Below are positions 1-64,000 of a stretch of DNA of 64,000 nt, piece by piece. Both the position numbers and the translations under genes were made by a program. This DNA comes from an uncultured Clostridia bacterium (GTDB taxonomy: Bacteria; Bacillota; Clostridia; Christensenellales; Borkfalkiaceae). Below the pieces are notes generated by a model, which was not told the DNA's origin, searched no databases, and saw only the letters and a program-made list of their open reading frames with translations. The stretch is taken from contig CANQKF010000005.1 of NCBI GenBank assembly GCA_947624445.1, forward strand, positions 31,138 to 95,137, in the 5' to 3' direction. Position 1 is the stretch's first letter. Each line of letters starts with the position of its first letter.

Positions 1-31
1 GGCCTTGCGGCCCTTTGCTTTTTCATACGGT

Positions 32-1681
<1,650 letters not shown>

Positions 1682-1966
1682 TTATTCCACGATCGCGAGG
1701 ATATCGCTCTGCTTGATGATGGTGAATTCCTTGCCGTCCACCTTGAAATCCGTGCCTGCATACTTGGCGCAGAGCACCTTATCGCCGGGCTTCACCTGCA
1801 TCTTGACTTCTTTCCCGTCGATCGTTCCGCCGGGACCGACGGCAACGACAACGCAAGTCTGCGGCTTTTCCTGTGCGGAAGAGGGAAGATAGAAGCCGCT
1901 CTTCGTCTTTTCTTCGACGGTGACCGCCTCGACGACGACCTTATCGAATAATGGTTTGATGTTCAT
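1682..1966 (-). CDS. groS: 10 kDa co-chaperonin GroES
   Basis: 94-aa ORF MNIKPLFDKVVVEAVTVEEKTKSGFYLPSSAQEKP; immediately upstream of groL; SD AGGAGG. Confidence 0.97.
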   Translation of the reverse strand: MNIKPLFDKVVVEAVTVEEKTKSGFYLPSSAQEKPQTCVVVAVGPGGTIDGKEVKMQVKPGDKVLCAKYAGTDFKVDGKEFTIIKQSDILAIVE

Positions 1967-2015
1967 AGGATCCTCCTGATGATTTCATTGCGGTTGCCCG
2001 CGTTTGTTCCTATGT

Positions 2016-2043
2016 ATTATAACCGCCGACCGCGGAATGTCAA
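2016..2043 (-). promoter_or_regulatory. sigma-A-type promoter of groESL (TTGACA-16-TATAAT)
   Basis: Minus strand TTGACATTCCGCGGTCGGCGGTTATAAT upstream of groES. Confidence 0.75.
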
Positions 2044-2126
2044 ACGCAAAATCAATATTTTTTTGGAAAATTTTGCCGCAAGCGCAGGCTTTCCCGCGCG
2101 GCAGGGGCGCAAAGCGGCGAAATTCC

Positions 2127-2155
2127 TTGCATTTTCGGGGAAGCTGTGGTATAAT
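2127..2155 (+). promoter_or_regulatory. promoter of comEB-like gene (TTGCAT-17-TATAAT)
   Basis: TTGCAT at 2127, 17-bp spacer, TATAAT at 2150. Confidence 0.65.
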
Positions 2156-2172
2156 CGCGCATAGAGGGCATT

Positions 2173-2616
2173 ATGGATAAGTGGGATATTCGGTTCATGG
2201 AACTCACTGAAGAGGTGGGAAGCTGGGCAAGCTGCCTCCGCAGGAAGGTCGGCGCCGTCATCGTGCGGGATAAGCGCGTGATGACGACGGGCTACAACGG
2301 CGCGCCCGCGGGCATCCGCTCCTGCATCGAGCGCGGGACATGCCTCCGCACCGAGAACAACATTCCGAGCGGCACGCGCGCGGAGATCTGCTATGCCGCG
2401 CACGCCGAGCAGAACGCCATCATCCAGGCGGCGAAGTACGGCGTCAACATCAACGGCGCGACGCTCTACTGCACCCACCAGCCCTGCGTCATCTGCGCAA
2501 AGATGATCATCAATGCGGGGATCAAGCGCGTTGTCTACAAGGAGGGCTATCCCGACGAATTCTCGATGGAGCTCTTCGGCGAGGCGGGCACAAAGATCGA
2601 AAAATTCGAAACCTGA
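2173..2616 (+). CDS. dCMP deaminase (ComEB family)
   Basis: 147-aa ORF with zinc deaminase motifs HAEQNAI and PCVICAKMI. Confidence 0.93.
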   Translation: MDKWDIRFMELTEEVGSWASCLRRKVGAVIVRDKRVMTTGYNGAPAGIRSCIERGTCLRTENNIPSGTRAEICYAAHAEQNAIIQAAKYGVNINGATLYCTHQPCVICAKMIINAGIKRVVYKEGYPDEFSMELFGEAGTKIEKFET

Positions 2617-2627
2617 AAGGAGAAATC

Positions 2628-3146
2628 ATGGCGGATCCGATCGTAACTTTTGAAATGGAAAACGGAGCGATGTTTAAGGCGGAACTTCTGCCTGCGGCGG
2701 CGCCCAACACCGTGCGCAACTTCATCGCGCTCGCAAAGAGCGGGTTTTACGACGGGATCATCTTCCACCGCGTGATCGCGGGCTTCATGATCCAGGGCGG
2801 AGACCCCACGGGCACGGGAACGGGCGGCCCGGGCTACCGCATCAAGGGCGAGTTCTCGGGCAACGGCTTTTGCAACCCGCTGCGGCATGCGCGCGGCGTG
2901 CTCTCGATGGCGCGCGCACAGCACCCCGACAGCGCGGGCTCGCAGTTCTTCATCATGCACGCGGACGCCTTCTATCTCGACGGGCAATATGCGGCGTTCG
3001 GCAGGATCACCGAGGGGATGGAGTCCGTCGACGCCATCGCCACGACGCCGACGGACTTCCGCGACCGTCCGTTGCGCGAACAGCGCATCCGTCGCGTCAC
3101 CGTGGAGACCTTCGGGGCAGAGTACGAAACGCCCGAGACCCTGTAA
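2628..3146 (+). CDS. Peptidyl-prolyl cis-trans isomerase, cyclophilin type
   Basis: ATG 2628 after AAAGGAG; IIFHRVIAGFMIQGGDPTGTGTGGPGY, GVLSMARAQHPDSAGSQFFI. Confidence 0.95.
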   Translation: MADPIVTFEMENGAMFKAELLPAAAPNTVRNFIALAKSGFYDGIIFHRVIAGFMIQGGDPTGTGTGGPGYRIKGEFSGNGFCNPLRHARGVLSMARAQHPDSAGSQFFIMHADAFYLDGQYAAFGRITEGMESVDAIATTPTDFRDRPLREQRIRRVTVETFGAEYETPETL

Positions 3147-3172
3147 ATTATTCAAATAGAGGATTTTGCGAA

Positions 3173-3186
3173 GTACTATGTCAGAC
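3173..3186. repeat. Half copy of dispersed ~21-bp palindromic element (copy A)
   Basis: GTACTATGTCAGAC, contains the purB ATG; the second arm is degenerate. Confidence 0.55.
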
Positions 3187-4620
3187 AAACTACAATACGA
3201 AACCCCCTTATCAACGCGCTATGCGAGCCGTGAAATGCTCGAAAACTTCGGCGACGCGAAGCGTTTCCGCCTGTGGCGGAAGCTGTGGATCGCCCTTGCG
3301 GAGAGCGAAATGGAGCTGGGGCTTCCCATCACGCGGGCGCAGGTCGAGGAGCTCAAGGCGCACGCCGAAGACATCGACTTTGCGCGGGCGGAGGAATACG
3401 AGCGGCAGGTGCGGCACGACGTGATGGCGCACGTGAAGGCGTTCGGCGACGCCGCGCCCGACGCCGCGGGCATCCTTCATTTGGGTGCGACGAGCTGCTT
3501 CGTCGACTGCAATTCCGAGATCATGATCCTGCGCGACGGCCTTACGATCCTCCGCAAAAAGCTCGTCAACGTCATGGAAAAACTCAAGGAGTTCGCCCTG
3601 AAGTATAAGGACCTGCCCACGCTCGGCTTCACGCATCTGCAGCCCGCCCAGCTCACGACGGTGGGCAAGCGCGCGACGCTGTGGCTCCAGGACCTCATGC
3701 TCGACTACGAGAGCCTCACGGATCTCTTCGGAAAGGTGCGGTTGCGCGGCGTGAAGGGCACGACGGGCACGCAGGCGAGCTTTCTGGATCTCTTCGACGG
3801 CGACGGCGAGAAGGTCAAGGAGCTCGAGCGGCGGGTCGTTGAGAAGCTCGGCTACTCCGCCGCGGAGGTCTATCCCGTCACGGGGCAGACTTATCCGCGC
3901 AAATTTGACTACAATGTGCTCTGCGTGCTCTCCCAGATCGCCCAGAGCGCCTATAAATTCTCCAACGACCTCCGCATTTTGCAGAACATGAAGGAGATCG
4001 AAGAGCCCTTCGAGACCGCGCAGATCGGCTCCTCGGCGATGGCATACAAGCGCAATCCGATGCGCTGCGAGCGCATTTCGAGCCTTGCGCGCTACATGAT
4101 CTCCCTGCCCGTGAACAGCGCGGTCACGGCGGGCACGCAGTGGTTCGAGCGCACGCTCGACGACTCGGCGAACCGCCGCATCGTCAACGCGCAGGCGTTC
4201 CTCACGGTTGACGCCATCCTCGATCTCTATATGAATGTGGCGGAGGGGCTCGTCGTCTACGAGAAGATGATCGCGCGGCACGTCGCCGCCGAACTGCCCT
4301 TCATGGCGACGGAGAACATCCTTATGGAGTGCGTGAAGGCGGGCGGCGACCGCCAAAAGCTCCACGAGCGCATCCGCACGCTCTCGCAGGAGGCGGGCAT
4401 GGCGGTAAAGCGGGAGGGGAAGGACAACGACCTGCTTTCCCGCATCGCGCAGGACGAGATGTTTGCGGCCGTCCACGACAGGCTCGGGGAGATCGTCGAC
4501 GCGAAGAAATTTGTCGGGCGGGCGCCCGCGCAGACCGAGGAGTTCATTACCGCGCACATCCTTCCCATTCTCGCACGGCACAAAGATCTGCTCGGCGCTC
4601 ACGGCGAGGTGCGCGTCTGA
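3178..4620 (+). CDS. purB: Adenylosuccinate lyase
   Basis: MSDKLQYETPLSTRYASREM, signature SSAMAYKRNPMRCER. Alternative upstream TTG start at 3166 possible. Confidence 0.96.
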   Translation: MSDKLQYETPLSTRYASREMLENFGDAKRFRLWRKLWIALAESEMELGLPITRAQVEELKAHAEDIDFARAEEYERQVRHDVMAHVKAFGDAAPDAAGILHLGATSCFVDCNSEIMILRDGLTILRKKLVNVMEKLKEFALKYKDLPTLGFTHLQPAQLTTVGKRATLWLQDLMLDYESLTDLFGKVRLRGVKGTTGTQASFLDLFDGDGEKVKELERRVVEKLGYSAAEVYPVTGQTYPRKFDYNVLCVLSQIAQSAYKFSNDLRILQNMKEIEEPFETAQIGSSAMAYKRNPMRCERISSLARYMISLPVNSAVTAGTQWFERTLDDSANRRIVNAQAFLTVDAILDLYMNVAEGLVVYEKMIARHVAAELPFMATENILMECVKAGGDRQKLHERIRTLSQEAGMAVKREGKDNDLLSRIAQDEMFAAVHDRLGEIVDAKKFVGRAPAQTEEFITAHILPILARHKDLLGAHGEVRV

Positions 4621-4664
4621 ACGAAAAAAGCGCAAAAACCCGTTAAGAATTGCGGATTTGCATG

Positions 4665-4685
4665 GTATTATGCCACGCATAATAC
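4665..4685. repeat. Dispersed palindromic element (copy B)
   Basis: GTATTATGC-CAC-GCATAATAC, perfect 9-bp arms, 45 nt after purB stop. Confidence 0.75.
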
Positions 4686-4694
4686 TTTCAATGA

Positions 4695-4976
4695 ATGGCA
4701 GAACACCTTCCTGCGCAACCTTTTCGTATGCAATATGAAAAGGTCTACGTGGAGATCCTCGCCCGCTTTTTGCGCGACGGCGGGATGCGCCCCACCTCGG
4801 TCGTATGGGAGGACGGGCGGCGCTATCCCGTGGATCGGGTGCGCTTTGTCGAGCGGGCGCCCGCGCACGTCGGAAGCGTGCTTCCCGTGCGCTATACCTG
4901 CATCGTGGCGGGGCGGGAGCGCCGTCTCTACTTCGAGGCGGAGGAAATGCGTTGGTTCGTGGAGATCGAGCGATGA
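4695..4976 (+). CDS. Small conserved protein, translationally coupled to dinB
   Basis: 93-aa ORF MAEHLPAQPFRMQYEKVYVEILARFLRDGGMRPTSVVWEDGRRYPVDRV; ATGA overlap with dinB start. Confidence 0.75.
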   Translation: MAEHLPAQPFRMQYEKVYVEILARFLRDGGMRPTSVVWEDGRRYPVDRVRFVERAPAHVGSVLPVRYTCIVAGRERRLYFEAEEMRWFVEIER

Positions 4977-6214
4977 GCGGTGCGCGCTGCATTTTGCACA
5001 GCGATCTGAATAACTTTTATGCCTCCGTGGAGATGCTCAAGGATCCTTCGCTCAAAGGGGTCCCGCTCGCCGTGACGGGGAGCATCAAGGACCGCCACGG
5101 CATCGTCCTCGCGAAGAACATGCTCGCGAAAAGCGCGGGGGTGACGACGGGCGAGGCGCTCTGGCAGGCGCGCAAGAAGTGCCCTGGGCTCGTGGACGTC
5201 CCCGCGGATTTCCCGTCGTACGTGCGCCTTTCGCGGGAGGTGCGCGCGATCTATGCGCGGTTTACCGACCGCATCGAGCCCTTCGGCATCGACGAATGCT
5301 GGCTGGATGTGACGGAGAGCCGCTTTCTCTTCGGCGACGGGCGCGAGATCGCCGAGCGCATCCGCACCGCCGTGAAGGAGGAGCTCGGCGTGACGGTCAG
5401 CGTCGGCGTGAGCTGGAACAAGATCTTCGCAAAGCTCGCTTCGGACATGAAAAAACCCGACGCGGTCACCGAGATCACCAGGGAAAATTACCGCGAAACG
5501 GCGTGGAAACTTCCCGCCTCCGATCTTCTCTACGTCGGGAAGGCGACGGCGAAGAAGCTCGCCTTTTTGGGGATCATCACGATCGGCGACCTCGCCGAAG
5601 CCGACGAGGGCAAGCTCATCCGCGAGCTCGGCAAGTGGGGCAAGGTGCTCTACGAATACGCGAACGGCAGAGAGGGCTCTCCCGTGCGGAGCGGCGAAGA
5701 GCGCTCGGTCAAGAGCGTGGGCAACAGCCTGACTTGCTACCGTGATCTCGTGGAGGAGGATGAGATCTACATGCTCTTCCTGCTCTTGAGCGACAGCGTG
5801 GCGTCGCGGCTGCTCGAGAGCGGGCTGGGGCGGGCGAATACCGTCAAAATTTCGGTGACGGACTGCGATCTCGCGCGCTTCGGGAAGCAGGGGCGGCTGC
5901 CCGGGACGACCCGCAACGCCAAGGAGATCGCCGATTGCGCCATGCAGCTCTTCCGCGAGCTCCAAACGCACGGAAAGCCCATCCGCGCGCTGGGCGTCGC
6001 CGTCTCCGAATTCGCGGAGGCCGAGCAGCTCGATCTCTTCGGGCGCTCCGCGCGGGAGGAAAAGCTCGACCGCGCCGACGAAGCGATCGCGGGCATCCGC
6101 GCAAAGTACGGCAACGGCGCGATCAAACGCGCGACCATTTTGCAGGACGGGCGGCTTTCGGAGATGGACGTGAAGGGCGGGCACATCATCCACCCCGAAG
6201 GGCATCACGATTGA
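4973..6214 (+). CDS. dinB: DNA polymerase IV (Y-family)
   Basis: HSDLNNFYASVEM, IEPFGIDECWLDVTES, SVGVSWNKIFAKLASDMKKPDA. Confidence 0.96.
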   Translation: MSGARCILHSDLNNFYASVEMLKDPSLKGVPLAVTGSIKDRHGIVLAKNMLAKSAGVTTGEALWQARKKCPGLVDVPADFPSYVRLSREVRAIYARFTDRIEPFGIDECWLDVTESRFLFGDGREIAERIRTAVKEELGVTVSVGVSWNKIFAKLASDMKKPDAVTEITRENYRETAWKLPASDLLYVGKATAKKLAFLGIITIGDLAEADEGKLIRELGKWGKVLYEYANGREGSPVRSGEERSVKSVGNSLTCYRDLVEEDEIYMLFLLLSDSVASRLLESGLGRANTVKISVTDCDLARFGKQGRLPGTTRNAKEIADCAMQLFRELQTHGKPIRALGVAVSEFAEAEQLDLFGRSAREEKLDRADEAIAGIRAKYGNGAIKRATILQDGRLSEMDVKGGHIIHPEGHHD

Positions 6215-6244
6215 AAAAAGTGCGGAAAAATTGGGCAAAAGTCC

Positions 6245-6273
6245 TTGACGAGTGCCGCAAGATAAGATATAAT
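6245..6273 (+). promoter_or_regulatory. promoter of tRNA-Trp (TTGACG-17-TATAAT)
   Basis: TTGACG 6245-6250, TATAAT 6268-6273. Confidence 0.8.
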
Positions 6274-6307
6274 ATACATCGCACATAAGATATAATATAC
6301 ATCGCAC
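6262..6307 (+). repeat. 23-bp tandem duplication spanning the tRNA-Trp promoter -10
   Basis: ATAAGATATAATATACATCGCAC at 6262-6284 and 6285-6307, exact. Confidence 0.95.
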
Positions 6308-6382
6308 AGGGGAGTAGTTCAATGGTAGAGCAACGGTCTCCAAAACCGTCTGTTGCGTGTTCGAGTCGCGTCTCCCCTGCCA
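6308..6382 (+). tRNA. tRNA-Trp (CCA anticodon), CCA end encoded
   Basis: Acceptor AGGGGAG/CTCCCCT, anticodon loop TCTCCAAAA, T arm GTGTTCGAGTC. Confidence 0.95.
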
Positions 6383-6414
6383 AAAAACCTGCGCAAAGCA
6401 GGTTTTTTTGATAA
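6368..6414 (+). repeat. 47-bp direct repeat copy 1 (tRNA-Trp 3' end plus terminator)
   Basis: GCGTCTCCCCTGCCAAAAAACCTGCGCAAAGCAGGTTTTTTTGATAA. Confidence 0.97.
6388..6409 (+). terminator. Rho-independent terminator of tRNA-Trp
   Basis: CCTGC-GCAAA-GCAGG-TTTTTTT. Confidence 0.9.
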
Positions 6415-6518
6415 GGGGCAGGCGCGGATCGAAAGGAAGAGGGTTCCCGAAAAAATCCGCGATGAAACGGAAAAGAGGAACCCAAACGCAGCGCACGGAT
6501 TTTTTTGGGAGGGAAGTT

Positions 6519-6565
6519 GCGTCTCCCCTGCCAAAAAACCTGCGCAAAGCAGGTTTTTTTGATAA
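6519..6565 (+). repeat. 47-bp direct repeat copy 2 (att-like duplication of tRNA-Trp 3' end plus terminator)
   Basis: Exact copy of 6368-6414, offset 151 bp; the match extends upstream with one mismatch (AGT C/T). Confidence 0.97.
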
Positions 6566-6585
6566 TGCTATCCGAGGAGGAAACC

Positions 6586-7647
6586 ATGGAGCATAGAGGG
6601 ACCAAAGTTCTCGAAACGGCGCGCCTTGTTTTGCGTCCGTGGCGGGAGAGCGACGCCGAGAAGGCGTTCGCCCATTGGATGAACGACCCCGAAGTCACGA
6701 AATATCTCACCTGGACGCCGCACGGGGACATCGAGGTGACGCGGGCGCTTCTCAAAATGTGGGAACGGGAGAGCGGAGAGCCGCACACCTACAAGTGGGC
6801 GATCGTCCTGAAAGAGGGGAACGTCCTCATCGGGGACATTGCCGTTCTGCGCGCGGACGACTTTCAGGAACGCGGCACGATCGGCTACTGCATGGGAAAG
6901 GCGTGGTGGGGGAACGGATACATGACGGAGGCGCTTGCCGAAGTTCTGCGCTACTGTTTCGAAGAAGTGGGATTTTTCCGTATCGACGGCGAGCATGCGG
7001 CGGAGAATATCGGCTCCTCCCGCGTCATGGAAAAGTGCGGGCTCACCTATGAGGGGACGCGCAGAAACTATTTCCGCTGTCCCACTACGGGCGAGCGCGT
7101 CGATATCGTGGAGCGCGGCATTTTGCGGGAGGAATTTCTCGCGGGCGCACAGCGAAGCGGGGCGAGATCTTCCGCGGAGGGGAAGAAGGACGTCATACTC
7201 TACACAGACGGCGCATGTTCGGGCAATCCCGGGGCGGGCGGCTGGGGGTGCGTCCTCCTCTACGGCGAGCGCAAGCTCGAGCTCTCGGGCGGCGAAGCGG
7301 AGACGACGAACAACCGCATGGAGCTCATGGCGGTCATCATGGGGCTTGAGCGGCTCAAATTCCCGTGCAAAGTGCAGGTCTATTCGGATTCCGCCTATAC
7401 CGTGAACGCCTTCGAGGAAGGTTGGGTCTATGCGTGGGAAGCGAACGGCTGGAAGAAGGCCGACCGCAAGCCCGTGCTGAACGAGGACCTCTGGCAGCGG
7501 CTTCTGGCGCTCACCCGCGTGCATGAAGTCACGTTCTGCAAGGTGAAAGGGCATGCCGACGACGCGCTCAACAACACGTGCGACGCGCTCGCCCGCAACG
7601 CCATTCCCAAGAAGGAGCCGCCCGCGGACGCCGATCCGCAAAGCTGA
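6586..7647 (+). CDS. Fusion: N-terminal GNAT (RimJ/RimL-like) acetyltransferase and C-terminal ribonuclease HI
   Basis: ATG 6586 after GAGGAGG; N-term ETARLVLRPWRESDAEKAFAHWMNDPEVTKYLTW..GNGYMTEAL; C-term ILYTDGACSGNPGAGGWG, TTNNRMELMAV, VYSDSAYTVNAF, KVKGHADDALNNTCDALA. Confidence 0.92.
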   Translation: MEHRGTKVLETARLVLRPWRESDAEKAFAHWMNDPEVTKYLTWTPHGDIEVTRALLKMWERESGEPHTYKWAIVLKEGNVLIGDIAVLRADDFQERGTIGYCMGKAWWGNGYMTEALAEVLRYCFEEVGFFRIDGEHAAENIGSSRVMEKCGLTYEGTRRNYFRCPTTGERVDIVERGILREEFLAGAQRSGARSSAEGKKDVILYTDGACSGNPGAGGWGCVLLYGERKLELSGGEAETTNNRMELMAVIMGLERLKFPCKVQVYSDSAYTVNAFEEGWVYAWEANGWKKADRKPVLNEDLWQRLLALTRVHEVTFCKVKGHADDALNNTCDALARNAIPKKEPPADADPQS

Positions 7648-7689
7648 ACTTATAATTTTCGCAGGATCCGTATATACTATTTTACGGGA

Positions 7690-8712
7690 ATGTCGGAGAA
7701 ATCGAACAATGCGGTCGGGGTGACCGTGCATACGATCATAATGGCGCTGCTCGGCGGCGTCATTATGACGTTTTATGCGCTCTCGCTCGCGCAGCTGCGC
7801 GGGCAGATGGGGACGGTTTGGTTTTCCGTCGCGCTCGCGGGCGGGGCGCTGCTCGTGCTCGCGATCTTCGTCGCCGCGCTCATATTCCGCCTGCGCGGCA
7901 TGGAGACGCCCGATAAACTCTGCATCACCTCCTATGTCACGGTCGCATTCTTCGTTGTCGTCGCCTACGTGCTCTTAAAGACGGGCTTCTTCTCGATCGT
8001 GCGCGACGAAGCCGCCTTGCAGACCTATCTCGAGCGGGCGGGGAGCTGGGTGAGCGTCGCCTTTACGCTCCTGCAATTCTTGCAGGTCGTCGTGTTGCCC
8101 ATTCCGAGCACGGTGACGGTCGTGGCGGGTGCCGCGATCTTCGGCGCGTTCACGGGCAGCCTCTTGAGCCTCGCGGGGATCATGCTCGGCTCGCTCGTCG
8201 CCTTCCTCATCGGGCGGTATGCGGGTATGCGCGTCGTCGCGTGGCTCGTGGGGCGGGAGACGCTCGATAAATGGCTGGAAAAGATCAAGGGGAAGGATAA
8301 GCTCCTGCTCACGGCGATGTTCGTTCTGCCCGTCTTTCCCGACGACGTTCTCTGCTTCGTGGCGGGGATCTCCTCGATGTCGGTGTGGTATTTCCTCTCC
8401 GTCATTTTCCTCTCGCGCGTGCTCGCGATCTTCGCGACGAGCTATTCTGTAGCATTCATCCCCTTCAACACTTGGTGGGGGATCCTCATCTGGGCGGTGC
8501 TGATCGCCGCGGTCATCGCGCTCTTTGTCGTGCTCTTCAAGAAGTCCGAGGCGATCCTCGGCTGGTTCGAGCGCAAATTCCGCCGCGAGACGCGCGTCAC
8601 GCAGAAGGAGGAGAAGGGGGAGTTCACCATCGAGGTTATCGATCCCGACGGTTCGATCGTCTCCAAGGGCGTCAAGAAGAAGCCCGCGCCGCCTCCGCAA
8701 AAGCCGCGATGA
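7690..8712 (+). CDS. TVP38/TMEM64 (DedA/VTT) family membrane protein
   Basis: Multi-TM; PIPSTVTVVAGAAIFGAFTGSLLSLAGIMLGSLVAFLIGRYAG, LPVFPDDVLCFVAG. Confidence 0.88.
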   Translation: MSEKSNNAVGVTVHTIIMALLGGVIMTFYALSLAQLRGQMGTVWFSVALAGGALLVLAIFVAALIFRLRGMETPDKLCITSYVTVAFFVVVAYVLLKTGFFSIVRDEAALQTYLERAGSWVSVAFTLLQFLQVVVLPIPSTVTVVAGAAIFGAFTGSLLSLAGIMLGSLVAFLIGRYAGMRVVAWLVGRETLDKWLEKIKGKDKLLLTAMFVLPVFPDDVLCFVAGISSMSVWYFLSVIFLSRVLAIFATSYSVAFIPFNTWWGILIWAVLIAAVIALFVVLFKKSEAILGWFERKFRRETRVTQKEEKGEFTIEVIDPDGSIVSKGVKKKPAPPPQKPR

Positions 8713-8716
8713 CGAC

Positions 8717-8757
8717 CGCCGCGCCCGCCGTACGATACGGCGGGCGCGGCGTTTTTT
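8717..8757 (+). terminator. Strong rho-independent terminator
   Basis: CGCCGCGCCCGCCGTA-CGA-TACGGCGGGCGCGGCG (perfect 16-bp stem) plus TTTTTT. Confidence 0.95.
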
Positions 8758-8806
8758 CGGGCGCGCGGCGCGCCGCGGAAAATTGTGGGAAATTATTGAA
8801 GAACGC

Positions 8807-8835
8807 TTGCTTTTCCCGAAAATTTTGTATATAAT
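8807..8835 (+). promoter_or_regulatory. promoter of decarboxylase operon (TTGCTT-17-TATAAT)
   Basis: TTGCTT 8807-8812, TATAAT 8830-8835. Confidence 0.7.
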
Positions 8836-8881
8836 GTTATTTGGTAGAATTTGGTGTTTTTATGCGCCATATGAGGTCGAA

Positions 8882-10228
8882 ATGGATAGGATTCAAGCAT
8901 TGAAAGAGAGAAAAGAGGCGCTGAAAGGGGCGGGAAAGGAGATCCGCGCGAAGATCGCGGCGCTCGTGGACGAGGCAAGTTTCGTCGAACTCTCCGCCTT
9001 CAGCTTTTCCGAGCAGGCATTTTTCGAGGAGGCGACGAGCGGCGAAGGGGTCGTCACGGGCTTCGCGACGATCGGCGGCTATCCTTTCTATATTGTCGCG
9101 CAGAACTTCGCGCAGAACTTCGGAGGGCTCTCCAAGGCGAACTGCGAAAAGATCGCCCGCGCGCTCTCGGGCGCGGAGAAGCAGGGCGTGCCCGTCGTCT
9201 ATCTCCTGCATTCGCACGGCGTGAAGGTGGGGGAGGGCGTCCACGTGCTCGAAGGGATCGCGGAGCTGCTTCTCAAAGCGACCCAGCTCAAAGGGACGAT
9301 CCTGCAGTTTGCCGTGCTCGACGGCGAGGTCTTTGGCAGTTCCGCCGCGCTCGCCTCAATCGCGGACGTCGTATTTTTCACCGAGGGCGCTTCGCTCTGC
9401 GTGAGCTCGCCCTTCGTGCTCTCCGCAAAGGCGGGGAAGAACCTGAAGCCCGAGGAAGTGGGGGGCTATGCCGCGCTCGCGGGGGCAAATCTGCCCGCGG
9501 TCAAGGTGCGCGACATGAAGGAAGTCTGCGCGAAACTGCTTGCGATCTCCGAACTTCTGCGCATTCCCACGGTGGACGCCGAACTCAACGCGCCCGCGCC
9601 CGCGCTGAACAGCGACGCCTCGGCGAAGAATTTGCTTTCCCTCCTCGAAGGCGGCGTGGAGCTCGGCGCGAACGCCTGCCCCGAGGTGCACACCGTGCTC
9701 GGGCGGCTGGGCGGCGTTTCCGTCGCGGCGGTCGTGTTCGACGGAATGCAGATCACCGCGGAGAATCTCCGCAAGATCCGCAGCTTCGCGGAGCTCGCTT
9801 GCTGCTACTCCTTGCCCTTCGTCACCTTTGTGGACTGCGCGGGCGTTGCGCCTTCGATGGAGGTCGCCGCAAGTCCCGTCCTGCGCGAGATGGGCGAATA
9901 TCTCAACATGCTCGACGCCATCGACACGGCGAAGATCGCCGTCGTCACGGGCAGGGCGGTCGGGCTCGGGTATAGCCTGTTCGCGGCGAAATCGGCGGGC
10001 TTCGACTATACCTTCGCGCTCGCGACCGCACAGATCGCGCTCTTCGACGACGCGGTCGGCGCGCAGATCGAATTCGGCGGCGCGGGGGACGCGGAAAAGC
10101 TCGCGGCGGCATATGCCGAGGCGCATGCCGATCCCGTCCACGCGGCGAAGGGCGGCTACCTCGACGACATCGTGGAGCCGCAATTCCTCAAACAATATCT
10201 GATCGCGGCGCTCGAAACGCTGAAGTGA
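8882..10228 (+). CDS. Divergent acyl-CoA carboxylase/decarboxylase carboxyltransferase subunit (MmdA/12S-like)
   Basis: GEGVVTGFATIGGYPFYIVAQNFAQNFGGLSKANCEKIARAL, MQITAENLRKIRSFAELACCYSLPFVTFVDCAG; canonical GGA oxyanion motifs altered. Confidence 0.8.
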   Translation: MDRIQALKERKEALKGAGKEIRAKIAALVDEASFVELSAFSFSEQAFFEEATSGEGVVTGFATIGGYPFYIVAQNFAQNFGGLSKANCEKIARALSGAEKQGVPVVYLLHSHGVKVGEGVHVLEGIAELLLKATQLKGTILQFAVLDGEVFGSSAALASIADVVFFTEGASLCVSSPFVLSAKAGKNLKPEEVGGYAALAGANLPAVKVRDMKEVCAKLLAISELLRIPTVDAELNAPAPALNSDASAKNLLSLLEGGVELGANACPEVHTVLGRLGGVSVAAVVFDGMQITAENLRKIRSFAELACCYSLPFVTFVDCAGVAPSMEVAASPVLREMGEYLNMLDAIDTAKIAVVTGRAVGLGYSLFAAKSAGFDYTFALATAQIALFDDAVGAQIEFGGAGDAEKLAAAYAEAHADPVHAAKGGYLDDIVEPQFLKQYLIAALETLK

Positions 10229-10235
10229 GGGGGAC

Positions 10236-10571
10236 ATGGAAGGTTTGTTGTTGCTGTTCGACGGCATTCATCTCGAGGGCGGGATCGGCATGGCGGCATT
10301 CTACGCCGTGTTCGGGTTCGTATTCGTCTTTCTCGGGATCACTCTGCTCATCCTCATTCTCACGGTCATCGGCAAGGTGATGGAGAAGATCAACGCCCGC
10401 CGCGAGCAAAAGGAGAGCGTGCCCGCGCCCGTGCGGAGGGAGCCGCGCCCCGAGATCGAGGCGGGGATCCCGCCCGAGATCGTCGCGGCGATCACCGCAG
10501 CCCTTGCCGTTGCGCTCGAAGAGGAACACGGCGCGTGCGACTTTGTCGTGCGCAGGATCAAAAAAATTTAA
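10236..10571 (+). CDS. OadG-family gamma subunit of Na+-pumping decarboxylase
   Basis: Single N-terminal TM (GFVFVFLGITLLILILTVIGKVM) plus hydrophilic tail, PPEIVAAITAALAVALEEE; operon position. Confidence 0.8.
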   Translation: MEGLLLLFDGIHLEGGIGMAAFYAVFGFVFVFLGITLLILILTVIGKVMEKINARREQKESVPAPVRREPRPEIEAGIPPEIVAAITAALAVALEEEHGACDFVVRRIKKI

Positions 10572-10583
10572 GGAGACACAACC

Positions 10584-10928
10584 ATGCGCAATTTCATCAT
10601 CACGGTCGACGGAAAACGGTATGAAGTGGGGGTCGAAGAGGTCGGCGCGGCAGCTTCCGCGCCCGTTCCCGCAGCGCCCGCCGCAAAACCTGCGGCGCCC
10701 GCACCCGCGCCCGCGGGCGGCACAAAGGTGCTCTCGCCCTTCCCCGGGCTCATCAAGAACTTACTCGTGCAGAGCGGCGCGTCCGTCAAGAAGGATCAGC
10801 CCATCCTCGTGCTCGAAGCGATGAAGATGGACAACGATATCACGGCGCCCTGCGACGGCGTCGTCACCGTGCTCGTCCAAAAGGGCGCCAATGTGGAATC
10901 GGACGCCGTGCTTGCCGTCGTCGGATAA
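10584..10928 (+). CDS. Biotin carboxyl carrier protein of decarboxylase
   Basis: Ala/Pro linker and biotinylation motif VLEAMKMDNDI. Confidence 0.93.
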   Translation: MRNFIITVDGKRYEVGVEEVGAAASAPVPAAPAAKPAAPAPAPAGGTKVLSPFPGLIKNLLVQSGASVKKDQPILVLEAMKMDNDITAPCDGVVTVLVQKGANVESDAVLAVVG

Positions 10929-10941
10929 ATCGGAGTAACCC

Positions 10942-12129
10942 ATGCAAAGCAGTTTGATCGCGCTCAATATCGGCGAAATCTTTTCCAAGCTCTGGAGCTC
11001 GATGGGCATCTCGCAGGGCGGCGACGTGTGGAAGAACTACATCATGCTCGTCATCGCCTGCGTGCTCTTCTTTCTTGCGATCTTCAAGAAGGCGGAGCCG
11101 ATGCTCCTGCTTCCCATTGCCTTCGGAATGTTTCTCATCAATATCCCCGGGGCGGAAAAGATCCTGTGGGGGACTTATACCGACGAGGCGCATACCTACG
11201 ACCTCGTGGTCAACCGCGGGCTCCTCTGGTATCTCTACTACGGCGTGGATAAGGTCATCTATCCGCCGCTCATCTTCCTCGGGATCGGCGCCATGACGGA
11301 TTTCGGCCCGCTCATCGCCAACCCCAAGAGCATGCTCATCGGTGCGGGCGCCCAGCTCGGGATCTTCATCGCGCTCTTCGGCGCGATCCTGATCGGGTTC
11401 GACGGCGCCTCCGCCGCGGCGATCGCCATCATCGGCGGGGCGGACGGCCCCACGGCGATCTACGTCGCCAAGATGCTCGCGGAAAACCTCGTGCCGACGA
11501 TCGCCATCGCGGCGTATTCCTATATGGCGCTCATCCCCTTCATCCAGAAGCCCGTCATGCGGCTTCTGACGACGAAGAAGGAGCGCTCCATCCGCATGAA
11601 GCCCCTGCGCAGGGTCTCGAAGGTCGAGAAGATCATGTTCCCGATCATCGTCACGCTCGTCGTCGGCCTGCTCTTGCCCGACGCCATTCCGCTGCTCGGC
11701 ATGCTCATGCTCGGCAATCTGTTCCGCGAATCGGGGGTCGTCGAGCGGCTCTCCTCGCAGGCGCAGAACGGGCTCATCAACACGGTCACGATCCTGCTCG
11801 GGGTCGCCGTCGGGTGCAAGGCGAAGGGGGATGTGTTCCTCTCCGTCCAGACGCTCGGCATCATGGCGATCGGCATCATCGCCTTCTACTGCGGCACGAT
11901 CGGCGGCATTCTCACCGCGAAGCTCATGTGCAAGATCACGAAGGGGAAGATCAACCCGCTCATCGGGTCCGCGGGCGTCTCGGCCGTGCCCATGGCGGCG
12001 CGCATCTCCGAGGACGTCGGGCGGGAGACCGATCCTTCCAACCATCTTCTCATGCACGCCATGGGACCCAATGTTGCGGGCGTCATCGGCTCGGCGCTCG
12101 CCGCGGGCATTCTGCTCGCGATCTTTTAA
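10942..12129 (+). CDS. Sodium ion-translocating decarboxylase beta subunit (OadB family)
   Basis: GAMTDFGPLIANPKSMLIGAGAQLGIF, GGADGPTAIY, AAYSYMALIPFIQKP, SAGVSAVPMAARISE. Confidence 0.95.
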   Translation: MQSSLIALNIGEIFSKLWSSMGISQGGDVWKNYIMLVIACVLFFLAIFKKAEPMLLLPIAFGMFLINIPGAEKILWGTYTDEAHTYDLVVNRGLLWYLYYGVDKVIYPPLIFLGIGAMTDFGPLIANPKSMLIGAGAQLGIFIALFGAILIGFDGASAAAIAIIGGADGPTAIYVAKMLAENLVPTIAIAAYSYMALIPFIQKPVMRLLTTKKERSIRMKPLRRVSKVEKIMFPIIVTLVVGLLLPDAIPLLGMLMLGNLFRESGVVERLSSQAQNGLINTVTILLGVAVGCKAKGDVFLSVQTLGIMAIGIIAFYCGTIGGILTAKLMCKITKGKINPLIGSAGVSAVPMAARISEDVGRETDPSNHLLMHAMGPNVAGVIGSALAAGILLAIF

Positions 12130-12147
12130 GCCGTACGGAGTTTTGAT

Positions 12148-13581
12148 ATGAAAAAAGTAATGATCATGGACACGATCCTCCGCGACGCGCACCAATCGCA
12201 GGCGGCAACGCGGATGCGCACCGAGCAGATGATCCCCGCGCTCTCCGCGCTCGACGACATCGGCTATTTTTCCCTCGAGGGATGGGGCGGCGCGACCTTC
12301 GATACCTGCATGCGCTTTTTGAACGAGGATCCGTGGGAGCGGCTGCGCACCCTGCGCAAATACCTCCAAAAGACGCCCATCCAGATGCTCCTGCGCGGGC
12401 AGAATCTTCTCGGCTACCGCAACTATGCGGACGATCTCGTCGAGAAGCTCGTCGAAAAGTGCTTCGAAAACGGCATCGGCGTCATCCGCGTGTTCGACGC
12501 CTTGAACGATCCCCGCAACATCGAAGCCTCGATGAAGGCGATCAAAAAATACGGCGGGCAGCTCCGCGCAAAGGATCCGCGCCGCGGGATCTGCGAGGCG
12601 GCGATCTCGTATACGACGGGCCCCGCCTACGATCTCGAATACTTCGTCAACCTCGCAAAGACGTATGAATCCATGGGCGCGGACAACATCTGCGTCAAGG
12701 ACATGGCGAACCTTTTGTTGCCCTTCGACGCCTATCAGCTCGTCACGGCGCTCAAAGCCGCGCTCCGCCCCGAGACGAAACTGCATCTGCACACCCACAA
12801 CACGACGGGCACGGGCGACATGGTCAACCTCATGGCGATCCTGGCGGGGGTGGATATCGTCGATACGGCGCTCTCGCCGCTCGGGAACGGAACTTCGCAG
12901 CCCGCGACCGAGGCGCTCGTCGCCACTCTCCGCGGGACGGAGTACGATACGGGCATCTCGCTCGAAAAACTCATTCCCATCGCCGCGCACTTCAAAAAGG
13001 TCGCGGCGGAGCTCGAAAAGGAGGGCTCGCTCAATCCGAAAGTGCGGCAGGTCGACGTCAACACCCTCATCTATCAGGTGCCGGGCGGCATGCTCTCCAA
13101 CCTCATGAACCAGCTCAAAAAGGCGGGCAAAGAGGATAAACTTCCCGAAGTGCTCGCCGAAGTGCCCAATGTGCGCAGGGATTGCGGCTATCCGCCGCTC
13201 GTCACCCCGAGTTCGCAGATCGTCGGCACGCAGGCCGTGATGAACGTCGTCATGGGCGAGCGCTACAAGATGGTCACCAAGGAGACGCGCGACCTCTTTG
13301 CGGGCAAGTACGGCAAAGTGCCGATGCCCGTGAACGAGGAGATCGCCGCCAAGATCCTGAAGGGCGAGAAGCGCATCACCTACCGTCCCGCAGACGACCT
13401 CGAGCCCGAGTACGAAAAGCTCAAGGCGGAGCTCGTCGCAAAGGGATTCTACACGCAGGAGGAGGACGTGCTTTCCTACGCCTCCTTCCCCGAAGTCGCC
13501 GAGAACTTCTTCAAGTGGAGAAAGGCGAAGAACGAAGGGGTCGATTCCGACCTCGCCAAGAGCGGCGTCTATCCCGTGTGA
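12148..13581 (+). CDS. Oxaloacetate decarboxylase alpha / 5S-type carboxyltransferase (without C-terminal biotin domain)
   Basis: MDTILRDAHQSQAATRMRTEQM, CVKDMANLLLPFDAY, LHTHNTTGTGDM, PGGMLSNLMNQL. Confidence 0.93.
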   Translation: MKKVMIMDTILRDAHQSQAATRMRTEQMIPALSALDDIGYFSLEGWGGATFDTCMRFLNEDPWERLRTLRKYLQKTPIQMLLRGQNLLGYRNYADDLVEKLVEKCFENGIGVIRVFDALNDPRNIEASMKAIKKYGGQLRAKDPRRGICEAAISYTTGPAYDLEYFVNLAKTYESMGADNICVKDMANLLLPFDAYQLVTALKAALRPETKLHLHTHNTTGTGDMVNLMAILAGVDIVDTALSPLGNGTSQPATEALVATLRGTEYDTGISLEKLIPIAAHFKKVAAELEKEGSLNPKVRQVDVNTLIYQVPGGMLSNLMNQLKKAGKEDKLPEVLAEVPNVRRDCGYPPLVTPSSQIVGTQAVMNVVMGERYKMVTKETRDLFAGKYGKVPMPVNEEIAAKILKGEKRITYRPADDLEPEYEKLKAELVAKGFYTQEEDVLSYASFPEVAENFFKWRKAKNEGVDSDLAKSGVYPV

Positions 13582-13679
13582 GCGATGGGGACCCGCACCG
13601 AACATTTCATGGCATTTTCGAGCGAGGGACGTCTGTTCCTCGCTTCCGCATTGCAAAAAACCGCGGGGAGGCGATACGC

Positions 13680-14909
13680 ATGCGAGTGATCGTCATCGGC
13701 GGGGGCGCGAGCGGGCTCATGGCGGCATATGCCGCGGCGGCAGGGGGCGGCGACGTCCTCCTTCTCGAGAAGAACGAAAAGCTCGGCAAGAAGATCTACA
13801 TCACGGGCAAAGGGCGGTGCAATCTCACGAACGACTGCCCGCCCGAAACCTTTTTGCAGAACGTCGTGCACGGGGAGAAGTTCCTGCGCGGCGCGATCTA
13901 CGCCTTTCCGCCCGCGCGCACCATGGAGTTCTTCGAAGCGCAGGGACTGCCGCTCAAAGTGGAGCGCGGAAACAGGGTGTTTCCCGTTTCGGACAAGGCG
14001 AGCGACGTCACCAAAGCGCTCGAGCGCGCCTGTTTGCAGGCGGGCGTCCGGATCCGCCTCAACACGGAAGCGAAGGGGATCGCACGGCGCGGAGAAGCAG
14101 TCTGCGGCGTCGTCACGGCGCAGGGAGAACTTCCCGCGGACGCAGTGATCGTGGCCACGGGCGGTCTCTCCTATCCCTCGACGGGTTCGACGGGAGACGG
14201 CTACAAATTTGCCCTGAACGCGGGGCATGCGGTCACGCCGCGCACGCCTTCCCTCGTCGGCATCGAGGCGGAGGGCGTCTCGTCGGCGCAGGGGATCGCC
14301 GTAAAAAATTGCACGCTGACGGCAAAACGCAGGGAAAAGACGATCTTTTCCGCGCAGGGCGAACTGCTCTTTACCCATTACGGCGTCTCGGGGCCGCTTG
14401 TTTTGACGCTCTCGGCGCTCGTCACGCGGGATGTCCTCCCGCAGATCGGCTGTACGCTGGACTTCAAGCCCGCGCTCGATGAAAAGAAACTCGACGAGCG
14501 GCTCCTGCGGGATTTTTCGGAGCGCGCCAACGAACAGATGAAGAATGTCATGCGCGGGTTGCTTCCCGCAGAGCTTGGGCTGCTCGTCCTCCGCGCGGCG
14601 CAGATCCGCGCCGAGAAACAGGCCAATGCGGTGACGCGGGAGGAGCGCATACGGCTTCGCAACGCGCTGAAAGCCTTTCCGCTCTCCCTCAAAAAACTCC
14701 GCGGCTACGATGAGGCGGTGGTCACTTCGGGCGGGGTGGAACTTTCGGAGATCGATCCGAAAACGATGCAGTCCAAAAAGGTAAAGGGACTGTTCTTCTG
14801 CGGCGAGACGCTCGATTGCGACGCCTACACGGGGGGATTCAACTTGCAGATCGCCTTTGCAACGGGCTATTCTGCTGGGATGGGGGCGCTAAAATGCACT
14901 TTAAGATAG
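13680..14909 (+). CDS. NAD(P)/FAD-dependent oxidoreductase, HI0933/BaiN family
   Basis: MRVIVIGGGASGLMAAYAAAAGGGDVLLLEKNEKLGKKIYITGKGRCNLTND; GGFNLQIAFATGYSAG. Confidence 0.92.
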   Translation: MRVIVIGGGASGLMAAYAAAAGGGDVLLLEKNEKLGKKIYITGKGRCNLTNDCPPETFLQNVVHGEKFLRGAIYAFPPARTMEFFEAQGLPLKVERGNRVFPVSDKASDVTKALERACLQAGVRIRLNTEAKGIARRGEAVCGVVTAQGELPADAVIVATGGLSYPSTGSTGDGYKFALNAGHAVTPRTPSLVGIEAEGVSSAQGIAVKNCTLTAKRREKTIFSAQGELLFTHYGVSGPLVLTLSALVTRDVLPQIGCTLDFKPALDEKKLDERLLRDFSERANEQMKNVMRGLLPAELGLLVLRAAQIRAEKQANAVTREERIRLRNALKAFPLSLKKLRGYDEAVVTSGGVELSEIDPKTMQSKKVKGLFFCGETLDCDAYTGGFNLQIAFATGYSAGMGALKCTLR

Positions 14910-14929
14910 TACTATGTTACGCATAATAC
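14909..14929. repeat. Dispersed palindromic element (copy C)
   Basis: GTACTATGT-TAC-GCATAATAC; overlaps last base of the upstream gene stop codon. Confidence 0.75.
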
Positions 14930-14979
14930 TCTCCAAAGGCGCGAAAAATTTTTTCGGGAACCCTGTTTTGCGATTTTCC

Positions 14980-15008
14980 TTGACAGGCGGGCGCGGTTCC
15001 TGTATAAT
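14980..15008 (+). promoter_or_regulatory. promoter of aroH-cmk fusion gene (TTGACA-17-TATAAT)
   Basis: TTGACA 14980-14985, TATAAT 15003-15008. Confidence 0.8.
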
Positions 15009-15056
15009 ATTACACGATTGTGATTTCGATTACGGAACTGCAGGGAGAAAACTCGT

Positions 15057-16061
15057 ATGGTAGTCATCCGCGGCGCAACGACGCTCGAACATGATGAAAA
15101 GGAGGAGATCCGGCGCGCGGTCGCAGAGCTTTTGGAGCAGATCGCCAACCGCAATTCGCTCAAAAAGGATGAGATCGTGAGCATCGTCTTTTCCTCGACC
15201 TCGGATATCCATTCCTATTATCCCGCGAAGGCGGCGCGCGAGGCGGGATACGGCAGCTGTTCGCTCTTCTCGGCGCAGGAGCCCGAGATCGACGGCGGGC
15301 TCGCGCTCTGCATCCGCGTGATGCTCTTCGTCGAGAAGGATATGACGCCCCATCACGTCTATCTGCGGGGGGCGAAGGTGCTCCGCAGGGACCTCGCCGT
15401 GTTCAACGTCGCGATCGACGGCCCCGCCGGCTCGGGAAAATCCACGGTCGCGAAGCGGATCGCGCACGATTATCATATTTTATATCTCGATACGGGCGCC
15501 ATGTACCGCGCCTGCGCCATGAAGGCGCTCGAGGCGGGGGCCGACCTCGATAACGAGACCGAGCTCATGGATATTTTCCGCGATATGCAGCTCGACGTCG
15601 TCTATGAGGGCGACGTGCAGAGGACAATCCTCGACGGGCGGGACGTCTCCGAGGAGATCCGCCGTCCCGAGATCTCGACGGCGGCCTCGATGGTCTCCAA
15701 GCATCCGAGCGTCAGGATGCACATGGTGGAAAAGCAGCGGGAGATCGCGGGGAAGAATTCCTGCGTGCTCGACGGGCGGGACATCGGCACCGTCGTGCTG
15801 CCCGACGCCGACTTCAAATTTTTCCTCACGGCGACGCCCGAGGTCCGCGCCAAGCGGCGGTACGACGAGCTCGTCGCCAAGGGGCACCAGGTGGATTTCG
15901 AGGAACTCAAGCGGGAGATCGTCCGCCGCGACGACCGCGATTCCACGCGCGCGCTCGCCCCGCTCAAACAGGCGGAGGACGCGATCGCGGTCGATACCAC
16001 GGGCATGACGATCGAGGAGGTCGTCGCCTTCGTGAAACGCAAAATGCAGGAGAAGATCTGA
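15057..16061 (+). CDS. Fusion: N-terminal AroH-type chorismate mutase and C-terminal (d)CMP kinase
   Basis: N-term VVIRGATTLEHDEKEEIRRAVAELLEQI..HHVYLRGAKVLRRDL; C-term VAIDGPAGSGKSTVAKRIA, YLDTGAMYRA, VLDGRDIGTVVLPDADFKFFL. Confidence 0.93.
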   Translation: MVVIRGATTLEHDEKEEIRRAVAELLEQIANRNSLKKDEIVSIVFSSTSDIHSYYPAKAAREAGYGSCSLFSAQEPEIDGGLALCIRVMLFVEKDMTPHHVYLRGAKVLRRDLAVFNVAIDGPAGSGKSTVAKRIAHDYHILYLDTGAMYRACAMKALEAGADLDNETELMDIFRDMQLDVVYEGDVQRTILDGRDVSEEIRRPEISTAASMVSKHPSVRMHMVEKQREIAGKNSCVLDGRDIGTVVLPDADFKFFLTATPEVRAKRRYDELVAKGHQVDFEELKREIVRRDDRDSTRALAPLKQAEDAIAVDTTGMTIEEVVAFVKRKMQEKI

Positions 16062-16855
16062 TGGCGGAAACCGTCAGGGCGCCCGAAGCGCCCAAAAAAC
16101 TGACGCGCAAGGAGAAGAAGGCGCTCCGCAAGCAAAAGATCCACCAGAAGCGCGCCGAGCGGGTGAAAAAGGTCCGTTTGTTCCCCGCAAACAAGAAGGG
16201 CTATCATGTGATGCACTTCATGAATCTCTTGCGCGTACTTTTTTATCCCGTGCATTTTCTCGTCTATCCGTTCAAACTGCACGGGCACAAGAAGGTGGGG
16301 AAGGGCGCCTACATCTACATGGGCAACCATTATTGCATCTGGGACATCTTCTATCCCGCGCACACGACGTGGGAGGGCGTGCACTACCTCGCGAAGCAAT
16401 CGGTGCTCGAAGCGCCCGTGCTGAATTGGTGGGCGGTGGAGATCGGCGCGATCGGCGCCATGCGCGACGGCTCGGACGTGCGGACGGTGATGGAGTCCAT
16501 CAAGGTGCTCCGCAACGGCGAGAAGCTCTCGATGTTCCCCGAGGGGACGCGCAACAAGAGCGGGGGCGACGAATTCCTGCCCTTCCACGGCGGGGCGGCG
16601 CTGCTCGCGATCAAGACCAAGACGCCCATCATTCCCTTCGTCATCTGCAACCGTCCGCGCGTGTGGCACGTCACGCACGTCGTGTTCGGCGAGCCCATGG
16701 AACTCTCCGAATACTACGACCGCAAGCTCACGCCCGAGGACTATGCCGCGGCGGATGAAAAGCTCCGCGACCGTCTCTACGCGCTCCGCGCCGAATTCCG
16801 CGCGTCGCGGGAGAAGAAAAAGAAAACGAAAACGAAAGCGAAGAAGCGCCCGTGA
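16061..16855 (+). CDS. 1-acyl-sn-glycerol-3-phosphate acyltransferase (PlsC family)
   Basis: LysoPL acyltransferase pattern MGNHYCIWDIFYP, MFPEGTRNKSGG, TKTPIIPFVICN. Confidence 0.92.
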   Translation: MAETVRAPEAPKKLTRKEKKALRKQKIHQKRAERVKKVRLFPANKKGYHVMHFMNLLRVLFYPVHFLVYPFKLHGHKKVGKGAYIYMGNHYCIWDIFYPAHTTWEGVHYLAKQSVLEAPVLNWWAVEIGAIGAMRDGSDVRTVMESIKVLRNGEKLSMFPEGTRNKSGGDEFLPFHGGAALLAIKTKTPIIPFVICNRPRVWHVTHVVFGEPMELSEYYDRKLTPEDYAAADEKLRDRLYALRAEFRASREKKKKTKTKAKKRP

Positions 16856-19080
16856 AGGTCTACGTCGCGAAAAACGGCGGCTTCTGCGCGGGCGTGCGCA
16901 GGGCGGTCGAGACGGCGTTTTCCGTCCCCGCCGAAAATACCTATGTGCTCGGCGAGCTCATCCACAACGAAGAGGTCGTGGAAGCGGTCGCCGCACGCGG
17001 GATCCGCACGGTTGCTTCCGCCGCGGAAGTTCCCCGCGGCGGGCGGCTCATCATCCGTTCGCACGGCGCGCCGCAGAGGGAATTCGCGATCGCGGCGGAG
17101 CGCGGCGTCGAGGTCGTCGACTGCACCTGCCCGTTCGTCGCGCGCACGCAGCGCATCGTCGCCGCGGCGGGAGCGCAGGGCAAGACGGTCGCGATCGCGG
17201 GAGACCGCGCGCATCCCGAGGTCGCCGGGCTAATCGGTTGGTGCGCGGGGGAGGCGTACGTCTTTGCCTCGGCGGAGGAAGATTTCGGCGCTCTGCGCGG
17301 AAAAGAGGTCGTTTTGGTCGCCCAAACGACCTTTCCGGAGAAAAGATTTTCGGAAATTGCGGAAAATCTTCAAAAAGTATGCCCCAAAACAGTTGAGATT
17401 TTTCCGACAATTTGTTATACTACTGTGTGGAGACAGAAGGAGGCGGCGTTTCTTGCCCGCGCGTGCGAGGCGGTCGTCGTGATCGGAGGTCTCAAGAGCG
17501 GCAACACGAGGCGGCTCGGCGAAATCGCAGAGGCGGAGGGCGCAAAGGTCATTCGCGTCGCGAAGTCCTCGGATTTCGACTATGAAAACGTGAAATTTTT
17601 TAATCGAATCGGCGTCATTGCGGGAGCGAGCACTCCCGATCGGCTGATTCAGGAGGTTCTTTTCAAAATGGTGGAAAACAACGCGGAAGTACAAGAGACC
17701 GAAGTTGCGGGGAGCGCCGCTGAAGCGCCCGAGACCGAGGTCAAGGCAGAGGAAATCGTTCCCGAGACGGCTGCGGCGCCCGAAGAAGCGCCCGCAAAGC
17801 CCGAAGCGCCCGAAGCGCCCAAGTCTGCAATGACGCAGATCCTCGACGATATCGACAAAGAAGAGCGGTATCGCAAGGGGCAGATCATCAAGGTGCGCGT
17901 TGCGCTCGCGACGGACGACGGCATCTTCGTTTCCGGCTCCGGAAAGCTCGAGAACAAGATCCCCGCACAGGAACTTGATTGCGAGGTGTACAACCGCGAA
18001 GTATACGAAGAGAAGGCAAAGGCAGGCGAGGAGATCGAGGTCATGGTCATCGACGTCAAACCTCCGCAGCTCTCCGAGAAGCGCGTGAAAAAGCTCCGCG
18101 AGGAAGAGGCGATGCTTGCCGATATCGAGGGCGGGAAGGAATTCTCCGTCGTCTGCACAGGGACGAACAAGGGCGGGCTCACCGCAGAGCTCGGCACCTA
18201 TCCCGTGTTTGTGCCCCGCCGCGAGATCCGCATCGGCTATGTGAGCGATCTCGAGAAGTATGTCGGAAAGACGCTTCGCCTCAAACTCATCGAGATCCGC
18301 AAGGAGCGCAGAAAGGAGATCATCGCCTCCCAGCGCACCGTTCTCGAGGCCGAGAAAGCGGCCAAAGAGGCGGCGAGAGCCGAAAAGGAAGCCAATTTCT
18401 TTGAGAATATCAACGTCGGCGACGTTGTGGAAGGCAAAGTGGAGCGCGCGACGAGCTTCGGCGCGTTCGTCTCCGTGGGCGGGTTCGATTGCCTGGCGCA
18501 CATCTCCGATCTCGCATGGTCGGGCGTGAAGGAAGTGACCGAGGTCCTCGAGATCGGCAAGCGCTACCAGTTCAAGGTGCTGAAGGTCGACCGCGAAGCC
18601 AAGAAGGTCTCCATCGGCTACAAACAGCTTCAGCCCCAGCCTTGGGAACTCGCCGCCGAGAAGTACGCAGTCGGCGACGTCGTGCACGGCAAGGTCGTCC
18701 GCATCGTTCCGTTCGGCGCGTTCGTCGAACTCGAGCGGGGGATCGACGGGCTCGTGCATGTCTCCCAGATCACGCACGAGTGGCTCGAGAATCCCACGAA
18801 GGCGCTCTCGATCGGGCAGGAAGTCGACGCGCAGATCCTTGCGTTCGATCCCACGGCGAAGAAGATCACGCTCTCCATCAAGGCGCTCCAGCCCCGCGAG
18901 GCCTATGAGCCCCGTCCCGAGCAGGAGGAACCCGCGGCCAACCGCCGCGAGCGCGGGAAGAAGTCCCGCCGCACGGCGCAGTCCTATGCGGATGAGGATG
19001 AGTATAGAGAGTGGAAAGAGGGCGGCGATTTCGGCGCTTCCATCTCCGAGCTTCTCGGCTCCGACGAGGACAAAAAATAA
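16852..19080 (+). CDS. ispH-rpsA: Bifunctional 4-hydroxy-3-methylbut-2-enyl diphosphate reductase / 30S ribosomal protein S1
   Basis: IspH N-term (VYVAKNGGFCAGVRRAVETAF, LGELIHNEEVV, IRSHGAP), acidic linker, then S1 repeats (GDVVEGKVERATSFGAFVSVGGFDCLAHISD). Confidence 0.95.
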   Translation: MKVYVAKNGGFCAGVRRAVETAFSVPAENTYVLGELIHNEEVVEAVAARGIRTVASAAEVPRGGRLIIRSHGAPQREFAIAAERGVEVVDCTCPFVARTQRIVAAAGAQGKTVAIAGDRAHPEVAGLIGWCAGEAYVFASAEEDFGALRGKEVVLVAQTTFPEKRFSEIAENLQKVCPKTVEIFPTICYTTVWRQKEAAFLARACEAVVVIGGLKSGNTRRLGEIAEAEGAKVIRVAKSSDFDYENVKFFNRIGVIAGASTPDRLIQEVLFKMVENNAEVQETEVAGSAAEAPETEVKAEEIVPETAAAPEEAPAKPEAPEAPKSAMTQILDDIDKEERYRKGQIIKVRVALATDDGIFVSGSGKLENKIPAQELDCEVYNREVYEEKAKAGEEIEVMVIDVKPPQLSEKRVKKLREEEAMLADIEGGKEFSVVCTGTNKGGLTAELGTYPVFVPRREIRIGYVSDLEKYVGKTLRLKLIEIRKERRKEIIASQRTVLEAEKAAKEAARAEKEANFFENINVGDVVEGKVERATSFGAFVSVGGFDCLAHISDLAWSGVKEVTEVLEIGKRYQFKVLKVDREAKKVSIGYKQLQPQPWELAAEKYAVGDVVHGKVVRIVPFGAFVELERGIDGLVHVSQITHEWLENPTKALSIGQEVDAQILAFDPTAKKITLSIKALQPREAYEPRPEQEEPAANRRERGKKSRRTAQSYADEDEYREWKEGGDFGASISELLGSDEDKK

Positions 19081-19090
19081 GTCAATGTAA

Positions 19091-19122
19091 AAAATGACGG
19101 GCAGATCGCCCGTCATTTTTTT
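19091..19122 (+). terminator. Rho-independent terminator
   Basis: ATGACGGGC-AGATC-GCCCGTCAT-TTTTT. Confidence 0.93.
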
Positions 19123-19203
19123 GCCGCAAAAAATTTTTGTGCCGCCGTTTGCGGGCGGGGAAAGCAGGGTATATATAGGAAAAGCAAACATTCGAGGTAC
19201 AAC

Positions 19204-21012
19204 ATGGAAAGACAGGGAAACATTCGCATTTCCAGCGAAAACATGATGCCGATCATCAAAAAGTGGCTCTATTCGGAAAAGACGATCTTCCTCCGCGAGA
19301 TCGTCGCCAACGCGGCGGACGCCATCACCAAGCGCAAAAAGCTCGTCGCGATGGGCGAAGCGGAGGCCGCGGAATACAGGATCACGGTGACGACCGACGA
19401 AAAGGCGGGCACGCTCATCGTCGAGGACAACGGCGTCGGCATGACCGAGGAGGAAGTGGAGAAGTACATCACCCAGATCGCCTTCTCGGGCGCCGCCGAC
19501 TTTTTGGAGAAATACGAAAAGGCGGGCGGCGACGGCATCATCGGGCACTTCGGGCTGGGCTTCTATTCCGCCTATATGGTCTCGGACGACATCGAGATCT
19601 TCACAAAGTCCTGCATGGGCGACGCGAAGGCCGTGCGGTGGGAATCGGACGGCGAGAGCACCTACACGATCGGGGACGCCGAGAAGGGGAGCGCGGGCAC
19701 CAAAGTCGTCATGCACCTTGCGGAGGAGGAAAAGGAGTTCCTCTCCGAAGCGCGCATCCGCGAGCTGCTTGCAAAGTACTGCTCCTTCATGCCCTATGAG
19801 ATCTATCTCAATCCCAAGGGCGAGGACGATAAGCCCGTCAACACGCCCGCGCCGCTCTATGCGAAGCAGCCCAAGGACTGCACCGACGAAGAATACCGCG
19901 CCTTCTACCGTGATACCTTCGCCGATTACCAGGAGCCGCTCTTCTGGATCCACCTCAACATGGATTATCCCTTCCGCCTCAAGGGGATCCTGTACTTCCC
20001 GAAGGTCAAAAAGCAGGTCGAGCTCGAGCGCGGGCAGGTGAAGCTCTACTGCAACCAGGTGTACGTCGCCGACAACATCAAGGAAGTCATTCCCGAATTC
20101 CTGATGCTCCTGAACGGCGTGATCGATTGCCCGGATATCCCGCTCAACGTCTCGCGCTCCTTCCTCCAGAACGACCGACAGGTGCAGAAGATCGCCGCGC
20201 ACATCGTCAAAAAGGTGGCGGACAAGCTCATCGAGCTGTTCAAAAACGACAGGAGCCGCTTCGAGAACTGCTGGGAGGACCTTGCGACTTTCGTCAAATT
20301 CGGCTGCGTCAAGGATGACAGCTTCTATCAGAAGGTCAAGGAGATCATCATCTACAAGAACCTTGCGGGAGAATATCGCCCGCTCGAGAGCTTTCTCGGC
20401 GAGGAGATCTCCGACGCGGAGGCGGAAAAGGGGACCGAGCCGCAACCCGTCTACTATGTCTCCGATCCCGATAAGCAGGCGCAGTATGTGAAGATGTTCA
20501 AGGACGCCGGGCTCGACGCCATCCTCTGCGATACCTACATCGACCCGCACTTCATCAGCTATATCGAATACAAAAATCCCAAACGGGTGCGCTTTTTGCG
20601 CATCGACGCCGATGTCGCGGGCGCGCTCAGAGAGGAGGGGGAGGAGGACGGCGCCCTCAAAGAGATCTTTGAGAACGTTTTGAAGGAGCGGAAGGTCGCC
20701 GTCAAATGCGAAAAGCTCAAGGATCCCACCGTTCCCGCGATCGTCAACGTCGCCGAATTCATGCGGAGAATGTCCGAAATGAACAGTTTTTACCGTATGG
20801 GGGATCTGCCCGCGGATCTGACGCTCGTTGTGAACACCGCGAACGAAAGCGTCGCCGCGCTCAAGGGCGCGGAGGAAGAGACCCGCAAAATAGGGGTGGA
20901 ATATATCTATTTCCTCGCCCTCATGAGCTACCGTCCGCTGACGCCGCAGGAGCACGAGGAGTTCACCGCCGCGAGCAACACGCTGCTCGTCAAATATTTG
21001 GAAAAAAAGTAA
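19204..21012 (+). CDS. htpG: Molecular chaperone HtpG (Hsp90)
   Basis: [57 protein letters not shown]. Confidence 0.96.
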
Positions 21013-21032
21013 GAATTTTTCAAATTTGCTAT

Positions 21033-21061
21033 TGACAATCGGGGCGCCGACTGCTATAATA
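21033..21061 (+). promoter_or_regulatory. promoter of cold-shock gene (TTGACA-17-TATAAT)
   Basis: TTGACAATCGGGGCGCCGACTGCTATAAT (coordinates approximate by 1-2 nt). Confidence 0.8.
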
Positions 21062-21127
21062 ACAGTCGGTGTGAAAAAAGGACAGCGCACTGCCGCTGCC
21101 CGCTTGACACGACAGGAGGTAACTATT

Positions 21128-21340
21128 GTGAACGGAACTGTGAAATGGTTCAATGACGGAAAGGGGTATGGCTTCATTTCCAACGACGAAGGCGGGGACG
21201 ACGTGTTTGTGCACTTCTCCGCGATCCAGACGGACGGCTTCCGCACGCTCAAAGAGGGTCAGAAAGTGACTTTCGAGACGGAACCCGATCCGAAAGACAG
21301 CGGCAAACTTCGCGCTGTCAACGTCGTACCCGTTTCCTGA
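21128..21340 (+). CDS. Cold shock protein (CspA family), GTG start
   Basis: [40 protein letters not shown]. Confidence 0.95.
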
Positions 21341-21452
21341 AGCGGTACATGGATGGAAAAAAGATGGAAAAAAGAGACGCGCTGCTTGTTTTGCGCGTTC
21401 TTTTTTGTATTCGGCGCATAAAAATCGGCAATCATAATGTGGAGGGAGCTGC

Positions 21453-22484
21453 ATGAAGATCGCATTTTTCGACGCAAAAGAGTACGATATCCCGTCCTTC
21501 CAAGCGGCGGCGAAAGGGACGGATCTCGAGTTCAAATTCTATGAGACAAAGCTCACGGCGGATACCGTCGAGCTCGCGAAGGGATACGACGGCGTATGCG
21601 TGTTCGTCAACGACGTTGTGGACAGCGCGGTCATCGAGAAGCTCGCGGAATACGGCATCGGCGTGCTTGCCCTGCGCTGCGCGGGGTATAACAATGTGGA
21701 TATCCGCCGTTGCTACGGGAAGCTGCACGTCGTCCGCGTGCCCGCTTATTCACCGTATGCCGTTGCCGAACACACCATGGCACTGCTTCTCACTTCGATC
21801 CGCCGCATCCACAAGGCGTATAACCGCACGAAGGATTTCAACTTCTCTTTGCGCGGGCTCACGGGCTTCGACCTGCACGGAAAGACGGTCGGCGTCATCG
21901 GCACGGGGAAGATCGGCAGGATCTTTATCGACATCTGCCGCGGGTTCGGCATGCACGTCATCGCCTACGATAAGTATCCAGCGCAGGGGACGGACATCGA
22001 GTATGTTTCGACGGACGAACTCTTCCGCCGCAGCGACATCATCTCCCTGCACTGCCCGCTCACCGAGGAGACCTATCACATCATCGGGCGCGAAGCGATC
22101 GGAAAGCTCAAAAAGGGCGCCGTCATCCTCAACACCTCGCGCGGGGCGCTCATCGACGCCGAAGCGCTGCTCGAGGGCATCAAGCGGCGGATCGTCGGCG
22201 CGGCGTGCCTCGACGTCTATGAAGAGGAATCGGATATTTTCTTCCGCGATTTCTCGGGGCACATCGTCGAGGACGACGTGCTCGCGCGGCTCATTTCCAT
22301 GCCCAACGTCATCGTGACGAGCCACCAGGCCTTCCTCACCGAGGAGGCGCTCACGAACATCGCCGAGACGACGGTTGCCAACCTGCGCGCCTACTTTGCG
22401 GGGGAACATCTCGAAAACGAGCTCTGCTACCGCTGCGGAAAGGTGGAGGACTGCAAAAAGGAGCGGAGCGAGCGCTGCTTCTGA
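21453..22484 (+). CDS. ldhA: D-2-hydroxyacid (D-lactate) dehydrogenase
   Basis: MKIAFFDAKEYDIPSF, GKTVGVIGTGKIGRIFIDICRGFGM, ILNTSRGALIDAEAL. Confidence 0.92.
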   Translation: MKIAFFDAKEYDIPSFQAAAKGTDLEFKFYETKLTADTVELAKGYDGVCVFVNDVVDSAVIEKLAEYGIGVLALRCAGYNNVDIRRCYGKLHVVRVPAYSPYAVAEHTMALLLTSIRRIHKAYNRTKDFNFSLRGLTGFDLHGKTVGVIGTGKIGRIFIDICRGFGMHVIAYDKYPAQGTDIEYVSTDELFRRSDIISLHCPLTEETYHIIGREAIGKLKKGAVILNTSRGALIDAEALLEGIKRRIVGAACLDVYEEESDIFFRDFSGHIVEDDVLARLISMPNVIVTSHQAFLTEEALTNIAETTVANLRAYFAGEHLENELCYRCGKVEDCKKERSERCF

Positions 22485-22498
22485 CCAAAAAACGATAG

Positions 22499-22528
22499 AA
22501 AAAAGCACCGCACTGCGGTGCTTTTTTT
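22499..22528. terminator. Bidirectional terminator between convergent ldhA and spoVG
   Basis: AAAAAAGCACCGC-ACT-GCGGTGCTTTTTTT. Confidence 0.93.
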
Positions 22529-22808
22529 ACTCTTGTCCGCCCACGGGCGCGCCTGCAAGCGCCTCTTTGTAGTGCTGCAGGATGATCTCGGAGAGCAGGT
22601 TGCGCGTCTCCTGGTTGATGGGGTGCGCAATATCTTTATACTCTCCTTCGGCAGTCCTGCGGCTCGGCATTCCGATGAAGAGCTCGCCCTCCCGCTCGAG
22701 GATCTTGATGTCGTGAACGACAAAGCACGCGTCGATCGTGATCGACGCCACTGCGCGGAGCATTCCTTCGCGCGTCACCAAGCGAATCCGTACGTCGCTG
22801 ATCTGCAT
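22527..22808 (-). CDS. spoVG: Septation/sporulation regulator SpoVG
   Basis: MQISDVRIRLVTREGMLRAVASITIDACFVVHDIKILEREGELFIGMPSRR; SD AGGAGGG. Confidence 0.95.
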   Translation of the reverse strand: MQISDVRIRLVTREGMLRAVASITIDACFVVHDIKILEREGELFIGMPSRRTAEGEYKDIAHPINQETRNLLSEIILQHYKEALAGAPVGGQE

Positions 22809-22981
22809 TTCACATTCCCTCCTATCCGTATGTACTATCCATTTTAACATAATATTTTATAAAAAACAATCATTTGCGCATAAATAATTTTGATAAAACA
22901 AAAATTTTCACAAATATTTCACAATTCATGCCGCAAGCGAGCCCTTGCACCGCCGCGCGGGGGTTCGGCATAGAATGGGGC

Positions 22982-24301
22982 ATGGATTCCGTGTGTGCTG
23001 ATCCGAAAGGGATCTATTTCATTGGGATCGGCGGCGTGAGCATGAGCGCATTGGCGCTCCTTCTTCAGGACCGCGGCTATTCGGTGCGGGGCAGCGACGC
23101 CGTGCTCGGTGAGACGACCGCCCGCCTTGCCGCTTGCGGGATCCCCGTCTCCCGCGGCGAGGGGGAAGAGATCACAGAGCCGACCGTCGTCTACACGGGC
23201 GCCGTCGATGCGCGTCATCCGCAGCTCGCGGCGGCGATGAGCGCGGGAAAACGCCTGATCGCGCGCGCCGAGTTGCTCGGACGCTTTGCGGAGGGATTTC
23301 CGCATACGCTTTCCGTAGCCGGTTGCCATGGAAAGACAACGGCGAGCTGCATGCTTGCGCATGTGCTCTCGGCATGCGCGGCGCCCTTCACGGCGCACAT
23401 CGGCGGGGAAGATCTCGATTTCGGCAACTGCCGCATCGCGGGGCGGGAATACTTTGTGACCGAAGCATGCGAATTCAAGCGGAGTTTTCTCTCGCTGAAG
23501 AGCTCGGTCGCCGTCATCCTCAACTGCGACCGCGACCACACGGATTGCTACCGCAACGACGGGGAGACCTTTGCGGCGTATTCCGCGTTTGCGGCGCAGG
23601 CGAAGGAAGTCGTCGTGAATGCGGACGACCCGCGGGCGCGGCGCATCCCGCATACGACCGATTTCGGGCTGTTTGCGGGCGAGATCCGTGCGGAGCAGCT
23701 CGTCGCGACGGGCGAAAAATACGCCTTCACGATCGCCGAGCGGGGGATCCCCGTCGTGCGCGTGTCGCTTCGGGTCGTCGGGAAAGTCCACATCTACAAC
23801 GCGCTTGCGGCGTATGCCGCGGCGCGGCGCTGCGGCTTTGCGCCCGCGCAGATCAAGGAGGGGCTTGAGGCCTTCCGCGGGGTGAAACGGCGGTTCGAAC
23901 GGGTGGGGACGATCGGGGGCGCCGAGGTCGTCTGCGACTATGCGCACCATCCGCGGGAGATCGCGGCGACGATCGCGACCGCGCAAAAACTGTGCAGAGG
24001 GGAGCTGCGCGTCGTCTTTCAGCCGCACACCTACACCCGCACCCGCGATTTTCTCGCAGATTTCGTGCGGGTCCTCGGCGGCTGCGAGCGCCCGATCGTA
24101 TACAGCACCTATTCGGCGCGGGAGGCATTCGACTTCGCGGGCAGCGCCTGCCGTCTCGCGGCGAGCATTCCCGATGCCCGCTATGTGCAGAGCCCGCAAC
24201 AGCTCAAGCGGCGCCTTACGGAGGGGCTCACGCCGCGGGATCTCGTGCTCGTGCTCGGCGCGGGCGACATCTATGCGATCGTGCGCTCCATTCTTGATTG
24301 A
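22982..24301 (+). CDS. murC: UDP-N-acetylmuramate--L-alanine ligase
   Basis: IYFIGIGGVSMSALALLLQDRGYSVRGSD, VAGCHGKTTASCMLAHVL, YAHHPREI. Confidence 0.93.
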   Translation: MDSVCADPKGIYFIGIGGVSMSALALLLQDRGYSVRGSDAVLGETTARLAACGIPVSRGEGEEITEPTVVYTGAVDARHPQLAAAMSAGKRLIARAELLGRFAEGFPHTLSVAGCHGKTTASCMLAHVLSACAAPFTAHIGGEDLDFGNCRIAGREYFVTEACEFKRSFLSLKSSVAVILNCDRDHTDCYRNDGETFAAYSAFAAQAKEVVVNADDPRARRIPHTTDFGLFAGEIRAEQLVATGEKYAFTIAERGIPVVRVSLRVVGKVHIYNALAAYAAARRCGFAPAQIKEGLEAFRGVKRRFERVGTIGGAEVVCDYAHHPREIAATIATAQKLCRGELRVVFQPHTYTRTRDFLADFVRVLGGCERPIVYSTYSAREAFDFAGSACRLAASIPDARYVQSPQQLKRRLTEGLTPRDLVLVLGAGDIYAIVRSILD

Positions 24302-24319
24302 ATTTGCGATATTTCTGCG

Positions 24320-24357
24320 GTCCGACAGCCAAACTATAGGTTGCCGGACTCTTTTTT
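24320..24357 (+). terminator. Terminator of murC
   Basis: GTCCG-A-CAGCC..GGTTG-C-CGGAC followed by TCTTTTTT. Confidence 0.75.
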
Positions 24358-24428
24358 CGCCGTGGAAAGCGGCGGAGGGCAGGCGCAGAAAAAATTTCCG
24401 AATCGGGGGAAAAATTTGGGATTTGGTA

Positions 24429-24457
24429 TTGAAACTCACGTAAAAATATAGTATAAT
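24429..24457 (+). promoter_or_regulatory. promoter of glycogen operon (TTGAAA-17-TATAAT)
   Basis: TTGAAA 24429-24434, TATAAT 24452-24457. Confidence 0.8.
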
Positions 24458-24463
24458 AAGATC

Positions 24464-24520
24464 ATGCGCGGGGGTGCGCCCGCGGGAACAAGGGGGAAGC
24501 CGCAAGGCGATTGGATATGA
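24464..24520 (+). CDS. Putative leaderless 18-aa leader ORF overlapping glgB start
   Basis: ATG 6 nt after TATAAT; MRGGAPAGTRGKPQGDWI*, TGA overlaps glgB ATG (ATGA). Too short for the supplied ORF track. Confidence 0.4.
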   Translation: MRGGAPAGTRGKPQGDWI

Positions 24521-26490
24521 ACGATCGGGCAAACAGCGAAACGGCGCGGGAGACGGATTTTCCGCTTCATCTCTATCATCACGGAAAGAACGACCGCATC
24601 TACGAGATCTTCGGCTCGCACTCTGCCGCCGAGGGGGGAGAAGCGGGCTATGTGTTCCGCGTCTGGGCACCGCACGCGAAGCGGGTCTCTGTCGTGGGCG
24701 ATTTCAACGGATGGCGGGAGGACGCGCACGTCATGCGCCGCATGATCGACGGCGAGAGTTTCGAGCTGTTCATCCCGGGGATCAAGCAATACGATACCTA
24801 TAAATATTGCATCGAAGCGCAGGACGGCCGCAGGCTCATGAAGTGCGATCCCGTCGGCTTCCACACCGAGACGCCGCCCGCCAACGCTTCGAAGGTCTAC
24901 GATCTCTCGGGATACGCCTGGGAGGACGCCGAATATCTGCGCGCGCGCGATCAAAAGAATGTTTTCACGTCGCCGATGAACATCTACGAGGTCAATCTTC
25001 TCTCGTGGAAGCGCCATGCCGACGGAAACTTCCTCTCCTACCGCGATCTTGCGACCGAGCTCGTTTCCTATGTCAAGGAGATGGGGTATACGCATGTCGA
25101 GTTCATGCCCGTCACCGAATATCCCTTCGACGGCTCGTGGGGATACCAGGTCACGGGATATTTTGCGGTCACTTCCCGCCTCGGGACGCCCCACGACTTC
25201 ATGTATCTCGTCGATTGTTTCCACCGCGCGGGGATCGGCGTCATCGTCGATTGGGTGCCCGCGCACTTCCCGAAGGACGCCCACGGGCTCTATGAGTTCG
25301 ACGGACAACCTCTCTACGAGAGCAGCCAGTGGGACCGCATGGAGCACAAGAGCTGGGGGACCCGCCGCTTCGACTACGGCAGGAACGAAGTGCTCTCGTT
25401 CCTGATTTCGGGCGCCTGCTTTTTCTTCGACCGCTTCCATGTCGACGGGCTCCGCGTGGACGCCGTCGCCTCGATGCTCTATCTCGACTACGACAAGCGC
25501 CCGGGCGAATGGGTGCCCAACATCTACGGCGAAAACAAGAATCTTGAGGCGATCGCCTTCCTGCGCAGGCTCAACGAGGCGGTGTTCCGCCGCTTCCCGT
25601 CCGCGCTCATGATCGCGGAGGAATCCACGGCGTGGGGGCTCGTCACCAAGCCCGGGAGCGTCGGGGGGCTGGGCTTCAACTTCAAGTGGAACATGGGCTG
25701 GATGAACGATATGCTCTCCTATCTTTCCCTCAATCCCTACTTCCGCATGAACAACCACAACAAACTCACGTTTTCGATGATGTACGCCTTCTCGGAGAAC
25801 TATGTGCTTCCCATCTCGCACGACGAAGTGGTGCACGGAAAGTGTTCGCTCATCAACAAGATGCCGGGCGAATACGCCGAGAAGTTTGCGGGCGTGCGCG
25901 CCTTCCTCGGCTATATGATGGCGCACCCCGGCAAGAAGCTCAACTTCATGGGGTATGAATTCGGGCAGTTCAAGGAGTGGGATTACCGCGAGGGGCTGGA
26001 ATTCTTCCTCCGCGATACCTACGAGCTCCACGGCAAGCTCTCGGAGTACGTCAAGGCGCTCAACCGCTTCTATACCGCGACGCCCGCCTTCTATGAGGTC
26101 GAAGATTCGTGGGAGGGCTTCGAATGGCTCGCACCCGACGACGCCGACCGCAACATCGTCTCTTTCATCCGCCGCGACAGGGCGGGCGGCGAGGTCATCT
26201 GCCTCTCCTGCTTCTCGGGGGCGGACGCCGAGGACTATCTGCTCGGCGTCAACCGCAAGGGGAAATATAAGATCGTGTTCTGCACCGACGATAAGCAGTT
26301 CGGCGGCACGGGGCGGGTCACGCGGAAAACGCTCACTGCCGTCCGCCGTCCCAGCCACGGGAAGATGTATTCGCTGCCCATCGCCGTTCCGAAATTCACG
26401 ACGATGTATCTCGTCTATGTGCCCGCGGGGGAACGGGCGCCCAAAAAGGGAACAACGGCAAAACAGCCGCAAATCAACGATAAAGTTTGA
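24517..26490 (+). CDS. glgB: 1,4-alpha-glucan branching enzyme
   Basis: GYVFRVWAPHAKRVSVVGDFNGW, HVEFMPVTEYPFDGSWGYQVTGYFA, GLRVDAVASMLYLDY. In-frame TTG at 24511 is an alternative start. Confidence 0.96.
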   Translation: MNDRANSETARETDFPLHLYHHGKNDRIYEIFGSHSAAEGGEAGYVFRVWAPHAKRVSVVGDFNGWREDAHVMRRMIDGESFELFIPGIKQYDTYKYCIEAQDGRRLMKCDPVGFHTETPPANASKVYDLSGYAWEDAEYLRARDQKNVFTSPMNIYEVNLLSWKRHADGNFLSYRDLATELVSYVKEMGYTHVEFMPVTEYPFDGSWGYQVTGYFAVTSRLGTPHDFMYLVDCFHRAGIGVIVDWVPAHFPKDAHGLYEFDGQPLYESSQWDRMEHKSWGTRRFDYGRNEVLSFLISGACFFFDRFHVDGLRVDAVASMLYLDYDKRPGEWVPNIYGENKNLEAIAFLRRLNEAVFRRFPSALMIAEESTAWGLVTKPGSVGGLGFNFKWNMGWMNDMLSYLSLNPYFRMNNHNKLTFSMMYAFSENYVLPISHDEVVHGKCSLINKMPGEYAEKFAGVRAFLGYMMAHPGKKLNFMGYEFGQFKEWDYREGLEFFLRDTYELHGKLSEYVKALNRFYTATPAFYEVEDSWEGFEWLAPDDADRNIVSFIRRDRAGGEVICLSCFSGADAEDYLLGVNRKGKYKIVFCTDDKQFGGTGRVTRKTLTAVRRPSHGKMYSLPIAVPKFTTMYLVYVPAGERAPKKGTTAKQPQINDKV

Positions 26491-26517
26491 AAGAATCCGA
26501 AGGGGGTAATTCAGGAA

Positions 26518-27714
26518 ATGCTCAGAAAGAAAGAATGCGTCGCAATGCTTCTCGCGGGCGGACAAGGGTCGAGACTGTATGCGCTCACCAACAATATCGC
26601 AAAACCCGCGGTCGCATTCGGCGCGAAGTACCGCATCATCGATTTTCCGCTCAGCAACTGCATCAATTCGGGGATCGATACCGTCGGCGTGCTGACGCAG
26701 TATGAACCGCTCGAGCTGAACGAATATATCGGGAACGGACAGCCTTGGGATCTCGACCGCGCCTTCGGCGGCGTGCACATCCTCTCGCCCTACCAGGCGA
26801 AGAAGAAGTCGTCGTGGTTCGAGGGAACGGCGAACGCCGTCTACCAGAACATGCACTTCATGAAGAAGTACAATCCCGATTATGTCTTGATCCTCTCGGG
26901 CGATCATATCTATAAGATGGACTATGCCGCGATGCTCCGCGCCCACAAGGCGACGGGGGCGGACTGCACGATCGCCGCCATCGAAGTCCCCATGAAGGAG
27001 GCCTCCCGCTTCGGGATCCTCAACACGAACGAGGACGGCTCCATCTACCAATTCGAAGAGAAGCCCAAGCAGCCCAAGAGCAACCTCGCCTCGATGGGCA
27101 TCTACATTTTCACGGCGGAAAAGCTCTTCAATTACCTCGAAATGGACGACGCCAATCCAGAATCCTCCAAGGATTTCGGCAAAGACGTGCTTCCCGCGAT
27201 GCTCCGCGCGGGCGAGAAGATGTATTCCTACCGCTTCCGCGGTTATTGGAAGGACGTCGGGACGATCTCTTCGCTCTGGGAATCCAACATGGATCTTCTC
27301 GGCAAGGATCCCGCGTTCGACGTGGGCGACAGCGGCTGGAAGATCCACTCCCGCAATCCGCTTGCGCCGCCCGAATACATCGGCGAGAGCGCGGAGGTCG
27401 AGAATTCCATGATCGCGCTCGGCTGCGAGATCGAGGGGACGGTACAGAACTCCGTGCTCGCCTCGAACGTCGTCGTCGAAGCGGGGGCGACCGTCCGCGA
27501 TGCCGTCATCATGGCGGGCACCGTCGTGAAGGCGGGCGCCTGCGTCGAGTATTCGATCGTCGATGAAAACGTCGTGATCGACCGCGCTGCCGCCGTCGGC
27601 GAGCCCAAGAGCGCGGGCGCAGGGATCGCCGTGCTCGGAAGAAACATCACGATCGCCGCCGGCGCGAAGGTCAAGGGCGGCACCGTGCTCGATAAGGATT
27701 ACAAGGGGGAATAA
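26518..27714 (+). CDS. glgC: Glucose-1-phosphate adenylyltransferase
   Basis: [44 protein letters not shown]. Confidence 0.97.
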
Positions 27715-27718
27715 GCAC

Positions 27719-28843
27719 ATGGCACATTCTACGGTCGGCGTTATCTTTTCCAATGTACACGACGAAAATATCCCCGAACTCTCCCGTCATCGCACGATGG
27801 CGTCGGTCCCGTTCGGCGGAAGATACCGTCTCATCGACTTCGCCCTCTCGAATATGGTGAATTCGGGCATCACGACGGTCGGCATCGTCACGAAGAACAA
27901 CTATCAATCGCTCATCGACCACCTCGGCAGCGGCAAGGAGTGGGATCTCGCGCGAAAAGACGGCGGCATCATCCTGCTTCCGCCCTATTCCGACGAGACC
28001 GATAAACCCTACACGACCCGCCTCGAGGCGCTCATGAGCATCACGGGCTTTTTGACGCACCGCAAGGAGGACTATGTGGTCATCTCCGACTGCGACGGCA
28101 TCTCCCACATGGATATCGCCGATATCGTCCGCTTCCACGAGGAAAAGGGGGCGGATATCACGATGGTCTATCACGACGAGAGCGAGCCCTGCGAATCCAA
28201 CTACTTCATCACGCTCGATCCCGATCCCGCGACGGGGCGGGTGAAGGGGATCAAGATCAACCCGCGCGACCTCGCCGAGGGCGAAAACTATCATCTCTAT
28301 GTCAACGTGATGGTGATGAGCCGCGAGTTCCTCGTCGGCACCATCCAGGACGCCGTCACGCGCGGCTTCTCGAGCTTCGGCAGGGATATCCTTGCGAAGA
28401 ATGTGGAGACGCTCAAGATCTACGGCTACGGCTTCCGCGGCTACTATGCGGGCGTCAACTCCATGCAGGATTACTACACCCACAGCATGGAGCTCCTCCG
28501 CCGCGAAGTCCGCGACGAGCTCTTTGGCGGCCGCGATATCTACACGAAGGTCCGCGACAGCGCACCCTCGAAGTATCTCGGCGGCGCCGTCGTGCGCAAT
28601 TCGCTCATCTCCGACGGCTGCGTGATCGAAGGAACGGTCGAGAATTGCATCCTGTTCCGCGGCGTCAAGGTCGGAAAGGGGAGCGTGATCCGGAATTCCA
28701 TCGTCATGCAGGACTCCGTGATCGGCGAAAACGTCTCGCTCGACTGCGTTGTGACCGATAAGAACGTCGTCGTGCGCGACAGAAGGACGCTTTCGGGCTG
28801 CGCGGAGCTGCCGTACTTCATCTCCAAGGGCAGAATGCTGTAA
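27719..28843 (+). CDS. glgD: Glucose-1-phosphate adenylyltransferase regulatory subunit GlgD
   Basis: RTMASVPFGGRYRLIDFALSNMVNSGITTVGIVTK; lacks the GGQGSRL pyrophosphorylase motif; follows glgC. Confidence 0.95.
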   Translation: MAHSTVGVIFSNVHDENIPELSRHRTMASVPFGGRYRLIDFALSNMVNSGITTVGIVTKNNYQSLIDHLGSGKEWDLARKDGGIILLPPYSDETDKPYTTRLEALMSITGFLTHRKEDYVVISDCDGISHMDIADIVRFHEEKGADITMVYHDESEPCESNYFITLDPDPATGRVKGIKINPRDLAEGENYHLYVNVMVMSREFLVGTIQDAVTRGFSSFGRDILAKNVETLKIYGYGFRGYYAGVNSMQDYYTHSMELLRREVRDELFGGRDIYTKVRDSAPSKYLGGAVVRNSLISDGCVIEGTVENCILFRGVKVGKGSVIRNSIVMQDSVIGENVSLDCVVTDKNVVVRDRRTLSGCAELPYFISKGRML

Positions 28844-28884
28844 TCAAACAGTTGTAAGCGAACAAAAAAAGAGGGGGAATTATT

Positions 28885-30408
28885 ATGAAAGCCACAGGAA
28901 AGCGCGCGAAGCAGACGCCGATCGAGGTCACGGAGACCGCACCCGCCGAAGTCGTGCGGGAGGAGCCGCCCGTCACCGTCGAGGCAAAGAAGAAGATCCT
29001 CTTCGTCGCGAGCGAAGCGGCGCCGTTCATCGCAACGGGGGGACTTGCCGAGGTCATCGGCTCGCTCTCCAAGGCGATCGCCGCCGACGGGCAATACGAC
29101 GTCCGCGTGATCATTCCGCTCTATCAGGATATCAAGAAGGAGTACCGCAAGGATTTCCGCTTTATCGGGAACATCTTCGTGCCGCTCTCGTGGCGCAACC
29201 AATACTGCGGCATCTTCGAATACGAGGCAAACCATGTGAAGTTCTATTTCGTGGACAACGAATACTACTTCAAGCGCCCCGGGTGCTACGGCTACTACGA
29301 CGACGGCGAACGCTTCGCCTTCTTCTGCCGCAGCGTCATGGAGATCCTCGGCTTCCTCAATTTCTACCCCGATATCCTGCACTGCCACGATTGGCAGGCG
29401 GCGCTCGCGGCGCTCTACCTCAAGACGATCTACTGCTTCCGCCCGGAATATCAGTTCATCCGCGCGGTATTCACAATCCACAACATCGAATATCAGGGGA
29501 AATACTCCCTCGATATCCTCGAAGATCTCTTCGGGATCTCCTACCGCTATAAGAATCTCGTCGAATACGACCGCTGCGTCAACCTCATGAAGGGGGCGAT
29601 CGAGTGTTGCGAACGCTTCACGACGGTCTCGCCGACCTACGCGGGGGAGATCAAGGATCCCTACTATGCGCACGGGCTCGATCAGATCGTGCGCCGCAAC
29701 GAGTTCAAGCTCTGTGGGATCCTCAACGGCATCGATCCCGAGTACTACGACCCCGCGACGGATAAGGCGCTCTTCGCGAATTACGACGCCGAACATCCCG
29801 AAAACAAGGCGGTCTGCAAGGAGGAGCTCCAGAAGATGCTGGGGCTGCCCGTCCGCCCGGATACGCCCGTCATCGCCATGATCTCCCGCCTCGTCAGCCA
29901 CAAGGGGCTCGACCTCGTGAAGGAAGTCATCGAGCAGGTGCTCCGCCAGGATGTGCAGTTCGTGCTGCTCGGCACGGGCGATTCGCAATACGAGAACTAC
30001 TTCTCGGCGCTTGCGCGCAACTACCCGGGGAAGGTAGTCTCCGTGATCTCCTTCAACTCCGATCTCTCGCGCAAGATCTATTCGGGCGCGGATCTCTTCC
30101 TCATGCCCTCCAAGAGCGAGCCGTGCGGGCTCTCGCAGATGATCGCGAGCCGCTACGGGACCGTCGCGATCGTGCGCGAAACGGGGGGCCTGAAAGACAG
30201 CATCACGCCCTACGGCGCAGGCGGGAACGGATTCACGTTCAGCAACTACGACGCCTACGATATGCTCTACGTCATCAACGAGGCGCTCGGGGTCTACCGC
30301 ATGAAGGACGAGTGGGCGAAATTGGTCCGCAAGGCCATGGAGACGGATTTCTCGTGGTCGACCTCCGCCAAGTACTACGAAGGACTGTACCTCGGCATGC
30401 TCAAATAA
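28885..30408 (+). CDS. glgA: Glycogen synthase
   Basis: ILFVASEAAPFIATGGLAEVIGSL; CHDWQAALAALYLK; PSKSEPCGLSQMIASRYG. Confidence 0.96.
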   Translation: MKATGKRAKQTPIEVTETAPAEVVREEPPVTVEAKKKILFVASEAAPFIATGGLAEVIGSLSKAIAADGQYDVRVIIPLYQDIKKEYRKDFRFIGNIFVPLSWRNQYCGIFEYEANHVKFYFVDNEYYFKRPGCYGYYDDGERFAFFCRSVMEILGFLNFYPDILHCHDWQAALAALYLKTIYCFRPEYQFIRAVFTIHNIEYQGKYSLDILEDLFGISYRYKNLVEYDRCVNLMKGAIECCERFTTVSPTYAGEIKDPYYAHGLDQIVRRNEFKLCGILNGIDPEYYDPATDKALFANYDAEHPENKAVCKEELQKMLGLPVRPDTPVIAMISRLVSHKGLDLVKEVIEQVLRQDVQFVLLGTGDSQYENYFSALARNYPGKVVSVISFNSDLSRKIYSGADLFLMPSKSEPCGLSQMIASRYGTVAIVRETGGLKDSITPYGAGGNGFTFSNYDAYDMLYVINEALGVYRMKDEWAKLVRKAMETDFSWSTSAKYYEGLYLGMLK

Positions 30409-30418
30409 ATACGACGAA

Positions 30419-30449
30419 CGCACGGCGGACCTCCCAAAACCGCCGTGCG
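30419..30449 (+). other. Intercistronic hairpin between glgA and glgP (no T-tract)
   Basis: CGCACGGCGG-ACCTCCCAAAA-CCGCCGTGCG, 10-bp stem. Confidence 0.7.
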
Positions 30450-30477
30450 GAATAATGAATAGAGGACAAATTCAGGT

Positions 30478-32904
30478 ATGGAGAAACTCAACGCACAGGA
30501 AGCGCAACAGCTCATCGCGGGAAAACTTTCCCGCTATTTCGGGGTCTCGCCCGCCGAGGCCTCCCGCGAGCAGATCTATCGGGCGGTCGTTTTAAGCGTT
30601 CGCGACATCATGCTCGAGAAGCGGCAACAATTCCATATAAAGGTCAAAAAGGCGCGGGCAAAGCGCGTTTACTACCTCTGCATGGAATTTTTGATGGGGC
30701 GCTCGCTCAAAAACAGCGTCTACAATCTCGGCATTGGCGCGGCGCTCGAAGAGGCGCTCCGTCCCTATAAGCTCACGCTCGAAGATCTCTATGAAGAGGA
30801 GCCCGACGCGGGGCTCGGAAACGGGGGGCTCGGGCGCCTTGCGGCTTGCTTCCTCGATGGACTCGCAACGCAGAACTACCCCGCCATGGGTTTTTCCATT
30901 TGCTATCAATACGGGCTCTTCAAGCAGAAGATCGTCGACGGCTGGCAGATCGAACTGCCCGACGTCTGGCTCCCGGGCGGCGAGGCGTGGCTCACGCAGC
31001 GCACGGATAAGACGTTCATCGTCCGCTTCGACGGCGAGCTCGAGGAGCGCTGGACGGATCACGGCATGGAGACGGTGTATCACAACGCGAAGGAAGTCGA
31101 GGCGGTCGCCTATGATATGATGGTCTCGGGCGCCGATTCGCAGGCGGTCAGCGTGTTGCGCCTCTGGCGGTCGCGCGCCGTGCAGGAATTCGACATGCAG
31201 GCCTTCTCGCAGGGCAACTACGAGGCGGTCATGCGCGACGACAGCGACGCCCAGCTCATCTCGAAGGTACTCTATCCCTCGGATAACCACAACGAGGGCA
31301 AGTCGCTCCGCCTGAAACAGCAATACTTTTTGGTCTCGGCGTCGCTGCAATGCATCGTCTCCGACCACAAGCGCCGCTACGGTTCTCTGGCGCTCCTCCC
31401 GCAGATGGCGGCGATCCACATCAACGATACCCATCCCGCGCTTGCGATCCCCGAGCTCATGCGCATCCTCGTCGACGAGAACTACTTCGACTGGGAGACC
31501 GCATGGAACATCACGACGGCGACATGCGCCTACACCAACCATACCGTCCTCGCCGAGGCGCTCGAAACGTGGGCGGAGGACCTCGTTTCCCGCAGACTTC
31601 CGCGCATCTACGCAATTTTGAAGGAGATCAACCGCAGATTTTGCGACGACCTCTGGCACCGCTTCCCCGGGGATTGGAACAAGATCTCGCGCATGGCGAT
31701 CCTCGCGCACAACACGGTGCGCATGGCGAATCTCTGCGTCGTGGGGTCGAGCTCGGTCAACGGTGTCTCCGCGCTGCACAGCGCGATCATCAAGGAGAGC
31801 ATTTTCCGCGATTTCTACGACTATTCGCCCGAAAAGTTCACGAATGTGACGAACGGCATCGCGCACAGGCGCTGGCTCAACCAATCCAACCCCGAACTCT
31901 GCGCGCTCATCGACGACTGCATCGGCTCTGGCTACGCCAAGGACGCCGCAAAGCTCGAGGGGCTCCGCAAGTTCGCGGACGACGAGGGGGTACTTCGCCG
32001 CCTCGCCGAGATCAAGCGGATCAAGAAGCGGCAGTTTGCGGACTATGCCAAGAAGCAGCAGGGGATCGTCATCGACCCCGATACCGTGTTCGACGTGCAG
32101 GCAAAGCGCATGCACGAATACAAGCGGCAACTTCTGAACGTGCTGCACATCATCGGCGAATACAACGCGCTGCGCGAAAATCCCGCGCTCGACGTGCTGC
32201 CCAAGACCTACATCTTCGGCGCCAAGGCCGCGGCGGGCTATGATATGGCGAAACAGATCATGAAGCTCATCTGCTTCCTCGCCGAAGATATCCGCAAGGA
32301 TCCGCGGATCTCCGCAAAGCTCAACGTCGTCTACATGGAGAACTACAACGTGACGATGTCCGAAAAGCTGATGCCTGCCTCCGAGATCTCCGAGCAGATC
32401 TCGCTCGCGGGGAAAGAGGCGAGCGGCACGGGGAACATGAAGTTCATGATCAACGGCGCGCTCACCGTCGGCACGCTCGACGGCGCGAACGTCGAGATGG
32501 CGGAGAAAGTGGGGGAGGAGAACATCTTCATCTTCGGGCTCAAGGCGGACGAGGTGAAGGAGATCTGGAACCGCGGCTACAATTCGACGGAGTACTACAA
32601 CCAGAACCCGACGCTCCGCAAGATCGTGGAATCGCTCATCGTCGGCTTCAACGGCTGTTCGTTCGGCGAGATCGCGAACTATCTTCTGCGCTACGGCAGA
32701 GTCGCCGATCCCTACATGTGCCTTGCGGACTTCGAATCCTACACGCAGACGCACAACCGCGTCTCCGCGCTCTACCGCGACGATCCCATGGCATGGAACA
32801 AAAAATCGCTGCTCAACATCGCCGCGGCGGGATATTTCTCCGCCGACAGGAGCATCCGCGACTATGCAAACAATATCTGGCGCTTAAAACCCATCAACGG
32901 ATGA
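30478..32904 (+). CDS. glgP: Glycogen/starch phosphorylase
   Basis: YYLCMEFLMGRSLKN, GLGNGGLGRLAACFLDGLAT, EASGTGNMKFMINGALTVGTLDGANVEM. Confidence 0.97.
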   Translation: MEKLNAQEAQQLIAGKLSRYFGVSPAEASREQIYRAVVLSVRDIMLEKRQQFHIKVKKARAKRVYYLCMEFLMGRSLKNSVYNLGIGAALEEALRPYKLTLEDLYEEEPDAGLGNGGLGRLAACFLDGLATQNYPAMGFSICYQYGLFKQKIVDGWQIELPDVWLPGGEAWLTQRTDKTFIVRFDGELEERWTDHGMETVYHNAKEVEAVAYDMMVSGADSQAVSVLRLWRSRAVQEFDMQAFSQGNYEAVMRDDSDAQLISKVLYPSDNHNEGKSLRLKQQYFLVSASLQCIVSDHKRRYGSLALLPQMAAIHINDTHPALAIPELMRILVDENYFDWETAWNITTATCAYTNHTVLAEALETWAEDLVSRRLPRIYAILKEINRRFCDDLWHRFPGDWNKISRMAILAHNTVRMANLCVVGSSSVNGVSALHSAIIKESIFRDFYDYSPEKFTNVTNGIAHRRWLNQSNPELCALIDDCIGSGYAKDAAKLEGLRKFADDEGVLRRLAEIKRIKKRQFADYAKKQQGIVIDPDTVFDVQAKRMHEYKRQLLNVLHIIGEYNALRENPALDVLPKTYIFGAKAAAGYDMAKQIMKLICFLAEDIRKDPRISAKLNVVYMENYNVTMSEKLMPASEISEQISLAGKEASGTGNMKFMINGALTVGTLDGANVEMAEKVGEENIFIFGLKADEVKEIWNRGYNSTEYYNQNPTLRKIVESLIVGFNGCSFGEIANYLLRYGRVADPYMCLADFESYTQTHNRVSALYRDDPMAWNKKSLLNIAAAGYFSADRSIRDYANNIWRLKPING

Positions 32905-32910
32905 CACACC

Positions 32911-34788
32911 ATGACGAGCTATTTTGATCCGCTCGACGAATCCTGCCGTTCCCCAATCGGGGCAGTGAAGTGCGGGTGCGAAGTACTATTCCACACATAC
33001 TATCGTGAAGGCGGAGAAGCTGGCTTCTCCGCCGACGTTTGCTATCTGCATTTCTTCCGCGACGACGGATTTTCGCAGTCGGTGCCCATGCGGCGCACCC
33101 GCGACGGCTTTTTCGCCTCGCTGAAATTCCACGAAGTCGGGTTGTACTTCTACTATTTTTCCTTTGGGGAGCGCGTGCTCGGGCGGGGCCCGATGCGCCG
33201 CGGCGTGCTCACGGGGGGAGATCCCGAATGCTGGCAGATCACCGTCTATGCGGAAACCTATGAGACGCCCGCATGGTTCAAGGGGGGCGTGATGTACCAG
33301 ATCTTCCCCGACCGCTTTGCGATCGGCGGCAAGCGGCGGGAGGTCAAGCCCTACCAGATCTTGCGCGACGATTGGGGCGGCATGCCGTCCTTCCGCCCGA
33401 ACGCCTTCGGAAAGGTGCTCAACAACGACTTTTTCGGGGGAAATCTCGCTGGGATCGCCGAAAAACTCGATTATCTCGCCGCGCTGCATGTGAAAACCAT
33501 CTACCTGAATCCCATCTTCGAGGCGTATTCCAATCACCGCTACGACACGGGCGACTACATGAAGATCGACGGGCTGCTCGGCACGCGCGAGGACTTCGAA
33601 GCGCTCGCCGCCGCGGCGAAACGGCGGGGGATCCGCATCCTTTTAGACGGCGTATTCAACCACACGGGCGACGACAGCCGCTACTTCAACAAATACGGGC
33701 GCTACGATTCCCTCGGCGCCTATCAGTCGCACGATTCGCCCTATGCCGCGTGGTATCGCTTCCGCCAATTCCCCGATCTCTATGAGAGCTGGTGGGGCAT
33801 CGAGACGCTCCCCGCGGTCAACGAACAATCCGAATCCTATCGCGAATTCATCACGGGAAGCGACGGCGTCGTGCAGACCTGGATGGCGCGCGGCGCGGCG
33901 GGCTACCGCCTCGACGTTGCCGACGAGCTCCCCGATTCCTTCATCCGCAAGGTGCGTGCCGCCGTCAAGCGCGCCGATCCCGAGGGGCTGCTCATCGGCG
34001 AGGTCTGGGAGGACGCGAGCAACAAAATTTCCTACGGCGAGCGCAGGACGTACCTGCTCGGCGACGAGCTCGACAGCGTGATGAACTATCCGCTCAAGAA
34101 CGGGATCATCAACTTCATGCTCACGGGCAACACGGCGGAGCTGCGCGAGACGATTTTCATGCTGCTCGACAACTACCCCAAGGAGACCCGCGATTGCCTC
34201 ATGAATCTCCTCGGCACGCACGATACGCCGCGCATTCTGACCGTCCTCTCGGGGCGGCGCTGCGCGGATAAGGAGGAAATGGCGCGCCTTGTGCTCACGC
34301 CCGAAGAGCGCGAGACCGCGTGCAAGCGCCTGCACATGGCCGCCGTCTTGCAATTCACGATCTTCGGCGTGCCCTGCATCTATTACGGCGACGAAGTCGG
34401 CATGGAAGGCTATTCCGATCCGTTCTGCCGCGGTTGCTTCCCGTGGGAAGAAGCCGAAGTCTCCGAGCTCGCAAAATTCTATGCGCGGCTGGGCGGGATC
34501 CGCACCGAGATCGCGCCCGACGTGTTCTCCGACGGCGATTACCGCGAACTCTATGCGGACAGCGGCTGCCTCGTGTTTGCGCGCAAAAAAGGAAAGCGCG
34601 CCGTCATCGTCTATTGCAACCGATCCTCCGCGCAGTACCGCCTGCGCTTCCGCGGAAGGTTATACGATCTGCTCAACGAATGCGCCGTGGAAGATCCGCT
34701 CCCGATCCTGGGCGAGAGCTACGGGATCCTACTGTGCGAGGAAGATACTATGTCAGACATAGATACTATGCGTGACATAGTACATTGA
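32911..34788 (+). CDS. GH13 alpha-glycosidase (neopullulanase/maltogenic amylase-like)
   Basis: GGVMYQIFPDRFAIGG, HVKTIYLNPIFEAYSNHRYDTGDY, GIRILLDGVFNHTG, GYRLDVADELP, LIGEVWED, LLGTHDTPR. Confidence 0.93.
   Translation: MTSYFDPLDESCRSPIGAVKCGCEVLFHTYYREGGEAGFSADVCYLHFFRDDGFSQSVPMRRTRDGFFASLKFHEVGLYFYYFSFGERVLGRGPMRRGVLTGGDPECWQITVYAETYETPAWFKGGVMYQIFPDRFAIGGKRREVKPYQILRDDWGGMPSFRPNAFGKVLNNDFFGGNLAGIAEKLDYLAALHVKTIYLNPIFEAYSNHRYDTGDYMKIDGLLGTREDFEALAAAAKRRGIRILLDGVFNHTGDDSRYFNKYGRYDSLGAYQSHDSPYAAWYRFRQFPDLYESWWGIETLPAVNEQSESYREFITGSDGVVQTWMARGAAGYRLDVADELPDSFIRKVRAAVKRADPEGLLIGEVWEDASNKISYGERRTYLLGDELDSVMNYPLKNGIINFMLTGNTAELRETIFMLLDNYPKETRDCLMNLLGTHDTPRILTVLSGRRCADKEEMARLVLTPEERETACKRLHMAAVLQFTIFGVPCIYYGDEVGMEGYSDPFCRGCFPWEEAEVSELAKFYARLGGIRTEIAPDVFSDGDYRELYADSGCLVFARKKGKRAVIVYCNRSSAQYRLRFRGRLYDLLNECAVEDPLPILGESYGILLCEEDTMSDIDTMRDIVH
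32983..33004. repeat. Degenerate palindromic element in GH13 coding sequence (copy D)
   Basis: GTACTATTCCACACATACTATC. Confidence 0.5.
33010..33033. repeat. Perfect inverted repeat inside GH13 coding sequence
   Basis: GGCGGAGAAGC-TG-GCTTCTCCGCC (11-bp arms). Confidence 0.9.
34744..34783. repeat. Compound (double) palindromic element at GH13 3' end (copy E)
   Basis: GATACTATGTCAGACATAGATACTATGCGTGACATAGTAC; encodes the C-terminal DTMSDIDTMRDIV. Confidence 0.7.
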
Positions 34789-35020
34789 CGGCATTTTGGG
34801 GCGCGATTTGCGGACGCGGAGAATTTTTTCCCGCGAGAAAGCGGTCGGAATTCCCGTCGGACGCGCGGCGCAAGCGGCGGCGCGGGATCCCAAAAACCGC
34901 AAAAATCGCAGCGGCGCAAGGCATGGAGTAGCGGTAAAATGTAAGCCGTGCGATTTTACGGAAAATGCGCAAAATCGGCGATTTTGCAGGAAATTACCCC
35001 TATTTTTGGCTGATTTTTGC

Positions 35021-35060
35021 CTTAACTATTCGTAAAAGCGGCGTTTTGCGAATAGTTAAG
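35021..35060. repeat. dif-like inverted repeat upstream of XerS-like recombinase gene
   Basis: CTTAACTATTCGTAAAA-GCGGCG-TTTTGCGAATAGTTAAG, 17-bp arms with one mismatch, 6-bp spacer. Confidence 0.9.
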
Positions 35061-35083
35061 TGGATGTCTGCGGCCGTGTTTTC

Positions 35084-35114
35084 GCCCCTCTCCCTGCGGG
35101 GGCTTTTTCTTTTT
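35084..35114 (+). terminator. Rho-independent terminator
   Basis: GCCCC-TCTCCCTGCG-GGGGC-TTTTTCTTTTTT. Confidence 0.75.
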
Positions 35115-35131
35115 TCCGAAAAAAGCGCATT

Positions 35132-35147
35132 TTAACTATTCGCAAAA
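35132..35147 (+). repeat. Third copy of the TTAACTATTCGCAAAA arm, abutting -35 of the recombinase promoter
   Basis: TTAACTATTCGCAAAA identical to the right arm (reverse complement) of 35021-35060. Confidence 0.85.
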
Positions 35148-35176
35148 TTGACAACCCGCTCGCGCTGTGCTATAAT
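35148..35176 (+). promoter_or_regulatory. promoter of XerS-like gene (TTGACA-17-TATAAT), ATG 9 nt after -10
   Basis: TTGACA 35148-35153, TATAAT 35171-35176, ATG 35186. Confidence 0.85.
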
Positions 35177-35185
35177 GGTCTCGCC

Positions 35186-36247
35186 ATGAAACCCAACGGA
35201 AATTACTATCAGGATCGCAATCTGAAAAATCTCGATAAGATCGACGAACTCCTCGAAGAGCTCCCTTCCTTCTGCGAGGATTTTTTCCGCGGCGTCGAGA
35301 CGCGCACGAGCACGCTCACCCGCCTCAACTACTGCTACGATCTGCGCATCTTCTTCGATTTTCTCGCGCGGAAGAAATTCCGCGGGAAGTCTGCGAAGGA
35401 GATCACCCTCGAGGACCTCGAGCAGATCACGGATACCGATATCGAGATCTTCCTCTCCTATCTCTCCCACTACCGTTTCGGGGAACGCGCCCTCTCCTGC
35501 GACGAGCGCGCCAAGGCGCGCAAGCTCTCCACCGTGCGCTCCCTCTTCAAGTACTTTTTCAACAAGGGGCTCCTCTCGGTCAACAATACGGCGAAGGTCG
35601 CGACTCCCAAACTGCACGAAAAGGAGATCATCCGCCTCGAGGGCGAGGAGATCTCCACCCTCCTCGATACCGCGGAGTTCGGCGACGGGCTCACCGCGCA
35701 CATGTCGGGCTACCACGAAAAGACGAAAGTCCGCGATTGCGCCATCCTCACCCTCTTTCTCGGCACGGGCATCCGTATCTCCGAGCTCGTCGGGCTCAAC
35801 AACGACAGCTTCGATTTCGCCAATCACTCCTTTCTCGTCACGCGCAAGGGCGGAAATCAGGCGATTTTGTATTATTCGGACGAAGTTGCGGACGCGATCA
35901 TCGCCTATATGAACCAAAAGGACGCCGATCCGCGCATCCCAAAGGAAAAGAGCGCCCCCCTCTTTCTCTCCATGCAATATAAGCGGATCACCGTGCGCGC
36001 CGTGGAGAATCTCGTCAAGAAATATGCCTCCATCGCGACGCCGCTCAAGAAGATCACGCCCCACAAACTGCGTTCGACCTACGGCACCGCGCTCTACCGC
36101 GAGACGGGCGATATCTACATCGTGGCGGACGTGCTCGGGCACAGGGACGTCAACACGACCCGCAAGCACTATGCCGCGATCACCGAGGACAACCGCCGCT
36201 CGGTCGCGGGGAAAGTCAAACTGCACCCCACGGAGGAAGGAGAATGA
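35186..36247 (+). CDS. Tyrosine recombinase, XerS/XerC-D-like
   Basis: GTGIRISELVGLNNDSF, TPHKLRSTYGTALYR, VLGHRDVNTTRKHY (R..HKLR..H/Y signature); N-terminal layout resembles XerS. Confidence 0.9.
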   Translation: MKPNGNYYQDRNLKNLDKIDELLEELPSFCEDFFRGVETRTSTLTRLNYCYDLRIFFDFLARKKFRGKSAKEITLEDLEQITDTDIEIFLSYLSHYRFGERALSCDERAKARKLSTVRSLFKYFFNKGLLSVNNTAKVATPKLHEKEIIRLEGEEISTLLDTAEFGDGLTAHMSGYHEKTKVRDCAILTLFLGTGIRISELVGLNNDSFDFANHSFLVTRKGGNQAILYYSDEVADAIIAYMNQKDADPRIPKEKSAPLFLSMQYKRITVRAVENLVKKYASIATPLKKITPHKLRSTYGTALYRETGDIYIVADVLGHRDVNTTRKHYAAITEDNRRSVAGKVKLHPTEEGE

Positions 36248-37446
36248 GCGAGCGCGTCTACATTCTGCAGCCGATCTTCGGGGAGGACGCGGAGGCGCTA
36301 CATGCCGAGGCGGTCTCGCTCATCGGGAGCGCGGGCGCGGAGTACATCGGCACGACGCGGCAGATCATCCGTGAGATCCATCCCGCGACGATCTTCGGCG
36401 AAGGCAAACTCGCGGAGGTGAAGGCGCTGCTCGGCGATGGCGAGGCGACGATCCTCTTCAACGGCGATCTCTCCCCCGCCCAGACGGGCAACCTCTCCAA
36501 GGCGCTCGGCGACCGCAAGGTCATCGACCGCACCGCCCTCATCCTCGATATCTTTGCCCTCCGCGCCGAGAGCAGCGAGGGAAAATTGCAGGTCGAGCTC
36601 GCCCAATATAAGTATCTGTATCCCCGTCTGCACGGCAAGGGCACGGCGCTCTCCCGCCTCGGCGGCGGGATCGGCACGCGCGGCCCCGGGGAGACCAAGC
36701 TCGAGACCGACCGCAGGCACATCCGCGTGCGCATCCATGCGCTCGAGACGCGCCTCAAGGAGACCGAACAGCGGCGCAGCCTTTTGACCGAGCGCAGAAA
36801 AAAGGAGCGCGTCAAGACGGTCGCGCTTGTCGGCTACACGAATACGGGCAAATCCACCCTCCTCAACGCCATGACGGGCGCGGACGTCCTCGTGCGGGAC
36901 GCCCTCTTTGCGACGCTCGACCCTACCTCCCGCGCCTTCGAGATCGAGGGCGTGCCCTTTTTGATGGTCGATACGGTTGGGTTTCTCCGCTCCCTCCCCC
37001 ACAGCCTCATCGAGGCGTTCAAGTCCACCCTCGAGAGCGCATTGCACTGCGATCTCGCGCTCATCGTGTGCGACGCCTCGGGCGACTTCGCGATGCAGCT
37101 CGAAACGACGCGCAAGACGCTCGGCGAGCTCGGGTTTTCCTCCCCCTATCTCGTCGTGATGAACAAGTGCGACGCGGCGGGCGACGCGCTGCTGCCGAAG
37201 GACGCCGTGCGCATTTCCGCCAAAGAAGGGCGGGGCTTGGAGACGCTGAAGGCGCGCATCTTCGAGGCGATGCGGGATTCCTACGCGCGCGCTACTTTAT
37301 ATATCCCCTATGCGGAGATGGCGTCGTATGCGGCGCTGCGCCCGCTGCTCTATGAGCGGGAAGTTGCCTACGACGAAGGCGGGGCGCGCGTCCGTGCGAT
37401 CGTCCCCGCGATCTACGCCGAAAAGTTCCGCAAATATTTCGTTTGA
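36244..37446 (+). CDS. hflX: GTPase HflX
   Basis: GGGIGTRGPGETKLETDRRHIRVRI, VALVGYTNTGKSTLLNAMTGADVLVRDALFATLDPTSR. Confidence 0.96.
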   Translation: MSERVYILQPIFGEDAEALHAEAVSLIGSAGAEYIGTTRQIIREIHPATIFGEGKLAEVKALLGDGEATILFNGDLSPAQTGNLSKALGDRKVIDRTALILDIFALRAESSEGKLQVELAQYKYLYPRLHGKGTALSRLGGGIGTRGPGETKLETDRRHIRVRIHALETRLKETEQRRSLLTERRKKERVKTVALVGYTNTGKSTLLNAMTGADVLVRDALFATLDPTSRAFEIEGVPFLMVDTVGFLRSLPHSLIEAFKSTLESALHCDLALIVCDASGDFAMQLETTRKTLGELGFSSPYLVVMNKCDAAGDALLPKDAVRISAKEGRGLETLKARIFEAMRDSYARATLYIPYAEMASYAALRPLLYEREVAYDEGGARVRAIVPAIYAEKFRKYFV

Positions 37447-37476
37447 AAAAACGCCGACGGCATCCCGTCGGCGTTT
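37447..37476. terminator. Bidirectional terminator between hflX and small Cys-rich gene
   Basis: AAAAACGCCGACGG-CAT-CCCGTCGGCGTTT. Confidence 0.85.
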
Positions 37477-37649
37477 CAGTTTTCGTCCTCGCGGAGGATC
37501 TTGTCGATCTTGATCGTCGCATAGTCGCGGATCTCGAGACATTTCCCGCAGTTGTCGCAGGGCTTGGAGGGATCGAGATCGCAGACCTCGCACTCCATGC
37601 AGCCGTCGCACTCCTTTTCGTCATCGAAAATACATTTCTTGATTTCCAT
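37476..37649 (-). CDS. 57-aa cysteine-rich small protein (8 Cys, CxxCxxCxxC...CxxCxxC), not in supplied ORF track
   Basis: Manual translation MEIKKCIFDDEKECDGCMECEVCDLDPSKPCDNCGKCLEIRDYATIKIDKILREDEN*; own promoter TTGCTT-17-TATAAT. Confidence 0.85.
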   Translation of the reverse strand: MEIKKCIFDDEKECDGCMECEVCDLDPSKPCDNCGKCLEIRDYATIKIDKILREDEN

Positions 37650-37655
37650 ATCTCT

Positions 37656-37684
37656 ATTATAGTCCGCGGCCGCAAAAAAAGCAA
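37656..37684 (-). promoter_or_regulatory. promoter of small Cys-rich gene (TTGCTT-17-TATAAT), ATG 6 nt after -10
   Basis: Minus strand TTGCTT at 37684-37679, TATAAT 37661-37656, ATG 37649. Confidence 0.8.
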
Positions 37685-37714
37685 GGATCCGCGAAAAAAA
37701 TTTCCGAAATCATG

Positions 37715-37728
37715 AAAACAAACGTTTG
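37715..37728 (+). promoter_or_regulatory. Putative LexA (SOS) box overlapping lexA -35
   Basis: AAAACAAACGTTTG resembles the Bacillus-type CGAACRNRYGTTYC. Confidence 0.6.
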
Positions 37729-37754
37729 CAATTCTCGTTGGAATGTGCTATAAT
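37726..37754 (+). promoter_or_regulatory. lexA promoter (TTGCAA-17-TATAAT)
   Basis: TTGCAA 37726-37731, TATAAT 37749-37754. Confidence 0.75.
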
Positions 37755-37772
37755 GCAATTACGAGGTGAATT

Positions 37773-38381
37773 ATGATCAAGGAAGCGAAACTTTTGGAAG
37801 TCCTTGGCTACATCAACCGCTACATCGCCGAGAACGGCTTTGCGCCCACCGTGCGCGATATGTGTCGTGATCTCGGCATCAAGTCCACCGCAACGGCATA
37901 CGACTACATCAACCGCCTCAAAGAGAAGGGCTATCTCGAGAAGGCGGAGAATAAGAAGCGCGCGGTCGCCGTGCGCGGCGGGGGCACGGTCAACGTTCCC
38001 CTCGTCGGTACGGTCACGGCAGGCCAGCCCATCCTTGCGGCGGAAAATTTCGAGGGCTACTATCCACTCCCCGCCGGCGAATTCCGCGGCGGAGATTACT
38101 TTTTGCTGCGCGTCTCGGGCGAAAGCATGATCGAGGCGGGCATCTACGACGGCGATAAGATCATCGTCAAGAAGCAGGAGACCGCCGAAAACGGGGATAT
38201 CGTCGTCGCCCTCTTCGATCCCGACGGCATCGGGCAGGGCGCAACGGTCAAGCGGTTCTTCCGCCGCGGCGATCAGATCGTGCTCCATCCCGAAAACGAA
38301 ACGATGCGCGATTTTGTGCTCGGCGCCGAGAGCGACGCGATGATCGTCGGCAAGGTCGTCGGTCTCATCCGCACATTTTAA
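37773..38381 (+). CDS. lexA: SOS repressor LexA
   Basis: GFAPTVRDMCRDLGIKSTATAYDYINRLKEKGYLE; VPLVGTVTAGQPILAAEN; LRVSGESMIEAGIYDGD. Confidence 0.95.
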   Translation: MIKEAKLLEVLGYINRYIAENGFAPTVRDMCRDLGIKSTATAYDYINRLKEKGYLEKAENKKRAVAVRGGGTVNVPLVGTVTAGQPILAAENFEGYYPLPAGEFRGGDYFLLRVSGESMIEAGIYDGDKIIVKKQETAENGDIVVALFDPDGIGQGATVKRFFRRGDQIVLHPENETMRDFVLGAESDAMIVGKVVGLIRTF

Positions 38382-38396
38382 CTTCTTCCGCAAAAA

Positions 38397-38435
38397 CAGC
38401 GCTCCCCGTCCGCATGGGCGACGGGGAGCGCTTTT
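38397..38435. terminator. Bidirectional terminator between convergent lexA and rluB
   Basis: AGCGCTCCCCGTC..GACGGGGAGCGCTTTT. Confidence 0.85.
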
Positions 38436-38439
38436 CCAT

Positions 38440-39153
38440 TCAAAGATTTTTTAAGTAATAGATCTCCTCCTGCGTGAGCTTCCTGCATGCGCCGCGGTCG
38501 AGCCCCGTGAGCGAGAGCTCGCCGAGCTTCGTGCGCTTTAAGAAGGTCACGGTCTTTCCGATCGCCTCGAACATCCGCCGTATTTCGCGGTTCTTGCCCT
38601 CGGTGAGCACCATGCGCAGCTTGGTGTAGTGCTTGTCCGTCTCGATGACGGCCGCCTTGCACTTCTTGGTGACGACCCCCTTTTCGATCTCGACGCCCGC
38701 GCGGAGATGATTGAGCTGGGCGGGCGTGAGCGTCCCCTCGATGCGCACATGGTACGTCTTGGGGATCTCGCTCTTGGGCGAGGTCAGGCGGAAGGCGAGG
38801 TCGCCGTCGTTGGTCAGAAGGAGCAGGCCCTCGCTCTCGTAGTCCAGCCGCCCCACGGGGAAAACCCGCCCCGCGCCCTTCGGGAGCAGTTCCATCACCG
38901 TCTTGCGCGGGCGGTCGGTCTTTTCGTCCTGCACGGTGCAGATGTACCCCTTGGGCTTGTTGAGCAGATAATATTCGTAGTTGACTTTGTGGGAGAGGAT
39001 CTTGCCGTCGAGCATGACGGTATCCTCGGGGCCCACTTCCGTCCCGGGGGCGGCGACGGCGCCGTTTACGGTCACTCTGCCCGCGCCGACGATCTCGTCG
39101 GCCCCTCTTCTCGATGCTATGCCCTGTTCGGCGAGAAATTTATTGATGCGCAT
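38440..39153 (-). CDS. rluB: 23S rRNA pseudouridine synthase (RluB/RsuA family)
   Basis: MRINKFLAEQGIASRRGADEIVGAGRVTVNG; VGRLDYESEGLLLLTNDGDLAFRLTSP; GKNREIRRMFEAIG. Confidence 0.93.
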   Translation of the reverse strand: MRINKFLAEQGIASRRGADEIVGAGRVTVNGAVAAPGTEVGPEDTVMLDGKILSHKVNYEYYLLNKPKGYICTVQDEKTDRPRKTVMELLPKGAGRVFPVGRLDYESEGLLLLTNDGDLAFRLTSPKSEIPKTYHVRIEGTLTPAQLNHLRAGVEIEKGVVTKKCKAAVIETDKHYTKLRMVLTEGKNREIRRMFEAIGKTVTFLKRTKLGELSLTGLDRGACRKLTQEEIYYLKNL

Positions 39154-39155
39154 AT

Positions 39156-40151
39156 CTACATGATATACAAATTCTCCGAAAAAAGCAAGCGATTCTCGAG
39201 ATAAATGAGGACTTGTCCCGCAACTTCGCCGCGGACGGCGGGGCAGGGCATCGTCGTGATCCCCTCGATGCGGATCTGCGAAAGCTCCTTTTGGCGCAGC
39301 GGATAGGCGAAGCCGTATTTGATCGCGAATCCTTCGTAGGGCATCGTCGCGTCGAGGAGCGGGATCATGCGGTATGTCGCATAGCAGCCGTCGAGCAGTT
39401 CGGCCGTGCGTTCATAGGTCTGCGGACAGTTGAGCAGCACGCAGACGAGCTGCATGCCGTCGCGCTCCGCCGCGGTCACGAGGCACCGCCCCGCCGCCGT
39501 CGTGAAGCCCGTCTTGACGCCCGTCGCGCCGCCGTACTGCCAGAGCATCTTGTTCTTGTTCTTCCATCCGCGCGGCGCGTAGTATTTGCACGAGACGATC
39601 TCGCGGAAGGTCTCGTTCTGCATGGCGTAGGCGGCGACGAGCGCCAGATCCCGCGCCGTCGTGTAGTGGTCGGGATCGGGCAGACCGTGCGGATTGGCGA
39701 AATCGCTGTGCTCCGCCCCCATCTTCAGCGCCCGCGCCTTCATTTCGGCGGTGAACGCGGCGACGCTCCCGCTGCGGCGCAGGGCAAGCGCGACGGCGCA
39801 GTCGTTCCCCGAGCGCAACATGAGCCCGTAGAGCAGATCCCGCACCGCGTAGGTCTCCCCCGCGCGCAGGTAGACGCTCGAGCCCTCCGTCCCCTCTGCC
39901 TCCTGCGGGATGACGATCTCCTCTTCGGGGTCGAGGTCCTCGATCGCAATGATCGCGGTGAGGATCTTGGTCGTGCTCGCCATGGGGAGCCGCGCGTCGG
40001 CGTTCTTTTCGGAGAGGAAGCGCCGCGAAGTCACCTCAACGACGCATTCCGCTCTCCCCTCGGTGGCGGCGTGCGCGGCAAGGCGCGGCGGCGCCAGGGC
40101 GAGCGAAAGTCCGAAGAGCGCCGCGAGCGCGCATAGGGCGGCTCTACGCAT
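39156..40151 (-). CDS. D-alanyl-D-alanine carboxypeptidase (DacF/S11 family)
   Basis: LPMASTTKILTAI, RSGNDCAVALA, GVKTGFTTAAGRCLV. Confidence 0.93.
   Translation of the reverse strand: MRRAALCALAALFGLSLALAPPRLAAHAATEGRAECVVEVTSRRFLSEKNADARLPMASTTKILTAIIAIEDLDPEEEIVIPQEAEGTEGSSVYLRAGETYAVRDLLYGLMLRSGNDCAVALALRRSGSVAAFTAEMKARALKMGAEHSDFANPHGLPDPDHYTTARDLALVAAYAMQNETFREIVSCKYYAPRGWKNKNKMLWQYGGATGVKTGFTTAAGRCLVTAAERDGMQLVCVLLNCPQTYERTAELLDGCYATYRMIPLLDATMPYEGFAIKYGFAYPLRQKELSQIRIEGITTMPCPAVRGEVAGQVLIYLENRLLFSENLYIM
39160..39188 (-). promoter_or_regulatory. rluB promoter (TTGCTT-17-TATCAT), ATG 6 nt after -10
   Basis: Minus strand TTGCTT 39188-39183, TATCAT 39165-39160, ATG 39153. Confidence 0.65.
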
Positions 40152-40521
40152 CTTCCCCCTTCTTGACGATGCGGGAAAGCAGCTCGCTCGCCTTTTCGAT
40201 GAGCCCGTCGACGGGGTCGTCGGTGATCTTGACGACGCGGCACTCCGTGCCGTCGTCGATGAGAAAGCCTGCGGGCTTGATGTTGACGACGGTGCCCGTC
40301 GCCCCCGCGAAGGGAAAGCTCTCGTCCTCCTTGATCGCCTTGACTTCGCCGTATTCCCCGCCCCCCGAGAGGTAGCCCATCGTGACCTTCGTGAAGGGGA
40401 TGATCTGCGCGCCGCTCGCGGTGACGACGGGCTTCCCGATCACCGTGTTCACGTCCACGAGCCCTACGAGTTGCTCGGCTGTTTTTTCCATGATTGCGTC
40501 GATTTTCTTTTTCTTATCCAA
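40144..40521 (-). CDS. gerW: Sporulation protein GerW/YtfJ family
   Basis: DVNTVIGKPVVTASGAQIIPFTKVTMGYLSGGGEYG; VKITDDPVDGLIEKASEL. Confidence 0.9.
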   Translation of the reverse strand: MDKKKKIDAIMEKTAEQLVGLVDVNTVIGKPVVTASGAQIIPFTKVTMGYLSGGGEYGEVKAIKEDESFPFAGATGTVVNIKPAGFLIDDGTECRVVKITDDPVDGLIEKASELLSRIVKKGEDA

Positions 40522-41045
40522 TTTATCAATGCCTCCAAAAGTTTTTTTCCGATCGCTATCGCCAGGATGAGCCCGTTGAACACGGTCGTCGTCATGAGCG
40601 AGACCTTGAGACAGGGCGTTTGCGCGAGGAGCGTGCCGTTTTCGAGTTCCAAAAAGGGATGGCGGGTCCGCAAGACCGCAAACGCCGCGCCGCCCGCCGC
40701 TTGCAGGGCCGCCGCAAGGAGCAGTCCCGAGATCTTCTCGGCGCCGCCCGTCTCCACGACCTGTCGGAAGCGGTAGAGCTGGAAGCCGTAGGTGATCTCA
40801 AAGTATTTGCGCGTGTCGCGCATGCCCGCATAGGGAAGCAGAATGGCGAACTTTTCGGTGAGGTGGATGGCGATCCCCTCCCGCCGCAGTTCCGCATAGC
40901 CGCCGACGATGCGCAAACCGAAGGGACTGAGGGCGAAACTTGCCTTGTTTTCGCGCACATCGACGTAGAGATGGAAATCCACAAAGACGGGAAAGAACAA
41001 AAGCAGCGCGCCGAGGAACGTCGAAACGACAAAAAACTCGCCCAT
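40464..41045 (-). CDS. DUF2953-like membrane-associated protein (YtfI position)
   Basis: N-terminal TM, position immediately upstream of gerW, HPFLELENGTLLAQTPCLKVSLMTTTVFNGLIL. Confidence 0.6.
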   Translation of the reverse strand: MGEFFVVSTFLGALLLFFPVFVDFHLYVDVRENKASFALSPFGLRIVGGYAELRREGIAIHLTEKFAILLPYAGMRDTRKYFEITYGFQLYRFRQVVETGGAEKISGLLLAAALQAAGGAAFAVLRTRHPFLELENGTLLAQTPCLKVSLMTTTVFNGLILAIAIGKKLLEALINWIRKRKSTQSWKKQPSNS

Positions 41046-41087
41046 GACCTTATCATGAGCGAGTTGGATGAAATTATGCGCGGGAAC

Positions 41088-41831
41088 TCAAGAGATCTTG
41101 ACGATATCGTCCTGATCGAGATTGCGCAGGAAATCGGGAAGGTTGTAGCCGTTTTCGTCCACGACCTCGTCCTGCTTGCGGGCGCGGCCGCCCTTCTCTT
41201 CGCCCTCCGCTTCCGCGGCGGGCGCGCCGTCCTCGCCGCTTGCGTCGGCGGGCGCAGCTTCCGAGGCGGGACCGTATTCGCTGCGCGCATAGAGATAGTT
41301 GTCGTTGTTGCGCGCGAAATCGCCCGTGAGGAAATCCTCGTAGTCGGGCAGTTCCTCGATACTGCCGAGATTGAAGTGTTTGAGGAAATTATCCGTCGTC
41401 GCATAGAGGACGGGATGGCCGATCGTGTTCTTCTTGCCGCACGCGTAGATGAGCTCCTTCTGGAGCAGCACGGTCACGCCGTAGTCGCTGTTGCAACCGC
41501 GCATGAGTTCGATCTCCGTGCGGGTGATCGGCTGCTTGTAGGCGACGATCGCGAGGCATTCGAGCGCCACGCGCGTGAGCTCCTTCTCGCGGATGGTATT
41601 GAGCACGGAGGCGACCTGTTCCTTATAGGCGGGATTGGTCGCAAGCTGCACTTTCTTGTTGAATTCGAGCAAGCGGATGCCGCCGTCCTCGCCGTAGCGT
41701 TCTTTCAGCTCGTCGACCGATCTCTGGACGGTGCTCGGCATGACTTCGAGCTTCTCGGCGATATCCGAGATCGCGACGCTGTTGCCTGCCGCAAACAAAA
41801 TCGCTTCGATGATTTGCGTAAGATTTTCCAC
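41088..41831 (-). CDS. scpB: Segregation and condensation protein B
   Basis: IIEAILFAAGNSVAISDIAEKLE, LECLAIVAYKQPITRTEIELMRGCNSD, IGHPVLYATTDNFLKHF. Confidence 0.95.
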   Translation of the reverse strand: MENLTQIIEAILFAAGNSVAISDIAEKLEVMPSTVQRSVDELKERYGEDGGIRLLEFNKKVQLATNPAYKEQVASVLNTIREKELTRVALECLAIVAYKQPITRTEIELMRGCNSDYGVTVLLQKELIYACGKKNTIGHPVLYATTDNFLKHFNLGSIEELPDYEDFLTGDFARNNDNYLYARSEYGPASEAAPADASGEDGAPAAEAEGEEKGGRARKQDEVVDENGYNLPDFLRNLDQDDIVKIS

Positions 41832-41844
41832 GGGATCCTCCTTT

Positions 41845-42816
41845 TCAGTATGTATCGATCTCGAACTTTGCGTTCGGGTCCCACTCCGGGTTGAAACTGA
41901 TCACGATCTCTCCGAACATCCCATCCTGCCGCACGCGCAGAAATTGGTGTTTGAGGAGTTCCAGAAGCGCCTGGAAGGTCGTCACGACCTCATTGCGCGA
42001 GGAATCGTGCGTAAAGAGCTTGGTGAAATTGTATTCGCGGGACGGATCCTCGAAGAGTTCGCGGATGAACACGATCTTCTGCGCCACCGTGAATTCATCG
42101 CGCGGGATCTCGCGGGATTCGTCCTCCCGCTGCTTCACCTCGAGATTGAGCATGATCTGCGCCATGGCCTTGCCGAGCGCTTCCTGCGTGATGCCGTCGA
42201 GCGAGAACACGACCTGCCGCGTGCCGACATCCTTATCCGGGCGCTTGTAATAGAGCCCCGTCGTCTCGCGGTTCTTGAGCTTCTCCTCCTGCCCCTTGAT
42301 CTTCAGGTACTCTTCATAGAGCGCGTTCTTGAGGTCGATCGGATCGTCCTCGTTGTCCATGTAGTCGTCGTACCCGCCGTCGTCGTTCGCCTCGTAAGTC
42401 GGGGTGTTCGGCACGAGCATCAGGATCTTGCGCTTGATGATATCGGCGGCGAGATTCAGATAGTCCGTCACCTTGCCCATGTCGTAGTCCGTGAGATTCT
42501 GCACATAGGCGACGAACTGCTCGGTCACCTTGGAGACGTAGACGTCGCGGATCGGGATCATGTCGCGGTTCATGAGGTAGAGCAAAAAGTCGAGCGGGCC
42601 CGAGAAGTTGTCGAGCGTCGTCGTGTAGTCGACCTTGGAATCGAATTTGCGGCGGAGAACGGCAAAGAACTCCTCATCCTTGAGGTTCTCGAGCCCTTCG
42701 GGGGGCAGCTCTTCCGCCGTTTGGGAGACTGCGATCGCCGCTTCCGCATCCAACGCAGGGGCATCCTCGGATAGAGTTTCGAATTGTTCATCTGTTACCA
42801 CGGTATTAACCCCCAT
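41845..42816 (-). CDS. scpA: Segregation and condensation protein A
   Basis: TTLDNFSGPLDFLLYLMNRDMIPIRDVYVSKVTEQF; DYLNLAADIIKRKILMLVP; N-terminal extension of about 65 aa. Confidence 0.93.
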   Translation of the reverse strand: MGVNTVVTDEQFETLSEDAPALDAEAAIAVSQTAEELPPEGLENLKDEEFFAVLRRKFDSKVDYTTTLDNFSGPLDFLLYLMNRDMIPIRDVYVSKVTEQFVAYVQNLTDYDMGKVTDYLNLAADIIKRKILMLVPNTPTYEANDDGGYDDYMDNEDDPIDLKNALYEEYLKIKGQEEKLKNRETTGLYYKRPDKDVGTRQVVFSLDGITQEALGKAMAQIMLNLEVKQREDESREIPRDEFTVAQKIVFIRELFEDPSREYNFTKLFTHDSSRNEVVTTFQALLELLKHQFLRVRQDGMFGEIVISFNPEWDPNAKFEIDTY

Positions 42817-43499
42817 AATGCTTGGATCGGGAAGCCGACATAGTTGACCGCAAAGGTGCTCAGCCATCCCAAAAGATTGAAATAGTTCATGATCGGAACA
42901 TTGAGCCGCACAAAGATCGAGCAAAGAAAACTTTCGGCGACGAGCCCCAAGAGGATCCATTGCCCGTTGTCCCGCAGGAAGCGGTACACTTTCCCCCGCC
43001 TGCGGTTCAACGCGTCGACGATGCGGAAGCCGTCGAGCGGGTAGAGCGGAAGCAGGTTGAATACCGCAAAGCACAGGCTGTAAATGAAGATGTATCTCGT
43101 AAAGTCGCACAGGAACAGGCGGATCGTCGCAAGAGATACGGGCAAATAATGGAGGCAGACGAGGTAGATCGGGTAGATGAGCAGCGCCGTGAGCAGATTC
43201 GCGATGACGCCCGCGCTCGCCGTGAGCCCCAGCCCGAGGCGGTATTTCCTGAAATTGTTCGGGTTGATGGGAACGGGCTTCGCCCAGCCGAATCCGACGA
43301 GCGTGAACGAGATGAGCCCGATAAGATCGAAGTGCCGGAAGGGATTGAGCGTGAGGCGATGGTTCCACTTGGGCGTGGGATCGCCGCAGCGGTATGCCAC
43401 ATACGCATGCGCAAATTCATGCAGCGTCAGCACAAACACGACGGCAAGCAAACTTGCAAAGAGCGCAATGAACTCCTGTAACAATTCGTTCAATCCCAT
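42795..43499 (-). CDS. Site-2 protease family (M50) membrane metalloprotease
   Basis: VLTLHEFAHAYVAYRCGDPTP, NLLPLYPLDGFRIVDAL. Confidence 0.92.
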   Translation of the reverse strand: MGLNELLQEFIALFASLLAVVFVLTLHEFAHAYVAYRCGDPTPKWNHRLTLNPFRHFDLIGLISFTLVGFGWAKPVPINPNNFRKYRLGLGLTASAGVIANLLTALLIYPIYLVCLHYLPVSLATIRLFLCDFTRYIFIYSLCFAVFNLLPLYPLDGFRIVDALNRRRGKVYRFLRDNGQWILLGLVAESFLCSIFVRLNVPIMNYFNLLGWLSTFAVNYVGFPIQALWGLIPW

Positions 43500-43547
43500 G
43501 ATGTAACTTACATTATAGCGTATATTTCCGAAAAAGGCAAGAAAAAA

Positions 43548-43571
43548 GCGGAGATTTTGCAAAATTTCCGC
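43548..43571 (-). terminator. lysA terminator
   Basis: Minus strand GCGGAAATTTTGCAAAATCTCCGC followed by TTTTTT. Confidence 0.85.
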
Positions 43572-43595
43572 TTGAAATATCAAGATGTTGTGCTT

Positions 43596-44930
43596 TCATT
43601 TCGCGAGCCGCGCGGGAAGAATGTCATTCCTTGTCAGATCCTCGTAGGTCTGCGGGCGGATGATATACTCCGCTTCCCCCTCCCGCACGAGCACTGCGGG
43701 CGGGATGAGATTGCGGTTGTAGTTGGAGGCCATCGAGTAGTTGTAGGCGCCCGTCGTGAGAACGGCGAGGATGTCCCCCGTCTCCGCGTGCGCGAGCGGC
43801 ATATCCGCGCCGATGAGGTCCCCGCTCTCACAGCACTTTCCCGCGATCGAGACGCGCTCGGCGGCAGGTTCGTTCGCCTTGTTCGCGAGGATCGCCGTGT
43901 AGCGCGAACCGTAGAGGCAGTAGCGGGGATTCTCGAACATCCCCCCGTCGACCGCGACATACTTGCGCAGCCCCGGGATCTCGCGGATCGCCCCCACCGT
44001 GTAGAGCGTGACGCCCGCCTCCGCGACGATCGACCGCCCCGGCTCGATGAGCAGATACGGCTGTTTGAGCCCGTACTTCGCGCAGCCCGCCTTCACTGCG
44101 CCGATGAGCGCCGAGAGATACTCCGCATAGCCCGCGGGAGGGATCATGCGGTCCTCCTCCGCATACCACACGCCGAAGCCGCCCCCCATGTTGAGCTCTT
44201 CGCAGACGAACCCGCACGACGCTTTGAGGTCCGCGATGAAAGCGAGGCACTTCTCCGCGGCGAGCACGAAGGAATCCTTCTCGAAGATCTGCGAGCCGAT
44301 GTGACAGTGGAAGCCGCGCAGTTCGAGGTGCGGGAGCGAGAGCACATGCGAAGAGATGCGTGCCGCGTCGCCGTTTGCAACGGAGAAGCCGAACTTGGAA
44401 TCGGGCGTCGCCGTCTGCACGAAGTGATGGGTGTGCGCCTCGACGCCGGGATTGATGCGGATGAGCACCCGCTGCACCTTCCCCCGCGCCGCGCAGAGCG
44501 CTTCGAGGCGGTCGGCTTCGAGCGCGGAATCGACGACGACGCACGCAACGCCCGCGTCGAGCGCCTCCTCGAGTTCGGCCTGCAACTTGTTGTTGCCGTG
44601 CATATAGATCTTCTCCGCGGGAAATCCCGCCTTTCGGGCGGTGTAGAGCTCCCCGCCCGAAACGACGTCGACGCCCAGCCCCTCCTGCCGCGCGATGCCG
44701 TACATCGCCATGCAGGAGAACGCCTTGGAGGCATAGAGCACGCAGCCGTTCCCGCCGTATTCCCGTGCGATTGTCTCGCGGTACACGCGCATCATCGCGC
44801 GGATATAGGCTTCGTCAAAGACATAGAGCGGCGTGGAGAAGCGCGCGGCAAGCTCCACGCAGTCGGCGCCCCCGATCTCGAGGTGCCCCTTTTCGTTGAT
44901 CTTCAGTGTTTCTCTCGTATGGATGTTCAT
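43596..44930 (-). CDS. lysA: Diaminopimelate decarboxylase
   Basis: CVLYASKAFSCMAMYGIA, GFHCHIGSQIFE, EPGRSIVAEAGVTLYTVG, CCESGDLIG. Confidence 0.96.
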   Translation of the reverse strand: MNIHTRETLKINEKGHLEIGGADCVELAARFSTPLYVFDEAYIRAMMRVYRETIAREYGGNGCVLYASKAFSCMAMYGIARQEGLGVDVVSGGELYTARKAGFPAEKIYMHGNNKLQAELEEALDAGVACVVVDSALEADRLEALCAARGKVQRVLIRINPGVEAHTHHFVQTATPDSKFGFSVANGDAARISSHVLSLPHLELRGFHCHIGSQIFEKDSFVLAAEKCLAFIADLKASCGFVCEELNMGGGFGVWYAEEDRMIPPAGYAEYLSALIGAVKAGCAKYGLKQPYLLIEPGRSIVAEAGVTLYTVGAIREIPGLRKYVAVDGGMFENPRYCLYGSRYTAILANKANEPAAERVSIAGKCCESGDLIGADMPLAHAETGDILAVLTTGAYNYSMASNYNRNLIPPAVLVREGEAEYIIRPQTYEDLTRNDILPARLAK

Positions 44931-44938
44931 GATACGGA

Positions 44939-44967
44939 ATTATAGCACAAATTGGGCGCGCGGTCAA
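44939..44967 (-). promoter_or_regulatory. lysA promoter (TTGACC-17-TATAAT), ATG 8 nt after -10
   Basis: Minus strand TTGACC 44967-44962, TATAAT 44944-44939, ATG 44930. Confidence 0.8.
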
Positions 44968-44971
44968 GAAA

Positions 44972-44995
44972 ATGACGCGCAAAACTGCGCGTCAT
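44972..44995 (-). terminator. Terminator of D-Ala-D-Ala carboxypeptidase gene
   Basis: Minus strand ATGACGCGC-AGTTTT-GCGCGTCAT-TTTC, directly next to lysA -35. Confidence 0.75.
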
Positions 44996-45010
44996 CGGGA
45001 AAGAAAGCGT

Positions 45011-45031
45011 GTATTATGTCACGCATAGTAC
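45011..45031. repeat. Dispersed palindromic element (copy F)
   Basis: GTATTATGT-CAC-GCATAGTAC. Confidence 0.75.
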
Positions 45032-45043
45032 TTTGCAAATTCG

Positions 45044-46199
45044 TTATTGCCACGCCTGCGCCGTGCGGCGGAAGGCGTCCCACCAGCGCATGCGGCGCAC
45101 CTCCTCTGCGGCGCCGAGCGCGGCGGAGGCGATCTCCACATTGCCCTCGTAGAGCGTCGCCCTGCCCGCCGTCTGCCCTGCGGCGACGGGCGCTTTGAGT
45201 TCGTCGAGGGAGATCTCGATGCGATATTCCCCCTTTTCGCCGCGTCTGCGCACATAGCGAAGGTCCTCCTTCGCGCAAACGCCGACCTCCGTCTCGGTTC
45301 CGCCCGCAACGCGCGCTTTTTCCTCGATCGCCTCGCCCGCATGCAGCAGCGTGCAGCTCTCGTAGTTTGCAAAAGCGTAGTCGAACAGCTCCGAGACGGC
45401 CGCAAAGCGGGATTTGGAGCTCTCGCCGCCGATGACGACCGCGATCACCCGCATATCGGCGCGCTTTGCCGTCGCCGCGAGACAGAAGCCCGCTTCGTTC
45501 GTGAAGCCCGTCTTGCCGCCGTCGCACCCCTCATAGAAGCGCACGAGCTTGTTGGTGTTCGTGATGCTCGTCGTCCGCCCGTCGGGGTGGGAGAAATCCT
45601 CCAGCCAGACCTGTGAGAAGCGGAAGTAATCCTCATGCGTAAGAAGCGCCTGCAGCATGCGCGCGACGTCCCGCGCACAGGAATACTGCGGATCGCGCGG
45701 GAGCCCCGTGCAGTTGGCAAAGAGCGTGTTTTCCGCGCCGAGTTCCTTTGCCCGCGCGTTCATCCGCTCGATGAACCCCGCCTCGCTGCCCGCAATGCGT
45801 TCCGCAAGGGCGACGCAGGAATCGTTCGCCGAGCAGACGGCGACCGACTTCATGAGTTCGCGGACGGGATAGGCGAGCCGCGCGCCCAAAAAGACCTGCG
45901 ATCCCCCCATTCCCGCGGCATTTTCGCTGACCGTGATCTCCTCGTCGTAGGAGAGTTCCCCGCGTTCCACCGCCTCGAAGGAGAGCAGAAGTGTCATAAT
46001 CTTGCACATGCTCGCGATGGGAAGCCGCTTGGTCTCCTCCTTTTTGCACATCTCGAAGCGCCCCTCCGCGTCGCAGAGATACGCCGCCTTGCAGTGCTCG
46101 GCGAGCGGTTCGGCGTGCGCGGAGATCTGCGCGGGCGCCGCGAGCGCAACGGCAGCCATCGAAGCGACCGCCGTAACGAAACAAAGTAATTTCTTCATA
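45044..46199 (-). CDS. D-alanyl-D-alanine carboxypeptidase (DacB/S11 family, sporulation-type)
   Basis: Signal peptide; LPIASMCKIMTLLL, SANDSCVALAERIAGSE, GGKTGFTNEAGFCLAATA; C-terminal PBP5-like domain. Confidence 0.92.
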
Positions 46200-46230
46200 C
46201 CCGCAGTTTGCGCGGTTTGATGAAAAGTAT

Positions 46231-46860
46231 TTATAAAAGCACTCCGATCGGATGAAAAACCGCCAGAAGCAGCAGCATCTCCGCGAGGCAGACGAGCGCG
46301 ACAAGCCCCGCCAACACGCCGAAATCGCACAAAAGCTCGCAAAAATCGCGCTTGCAGAAGCAAAAATGCGGCGCGCGGGCGCAGGAGAGCGCCATGCCGA
46401 GCACGAGCACGGCGTCGATGAGCAGGTGGACGGGCAGGTAGAGCACGAACACGACGAGCAGCCCCGAGACGCGGTAGACCGAGCACAGGATGCAGATGCT
46501 GCCGCCGAAGGTATACGCGCGGTACAGGAGGATCGCCGAGGGAAGGATGAGCGCGGCGATGTGGATCCCCGAAACCGCCGTGAGCGCCGCGAGCAACACG
46601 CAGCCCGCCGTCCGCTCGAGGAAGATCGCGAACACGTTCCGCTCCGAATAGCAGACCTTCCGCAGGTAGCGGTCGCAGTTCTCGAGGTGGAAATCATAGG
46701 CCGCGGGCGTCTTGATGAACGAAAGCCCGAGGACGATCCCGACGGCAAACAGCGCGCCGAGCACGATGAGCGTGCGCTTGCGTTCGAGCGCCCGCCCCAA
46801 AAAATCCCGCAAAAAAGAAAAGCTCATATCGTATTCTATGAGCTTCCCTGCGTCTGTCAT
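46231..46860 (-). CDS. spoIIM: Stage II sporulation protein M
   Basis: Multi-TM; FAVGIVLGLSFIKTP; located between spoIVB and a dac gene. Confidence 0.75.
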   Translation of the reverse strand: MTDAGKLIEYDMSFSFLRDFLGRALERKRTLIVLGALFAVGIVLGLSFIKTPAAYDFHLENCDRYLRKVCYSERNVFAIFLERTAGCVLLAALTAVSGIHIAALILPSAILLYRAYTFGGSICILCSVYRVSGLLVVFVLYLPVHLLIDAVLVLGMALSCARAPHFCFCKRDFCELLCDFGVLAGLVALVCLAEMLLLLAVFHPIGVLL

Positions 46861-47876
46861 TCACACAGCATCTTTTCAATTCCGATGCCGTAGCCCCGCG
46901 TGGGATCGTTCAGAAAGACGTGCGTCACCGCGCCGATGAGTTTCCCGTTCTGGAGGATGGGACTTCCGCTCATCCCCTGCACGATGCCTCCCGTCTCGTC
47001 GATGAGGCGGGAATCGGTCACCTTGATGACGAAATTCTTGTTTTCACGGTTGCCTTCGTCCACTTTGACGATGCTGATTTCGTATTTCTGCGGGAAGGTG
47101 CCGTCGACCGTGGAATAGATGACCGCCTTCCCGATCTCCGCCGCGGCGAGCGGCGCCGCCTCGACGAGCTCGCACCGCGAGAAGTCGTATTTCTTCTCAA
47201 AAGTGCCGTAGAGCCCCGTCTCGCACACCTTTTCGGCCTTGCCGAGCGGCGTATCGTTGACGAACAGCCCGCGCAGCTCCCCCGCCTTTCCGCGCGCGCC
47301 GCGGTTGACGCCGATGACCGAGCAGAGGTAGACCCGCGGCTCGGCGATCGTGAGCGGATTTTTATTTTCGTCGCACACCGCGTGCCCGAGGGCGCCGAAG
47401 CGGTAGGTCTCGCGGTCGATGTACGTCACCGTGCCGATCCCCGCGAGGGTATCGCGGATGAGCACGCCGATCTTATATTTGTTGCTCTTTTTGTCGCGGA
47501 CGGGGATGAGCTCGGTCTCCGCCGTCTCGCCGCCGCGGCGCACCGTGACGACGATCTTCTTCCCCCCGCACCGCTCGAGCGCGGCGTTGAGATCGGAGAT
47601 TGTCGAGATCTTGATGCCGTCGACGGCGAGGATGGTATCGCCGACGCGGATGCCCGCCTCCTCCGCGGGCCTGTGGATCCCGTCCTCCGCGGCGACCTCG
47701 GAGAGCCCGATCACCTCCGCGCCGCCCGCAGACAGCATGAATCCCGCCGTCATGCCGCCGATGTAGTATTCCTTGGGCGCGACGTCGGCATATGCCGACG
47801 TCGCGCCCACCCCCGCCGGAAGCGGCAACAGCGCCAACGCGACCGCCGCGGCGATATAAAATTTCAGCTTACGCAT
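46857..47876 (-). CDS. spoIVB: SpoIVB-type serine peptidase (PDZ plus S55)
   Basis: PDZ AGIRVGDTILAVDGIKI; GIGTVTYIDRETYRFGALGHAV; GIVQGMSGSPILQNGKLIGAVTHVFLNDPTRGYGI. Confidence 0.95.
   Translation of the reverse strand: MRKLKFYIAAAVALALLPLPAGVGATSAYADVAPKEYYIGGMTAGFMLSAGGAEVIGLSEVAAEDGIHRPAEEAGIRVGDTILAVDGIKISTISDLNAALERCGGKKIVVTVRRGGETAETELIPVRDKKSNKYKIGVLIRDTLAGIGTVTYIDRETYRFGALGHAVCDENKNPLTIAEPRVYLCSVIGVNRGARGKAGELRGLFVNDTPLGKAEKVCETGLYGTFEKKYDFSRCELVEAAPLAAAEIGKAVIYSTVDGTFPQKYEISIVKVDEGNRENKNFVIKVTDSRLIDETGGIVQGMSGSPILQNGKLIGAVTHVFLNDPTRGYGIGIEKMLCE
47774..47809. repeat. 36-bp perfect palindrome within spoIVB
   Basis: TGGGCGCGACGTCGGCATATGCCGACGTCGCGCCCA. Confidence 0.97.
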
Positions 47877-47944
47877 TCACTCCTCCGTTTGCAGAAGTTA
47901 ATTTGCGTAAGCCGAAGCGTTCTTATGCGGACTTTGCCCGCCCT

Positions 47945-49633
47945 TTATCTGTGGGAGTTTTTGTAAGCGGCCGCCTCTTCTATGAGGGCGCGGGCGTGCG
48001 CCGCGACGTGTTCGCTCTCGCCGCCGATGAGCCGCGCGATCTCCGCGACGCGCTCCTCCCCCTCCACTTCGCGGATGGTCGTGAAGGTCTTTCCCGCGCG
48101 CTCCTGCTTTTCGATGAGCAGTTCGCGGTCGGCAAACGCCGCGATCTGGGCGAGATGGGTCACGGCAATGATCTGCACGCCGCGCGCGATCTTTTCGAAC
48201 TTCTCGGCGATGGCGCGCGCCGTCCTTCCGCCGATCCCCGCGTCGATCTCGTCGAAGAGATAGGTCCCGATGCCGCCGAGGGAGGACTGCGCCTTGACGG
48301 CGAGCATGAACCTGCTCATTTCGCCGCCGCTGATGATCTTTCCGAGCTCCTTCAAGGGCTCTCCCGCGTTTGCCGAGAAGAGGAACCGCACGCCGCCCAG
48401 CCCCTCGGAGGTCGCCTTCGCGACGTCCTCGCGCGCGTATTCATCGAATTGGATCTCGAAGCGCGCCGAGGGAATGTTCAACGACTTGAGCTCTTCGACG
48501 ACGCGGGCGGTGAACCCCTCCGCCGCAGCTTTGCGCGCCGCCGTGAGCGCTTCACACGCCGCAAACAGCGCGGTCTCGGCCGTTTCGAGTTCGGCGGTGA
48601 GCGCTTCGTAGCGCGCGCCGCTATCGGTGAGTAGGGCGAGCTCCTCTTTCGCCTGCCGCAAGAAGGCGCACACCGCGGCATAGTCGCCGCCGTACTTCTT
48701 GCGGATCCCCTTGAGTTCGTCGAGCCGCGCTTCGACGGCCTCCGCGTCCGCGCCGACGTCGTCCGCCGAGGAAAGTTCGGAATCGATCTCTTCGGCGATG
48801 TCCGCGAGCTCCGCGCCGAGGTTTTCGAGACGGTCGGAGAGCGCTTCATAGCGCGCGTCGAACTTCGCGATGGAGAGCAGCTGCCGCTGTGCGCCGCGCA
48901 GGGCGTCCTCCCCGCTGCCGTCGGCGGTGAGATAGTCGGAGGCGCCGCGGAGCGCTTCGAGGATGCGCTCGAGGTTGCGATAGCGGTCCCGCTTGGCGCA
49001 GAGCGCCTCCTCCTCCCCCTCTTTGGGGTCGACGCGCTCGATCTCGGCGATCTGGTAGGAAAGGATATCCGCCCTGCGGGCGCGGGAAGCCGCGTCGCCG
49101 CCGAGGAGGGAAAGTTCCGAGAGGATCTGTTTGCGCCTTGCAAGCAACGCACCGACCGCGGCTTTCTTCTCCGCGACGGGCGCCCCGCCCATGCCGTCGA
49201 GCAGTTTGAGCTGGTTGCTCTCGCGAAGCAGGAAGAAATGTTCGCTCTGGCCGTGGAGATCGACGAGCAGCGAGGTGAGCTTGCGCAGCATCGCCGCCGT
49301 GACGGGAACGCCGTTGACTTTGAGGGTGCTCCGCCCGTCGGCGGTGAGCTTGCGCGCGATGAGGATGGTCTCCTCGGGCTCGACGTCGAGCTCCCCGAGG
49401 ACGGCAAAGACCTCGGGATCCGCGGCGGAAAACTCGGCGATCACGCTTGCCGCGCTCTCGCCCGAGCGCACCATGCTCTTTTCCGCCTTGGCACCGAGCA
49501 CGAAATCGATGGCGTCGAGAATGACCGATTTGCCCGCGCCCGTCTCGCCCGTGAGGACATTGAGCCCCGCGGAAAATTCGAGCTCGGCGCGTTCGACCAG
49601 CGCGACGTTTTGTAGAATGAGTTTCCGAAGCAT
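47945..49633 (-). CDS. recN: DNA repair protein RecN
   Basis: LNVLTGETGAGKSVILDAIDFVLGAKA; KIISGGEMSRFMLAVKA; FDEIDAGIGGRTA. Confidence 0.96.
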   Translation of the reverse strand: MLRKLILQNVALVERAELEFSAGLNVLTGETGAGKSVILDAIDFVLGAKAEKSMVRSGESAASVIAEFSAADPEVFAVLGELDVEPEETILIARKLTADGRSTLKVNGVPVTAAMLRKLTSLLVDLHGQSEHFFLLRESNQLKLLDGMGGAPVAEKKAAVGALLARRKQILSELSLLGGDAASRARRADILSYQIAEIERVDPKEGEEEALCAKRDRYRNLERILEALRGASDYLTADGSGEDALRGAQRQLLSIAKFDARYEALSDRLENLGAELADIAEEIDSELSSADDVGADAEAVEARLDELKGIRKKYGGDYAAVCAFLRQAKEELALLTDSGARYEALTAELETAETALFAACEALTAARKAAAEGFTARVVEELKSLNIPSARFEIQFDEYAREDVAKATSEGLGGVRFLFSANAGEPLKELGKIISGGEMSRFMLAVKAQSSLGGIGTYLFDEIDAGIGGRTARAIAEKFEKIARGVQIIAVTHLAQIAAFADRELLIEKQERAGKTFTTIREVEGEERVAEIARLIGGESEHVAAHARALIEEAAAYKNSHR

Positions 49634-49636
49634 AGT

Positions 49637-50095
49637 TCAGTTTGCCTGTAAAACCGACTGAAGTTTCTCGCAGACGATGTGCGCGTCGGCGGGCGTTTCG
49701 CAGATGATGAGCACGGTGTCGTCCCCCGAGACCGTGCCGACGACCTCGAGGTAGTCGAGGCGGTCGATGACCATGCCCGCATTGGAGCCGTTTCCGTTGA
49801 GCGTCTTGATGACGATCAGATTCCCCACGGGGCGGATCTCCTCGACGCAGGCCTGGAAGAGCGAACGCATCTTCTCCGAGAGCCCGCCCTTCTTTTCGGG
49901 GACGGCGGCATAGCGAAACCGCTTTTTCATCCCTTTTACCTTAAATAGATGCAGATCCTTGATGTCGCGCGAGACGGTCGCCTGCGTGACCGAGAAATTG
50001 TTCGCGGCGAGCTCCGCACAGAGTTCCTCCTGCGTTTCGATCTCCTTTTGCTGGATGAGCATAAGGATCTTTTCGTGCCGTGCATTCCGAAGCAT
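49637..50095 (-). CDS. argR: Arginine repressor ArgR/AhrC
   Basis: RHEKILMLIQQKEIETQEELCAELAANNFSVTQATVSRDIKDLHL. Confidence 0.95.
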   Translation of the reverse strand: MLRNARHEKILMLIQQKEIETQEELCAELAANNFSVTQATVSRDIKDLHLFKVKGMKKRFRYAAVPEKKGGLSEKMRSLFQACVEEIRPVGNLIVIKTLNGNGSNAGMVIDRLDYLEVVGTVSGDDTVLIICETPADAHIVCEKLQSVLQAN

Positions 50096-50117
50096 AATTT
50101 TCCTCCCAATCGGTTTC

Positions 50118-50894
50118 TCAGCGCAGTTTTTGCATGAGCCGCGGGAAAAAGTTGCGCTTATCCCGCGTCAGGAATACGGCGGTCTGCTCCGCCTTGCGTA
50201 CCGTGAGCTCGTCGCCCACTTTTATGTTCGTGAAAAAAACGCCGTCGCCGTAGACCATGAGCTCGTCGCTGGCGGCAAGCGTGAAGGTGAGCGCGCTCCG
50301 ATCGCTGTAGACGACGGGGCGGCTCTTGAGGGAAAAGGCGCACACGGGCGTGAGCTGGAACGCCGCGCAGTCGGGCATCAGAATGCTCCCGCCCGCCGAA
50401 AGCGAATAGGCGGTCGAACCCGTCGGCGTGGCGACGATCAACCCGTCGGCAACATAGTCCCCCGCGGGGCAGCCGTCGATCGCAACCGAGATCTTCTCGA
50501 CGCGGTTGGAGCGGTCGGGCGCGATCCTGCGCAGAAGCGCGAGCTCGTTGAGGCAGAGATGCTCTTTGCCGCCGATCCGCACGGAGAGCATCGTCCGCGT
50601 GAGGGTCGGGCAAGATCCGTCGAGCAGCAGGGAGACGACCTCCTCCTCTCCCCGCTCGAATTCGGTGAGAAAGCCGAGCCGCCCGTAGTTGACGCCGACG
50701 ATCGGGACGCGCGCCGCCTTTGCGACGCGGAGCAGCGTTCCGTCGCCGCCGAGCACGGCGATGCGGTCGAACCCCGTGAGCGCTTCCGGATCTTTCACGC
50801 AGACTGCGGACGCGCCGCGCGCCGAAAGTTCCGCGCAGAGGCGCTCCGCTTCGCCCGACGGGACCCGATCATTGGAATATATCGCGATCTTCAT
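50118..50894 (-). CDS. nadK: NAD kinase
   Basis: DRIAVLGGDGTLLRVAKAA, GVNYGRLGFLTEF, GLIVATPTGSTAYSLSAGG. Confidence 0.95.
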   Translation of the reverse strand: MKIAIYSNDRVPSGEAERLCAELSARGASAVCVKDPEALTGFDRIAVLGGDGTLLRVAKAARVPIVGVNYGRLGFLTEFERGEEEVVSLLLDGSCPTLTRTMLSVRIGGKEHLCLNELALLRRIAPDRSNRVEKISVAIDGCPAGDYVADGLIVATPTGSTAYSLSAGGSILMPDCAAFQLTPVCAFSLKSRPVVYSDRSALTFTLAASDELMVYGDGVFFTNIKVGDELTVRKAEQTAVFLTRDKRNFFPRLMQKLR

Positions 50895-50900
50895 GCGTTC

Positions 50901-50929
50901 ATTATACACCTATAAATGTATAAATGCAA
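50901..50929 (-). promoter_or_regulatory. nadK promoter (TTGCAT-17-TATAAT), ATG 6 nt after -10
   Basis: Minus strand TTGCAT 50929-50924, TATAAT 50906-50901, ATG 50894. Confidence 0.75.
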
Positions 50930-50950
50930 GTATTTTTTTATATTTTCTGT

Positions 50951-51709
50951 TTATCGGCGAAGTTTTCCGGGCGCCGCCGCAAATTCCCCCTCCGCCATCG
51001 GTACTCCGCCCTTGCGCAATAGAACGATGTATTCCACGTTCTTCTTGGGAAGGATGGGCGCGGGAAGGATCCCGCAGGGCGCGAGCCCTTGCGTATTGCA
51101 GTCCACATAGAAGGCGCGGAGCAGATTTTCGTGGCGGGCAGGCGGCAGAATGCCCCGCTTCGAGAGCCCCTCTCCCCCGCACTCGAACTGCGGCTTGAAG
51201 AGCACGAACGCCCTCCCGCCGCTATGCAGGACGGCGGCGATCGCGGGCAGCACAAGGCGCAAAGAGATAAAACTGAGATCCGCGGTCACGACGTCGACGG
51301 CGAGGGGGAAACTCTCCTCCGTGAGATAGCGCGCGTTCGTGCGGTCCATGACGGCGACGCGTGGATCCGCGCGCAGTTTGGCTTCGAGCTGGCTCTCGCC
51401 CACGTCGACGCAAAAGACCCGCTTCGCGCCCCGCCGCAGGAGCACGTCGGTGAATCCGCCCGTGCTGGCGCCGAGATCGGCGCAGACCGCCCCCTCGACG
51501 CGCTCTCCGAAGCCGTCGAGCCCCGCAAGCAGCTTTTTCGCTCCTTCCGAGGCGAAAAATTCATCCGAAATCGTAAAATTCTCCCCTTCCGCGACCTCGT
51601 CGCTCGGGGAGAGCGGTGTTCCGTCCCGCAGAACGCGCCCCGCTTTCAGGGCATTCTGCGCACGGCTTCTCGAACCGAATTTCTGTGCAAAAAATTTATC
51701 CGCGCGCAT
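50951..51709 (-). CDS. tlyA: TlyA family rRNA 2'-O-methyltransferase (hemolysin A)
   Basis: S4 N-term RADKFFAQKFGSRSRAQNALKAGRVL; CADLGASTGGFTDVLLRRGA; FVLFKPQFE. Confidence 0.94.
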   Translation of the reverse strand: MRADKFFAQKFGSRSRAQNALKAGRVLRDGTPLSPSDEVAEGENFTISDEFFASEGAKKLLAGLDGFGERVEGAVCADLGASTGGFTDVLLRRGAKRVFCVDVGESQLEAKLRADPRVAVMDRTNARYLTEESFPLAVDVVTADLSFISLRLVLPAIAAVLHSGGRAFVLFKPQFECGGEGLSKRGILPPARHENLLRAFYVDCNTQGLAPCGILPAPILPKKNVEYIVLLRKGGVPMAEGEFAAAPGKLRR

Positions 51710-53390
51710 AGAGCTCCTTGAGCGCGGCGAAGATCTCCTCCTCGCCGAGCCCGTATTCCGCGGCGAGCGTCTCGGCTTTGCCGTGCGGGATGAAACAGTC
51801 GCGGTAGCCGAAGGAGAGCACCCGCTTTCCGCGTTGGGCGCGGGCGACCGCGTCGCCCAGCCCCCCGATCAGCACGTTGTCCTCGAGCGTGACGAGCGTA
51901 TTCACCCGCAGATGCTCGAGACAGGCGGTATCGAGCGGCTTGATGTAGCGCGCGCTGACAAGCGTGAAGGAGCGCCCCTCCGCCGCAGCCCGCGCGCGCA
52001 GACGCTCGCCGAGCGAAACGCACCGCTCGCCCGCCGCGAGCACGGCAAAGGGCGCGTCCCCGCGGGAAAGGACCTCGAAGGTGCCCACCGTCACGTCGCC
52101 GCAGGTCCCCTCGCTGCCGTAGGCGGGATAGCGGATGGCGAGCGGCTTGGGATACGTCGCGCTCATGCGGAGCATGGCGCGCAGTTCGGCGATGTTCCGC
52201 GGCACCGCGATCGTGAGGTTGGGGATGAGCGAGAGAAAGCTGAGATCAAAGACGCCCTGATGGGTCTCGCCGTCCTCCCCCGTGACGCCCGCATGGTCGA
52301 TGCAGAGCGTGACGGGCAGATCCTGCCCGCAGATGTCGTGGACGATCTCGTCGAATGAGCGTTGCAGGAAGGTCGAGTAGATCGCATAATAGGGCTTCAT
52401 GCCCGCCGCGGCGAGCGAGGCCGCGAGCACGGAGGCGTGTTCCTCGCAGATGCCGACGTCGAAGGCGCGCTCGGGGAATTTTTCGAAGAATCCGCGCAGC
52501 CCGAGATGATCGGTCATCGCGGCGGTCACGGCGACGACGGGATATTGCGCCGCGAGCGTTTCGAGCTCCTCGCCGAGCGCCTCCCCGTAGGCGCGCACCC
52601 GCGGCGCCGTGGCGTGGTAGCCGTGCGTCTCGAGGGGCGCGTTTTCGCTGAAAGAAAATCCCTGCCCCTTGCGCGTGACGACGTGCAAAAGCACGCACTG
52701 CGACTTCAAGGCCTCCTTCGCCGCTCCGAGCGCGGGAAGGAGCTCTCCGAAGTCGTTCCCGTTGCAGACGCCGATGTATTTCAGCCCGAAGCGGGAGAAG
52801 AGCGCGGCGTCGGCGACGCCCGCTTTGAGCGCCTCGAGCTCCTCGTGCATCCCCCCCACCGTGGGAGAAATGGACATGCCGTTGTCGTTGAGCACGATCA
52901 GGATCCGTGTATTCAGGATGCGGAGGCTGCACAGTGCCTCGTAGATGAGCCCGTTGTTGAAGGAGCCGTCCCCGACGAGCGCGACGACTTCGTAGTCCCC
53001 GCCCGAAAGGTCGCGCGCCTTGGCGATTCCGAGCGCCGCGGAGATCGCAGTCCCCGCATGCCCCGTGTCGTAGCAGTCGTAGGCGCTCTCTTCGCGCTTG
53101 GGAAAGCCGGAGATCCCCCCCTCGCAGCGCAGGGTGGAGAAGCGGCCGGTGCGGTCGGAGAGCAGCTTGTGCGTGTAGCACTGGTGCCCGACGTCGAACA
53201 CGATCTTATCCCTGGGGAAATCAAAGACGCGGTGAAGCGCCACGGTGAGCTCTACGGTCCCGAGGTTGGAGGAGAGATGCCCGCCCCGCCGTGCGACGGT
53301 GGAGAGGATCTCGCGGCGGATCTCCGCAGAGATCGCATTCAACTTGGAAACGGAAGCCGCAACGAGCTCCCCGCGCGTGTAGTGTTTCAT
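51696..53390 (-). CDS. dxs: 1-deoxy-D-xylulose-5-phosphate synthase
   Basis: GGHLSSNLGTVELTVALHRVFDFPRDKIVFDVGHQCYTHKLLSDR; GDGSFNNGLIYEAL; CEEHASVLAASLAAAGMKPYYAIYSTFLQR. Confidence 0.97.
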   Translation of the reverse strand: MKHYTRGELVAASVSKLNAISAEIRREILSTVARRGGHLSSNLGTVELTVALHRVFDFPRDKIVFDVGHQCYTHKLLSDRTGRFSTLRCEGGISGFPKREESAYDCYDTGHAGTAISAALGIAKARDLSGGDYEVVALVGDGSFNNGLIYEALCSLRILNTRILIVLNDNGMSISPTVGGMHEELEALKAGVADAALFSRFGLKYIGVCNGNDFGELLPALGAAKEALKSQCVLLHVVTRKGQGFSFSENAPLETHGYHATAPRVRAYGEALGEELETLAAQYPVVAVTAAMTDHLGLRGFFEKFPERAFDVGICEEHASVLAASLAAAGMKPYYAIYSTFLQRSFDEIVHDICGQDLPVTLCIDHAGVTGEDGETHQGVFDLSFLSLIPNLTIAVPRNIAELRAMLRMSATYPKPLAIRYPAYGSEGTCGDVTVGTFEVLSRGDAPFAVLAAGERCVSLGERLRARAAAEGRSFTLVSARYIKPLDTACLEHLRVNTLVTLEDNVLIGGLGDAVARAQRGKRVLSFGYRDCFIPHGKAETLAAEYGLGEEEIFAALKELYARG

Positions 53391-53393
53391 AAC

Positions 53394-54257
53394 TCAATGA
53401 TCCCGCGTCGCGACGAGATCGACGATCCCGCGCAAAAATTCCGCGCCCGTGAGCGAGGCGAGCTGTTCGCGGCAGCGCGCGGCGAGCAGCGCCGCGCGGC
53501 GCTGTGCCTCGGCGAGCCCGAAGAGCCGCACCGCCGTCGGTTTGCATGCGGCGCTGTCCTTTCCGACCGTCTTTCCGAGCGCCGCGCCCCCCGTCACGTC
53601 GAGAATGTCGTCCGTGAGCTGGAAGAGCCGCCCGAGCAGCACGCCGAAGGTGCGGTATGCCCCGTCGTCCGCGCCCGCGAGACGGGCCGCCATCACGAGG
53701 GGCGCCGCGATCATCTGCGCGGTCTTGTTGTCGTAGATGAATGCGAGCGCCTCCTCCCCCGCCTCCTCTCGGGTGTAGAGAAGGTCGGCGGATTGCCCCG
53801 CGACCATGCCGCTCGCCCCCGCCGCATGGGCGAGTTCCTGCGCCGCCCAAAGGTGCCGCTCCCCCCTCTCCGCCGCCGAGAGAATGAGCTCGAAGGCAAA
53901 GGAGAGCAGCGCGTCGCCCGCGAGCAGGGCGTTCGCCTCGCCGAATACGATGTGGTTGGAGGGCTTGCCGCGGCGGAGCGCGTCGTTGTCGAGGGCGGGA
54001 AGATCGTCGTGGATGAGCGAATAGGTATGGATGCACTCGATCGCCGCCGCGAGGTCGGTCTCCTCCCCGTAGGCGAGCCCGAAGGCGTCGAGCACGGCAA
54101 AAAAGAGTACCGGGCGGATGCGCTTGCCCCCCGCGAGGAGGGAATAGCGCATGCTCTCGGCGAGGATCGGCGGCTCTTTGGGCAGGCGCACGAGCACCTT
54201 TCCGATGGCGTCCTCCGCGGCGGTGCGGTAAATTTCGTAGCGCGCTTCGAAGGTCAT
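53394..54257 (-). CDS. ispA: Polyprenyl (farnesyl/geranyl) diphosphate synthase
   Basis: GGKRIRPVL, HTYSLIHDDLPALDNDALRRGKPSNH, FQLTDDILDVTG. Confidence 0.95.
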   Translation of the reverse strand: MTFEARYEIYRTAAEDAIGKVLVRLPKEPPILAESMRYSLLAGGKRIRPVLFFAVLDAFGLAYGEETDLAAAIECIHTYSLIHDDLPALDNDALRRGKPSNHIVFGEANALLAGDALLSFAFELILSAAERGERHLWAAQELAHAAGASGMVAGQSADLLYTREEAGEEALAFIYDNKTAQMIAAPLVMAARLAGADDGAYRTFGVLLGRLFQLTDDILDVTGGAALGKTVGKDSAACKPTAVRLFGLAEAQRRAALLAARCREQLASLTGAEFLRGIVDLVATRDH

Positions 54258-55093
54258 AGCTGTCTCTCCGCCGCGTCGACGCAATTTTTGAGGAGCATGG
54301 CGACCGTCATCGGCCCCACGCCGCCCGGAACGGGCGTGATCCATGAGGTATGCGGCGCGACCTGCGCGAAATCGACGTCGCCGCAGAGCTTTCCCCCGAC
54401 GCGGTTGATGCCGACGTCCACGACGACCGCCCCCTCCTTCACCATGTCCGCGGTGACGAAATTCGGCGTTCCGACCGCCGAGACGAGCAGGTCGGCCTCC
54501 CTGCAAAGGGCCGCAAGGCCGCGCGTCTTGGAATGGCAGACCGTCACCGTCGCGTCCGCGTTGAGGAGCAGGAGCGCCATGGGGCGCCCGACGATGTTGC
54601 TTCTGCCGATGACGACGGCATGCTTGCCCGCGACCGGGATGCAGTTGCGCCGCAGGAGCTCCATCACGCCCTGCGGGGTGCAGGCGACCGTCGCGGGCCG
54701 CCCCGCGGCAAGCCGCCCGAAATTTTCCGCCGAGAAGCCGTCGACGTCCTTTTCCGCGGGGATACATTGCAGGATCCGCGCTTCGTCGAGCCCCGCGGGG
54801 AGCGGCAGCTGGACGAGGATCCCGCACACTTCGGGATCGGCGGCGAGCGCCTTGACGACGTCCTCCGCCATGCGCTGCGGCGTTCCTGCGGGCAAAAGAC
54901 GAAAAAGCGGCGCGATCCCCACCTCTTCGCACGCCCGCACTTTGTTGCGGATGTAGATCTCCGAAGCGGGATCGTCGCCGATGCGCACGACCGCCAGCCC
55001 GACCCTCTTTCCCCGCGCGGCGAGGCTTGCAACGCGCGCCTTGAGTTCGGCGCGGACTTCCGCCGCGCACAGTTTTCCGTCGAGCAGTTTCAT
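54254..55093 (-). CDS. folD: Bifunctional methylenetetrahydrofolate dehydrogenase/cyclohydrolase
   Basis: GILVQLPLPAGLDEARILQCIPAEKDVDGF; VIGRSNIVGRPMALLLL; ITPVPGGVGPMTVAMLL. Confidence 0.96.
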   Translation of the reverse strand: MKLLDGKLCAAEVRAELKARVASLAARGKRVGLAVVRIGDDPASEIYIRNKVRACEEVGIAPLFRLLPAGTPQRMAEDVVKALAADPEVCGILVQLPLPAGLDEARILQCIPAEKDVDGFSAENFGRLAAGRPATVACTPQGVMELLRRNCIPVAGKHAVVIGRSNIVGRPMALLLLNADATVTVCHSKTRGLAALCREADLLVSAVGTPNFVTADMVKEGAVVVDVGINRVGGKLCGDVDFAQVAPHTSWITPVPGGVGPMTVAMLLKNCVDAAERQL

Positions 55094-55479
55094 TGGTTGA
55101 TGATCCCTCCGAGCACGCCGTTGACGAAATCCGCGGAATTCTCGGTGGAATATTTGCCCGCGAGCCGCGCGGCTTCGCTCGCCGCGACAGCGGGCGGAAC
55201 GCCGAAATGGTCGATCTCCGCCACGGCGATCAACAGGGCGGTGCGGTCGGCGGGATAGATCCTGTAATCGGCATAGCGGATCACATGCGCGGAGATCTGC
55301 GCCATGAGCTCCTCCTGCTTTTCGAGGACGGTCGCGGCGAGTTTTTCCGCGTAGGCGGCGTCCTCTTCCCCGAGTTTTGCCGCGCGGTAGAGCGCGCTGC
55401 GGGCACCCCTCGTGCAGTCGCCCCCCAAAAGGTGCGCAAAGACGATCTTATATGCCGCTTCTCTCGCTTCGCTTCTCAT
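55090..55479 (-). CDS. nusB: Transcription antitermination factor NusB
   Basis: Position folD-nusB-asp23; RTALLIAVAEIDHFGVPPAVAASEAARLAGKYSTENSADFVNGVLGGI. Confidence 0.93.
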   Translation of the reverse strand: MRSEAREAAYKIVFAHLLGGDCTRGARSALYRAAKLGEEDAAYAEKLAATVLEKQEELMAQISAHVIRYADYRIYPADRTALLIAVAEIDHFGVPPAVAASEAARLAGKYSTENSADFVNGVLGGIINQ

Positions 55480-55547
55480 AAGTGCTCCTTATGCAAGCGT
55501 CTCCCCTTTCCGCGGGCGCGGAAAAGGGAGCCGCCGTACTTCGATTC

Positions 55548-55928
55548 TCAATTTTCTTCGCCTGCGGGCCGCTCGGGCGCCTCGGGCGTTTCCGCCTCCG
55601 CCGCGGCAGACTCCGGGAAAATGACGCTCTGCACGTGCACGTCGATCTTGGCGATCTTGTATTTCGTCATGGATTCGACCATCTGCTTGATCGTCTGCTG
55701 GATGCGGTAGGCGAGCTCGGGAACGCTGTATCCGTACTGCGCGATGACGGAGATATCGACGAACACGCCTTCCTTTTCGAAGCTGATCTTGATGCCCTTG
55801 CTCTTGGAAGGAATGAGCCGGATGCCCTCCGTCTCCTGCAAACTCAGCGCGACGATACCGCTCACGATATCCGAATTGTAGGTGATCTTTCCCTTCTGTC
55901 CGTTGGGATTATACTTGATACTTGCCAT
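55548..55928 (-). CDS. Asp23/Gls24 family envelope stress protein
   Basis: IVSGIVALSLQETEGIRL, GVFVDISVIAQYGYSVPELAYRIQQTIKQMVESMT; SD AAAGGAG. Confidence 0.93.
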   Translation of the reverse strand: MASIKYNPNGQKGKITYNSDIVSGIVALSLQETEGIRLIPSKSKGIKISFEKEGVFVDISVIAQYGYSVPELAYRIQQTIKQMVESMTKYKIAKIDVHVQSVIFPESAAAEAETPEAPERPAGEEN

Positions 55929-55989
55929 CTCTGACTCCTTTGTAGACACTATTATAACACATCTTTTTGGATTTTACCAGCAATTTTCC

Positions 55990-56484
55990 TTAACTTTCCG
56001 CATAAACAGGCATAATTATGATATTTCCGTTGCGGATATTGTGCTCGACCTCGAGCGCATAGAACACTTTGGTCACGGTTTCGGCGGTGAGCTCATCGGA
56101 ATTGAGGAAGATGTTGATGTTGTCGCGTTCGCCGAAAACGACCGCCGCGTCCGTGAATCCGAGCGCCTTGATGATGGATTCCATCACGAGCTCATCCTCC
56201 ATGATCTCGACGAGTTCCTGCTTGCGGGCGACGGCTTCGGCGTACTCCGCGGAGTCGGTCGCCGTGGCGTAGGCGGAGATCACGCTGTCGAGCTGCACGA
56301 ATTCCTCGCTGCGCTTGGAACTGCGCTCGTCGCGGAAGGAGGTGAAGTAGTTTGCCTGCACGCTCGCGTTGCTGTTCAGGCTTTGCGTCGTGCGCGTCCC
56401 TGCGAGGACGAAGTTGAAGATTGCCGTCACCGCGAGCAGCAGGACGAGCGTGGACATCAGCGCGATTTTCTTTGTGTTTGACAT
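55990..56484 (-). CDS. spoIIIAH: Stage III sporulation protein AH
   Basis: Single TM N-term, last gene of spoIIIA operon, C-term GFTDAAVVFGERDNINIFLNSDELTAETVTKVFYAL. Confidence 0.88.
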   Translation of the reverse strand: MSNTKKIALMSTLVLLLAVTAIFNFVLAGTRTTQSLNSNASVQANYFTSFRDERSSKRSEEFVQLDSVISAYATATDSAEYAEAVARKQELVEIMEDELVMESIIKALGFTDAAVVFGERDNINIFLNSDELTAETVTKVFYALEVEHNIRNGNIIIMPVYAES

Positions 56485-56515
56485 GGTTCTATCTCCTTAC
56501 AATAAATTTTCGGAT

Positions 56516-56869
56516 TCAGGCGGCATAGATGCGGATCTCCCGCTCCTCGATGCCGAGCGCCCCCGCCGCGATCTCCGCGAGACGGATGCGCACGAGAAAT
56601 GTATCTTCGCCCTCGAAGATGACCACGGCGCCGACGGCGCGCCCCTCCTCTTCCGTGATCATGACCGAAGCGCTCTTCACGCCCTCGAGCTTTTCGAGGA
56701 GCGCCGAGAGCCGCTCTTCCCGCGCGGTCTCCTCATAGGAAGTCGCTTTTCGCGGCGCAAACACGCGGAAGGCGAGCAGGAGCAGCGCGAGCCCGAGCAG
56801 GAGCACGAGGACGATCTTCACGGTGCGCTGCCCGAAGAATTCTTTGCATTTCTGCATGGAAAACGTCAT
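56516..56869 (-). CDS. spoIIIAG: Stage III sporulation protein AG
   Basis: TM plus LSALLEKLEGVKSASVMITEEEGRAVGAVVIFEGEDT; operon position. Confidence 0.85.
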   Translation of the reverse strand: MTFSMQKCKEFFGQRTVKIVLVLLLGLALLLLAFRVFAPRKATSYEETAREERLSALLEKLEGVKSASVMITEEEGRAVGAVVIFEGEDTFLVRIRLAEIAAGALGIEEREIRIYAA

Positions 56870-57324
56870 ACGACCTCCACGGCGCAGCCCCAGCGGGCGC
56901 TCACGGCCTCCTCGATGCTTGTCAAAATATATATATGCTCGTCCTCCGCGATTATTCCGCCCAAGGCGAGTTCGATGCGGATTTTTTTGCGGACAAAGAG
57001 CGGATCCCGCGCCCGTTCGACGTCGACTTTTGCGGAGACATCGTAATTTTCCGCCAAAAATTCGCCGATTGCAGCTTCGTCGTGCGCCTCGAGCGCCGCG
57101 GCGCTCCGCTCGAAATAGGCGCCGTCGACCGCGATGTGCGCGCTGTTCCCGAGCGCGAGCGGCTTCCCCTGCACGAGCCCCGCGAGCGGGGCGATCATCA
57201 CGACGAGCACGAACAGCCGCAGCGCCCCCGCGATGAACTTGCCCATCTTCCCCGAGGGCAAAATGACCGTGATCACCGCCGAGATCAGCACCGCCCCCGC
57301 GACGCTCAGGATGTATGCCTTCAC
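56866..57324 (-). CDS. spoIIIAF: Stage III sporulation protein AF (GTG start)
   Basis: VKAYILSVAGAVLISAVITVILPSGKMGKFIAGALRLFVLVVMIAPL; GTGA overlap with spoIIIAE stop. Confidence 0.88.
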   Translation of the reverse strand: MKAYILSVAGAVLISAVITVILPSGKMGKFIAGALRLFVLVVMIAPLAGLVQGKPLALGNSAHIAVDGAYFERSAAALEAHDEAAIGEFLAENYDVSAKVDVERARDPLFVRKKIRIELALGGIIAEDEHIYILTSIEEAVSARWGCAVEVV

Positions 57325-58529
57325 AGCAGCGCCCCCGTGCTGCAAATGAGCAGCAGGATCGTGAGGAAATACAAAAAGGCGATGCAGAGGAGTGCGGCGA
57401 GGAAGTACCCGCTGTCCGCCGCGAGACGGGATAAAAACGCGGAGATCTTGCCGCCGACGGGCTCGGTCACCGCCGCGGCGAGGCGCAAAAACAGGCGGAA
57501 AGCGACAAAGAGCAGCAGAGGTTTCAGGACCGTTCCCGCGAGCAGGAAGATCGCAAAGCATCCGACGGCGTTTTTGATCATGAGGCTCCCCGCGACGACG
57601 AGCTCCACCCCGCCCGAGAGGAAGCCGCCCACGATCGGCACGCTGCCCGCGATGACGTATTTGACCGCGCGGAGGGAGAGACCGTCGTACTGCGCCGAAG
57701 CGATCCCCTGCACCGTGAGAAAGAGCCCGAAGAGCCCGAGCGTCAGCCCGACGAGCCACTTCGAAATGCTCTTGAAAAACTCGCCGAGCCGCTCGGTGCG
57801 CACGCTCTCGGAGAGATTTCCGACGAACGCGAGCACGATGACGACGACGGCAACGGGCAAAACGACGTCCATGAAGAGCTGCAGGATCGCCCCGCTCATG
57901 AACGCCACGGCGGGGCGGAAGATCCCCACCGAGACGGTCCCCCCGCTCGCCGCCATCAGCGTCATGAGGATCGGAAACACGATCTCCATCTGCTTTTGCA
58001 TCGCGGCGACGGCGGAAAAGCCCGATTTCAGCACGCCGATGAGCGTCGCGAGCACCACGGCGCCCACGGAAATATAACTCACCAGATGTATTATGTCAGA
58101 CGTAGTACTCTGCAAAAAGCCGTTTTTGACCGAATTCAGGATCCCGAGCAGCAGGGCGACCGCGAGAATGACGGCAAAGGCGGGCAACATCGTCTGCCCC
58201 TCTTCCCACACGAACGCGAGCGCGGCCTCGAAGAGATTGCCGTAGTCGAGCTTTAAGTCCCCCGAGACGAGCGCCCGCAGTTTCTCCTTGACCGAGCCGC
58301 GGAACTCGGTGAGCGAATCGAGATAGCGCTGCAATTCCTCGGTATCGAGCGCCGAGAGCAGGTCGTCGAGGGTCGCGTCGAGCACCGCCTGCGCCTCTGC
58401 CGCGTCCTTCGCTTCTTCCTGCGCCGCCGCGGAACCCGCCCGTCCGCCGCACAGGGCGAGCGCCAGCACGGCGGCGACGGCGAGCAAAACGCATATCATT
58501 TTTGGGTTGGTCCTACGCCGTTTCTTCAT
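57321..58529 (-). CDS. spoIIIAE: Stage III sporulation protein AE
   Basis: 402-aa multi-TM protein in operon order; FLTVQGIASAQYDGLSLRAVKYVIAGSVPIVGGFLSGG. Confidence 0.93.
   Translation of the reverse strand: MKKRRRTNPKMICVLLAVAAVLALALCGGRAGSAAAQEEAKDAAEAQAVLDATLDDLLSALDTEELQRYLDSLTEFRGSVKEKLRALVSGDLKLDYGNLFEAALAFVWEEGQTMLPAFAVILAVALLLGILNSVKNGFLQSTTSDIIHLVSYISVGAVVLATLIGVLKSGFSAVAAMQKQMEIVFPILMTLMAASGGTVSVGIFRPAVAFMSGAILQLFMDVVLPVAVVVIVLAFVGNLSESVRTERLGEFFKSISKWLVGLTLGLFGLFLTVQGIASAQYDGLSLRAVKYVIAGSVPIVGGFLSGGVELVVAGSLMIKNAVGCFAIFLLAGTVLKPLLLFVAFRLFLRLAAAVTEPVGGKISAFLSRLAADSGYFLAALLCIAFLYFLTILLLICSTGALL
58088..58108. repeat. Dispersed palindromic element inside spoIIIAE (copy G)
   Basis: GTATTATGT-CAG-ACGTAGTAC; shares right flank ACTctGCAAA with copy F. 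Confidence 0.65.
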
Positions 58530-58921
58530 TGTATCAGTCCCAAAAGGTCGGAGATGAGCGCGAGCACCTGCTCGAAAATGGGGAGCGCGAGGATCAGAAT
58601 GATCACTTTCCCGCAGAAGGTGAGCTTGTCCGCGAGCGAATTTTGCCCGAAATCCGCGAGGATCCCGCTGCTGAACTCGACGAGATAGCCGATCCCCACC
58701 ATTTTCAGGAGGATCTTGAGGAAAATTTCATCGATGCCCGTTTTGGCCGCGATGTCCCCGAAGATCGAAATGCTGTCGCGGAAGAGATCGAACACGAAAA
58801 GCAAGAGGATGATGCCGCCCGCGATCGTCACGGCAAAGGCGATCTCCGGCTTGGTCTCCTTCAGCAGGATCGCGGCGACGGCGGTGACGAAGGCAATGCC
58901 GACCAGCTGCAAGACCGCCAC
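58526..58921 (-). CDS. spoIIIAD: Stage III sporulation protein AD
   Basis: Multi-TM 131 aa, operon order, FLKILLKMVGIGYLVEFSSGILADFGQNSLADKLTFCGKVIIL. Confidence 0.93.
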   Translation of the reverse strand: MAVLQLVGIAFVTAVAAILLKETKPEIAFAVTIAGGIILLLFVFDLFRDSISIFGDIAAKTGIDEIFLKILLKMVGIGYLVEFSSGILADFGQNSLADKLTFCGKVIILILALPIFEQVLALISDLLGLIQ

Positions 58922-58922
58922 T

Positions 58923-59120
58923 TCAGTAGACTCCGAAGATCTCGCGCACGACGTCGAAGAGGTCGCCGATCATGGTCACGGCGATGGTGAGCGCGATGAC
59001 GAGCCCGACGATGGAGACGACCGTCGCGACGTCGTCGCGGTCGGATTTTTTGAGGATCTGGCAGACGACGGTGACAATGATGCCGATCGCGGCAAGTTTG
59101 AAGATGATCGAGATATCCAT
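58923..59120 (-). CDS. spoIIIAC: Stage III sporulation protein AC
   Basis: 65 aa, two TM: MDISIIFKLAAIGIIVTVVCQILKKSDRDDVATVVSIVGLVI. Confidence 0.95.
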   Translation of the reverse strand: MDISIIFKLAAIGIIVTVVCQILKKSDRDDVATVVSIVGLVIALTIAVTMIGDLFDVVREIFGVY

Positions 59121-59584
59121 TAGATGATGAGAATGACGAAGGCGAGCCCCGCAAGCAGTCCGAGCTTGAGATAGAGCTCCCCGCGCGCCTTTGCCTCCTT
59201 CGCGCTTTCCGCCTTTTTTTCGGATAAATATTGCTTTTTCGCCGCAAAAAAGCCGCTCTGGGATCCGCTGTCGCCCGCGCCGAGCATGGAGAAATAGTTG
59301 ATGAACTCCTCTTTCTCCTCCTGCGCGAGCATGGCGGGCGGCTTGGGCGGCTCGTGGCGCAAAAGGGATTCCACCGCCTTCTGGAAGTCTCCCCCGTAGC
59401 GCTGTTTGCGGAGAAATTCGGGCAACGGCGCCCGCGCATAGGCAAGTTCGCTCAAAAACCGCTCGTTGAACGCCTCGAAATCTGCAAAGAACCGCTTGCG
59501 CATGCGGTATTTATCCGCCGCAAGATAGCCGATGAACACGCAGAAGGCGATGATCGCGCCCGCGAGCAAGAATTTAATCCACAC
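59120..59584 (-). CDS. spoIIIAB: Stage III sporulation protein AB
   Basis: Operon order; 154 aa with TM at both ends. Confidence 0.85.
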   Translation of the reverse strand: MWIKFLLAGAIIAFCVFIGYLAADKYRMRKRFFADFEAFNERFLSELAYARAPLPEFLRKQRYGGDFQKAVESLLRHEPPKPPAMLAQEEKEEFINYFSMLGAGDSGSQSGFFAAKKQYLSEKKAESAKEAKARGELYLKLGLLAGLAFVILII

Positions 59585-60410
59585 CTTCCCCCTCCCCGTC
59601 CACGATCTCGCCGACCCGCCCGAGCCCGTCGAGGATCACATAGCGCGCAAAGATCTTCGCGGGAACGTCCGCATAGCGGGCGAGGTGCGCGGACGCGAAC
59701 ACCTTGATATTTGCGCAGATCGCCCGCTCCGCCGCGGGATAATCGGCGGGCAGCAGTTCGTCCGTCGCGATGACGTCGGGGCGGAGCGCGCGGATCCCAG
59801 CGGTAAACGCCGTCAGCTTATCCGCAAAGCGGATGACGTCCGAAGTTTCCCCGAGGTCGCCCGCCGAGAGCTCGCCCCGCTCGTCGCTCACCAACAAATT
59901 CACATGCCGCCGCGCCGAGACAAGGCGGCAAAGATCGCGCAAAATGGTCGTTTTTCCCTCCCCGGGCGGCGCCAGGATGAGGACGGAACGCAGCTTGTCC
60001 GCGAGGCAGCGCGCATAGATCTCCTCGGCGCAACCGCGGATCTCGTGCGGCACGCGGATGCACAGCGAGGTCACGTCGCGGACGGCATGCACTTCCCCCC
60101 GTTCATAGACGAAATCCCCCGCAAGTCCGATGCGCGCCCCGCCCTGCGCCGTCACGAAGCCCTGTTTGAGCTGGTTTTCCGCCGCGTACACCGAATAGCC
60201 GCACGCGGCGCGCACGATCTCGCCGATCTCCGCAAGGGTCGGAAGCAGCGCTTCCCCCGCCGCGCAGAGCCCGTGCTCCCCGAGGAAGGAAAACTCCCCC
60301 GCATAGTTGACGGAGAGCGGTTTCCCCGCCCGAACGCGCAGTTCATAGAGCGCGTTCCGGTTGAGATAGTCGAGACAGCGGGCGATCCGTGCGGGCAGGA
60401 ATTCAAGCAC
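59574..60410 (-). CDS. spoIIIAA: Stage III sporulation protein AA (AAA ATPase); start uncertain (GTG 60410 chosen)
   Basis: ILAPPGEGKTTILRDLCRLVS, VSDERGELSA, GIRALRPDVIATDEL; upstream reading-frame extension crosses a terminator-like hairpin. Confidence 0.92.
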   Translation of the reverse strand: MLEFLPARIARCLDYLNRNALYELRVRAGKPLSVNYAGEFSFLGEHGLCAAGEALLPTLAEIGEIVRAACGYSVYAAENQLKQGFVTAQGGARIGLAGDFVYERGEVHAVRDVTSLCIRVPHEIRGCAEEIYARCLADKLRSVLILAPPGEGKTTILRDLCRLVSARRHVNLLVSDERGELSAGDLGETSDVIRFADKLTAFTAGIRALRPDVIATDELLPADYPAAERAICANIKVFASAHLARYADVPAKIFARYVILDGLGRVGEIVDGEGEGVD

Positions 60411-60443
60411 GCTATACGATATGACGCACGTCCGCAAAATATG

Positions 60444-60465
60444 AAAAAAACGGCTTCCGCCGCTT
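60444..60465 (-). terminator. Terminator-like hairpin (GH51 gene, minus strand)
   Basis: Minus strand CGGC-GGAA-GCCG-TTTTTTT. Confidence 0.55.
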
Positions 60466-60582
60466 TTGCACATCGCATTTCTTTTGTTTTCCACAGGATC
60501 CGCCCCTGCGCAGTGGAAAAAGCGGACCGGCAATCGCCGATCCGCCTCCCCCCTTTGCGGTCCGATCGCGCTTTTTGCGCGG

Positions 60583-63186
60583 TCAGGAGATCACAAACAC
60601 GTTGACGCTGTTCTTCTTGACGGTGGCGCGGAGCTCCCCGCCTTCGAGCGCGATCTCGGAGACCGTCGGCTCGATGTGCACCGTCTTGCCCGCCTTGATG
60701 CCGATCTCGTTGATGACGGTGACGTCCTCATGCCAGAGCGTCGTCACGGTCGCCTTGGTCCGCTTGCCGAAATTCTTGAGCTCGGCGCAGAGCGTCTCGT
60801 CGTTCTCCGAAATATTGACGACTTTGAGGTAGATCTTGCCGTCGTCGCCGACCGTCGCGCTTTGGAACACGCGCTCGTTGACCTTCCAGATGTTCTTGAA
60901 GAGCACCTCGTGCCATGCGCCGTCCTTAAAGATGGACGCCGTGAAGGTCTTGCGGGTATATTCGAGGCGGAGCGTGTTCCCCTCGGGAGAATAGCCGAGG
61001 AACTTATCCTTCCCCATCATCTCGCACACGGTGCGCATGAAATCCACGCGCTTATCGAAGGAGACGTCGTATCCCTTGTGGTTCTTGCCGTATTGGCAGC
61101 AGATCGAGAAGCCCGCGCTGTCCATGGTGCCCGTGTCGCGCACGTCCTTCACGCCGACCCCCGCGATAAAGCTCTGCTCGCCCGCGAGACGGCGGAACTT
61201 GATCTCCACATTGCAATCGGAAAATTCCATTGCGTCGAAGTAGTAGCCGTTGAAGGCGTCGCTCTCCTCGATGACCAGCTCGTTGCCCTCGAGGTGCCCG
61301 CCGCGGCAGTTGGGGCAGACCTTCCAATCGCCCAACCCCTCCGCGAAGTCGTGATCGTAGAGGACCTTGCCCGTCGCGCGGTCGTAGACGGTGACGCGGG
61401 AGACCGCGCTCGCCGTCCTGTGGCCGCCGATGAGCAGCCCGCCCGCATTCTCGTCGCTGATCGGCGCGACGTCCGTCAGCGTGTAGCTGCCCGTGTTCCC
61501 CGCGAACATCTGCTGCACATAGTAGTTGGGCGTGAGCATGACGTCGCGCGCGTTGAACCAGATCATGTTGGGCGTCCAGCGGTAGTTGTAGGTCGAGGCG
61601 AAGAGCGGCGCATAGCAGGTCATCTTCACGACGTCGGAATTGCGCTCGCACCCCGTGAGGAACGCCGCCTCGGCGAGCGCGGAGCGCAGATTGTTGTCCC
61701 CGTTGAGCCGCCCTCTGCCGTCGGACATCGTGTGCATGGCGTATTCGCCCATGAACACTTTCGCGCCCTCTCTGTCGTAGCAGTCGTAGCGCTTGGTGTT
61801 GTCGATGAACCACTGGTAGGAGTTATACACATGCTCGTCGACGATCATATCCCGATATTTTTCGTTGATGATCTTCCAGCTCTCGTTGGAATCTTCGGGG
61901 CGGATATCCACGCCGCACGTCGTGACGACGGTGATCCCGAACAGCTGCAAAAGGTCGGTCATGCGGCCCTTATAGATGTATTGCCGCACGCCGAGCAGAC
62001 AGGCGGCGAAATTATCGAAGTATTCGTAGCCCCAATTCTCGTTCCCGATCCCGATATAGTGGAGATCGAAGGGCGCGGGGTGGCCCATATCCGTGCGGAC
62101 TTTCGCCCAATACGCCTCGTTTTTATCCGTGGAGGAGATATCGCCCTTGGCAAAGTAGATGAGATCCGCCACGTTGTCGATGACTTCCTCGCGGAATTGC
62201 CGCGTCCCGGGCACGATGCGCTGGTAGCCCGTCTTGCGCTGTTCCCCCATGCGGATCTGGCACAAAAGGCCGCAGTGCAGCACGGGCAGCGGCGTGGCGC
62301 CGATATCCTCGCAGAGCGCAAAGTATTCGTAGAAGCCGACGCCGTAGGACTGCATATACCGCCAGACGTTGGGGATCTGCTTCCGCTGTTCGAGCGGCCC
62401 CACGGTGTTTCTCCACTTATATTGGTAGTCGAATGCCACGTCGCCCTCGACGACGCACCCCCCGGGGAAGCGCATGAAGGAAGGATGGCAATCCTTCAGC
62501 GCCTGCACGAGCCGCGGCGAAAGTTTGCCGTATTTGTACTTCGCGGGGTCGCCCCAGACCGTCTTGGGAAGCAGGGAAACGTAGTCGATGCCGATCTCTC
62601 CGTTGCCCTCGAGGTTGATGCACAGCCGCCCCATGAAGTCCTTCTCGGCGACGACGGAGGTCGTGACCTTGATCCAATCGCCGTCGCTGTTCGCGGGAAC
62701 GGCGATCTCGCCGATCGTCGTGTGTCTGCCGTGCGCCCCGCGGAGGAACACTTTTACGCTCCCCGCAAAGCCGAGGCGCTTGATCCACATGGAGAAGTTG
62801 TAGGTCTCCCCCTTCTCCACGGGCATGCCGTAGATATCGTAGCCGCCGTTGGTGTAGAACCCGGGGTTCTCGAGATGATAGACCCCGCCGACGCTCAAAT
62901 ACAGATAGCTCGGGTTGTTTTCGTTCATTCCGCCGCGCTTCGAGATCTTTTTGGGCCCCGCGCCATAGATGTCCCAATAGAATCCGTTCGCCTTGCGCGC
63001 CTCGACGGAGCTCTCGCAGTTGTAGTCGTCATACGTAAAATACGCATGCTCGAAGGAATTGTTGATGACCATCTCCGCGTTCAGACCGCCGTCCGCGGCT
63101 TGGTTGATGTCCTCGAAAAAGAGACCGTAGAGATGCTTGGAGACATCTACGCCGCGCTTGGCGGCATCGAGTGTGTACCGTAACAT
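60583..63186 (-). CDS. Alpha-L-arabinofuranosidase-like glycoside hydrolase (GH51) with N-terminal carbohydrate-binding region
   Basis: MLRYTLDAAKRGVDVSKHLYGLFFEDINQAADGGLNAEMVINNSFE; RFPGGCVVEG; YIGIGNENWG; GEYAMHT. Confidence 0.9.
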   Translation of the reverse strand: MLRYTLDAAKRGVDVSKHLYGLFFEDINQAADGGLNAEMVINNSFEHAYFTYDDYNCESSVEARKANGFYWDIYGAGPKKISKRGGMNENNPSYLYLSVGGVYHLENPGFYTNGGYDIYGMPVEKGETYNFSMWIKRLGFAGSVKVFLRGAHGRHTTIGEIAVPANSDGDWIKVTTSVVAEKDFMGRLCINLEGNGEIGIDYVSLLPKTVWGDPAKYKYGKLSPRLVQALKDCHPSFMRFPGGCVVEGDVAFDYQYKWRNTVGPLEQRKQIPNVWRYMQSYGVGFYEYFALCEDIGATPLPVLHCGLLCQIRMGEQRKTGYQRIVPGTRQFREEVIDNVADLIYFAKGDISSTDKNEAYWAKVRTDMGHPAPFDLHYIGIGNENWGYEYFDNFAACLLGVRQYIYKGRMTDLLQLFGITVVTTCGVDIRPEDSNESWKIINEKYRDMIVDEHVYNSYQWFIDNTKRYDCYDREGAKVFMGEYAMHTMSDGRGRLNGDNNLRSALAEAAFLTGCERNSDVVKMTCYAPLFASTYNYRWTPNMIWFNARDVMLTPNYYVQQMFAGNTGSYTLTDVAPISDENAGGLLIGGHRTASAVSRVTVYDRATGKVLYDHDFAEGLGDWKVCPNCRGGHLEGNELVIEESDAFNGYYFDAMEFSDCNVEIKFRRLAGEQSFIAGVGVKDVRDTGTMDSAGFSICCQYGKNHKGYDVSFDKRVDFMRTVCEMMGKDKFLGYSPEGNTLRLEYTRKTFTASIFKDGAWHEVLFKNIWKVNERVFQSATVGDDGKIYLKVVNISENDETLCAELKNFGKRTKATVTTLWHEDVTVINEIGIKAGKTVHIEPTVSEIALEGGELRATVKKNSVNVFVIS

Positions 63187-63190
63187 AGTT
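63175..63190. repeat. Half palindromic element at the GH51 gene start codon (copy H)
   Basis: Minus strand AACTATGTTACGGTAC; shares ACTATGTTACG with copy C. Confidence 0.45.
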
Positions 63191-63356
63191 GCCTCATGTG
63201 CGAATCCTCGCACACCCCCTGTTTTGATCTACCCATATTATAACAAGTATTTCCGATTTGTCAACATTTTCGTGAAATATTTTACGTTGATCAGAAATAA
63301 TTTTTTCCCGCCCGATTCCGTGAAAAATCCGCACGGCGGAAGCATACTGTATTACG

Positions 63357-63869
63357 ATGAAAAAACTGTGCGCGCTGCTCATCTGCATCGCCGCGGCCCT
63401 CGCGGGCGTCCTCGGCGTGCGGCTCGCCTTCCCGCGGCCGCATTGGCAGCAGGTCAAAAACAGCGGCTTGGATCCCGCCCTCGTCTATGCCGTCGCCCGC
63501 GCGGAAAGCGGGTTCGACGCGCGCGCCCAAAGCCGCGCCGGCGCCTGTGGGCTCATGCAGCTCCTTCCCGAGACCGCGGAATACATCTGCGCCCGCACGG
63601 GGACCGAGTACGACGAGGAAAAGCTCTTCGACGGCGCCTACAATCTCCGCCTCGGCTGCCTGTATCTGACCTATCTCTTTGCGCGCTTTCCCGTGACCGA
63701 GACGGCGCTCGCCGCCTACAACGCGGGCGAAGGCGTCGTTTCCGACTGGCTCAAAGACCCCACTTGCTCTTCCGACGGCGCCAAACTTTCCCGCATTCCC
63801 TACCCCGAAACGGCGCGCTACGTGAAAAAAGTCATAAAATTTCGGAAAATCTATGAATTTTTCTATTGA
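63357..63869 (+). CDS. Lytic transglycosylase (SLT family)
   Basis: Signal/TM N-term; LVYAVARAESGFDARAQSRAGACGLMQLLPETAEYI; ALAAYNAGEGVVSDWL. Confidence 0.94.
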   Translation: MKKLCALLICIAAALAGVLGVRLAFPRPHWQQVKNSGLDPALVYAVARAESGFDARAQSRAGACGLMQLLPETAEYICARTGTEYDEEKLFDGAYNLRLGCLYLTYLFARFPVTETALAAYNAGEGVVSDWLKDPTCSSDGAKLSRIPYPETARYVKKVIKFRKIYEFFY

Positions 63870-63875
63870 TATTTG

Positions 63876-63904
63876 TTGACTTTTTTTTGCGGATGCGCTA
63901 AAAT
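63876..63904 (+). promoter_or_regulatory. promoter of tRNA-Leu (TTGACT-17-TAAAAT)
   Basis: TTGACT 63876-63881, TAAAAT 63899-63904. Confidence 0.7.
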
Positions 63905-63925
63905 AAGAAAGCTGTCAGAAAAAAT

Positions 63926-64000
63926 GCGGTCGTGGCGGAATTGGCAGACGCGCAAGACTAAGGATCTTGTGGGATGACCGTGCAGGTTCAACTCCTGTCG
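63926..64000 (+). tRNA. tRNA-Leu, anticodon AAG by the anticodon-loop reading; truncated by window end
   Basis: GCGGTCGTGGCGGAATTGGCAGACGCG; anticodon stem CAAGA/TCTTG with loop CTAAGGA. Confidence 0.88.

Follow-up and report, generated by a model that had tools for sequence, protein, structure and literature searches.

We propose that a palindrome in the genome of an uncultured Clostridia bacterium (Christensenellales, Borkfalkiaceae) is very probably the dif site of a single-recombinase Xer/dif system for chromosome-dimer resolution, located at the replication terminus. No Xer recombinase other than the product of the adjacent gene is conserved in the family. According to the original prediction, a dif at the terminus adjoins the gene of a single Xer enzyme, and this reading was upheld because the site is conserved, is kept in low copy number, lies at the GC-skew switch in four genomes, has no XerCD pair as company and has been the target of a natural integration event.

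The site and its recombinase

The window, by which we mean the whole 64,000-nucleotide stretch that was analysed, contains the palindrome CTTAACTATTCGTAAAA-GCGGCG-TTTTGCGAATAGTTAAG (Table 1). Its letters agree with the 17-bp arms, single mismatch and 6-bp spacer described previously, 16 of 17 arm positions being complementary, and the inner 11-6-11 layout, earlier recognised as dif-like, corresponds to that of dif sites. The ATG of the recombinase gene was found at 35186, confirming the claimed distance of 125 bp. Uniqueness of the 40-mer had been named as a check, and no second full copy of the palindrome exists in the draft genome of 1.84 Mb. All three exact arms of that genome belong to this locus: two in the palindrome and one as a lone half-site, the third arm copy noticed before, identical to the right arm over 16 nt. 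Allowing up to three mismatches, four arms were observed in the window against 0.22 expected. A further inverted repeat, TACTATGTCAGACATAG / CTATGCGTGACATAGTA, is seen at window positions 34746-34782, where the amylase gene ends, and G042 (L018) has a palindrome resembling it about 370 bp upstream of xer.

Table 1. Features of the dif-xer locus (window coordinates)
Feature	Coordinates	Strand	Details
dif site, 17-6-17 palindrome	35021..35060	.	conserved core AACTATTCGTAAAA-GCGGCG-TTTTGCGAATAGTT at 35024-35057
lone half-site (one dif arm), candidate autoregulatory operator	35132..35147	+	abuts the -35 box; kept in 7 of 10 same-genus loci
xer promoter, TTGACA - 17 bp - TATAAT	35148..35176	+	predicted from sequence
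single Xer-type tyrosine recombinase, 353 aa	35186..36247	+	catalytic R197, K221, H293, R296, H319, Y329

The recombinase consists of an integrase catalytic domain and a SAM-like N-terminal domain, and its R-K-H-R-H-Y set is invariant across 107 orthologue rows, save for one row gapped at two of these positions or one row at each. Of the 101 family genomes 87 gave a match, as did 74 of the 77 near-complete ones, nearly always as one strong orthologue per genome. The XerD model gave no hit above its cut-off in the 101 genomes, and the two paralogous recombinases of XerCD/dif were not detected in this family; a canonical dif plus XerC/XerD pair elsewhere would, according to the original prediction, have spoken against it. 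Eight integrase-family matches in the window's genome mean that other recombinases are present there, but these are not conserved across the family. An FtsK_gamma domain was found in 38 of 41 genomes.

The top NCBIfam model for the protein is XerS (NF003462), with 189.9 bits against a cut-off of 267 bits, a threshold passed by a Lactococcus protein and also by six sampled genomes. In the maximum-likelihood tree the clade of the window, which includes Christensenella and other Clostridia, stands apart from the XerS clade, the deeper order being unsure with the long branches and midpoint rooting used. This tree, together with named relatives among the matches, is the basis for placing the window in the Christensenella-related Clostridia. 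From the earlier description of the enzyme as XerS-like, the layout of one enzyme adjoining its site stands, but membership of XerS was rejected, as the score, the separate tree clade and a site layout unlike difSL all contradict it.

The TATAAT box stops 9 bp short of the xer ATG, and the xer mRNA is therefore probably leaderless or nearly so. The same-genus loci that keep the half-site keep the promoter too, the rest of the spacer having diverged, and in another genus a variant half-site is found near the -35 box. In the simplest reading, this conservation beside the -35 box suggests that xer is autoregulated by binding of the recombinase.

Conservation of the site in relatives

Upstream of the orthologues across the family and wider relatives we derived the consensus AACTATTCGYAAAA-N6-TTTTRCGAATAGTT; the 14-6-14 palindrome precedes the orthologue in most of 30 loci belonging to several genera. 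Of the 77 near-complete family genomes, 71 gave the site in a pattern scan, usually as a single mismatch-free copy, the reversed pattern being only sporadic, and the conservation of the repeat upstream of orthologous recombinases, proposed earlier as a check, is thus observed. A few family genomes, many of them incomplete, gave no detected site or gene. Among 84 distinct oriented sites the arms are common to all and the outer bases vary, the invariance of the inner bases being in part imposed by the search pattern; none of these sites has a self-palindromic centre, although chance alone predicts no more than about one. Three reservations attached to the original prediction lose their weight within the clade: GC-containing spacers are ordinary there, near-perfect symmetry of the arms is the rule, and the third copy of the arm is a half-site in its own right, conserved at the xer promoter.

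Variants of the same design are found near orthologues in the more distant class members G395 and G347. In a 300-genome sample of the phylum, orthologues at E<=1e-60 were confined to the window's class, and sites with up to three mismatches were found, besides the window's own, only in G395 and one distant genome. Given these two results, the matches named after Lachnospiraceae do not show a system general to Lachnospirales.

Other sites came to light near more remote recombinases. A second site class, ATTKCGYAAAATNNNNATTTTRCGMAAT, occurs in other Clostridia beside recombinases about 28-31% identical (L251, L254, L255, L257, L284, L286, L300, L341, L342, L352), and these may possibly constitute another Xer-like pair of site and enzyme. 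Similar palindromes are seen near recombinases about 28-30% identical in Bacillus, Peribacillus and Fictibacillus (L248, L273, L292, L304), L273 having two of them 1.1 kb apart.

Position at the replication terminus

In G064, of which 800 kb was read, the cumulative GC skew reaches its maximum 315 bp from the site; in G090 and G088, each read over 200 kb, the distances are 82 bp and 3.6 kb. In Christensenella sp. Marseille-P2438, whose chromosome of 2.56 Mb is complete, the sole exact site and the skew flip are 1.3 kb apart. The reverse switch is found near 0.9-1.0 Mb, at a distance of about half the chromosome, the origin being opposite the site. The GC-skew check proposed earlier thus gave a sharp coincidence in four relatives, but on the window's own 95-kb contig, from a fragmented, G+C-rich genome with weak skew, the maximum falls 10.2 kb to the left of the site. 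The claimed switch of gene orientation at about 38.4 kb, just past lexA, is borne out by the coding tallies: before 38.42 kb about 29.6 kb is on the + strand versus 7.1 kb on the - strand, and after it 0.5 kb versus 22.2 kb. A search for skewed 8-mers as FtsK-guiding motifs gave candidates that are weakly shared and may reflect codon bias.

A Xer/dif system is generally recognised by a conserved tyrosine recombinase with R-K-H-R-H-Y, a site of about 28 bp with two arms and a 6-8 bp centre, essentially one such site per chromosome, its location at the replication terminus, and an FtsK with the gamma domain. We find the enzyme and the palindrome as described, one site as a rule with extra exact ones in G017 and G061, the terminal location in four relatives with a weak signal on the own contig, and the FtsK domain by its presence.

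Elements inserted at the site and phages carrying it

In G075, a member of the same genus (L086; G075:C4, about 4.0-11.6 kb), an insert of about 7.6 kb separates dif from xer and encodes a Zot-like ATPase, a Rep_OBD replication protein and HTH genes, a gene set as in filamentous phages, with only weak similarity to named phage families. It is flanked by an exact 20-bp repeat, CAATGATTTTGCGAATAATT, corresponding to the centre plus the right arm, the left arm being confined to one of the two ends. Phages that integrate via host XerCD with a one-armed attP show this arrangement (reviewed in PMC5357621). Judging from its junctions, the insert is a natural record, an indirect footprint, of recombination at the border of arm and centre.

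G017 (L084, L085) has a 20-bp repeat of the same kind, and at the end of a second contig the same left flank is connected through a site with a different flank, which is consistent with occupied and empty dif states in one population or possibly with an assembly error. At the contig ends L084/L085 the edge of the element looks like a tandem repeat. G061 and G054, too, have Rep genes in inserts that separate dif from xer, and no clear second junction was found for these two.

In IMG/VR, the 24-base core pattern matched 61 stretches versus 14 for the reversed pattern, and a 32-base pattern 14 versus 0. Several of these sites are near genes for the terminase large subunit or portal, on contigs of tailed phages, and one site-bearing contig (L226) has a microvirus capsid gene, the arms of its site being identical to those of the dif in L242. 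Phages appear to use the chromosomal dif as an integration site, and we infer that those bearing the site exploit the host recombinase or resolve their own multimers through it. Intact dif-like sites were seen on phage contigs L203, L206, L212, L213, L221, L224, L199 and L226, often beside terminase/portal genes. The low-GC phage contigs L182, L223, L232 and L192 (36-126 kb) have in common a dif-like site with the centre GGATAG (CTATCC on the other strand), located in some of them within a predicted 91-aa ORF.

Alternative explanations

The palindromic form, the 125-bp distance from xer and the half copy overlapping the promoter region would also suit a mere operator for xer transcription, bound by the recombinase or by another regulator. 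We regard this as very unlikely: G067 and G100 both retain the site in its glgP-amylase neighbourhood even though their xer-hflX lies on another contig, whose examined stretch has no site, and a site that persists where xer has left is not merely the xer operator. An operator would, besides, hardly lie at the skew switch, receive a phage-like insertion or be carried by phages. It is extremely improbable, in our view, that gene and site represent the integrase and attachment site of a mobile element with no chromosomal housekeeping role. A tyrosine recombinase beside a symmetric site is the layout of an integrase too, and phage contigs do carry the site, but nearly every complete family genome has a single orthologue, its neighbours hflX and often lexA are conserved in the loci examined, the site is always near the terminus where this was tested, and both the tree and the order of the genes point to vertical inheritance throughout the family.

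Finally, an intergenic inverted repeat downstream of a + strand gene could be the terminator hairpin of the amylase gene. To this we give next to no credence, as the arm sequence is conserved beyond pairing in 84 distinct sites, single half-copies are found at promoters, and the phage-like insertion contradicts it.

Proposed mechanism and significance

We see the site, then, as a dif. Two recombinase protomers would bind the near-identical arms of each site, two dif copies would synapse, and strand exchange across the asymmetric 6-bp centre would convert the chromosome dimer to monomers, a step that FtsK probably controls at the septum. With the arms nearly symmetric, polarity of the site would come mainly from the centre. 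Binding and cleavage by the recombinase, FtsK dependence and autoregulation through the half-site are what we infer from the sequences. It is a real dif with its own single recombinase, and represents a new lineage within a known type of system.

Such a lineage in a large group of gut Clostridia is apparently undescribed so far; a limited search of the literature turned up no account of it in Christensenella or related Clostridia. A wider suggestion, on which we are evenly divided, is that Christensenella-related Clostridia possess a separate single-recombinase Xer lineage with a near-perfectly palindromic dif taking its polarity from the 6-bp centre, a promoter half-site through which a leaderless xer would be autoregulated, and a broad repertoire of phages (filamentous, micro- and tailed) bearing a whole or half dif for the host enzyme. 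A group known mostly from metagenomes gains hereby a defined dimer-resolution system and an exact terminus marker, which is also an integration spot that phages seem already to use. As the arms are symmetric and the enzyme is one, the order and direction of Xer recombination, with only the central six bases and FtsK breaking the symmetry, become directly testable.

Comparison with known systems

With XerCD/dif of most bacteria our system shares the 11-6-11 core layout and the FtsK gamma domain, and TTCGYA in the arms resembles what we take to be the XerC-arm consensus; XerCD, however, comprises two recombinases and unlike arms, whereas here one recombinase acts with symmetric ones. The G075 element is similar to filamentous phages integrating at dif via XerCD (CTXphi type) in its Zot-like and Rep genes at dif, one-armed junction and duplication of centre and arm, but its host has a single recombinase and the phage is weakly similar to named families.

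XerH/difH of epsilon-proteobacteria likewise relies on one recombinase, comparable in length and encoded next to its site (PMC5357621), with very weak sequence similarity to ours (PDB 5jjv, 29.8 bits). XerS/difSL of streptococci and lactococci also has one recombinase, about 355 aa long and encoded immediately next to the site, and provides the best NCBIfam match, but difSL is 31 bp long with an 11-bp centre and imperfect arms (PMC5357621), against the 6-bp centre and near-perfect arms found here. XerL/dif of Legionellales has a single recombinase, a terminal dif with perfectly symmetric arms and a mobile element that integrates there; its arms are of 10 bp and reportedly without homology to known Xer-binding motifs (PMC9765430). 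XerL, compared here by its description, belongs to a different phylum, and our site differs in its 14-bp arms with TTCGYAAAA and in the half-site at the xer promoter; on that descriptive basis, it is the closest described parallel to the system proposed here.
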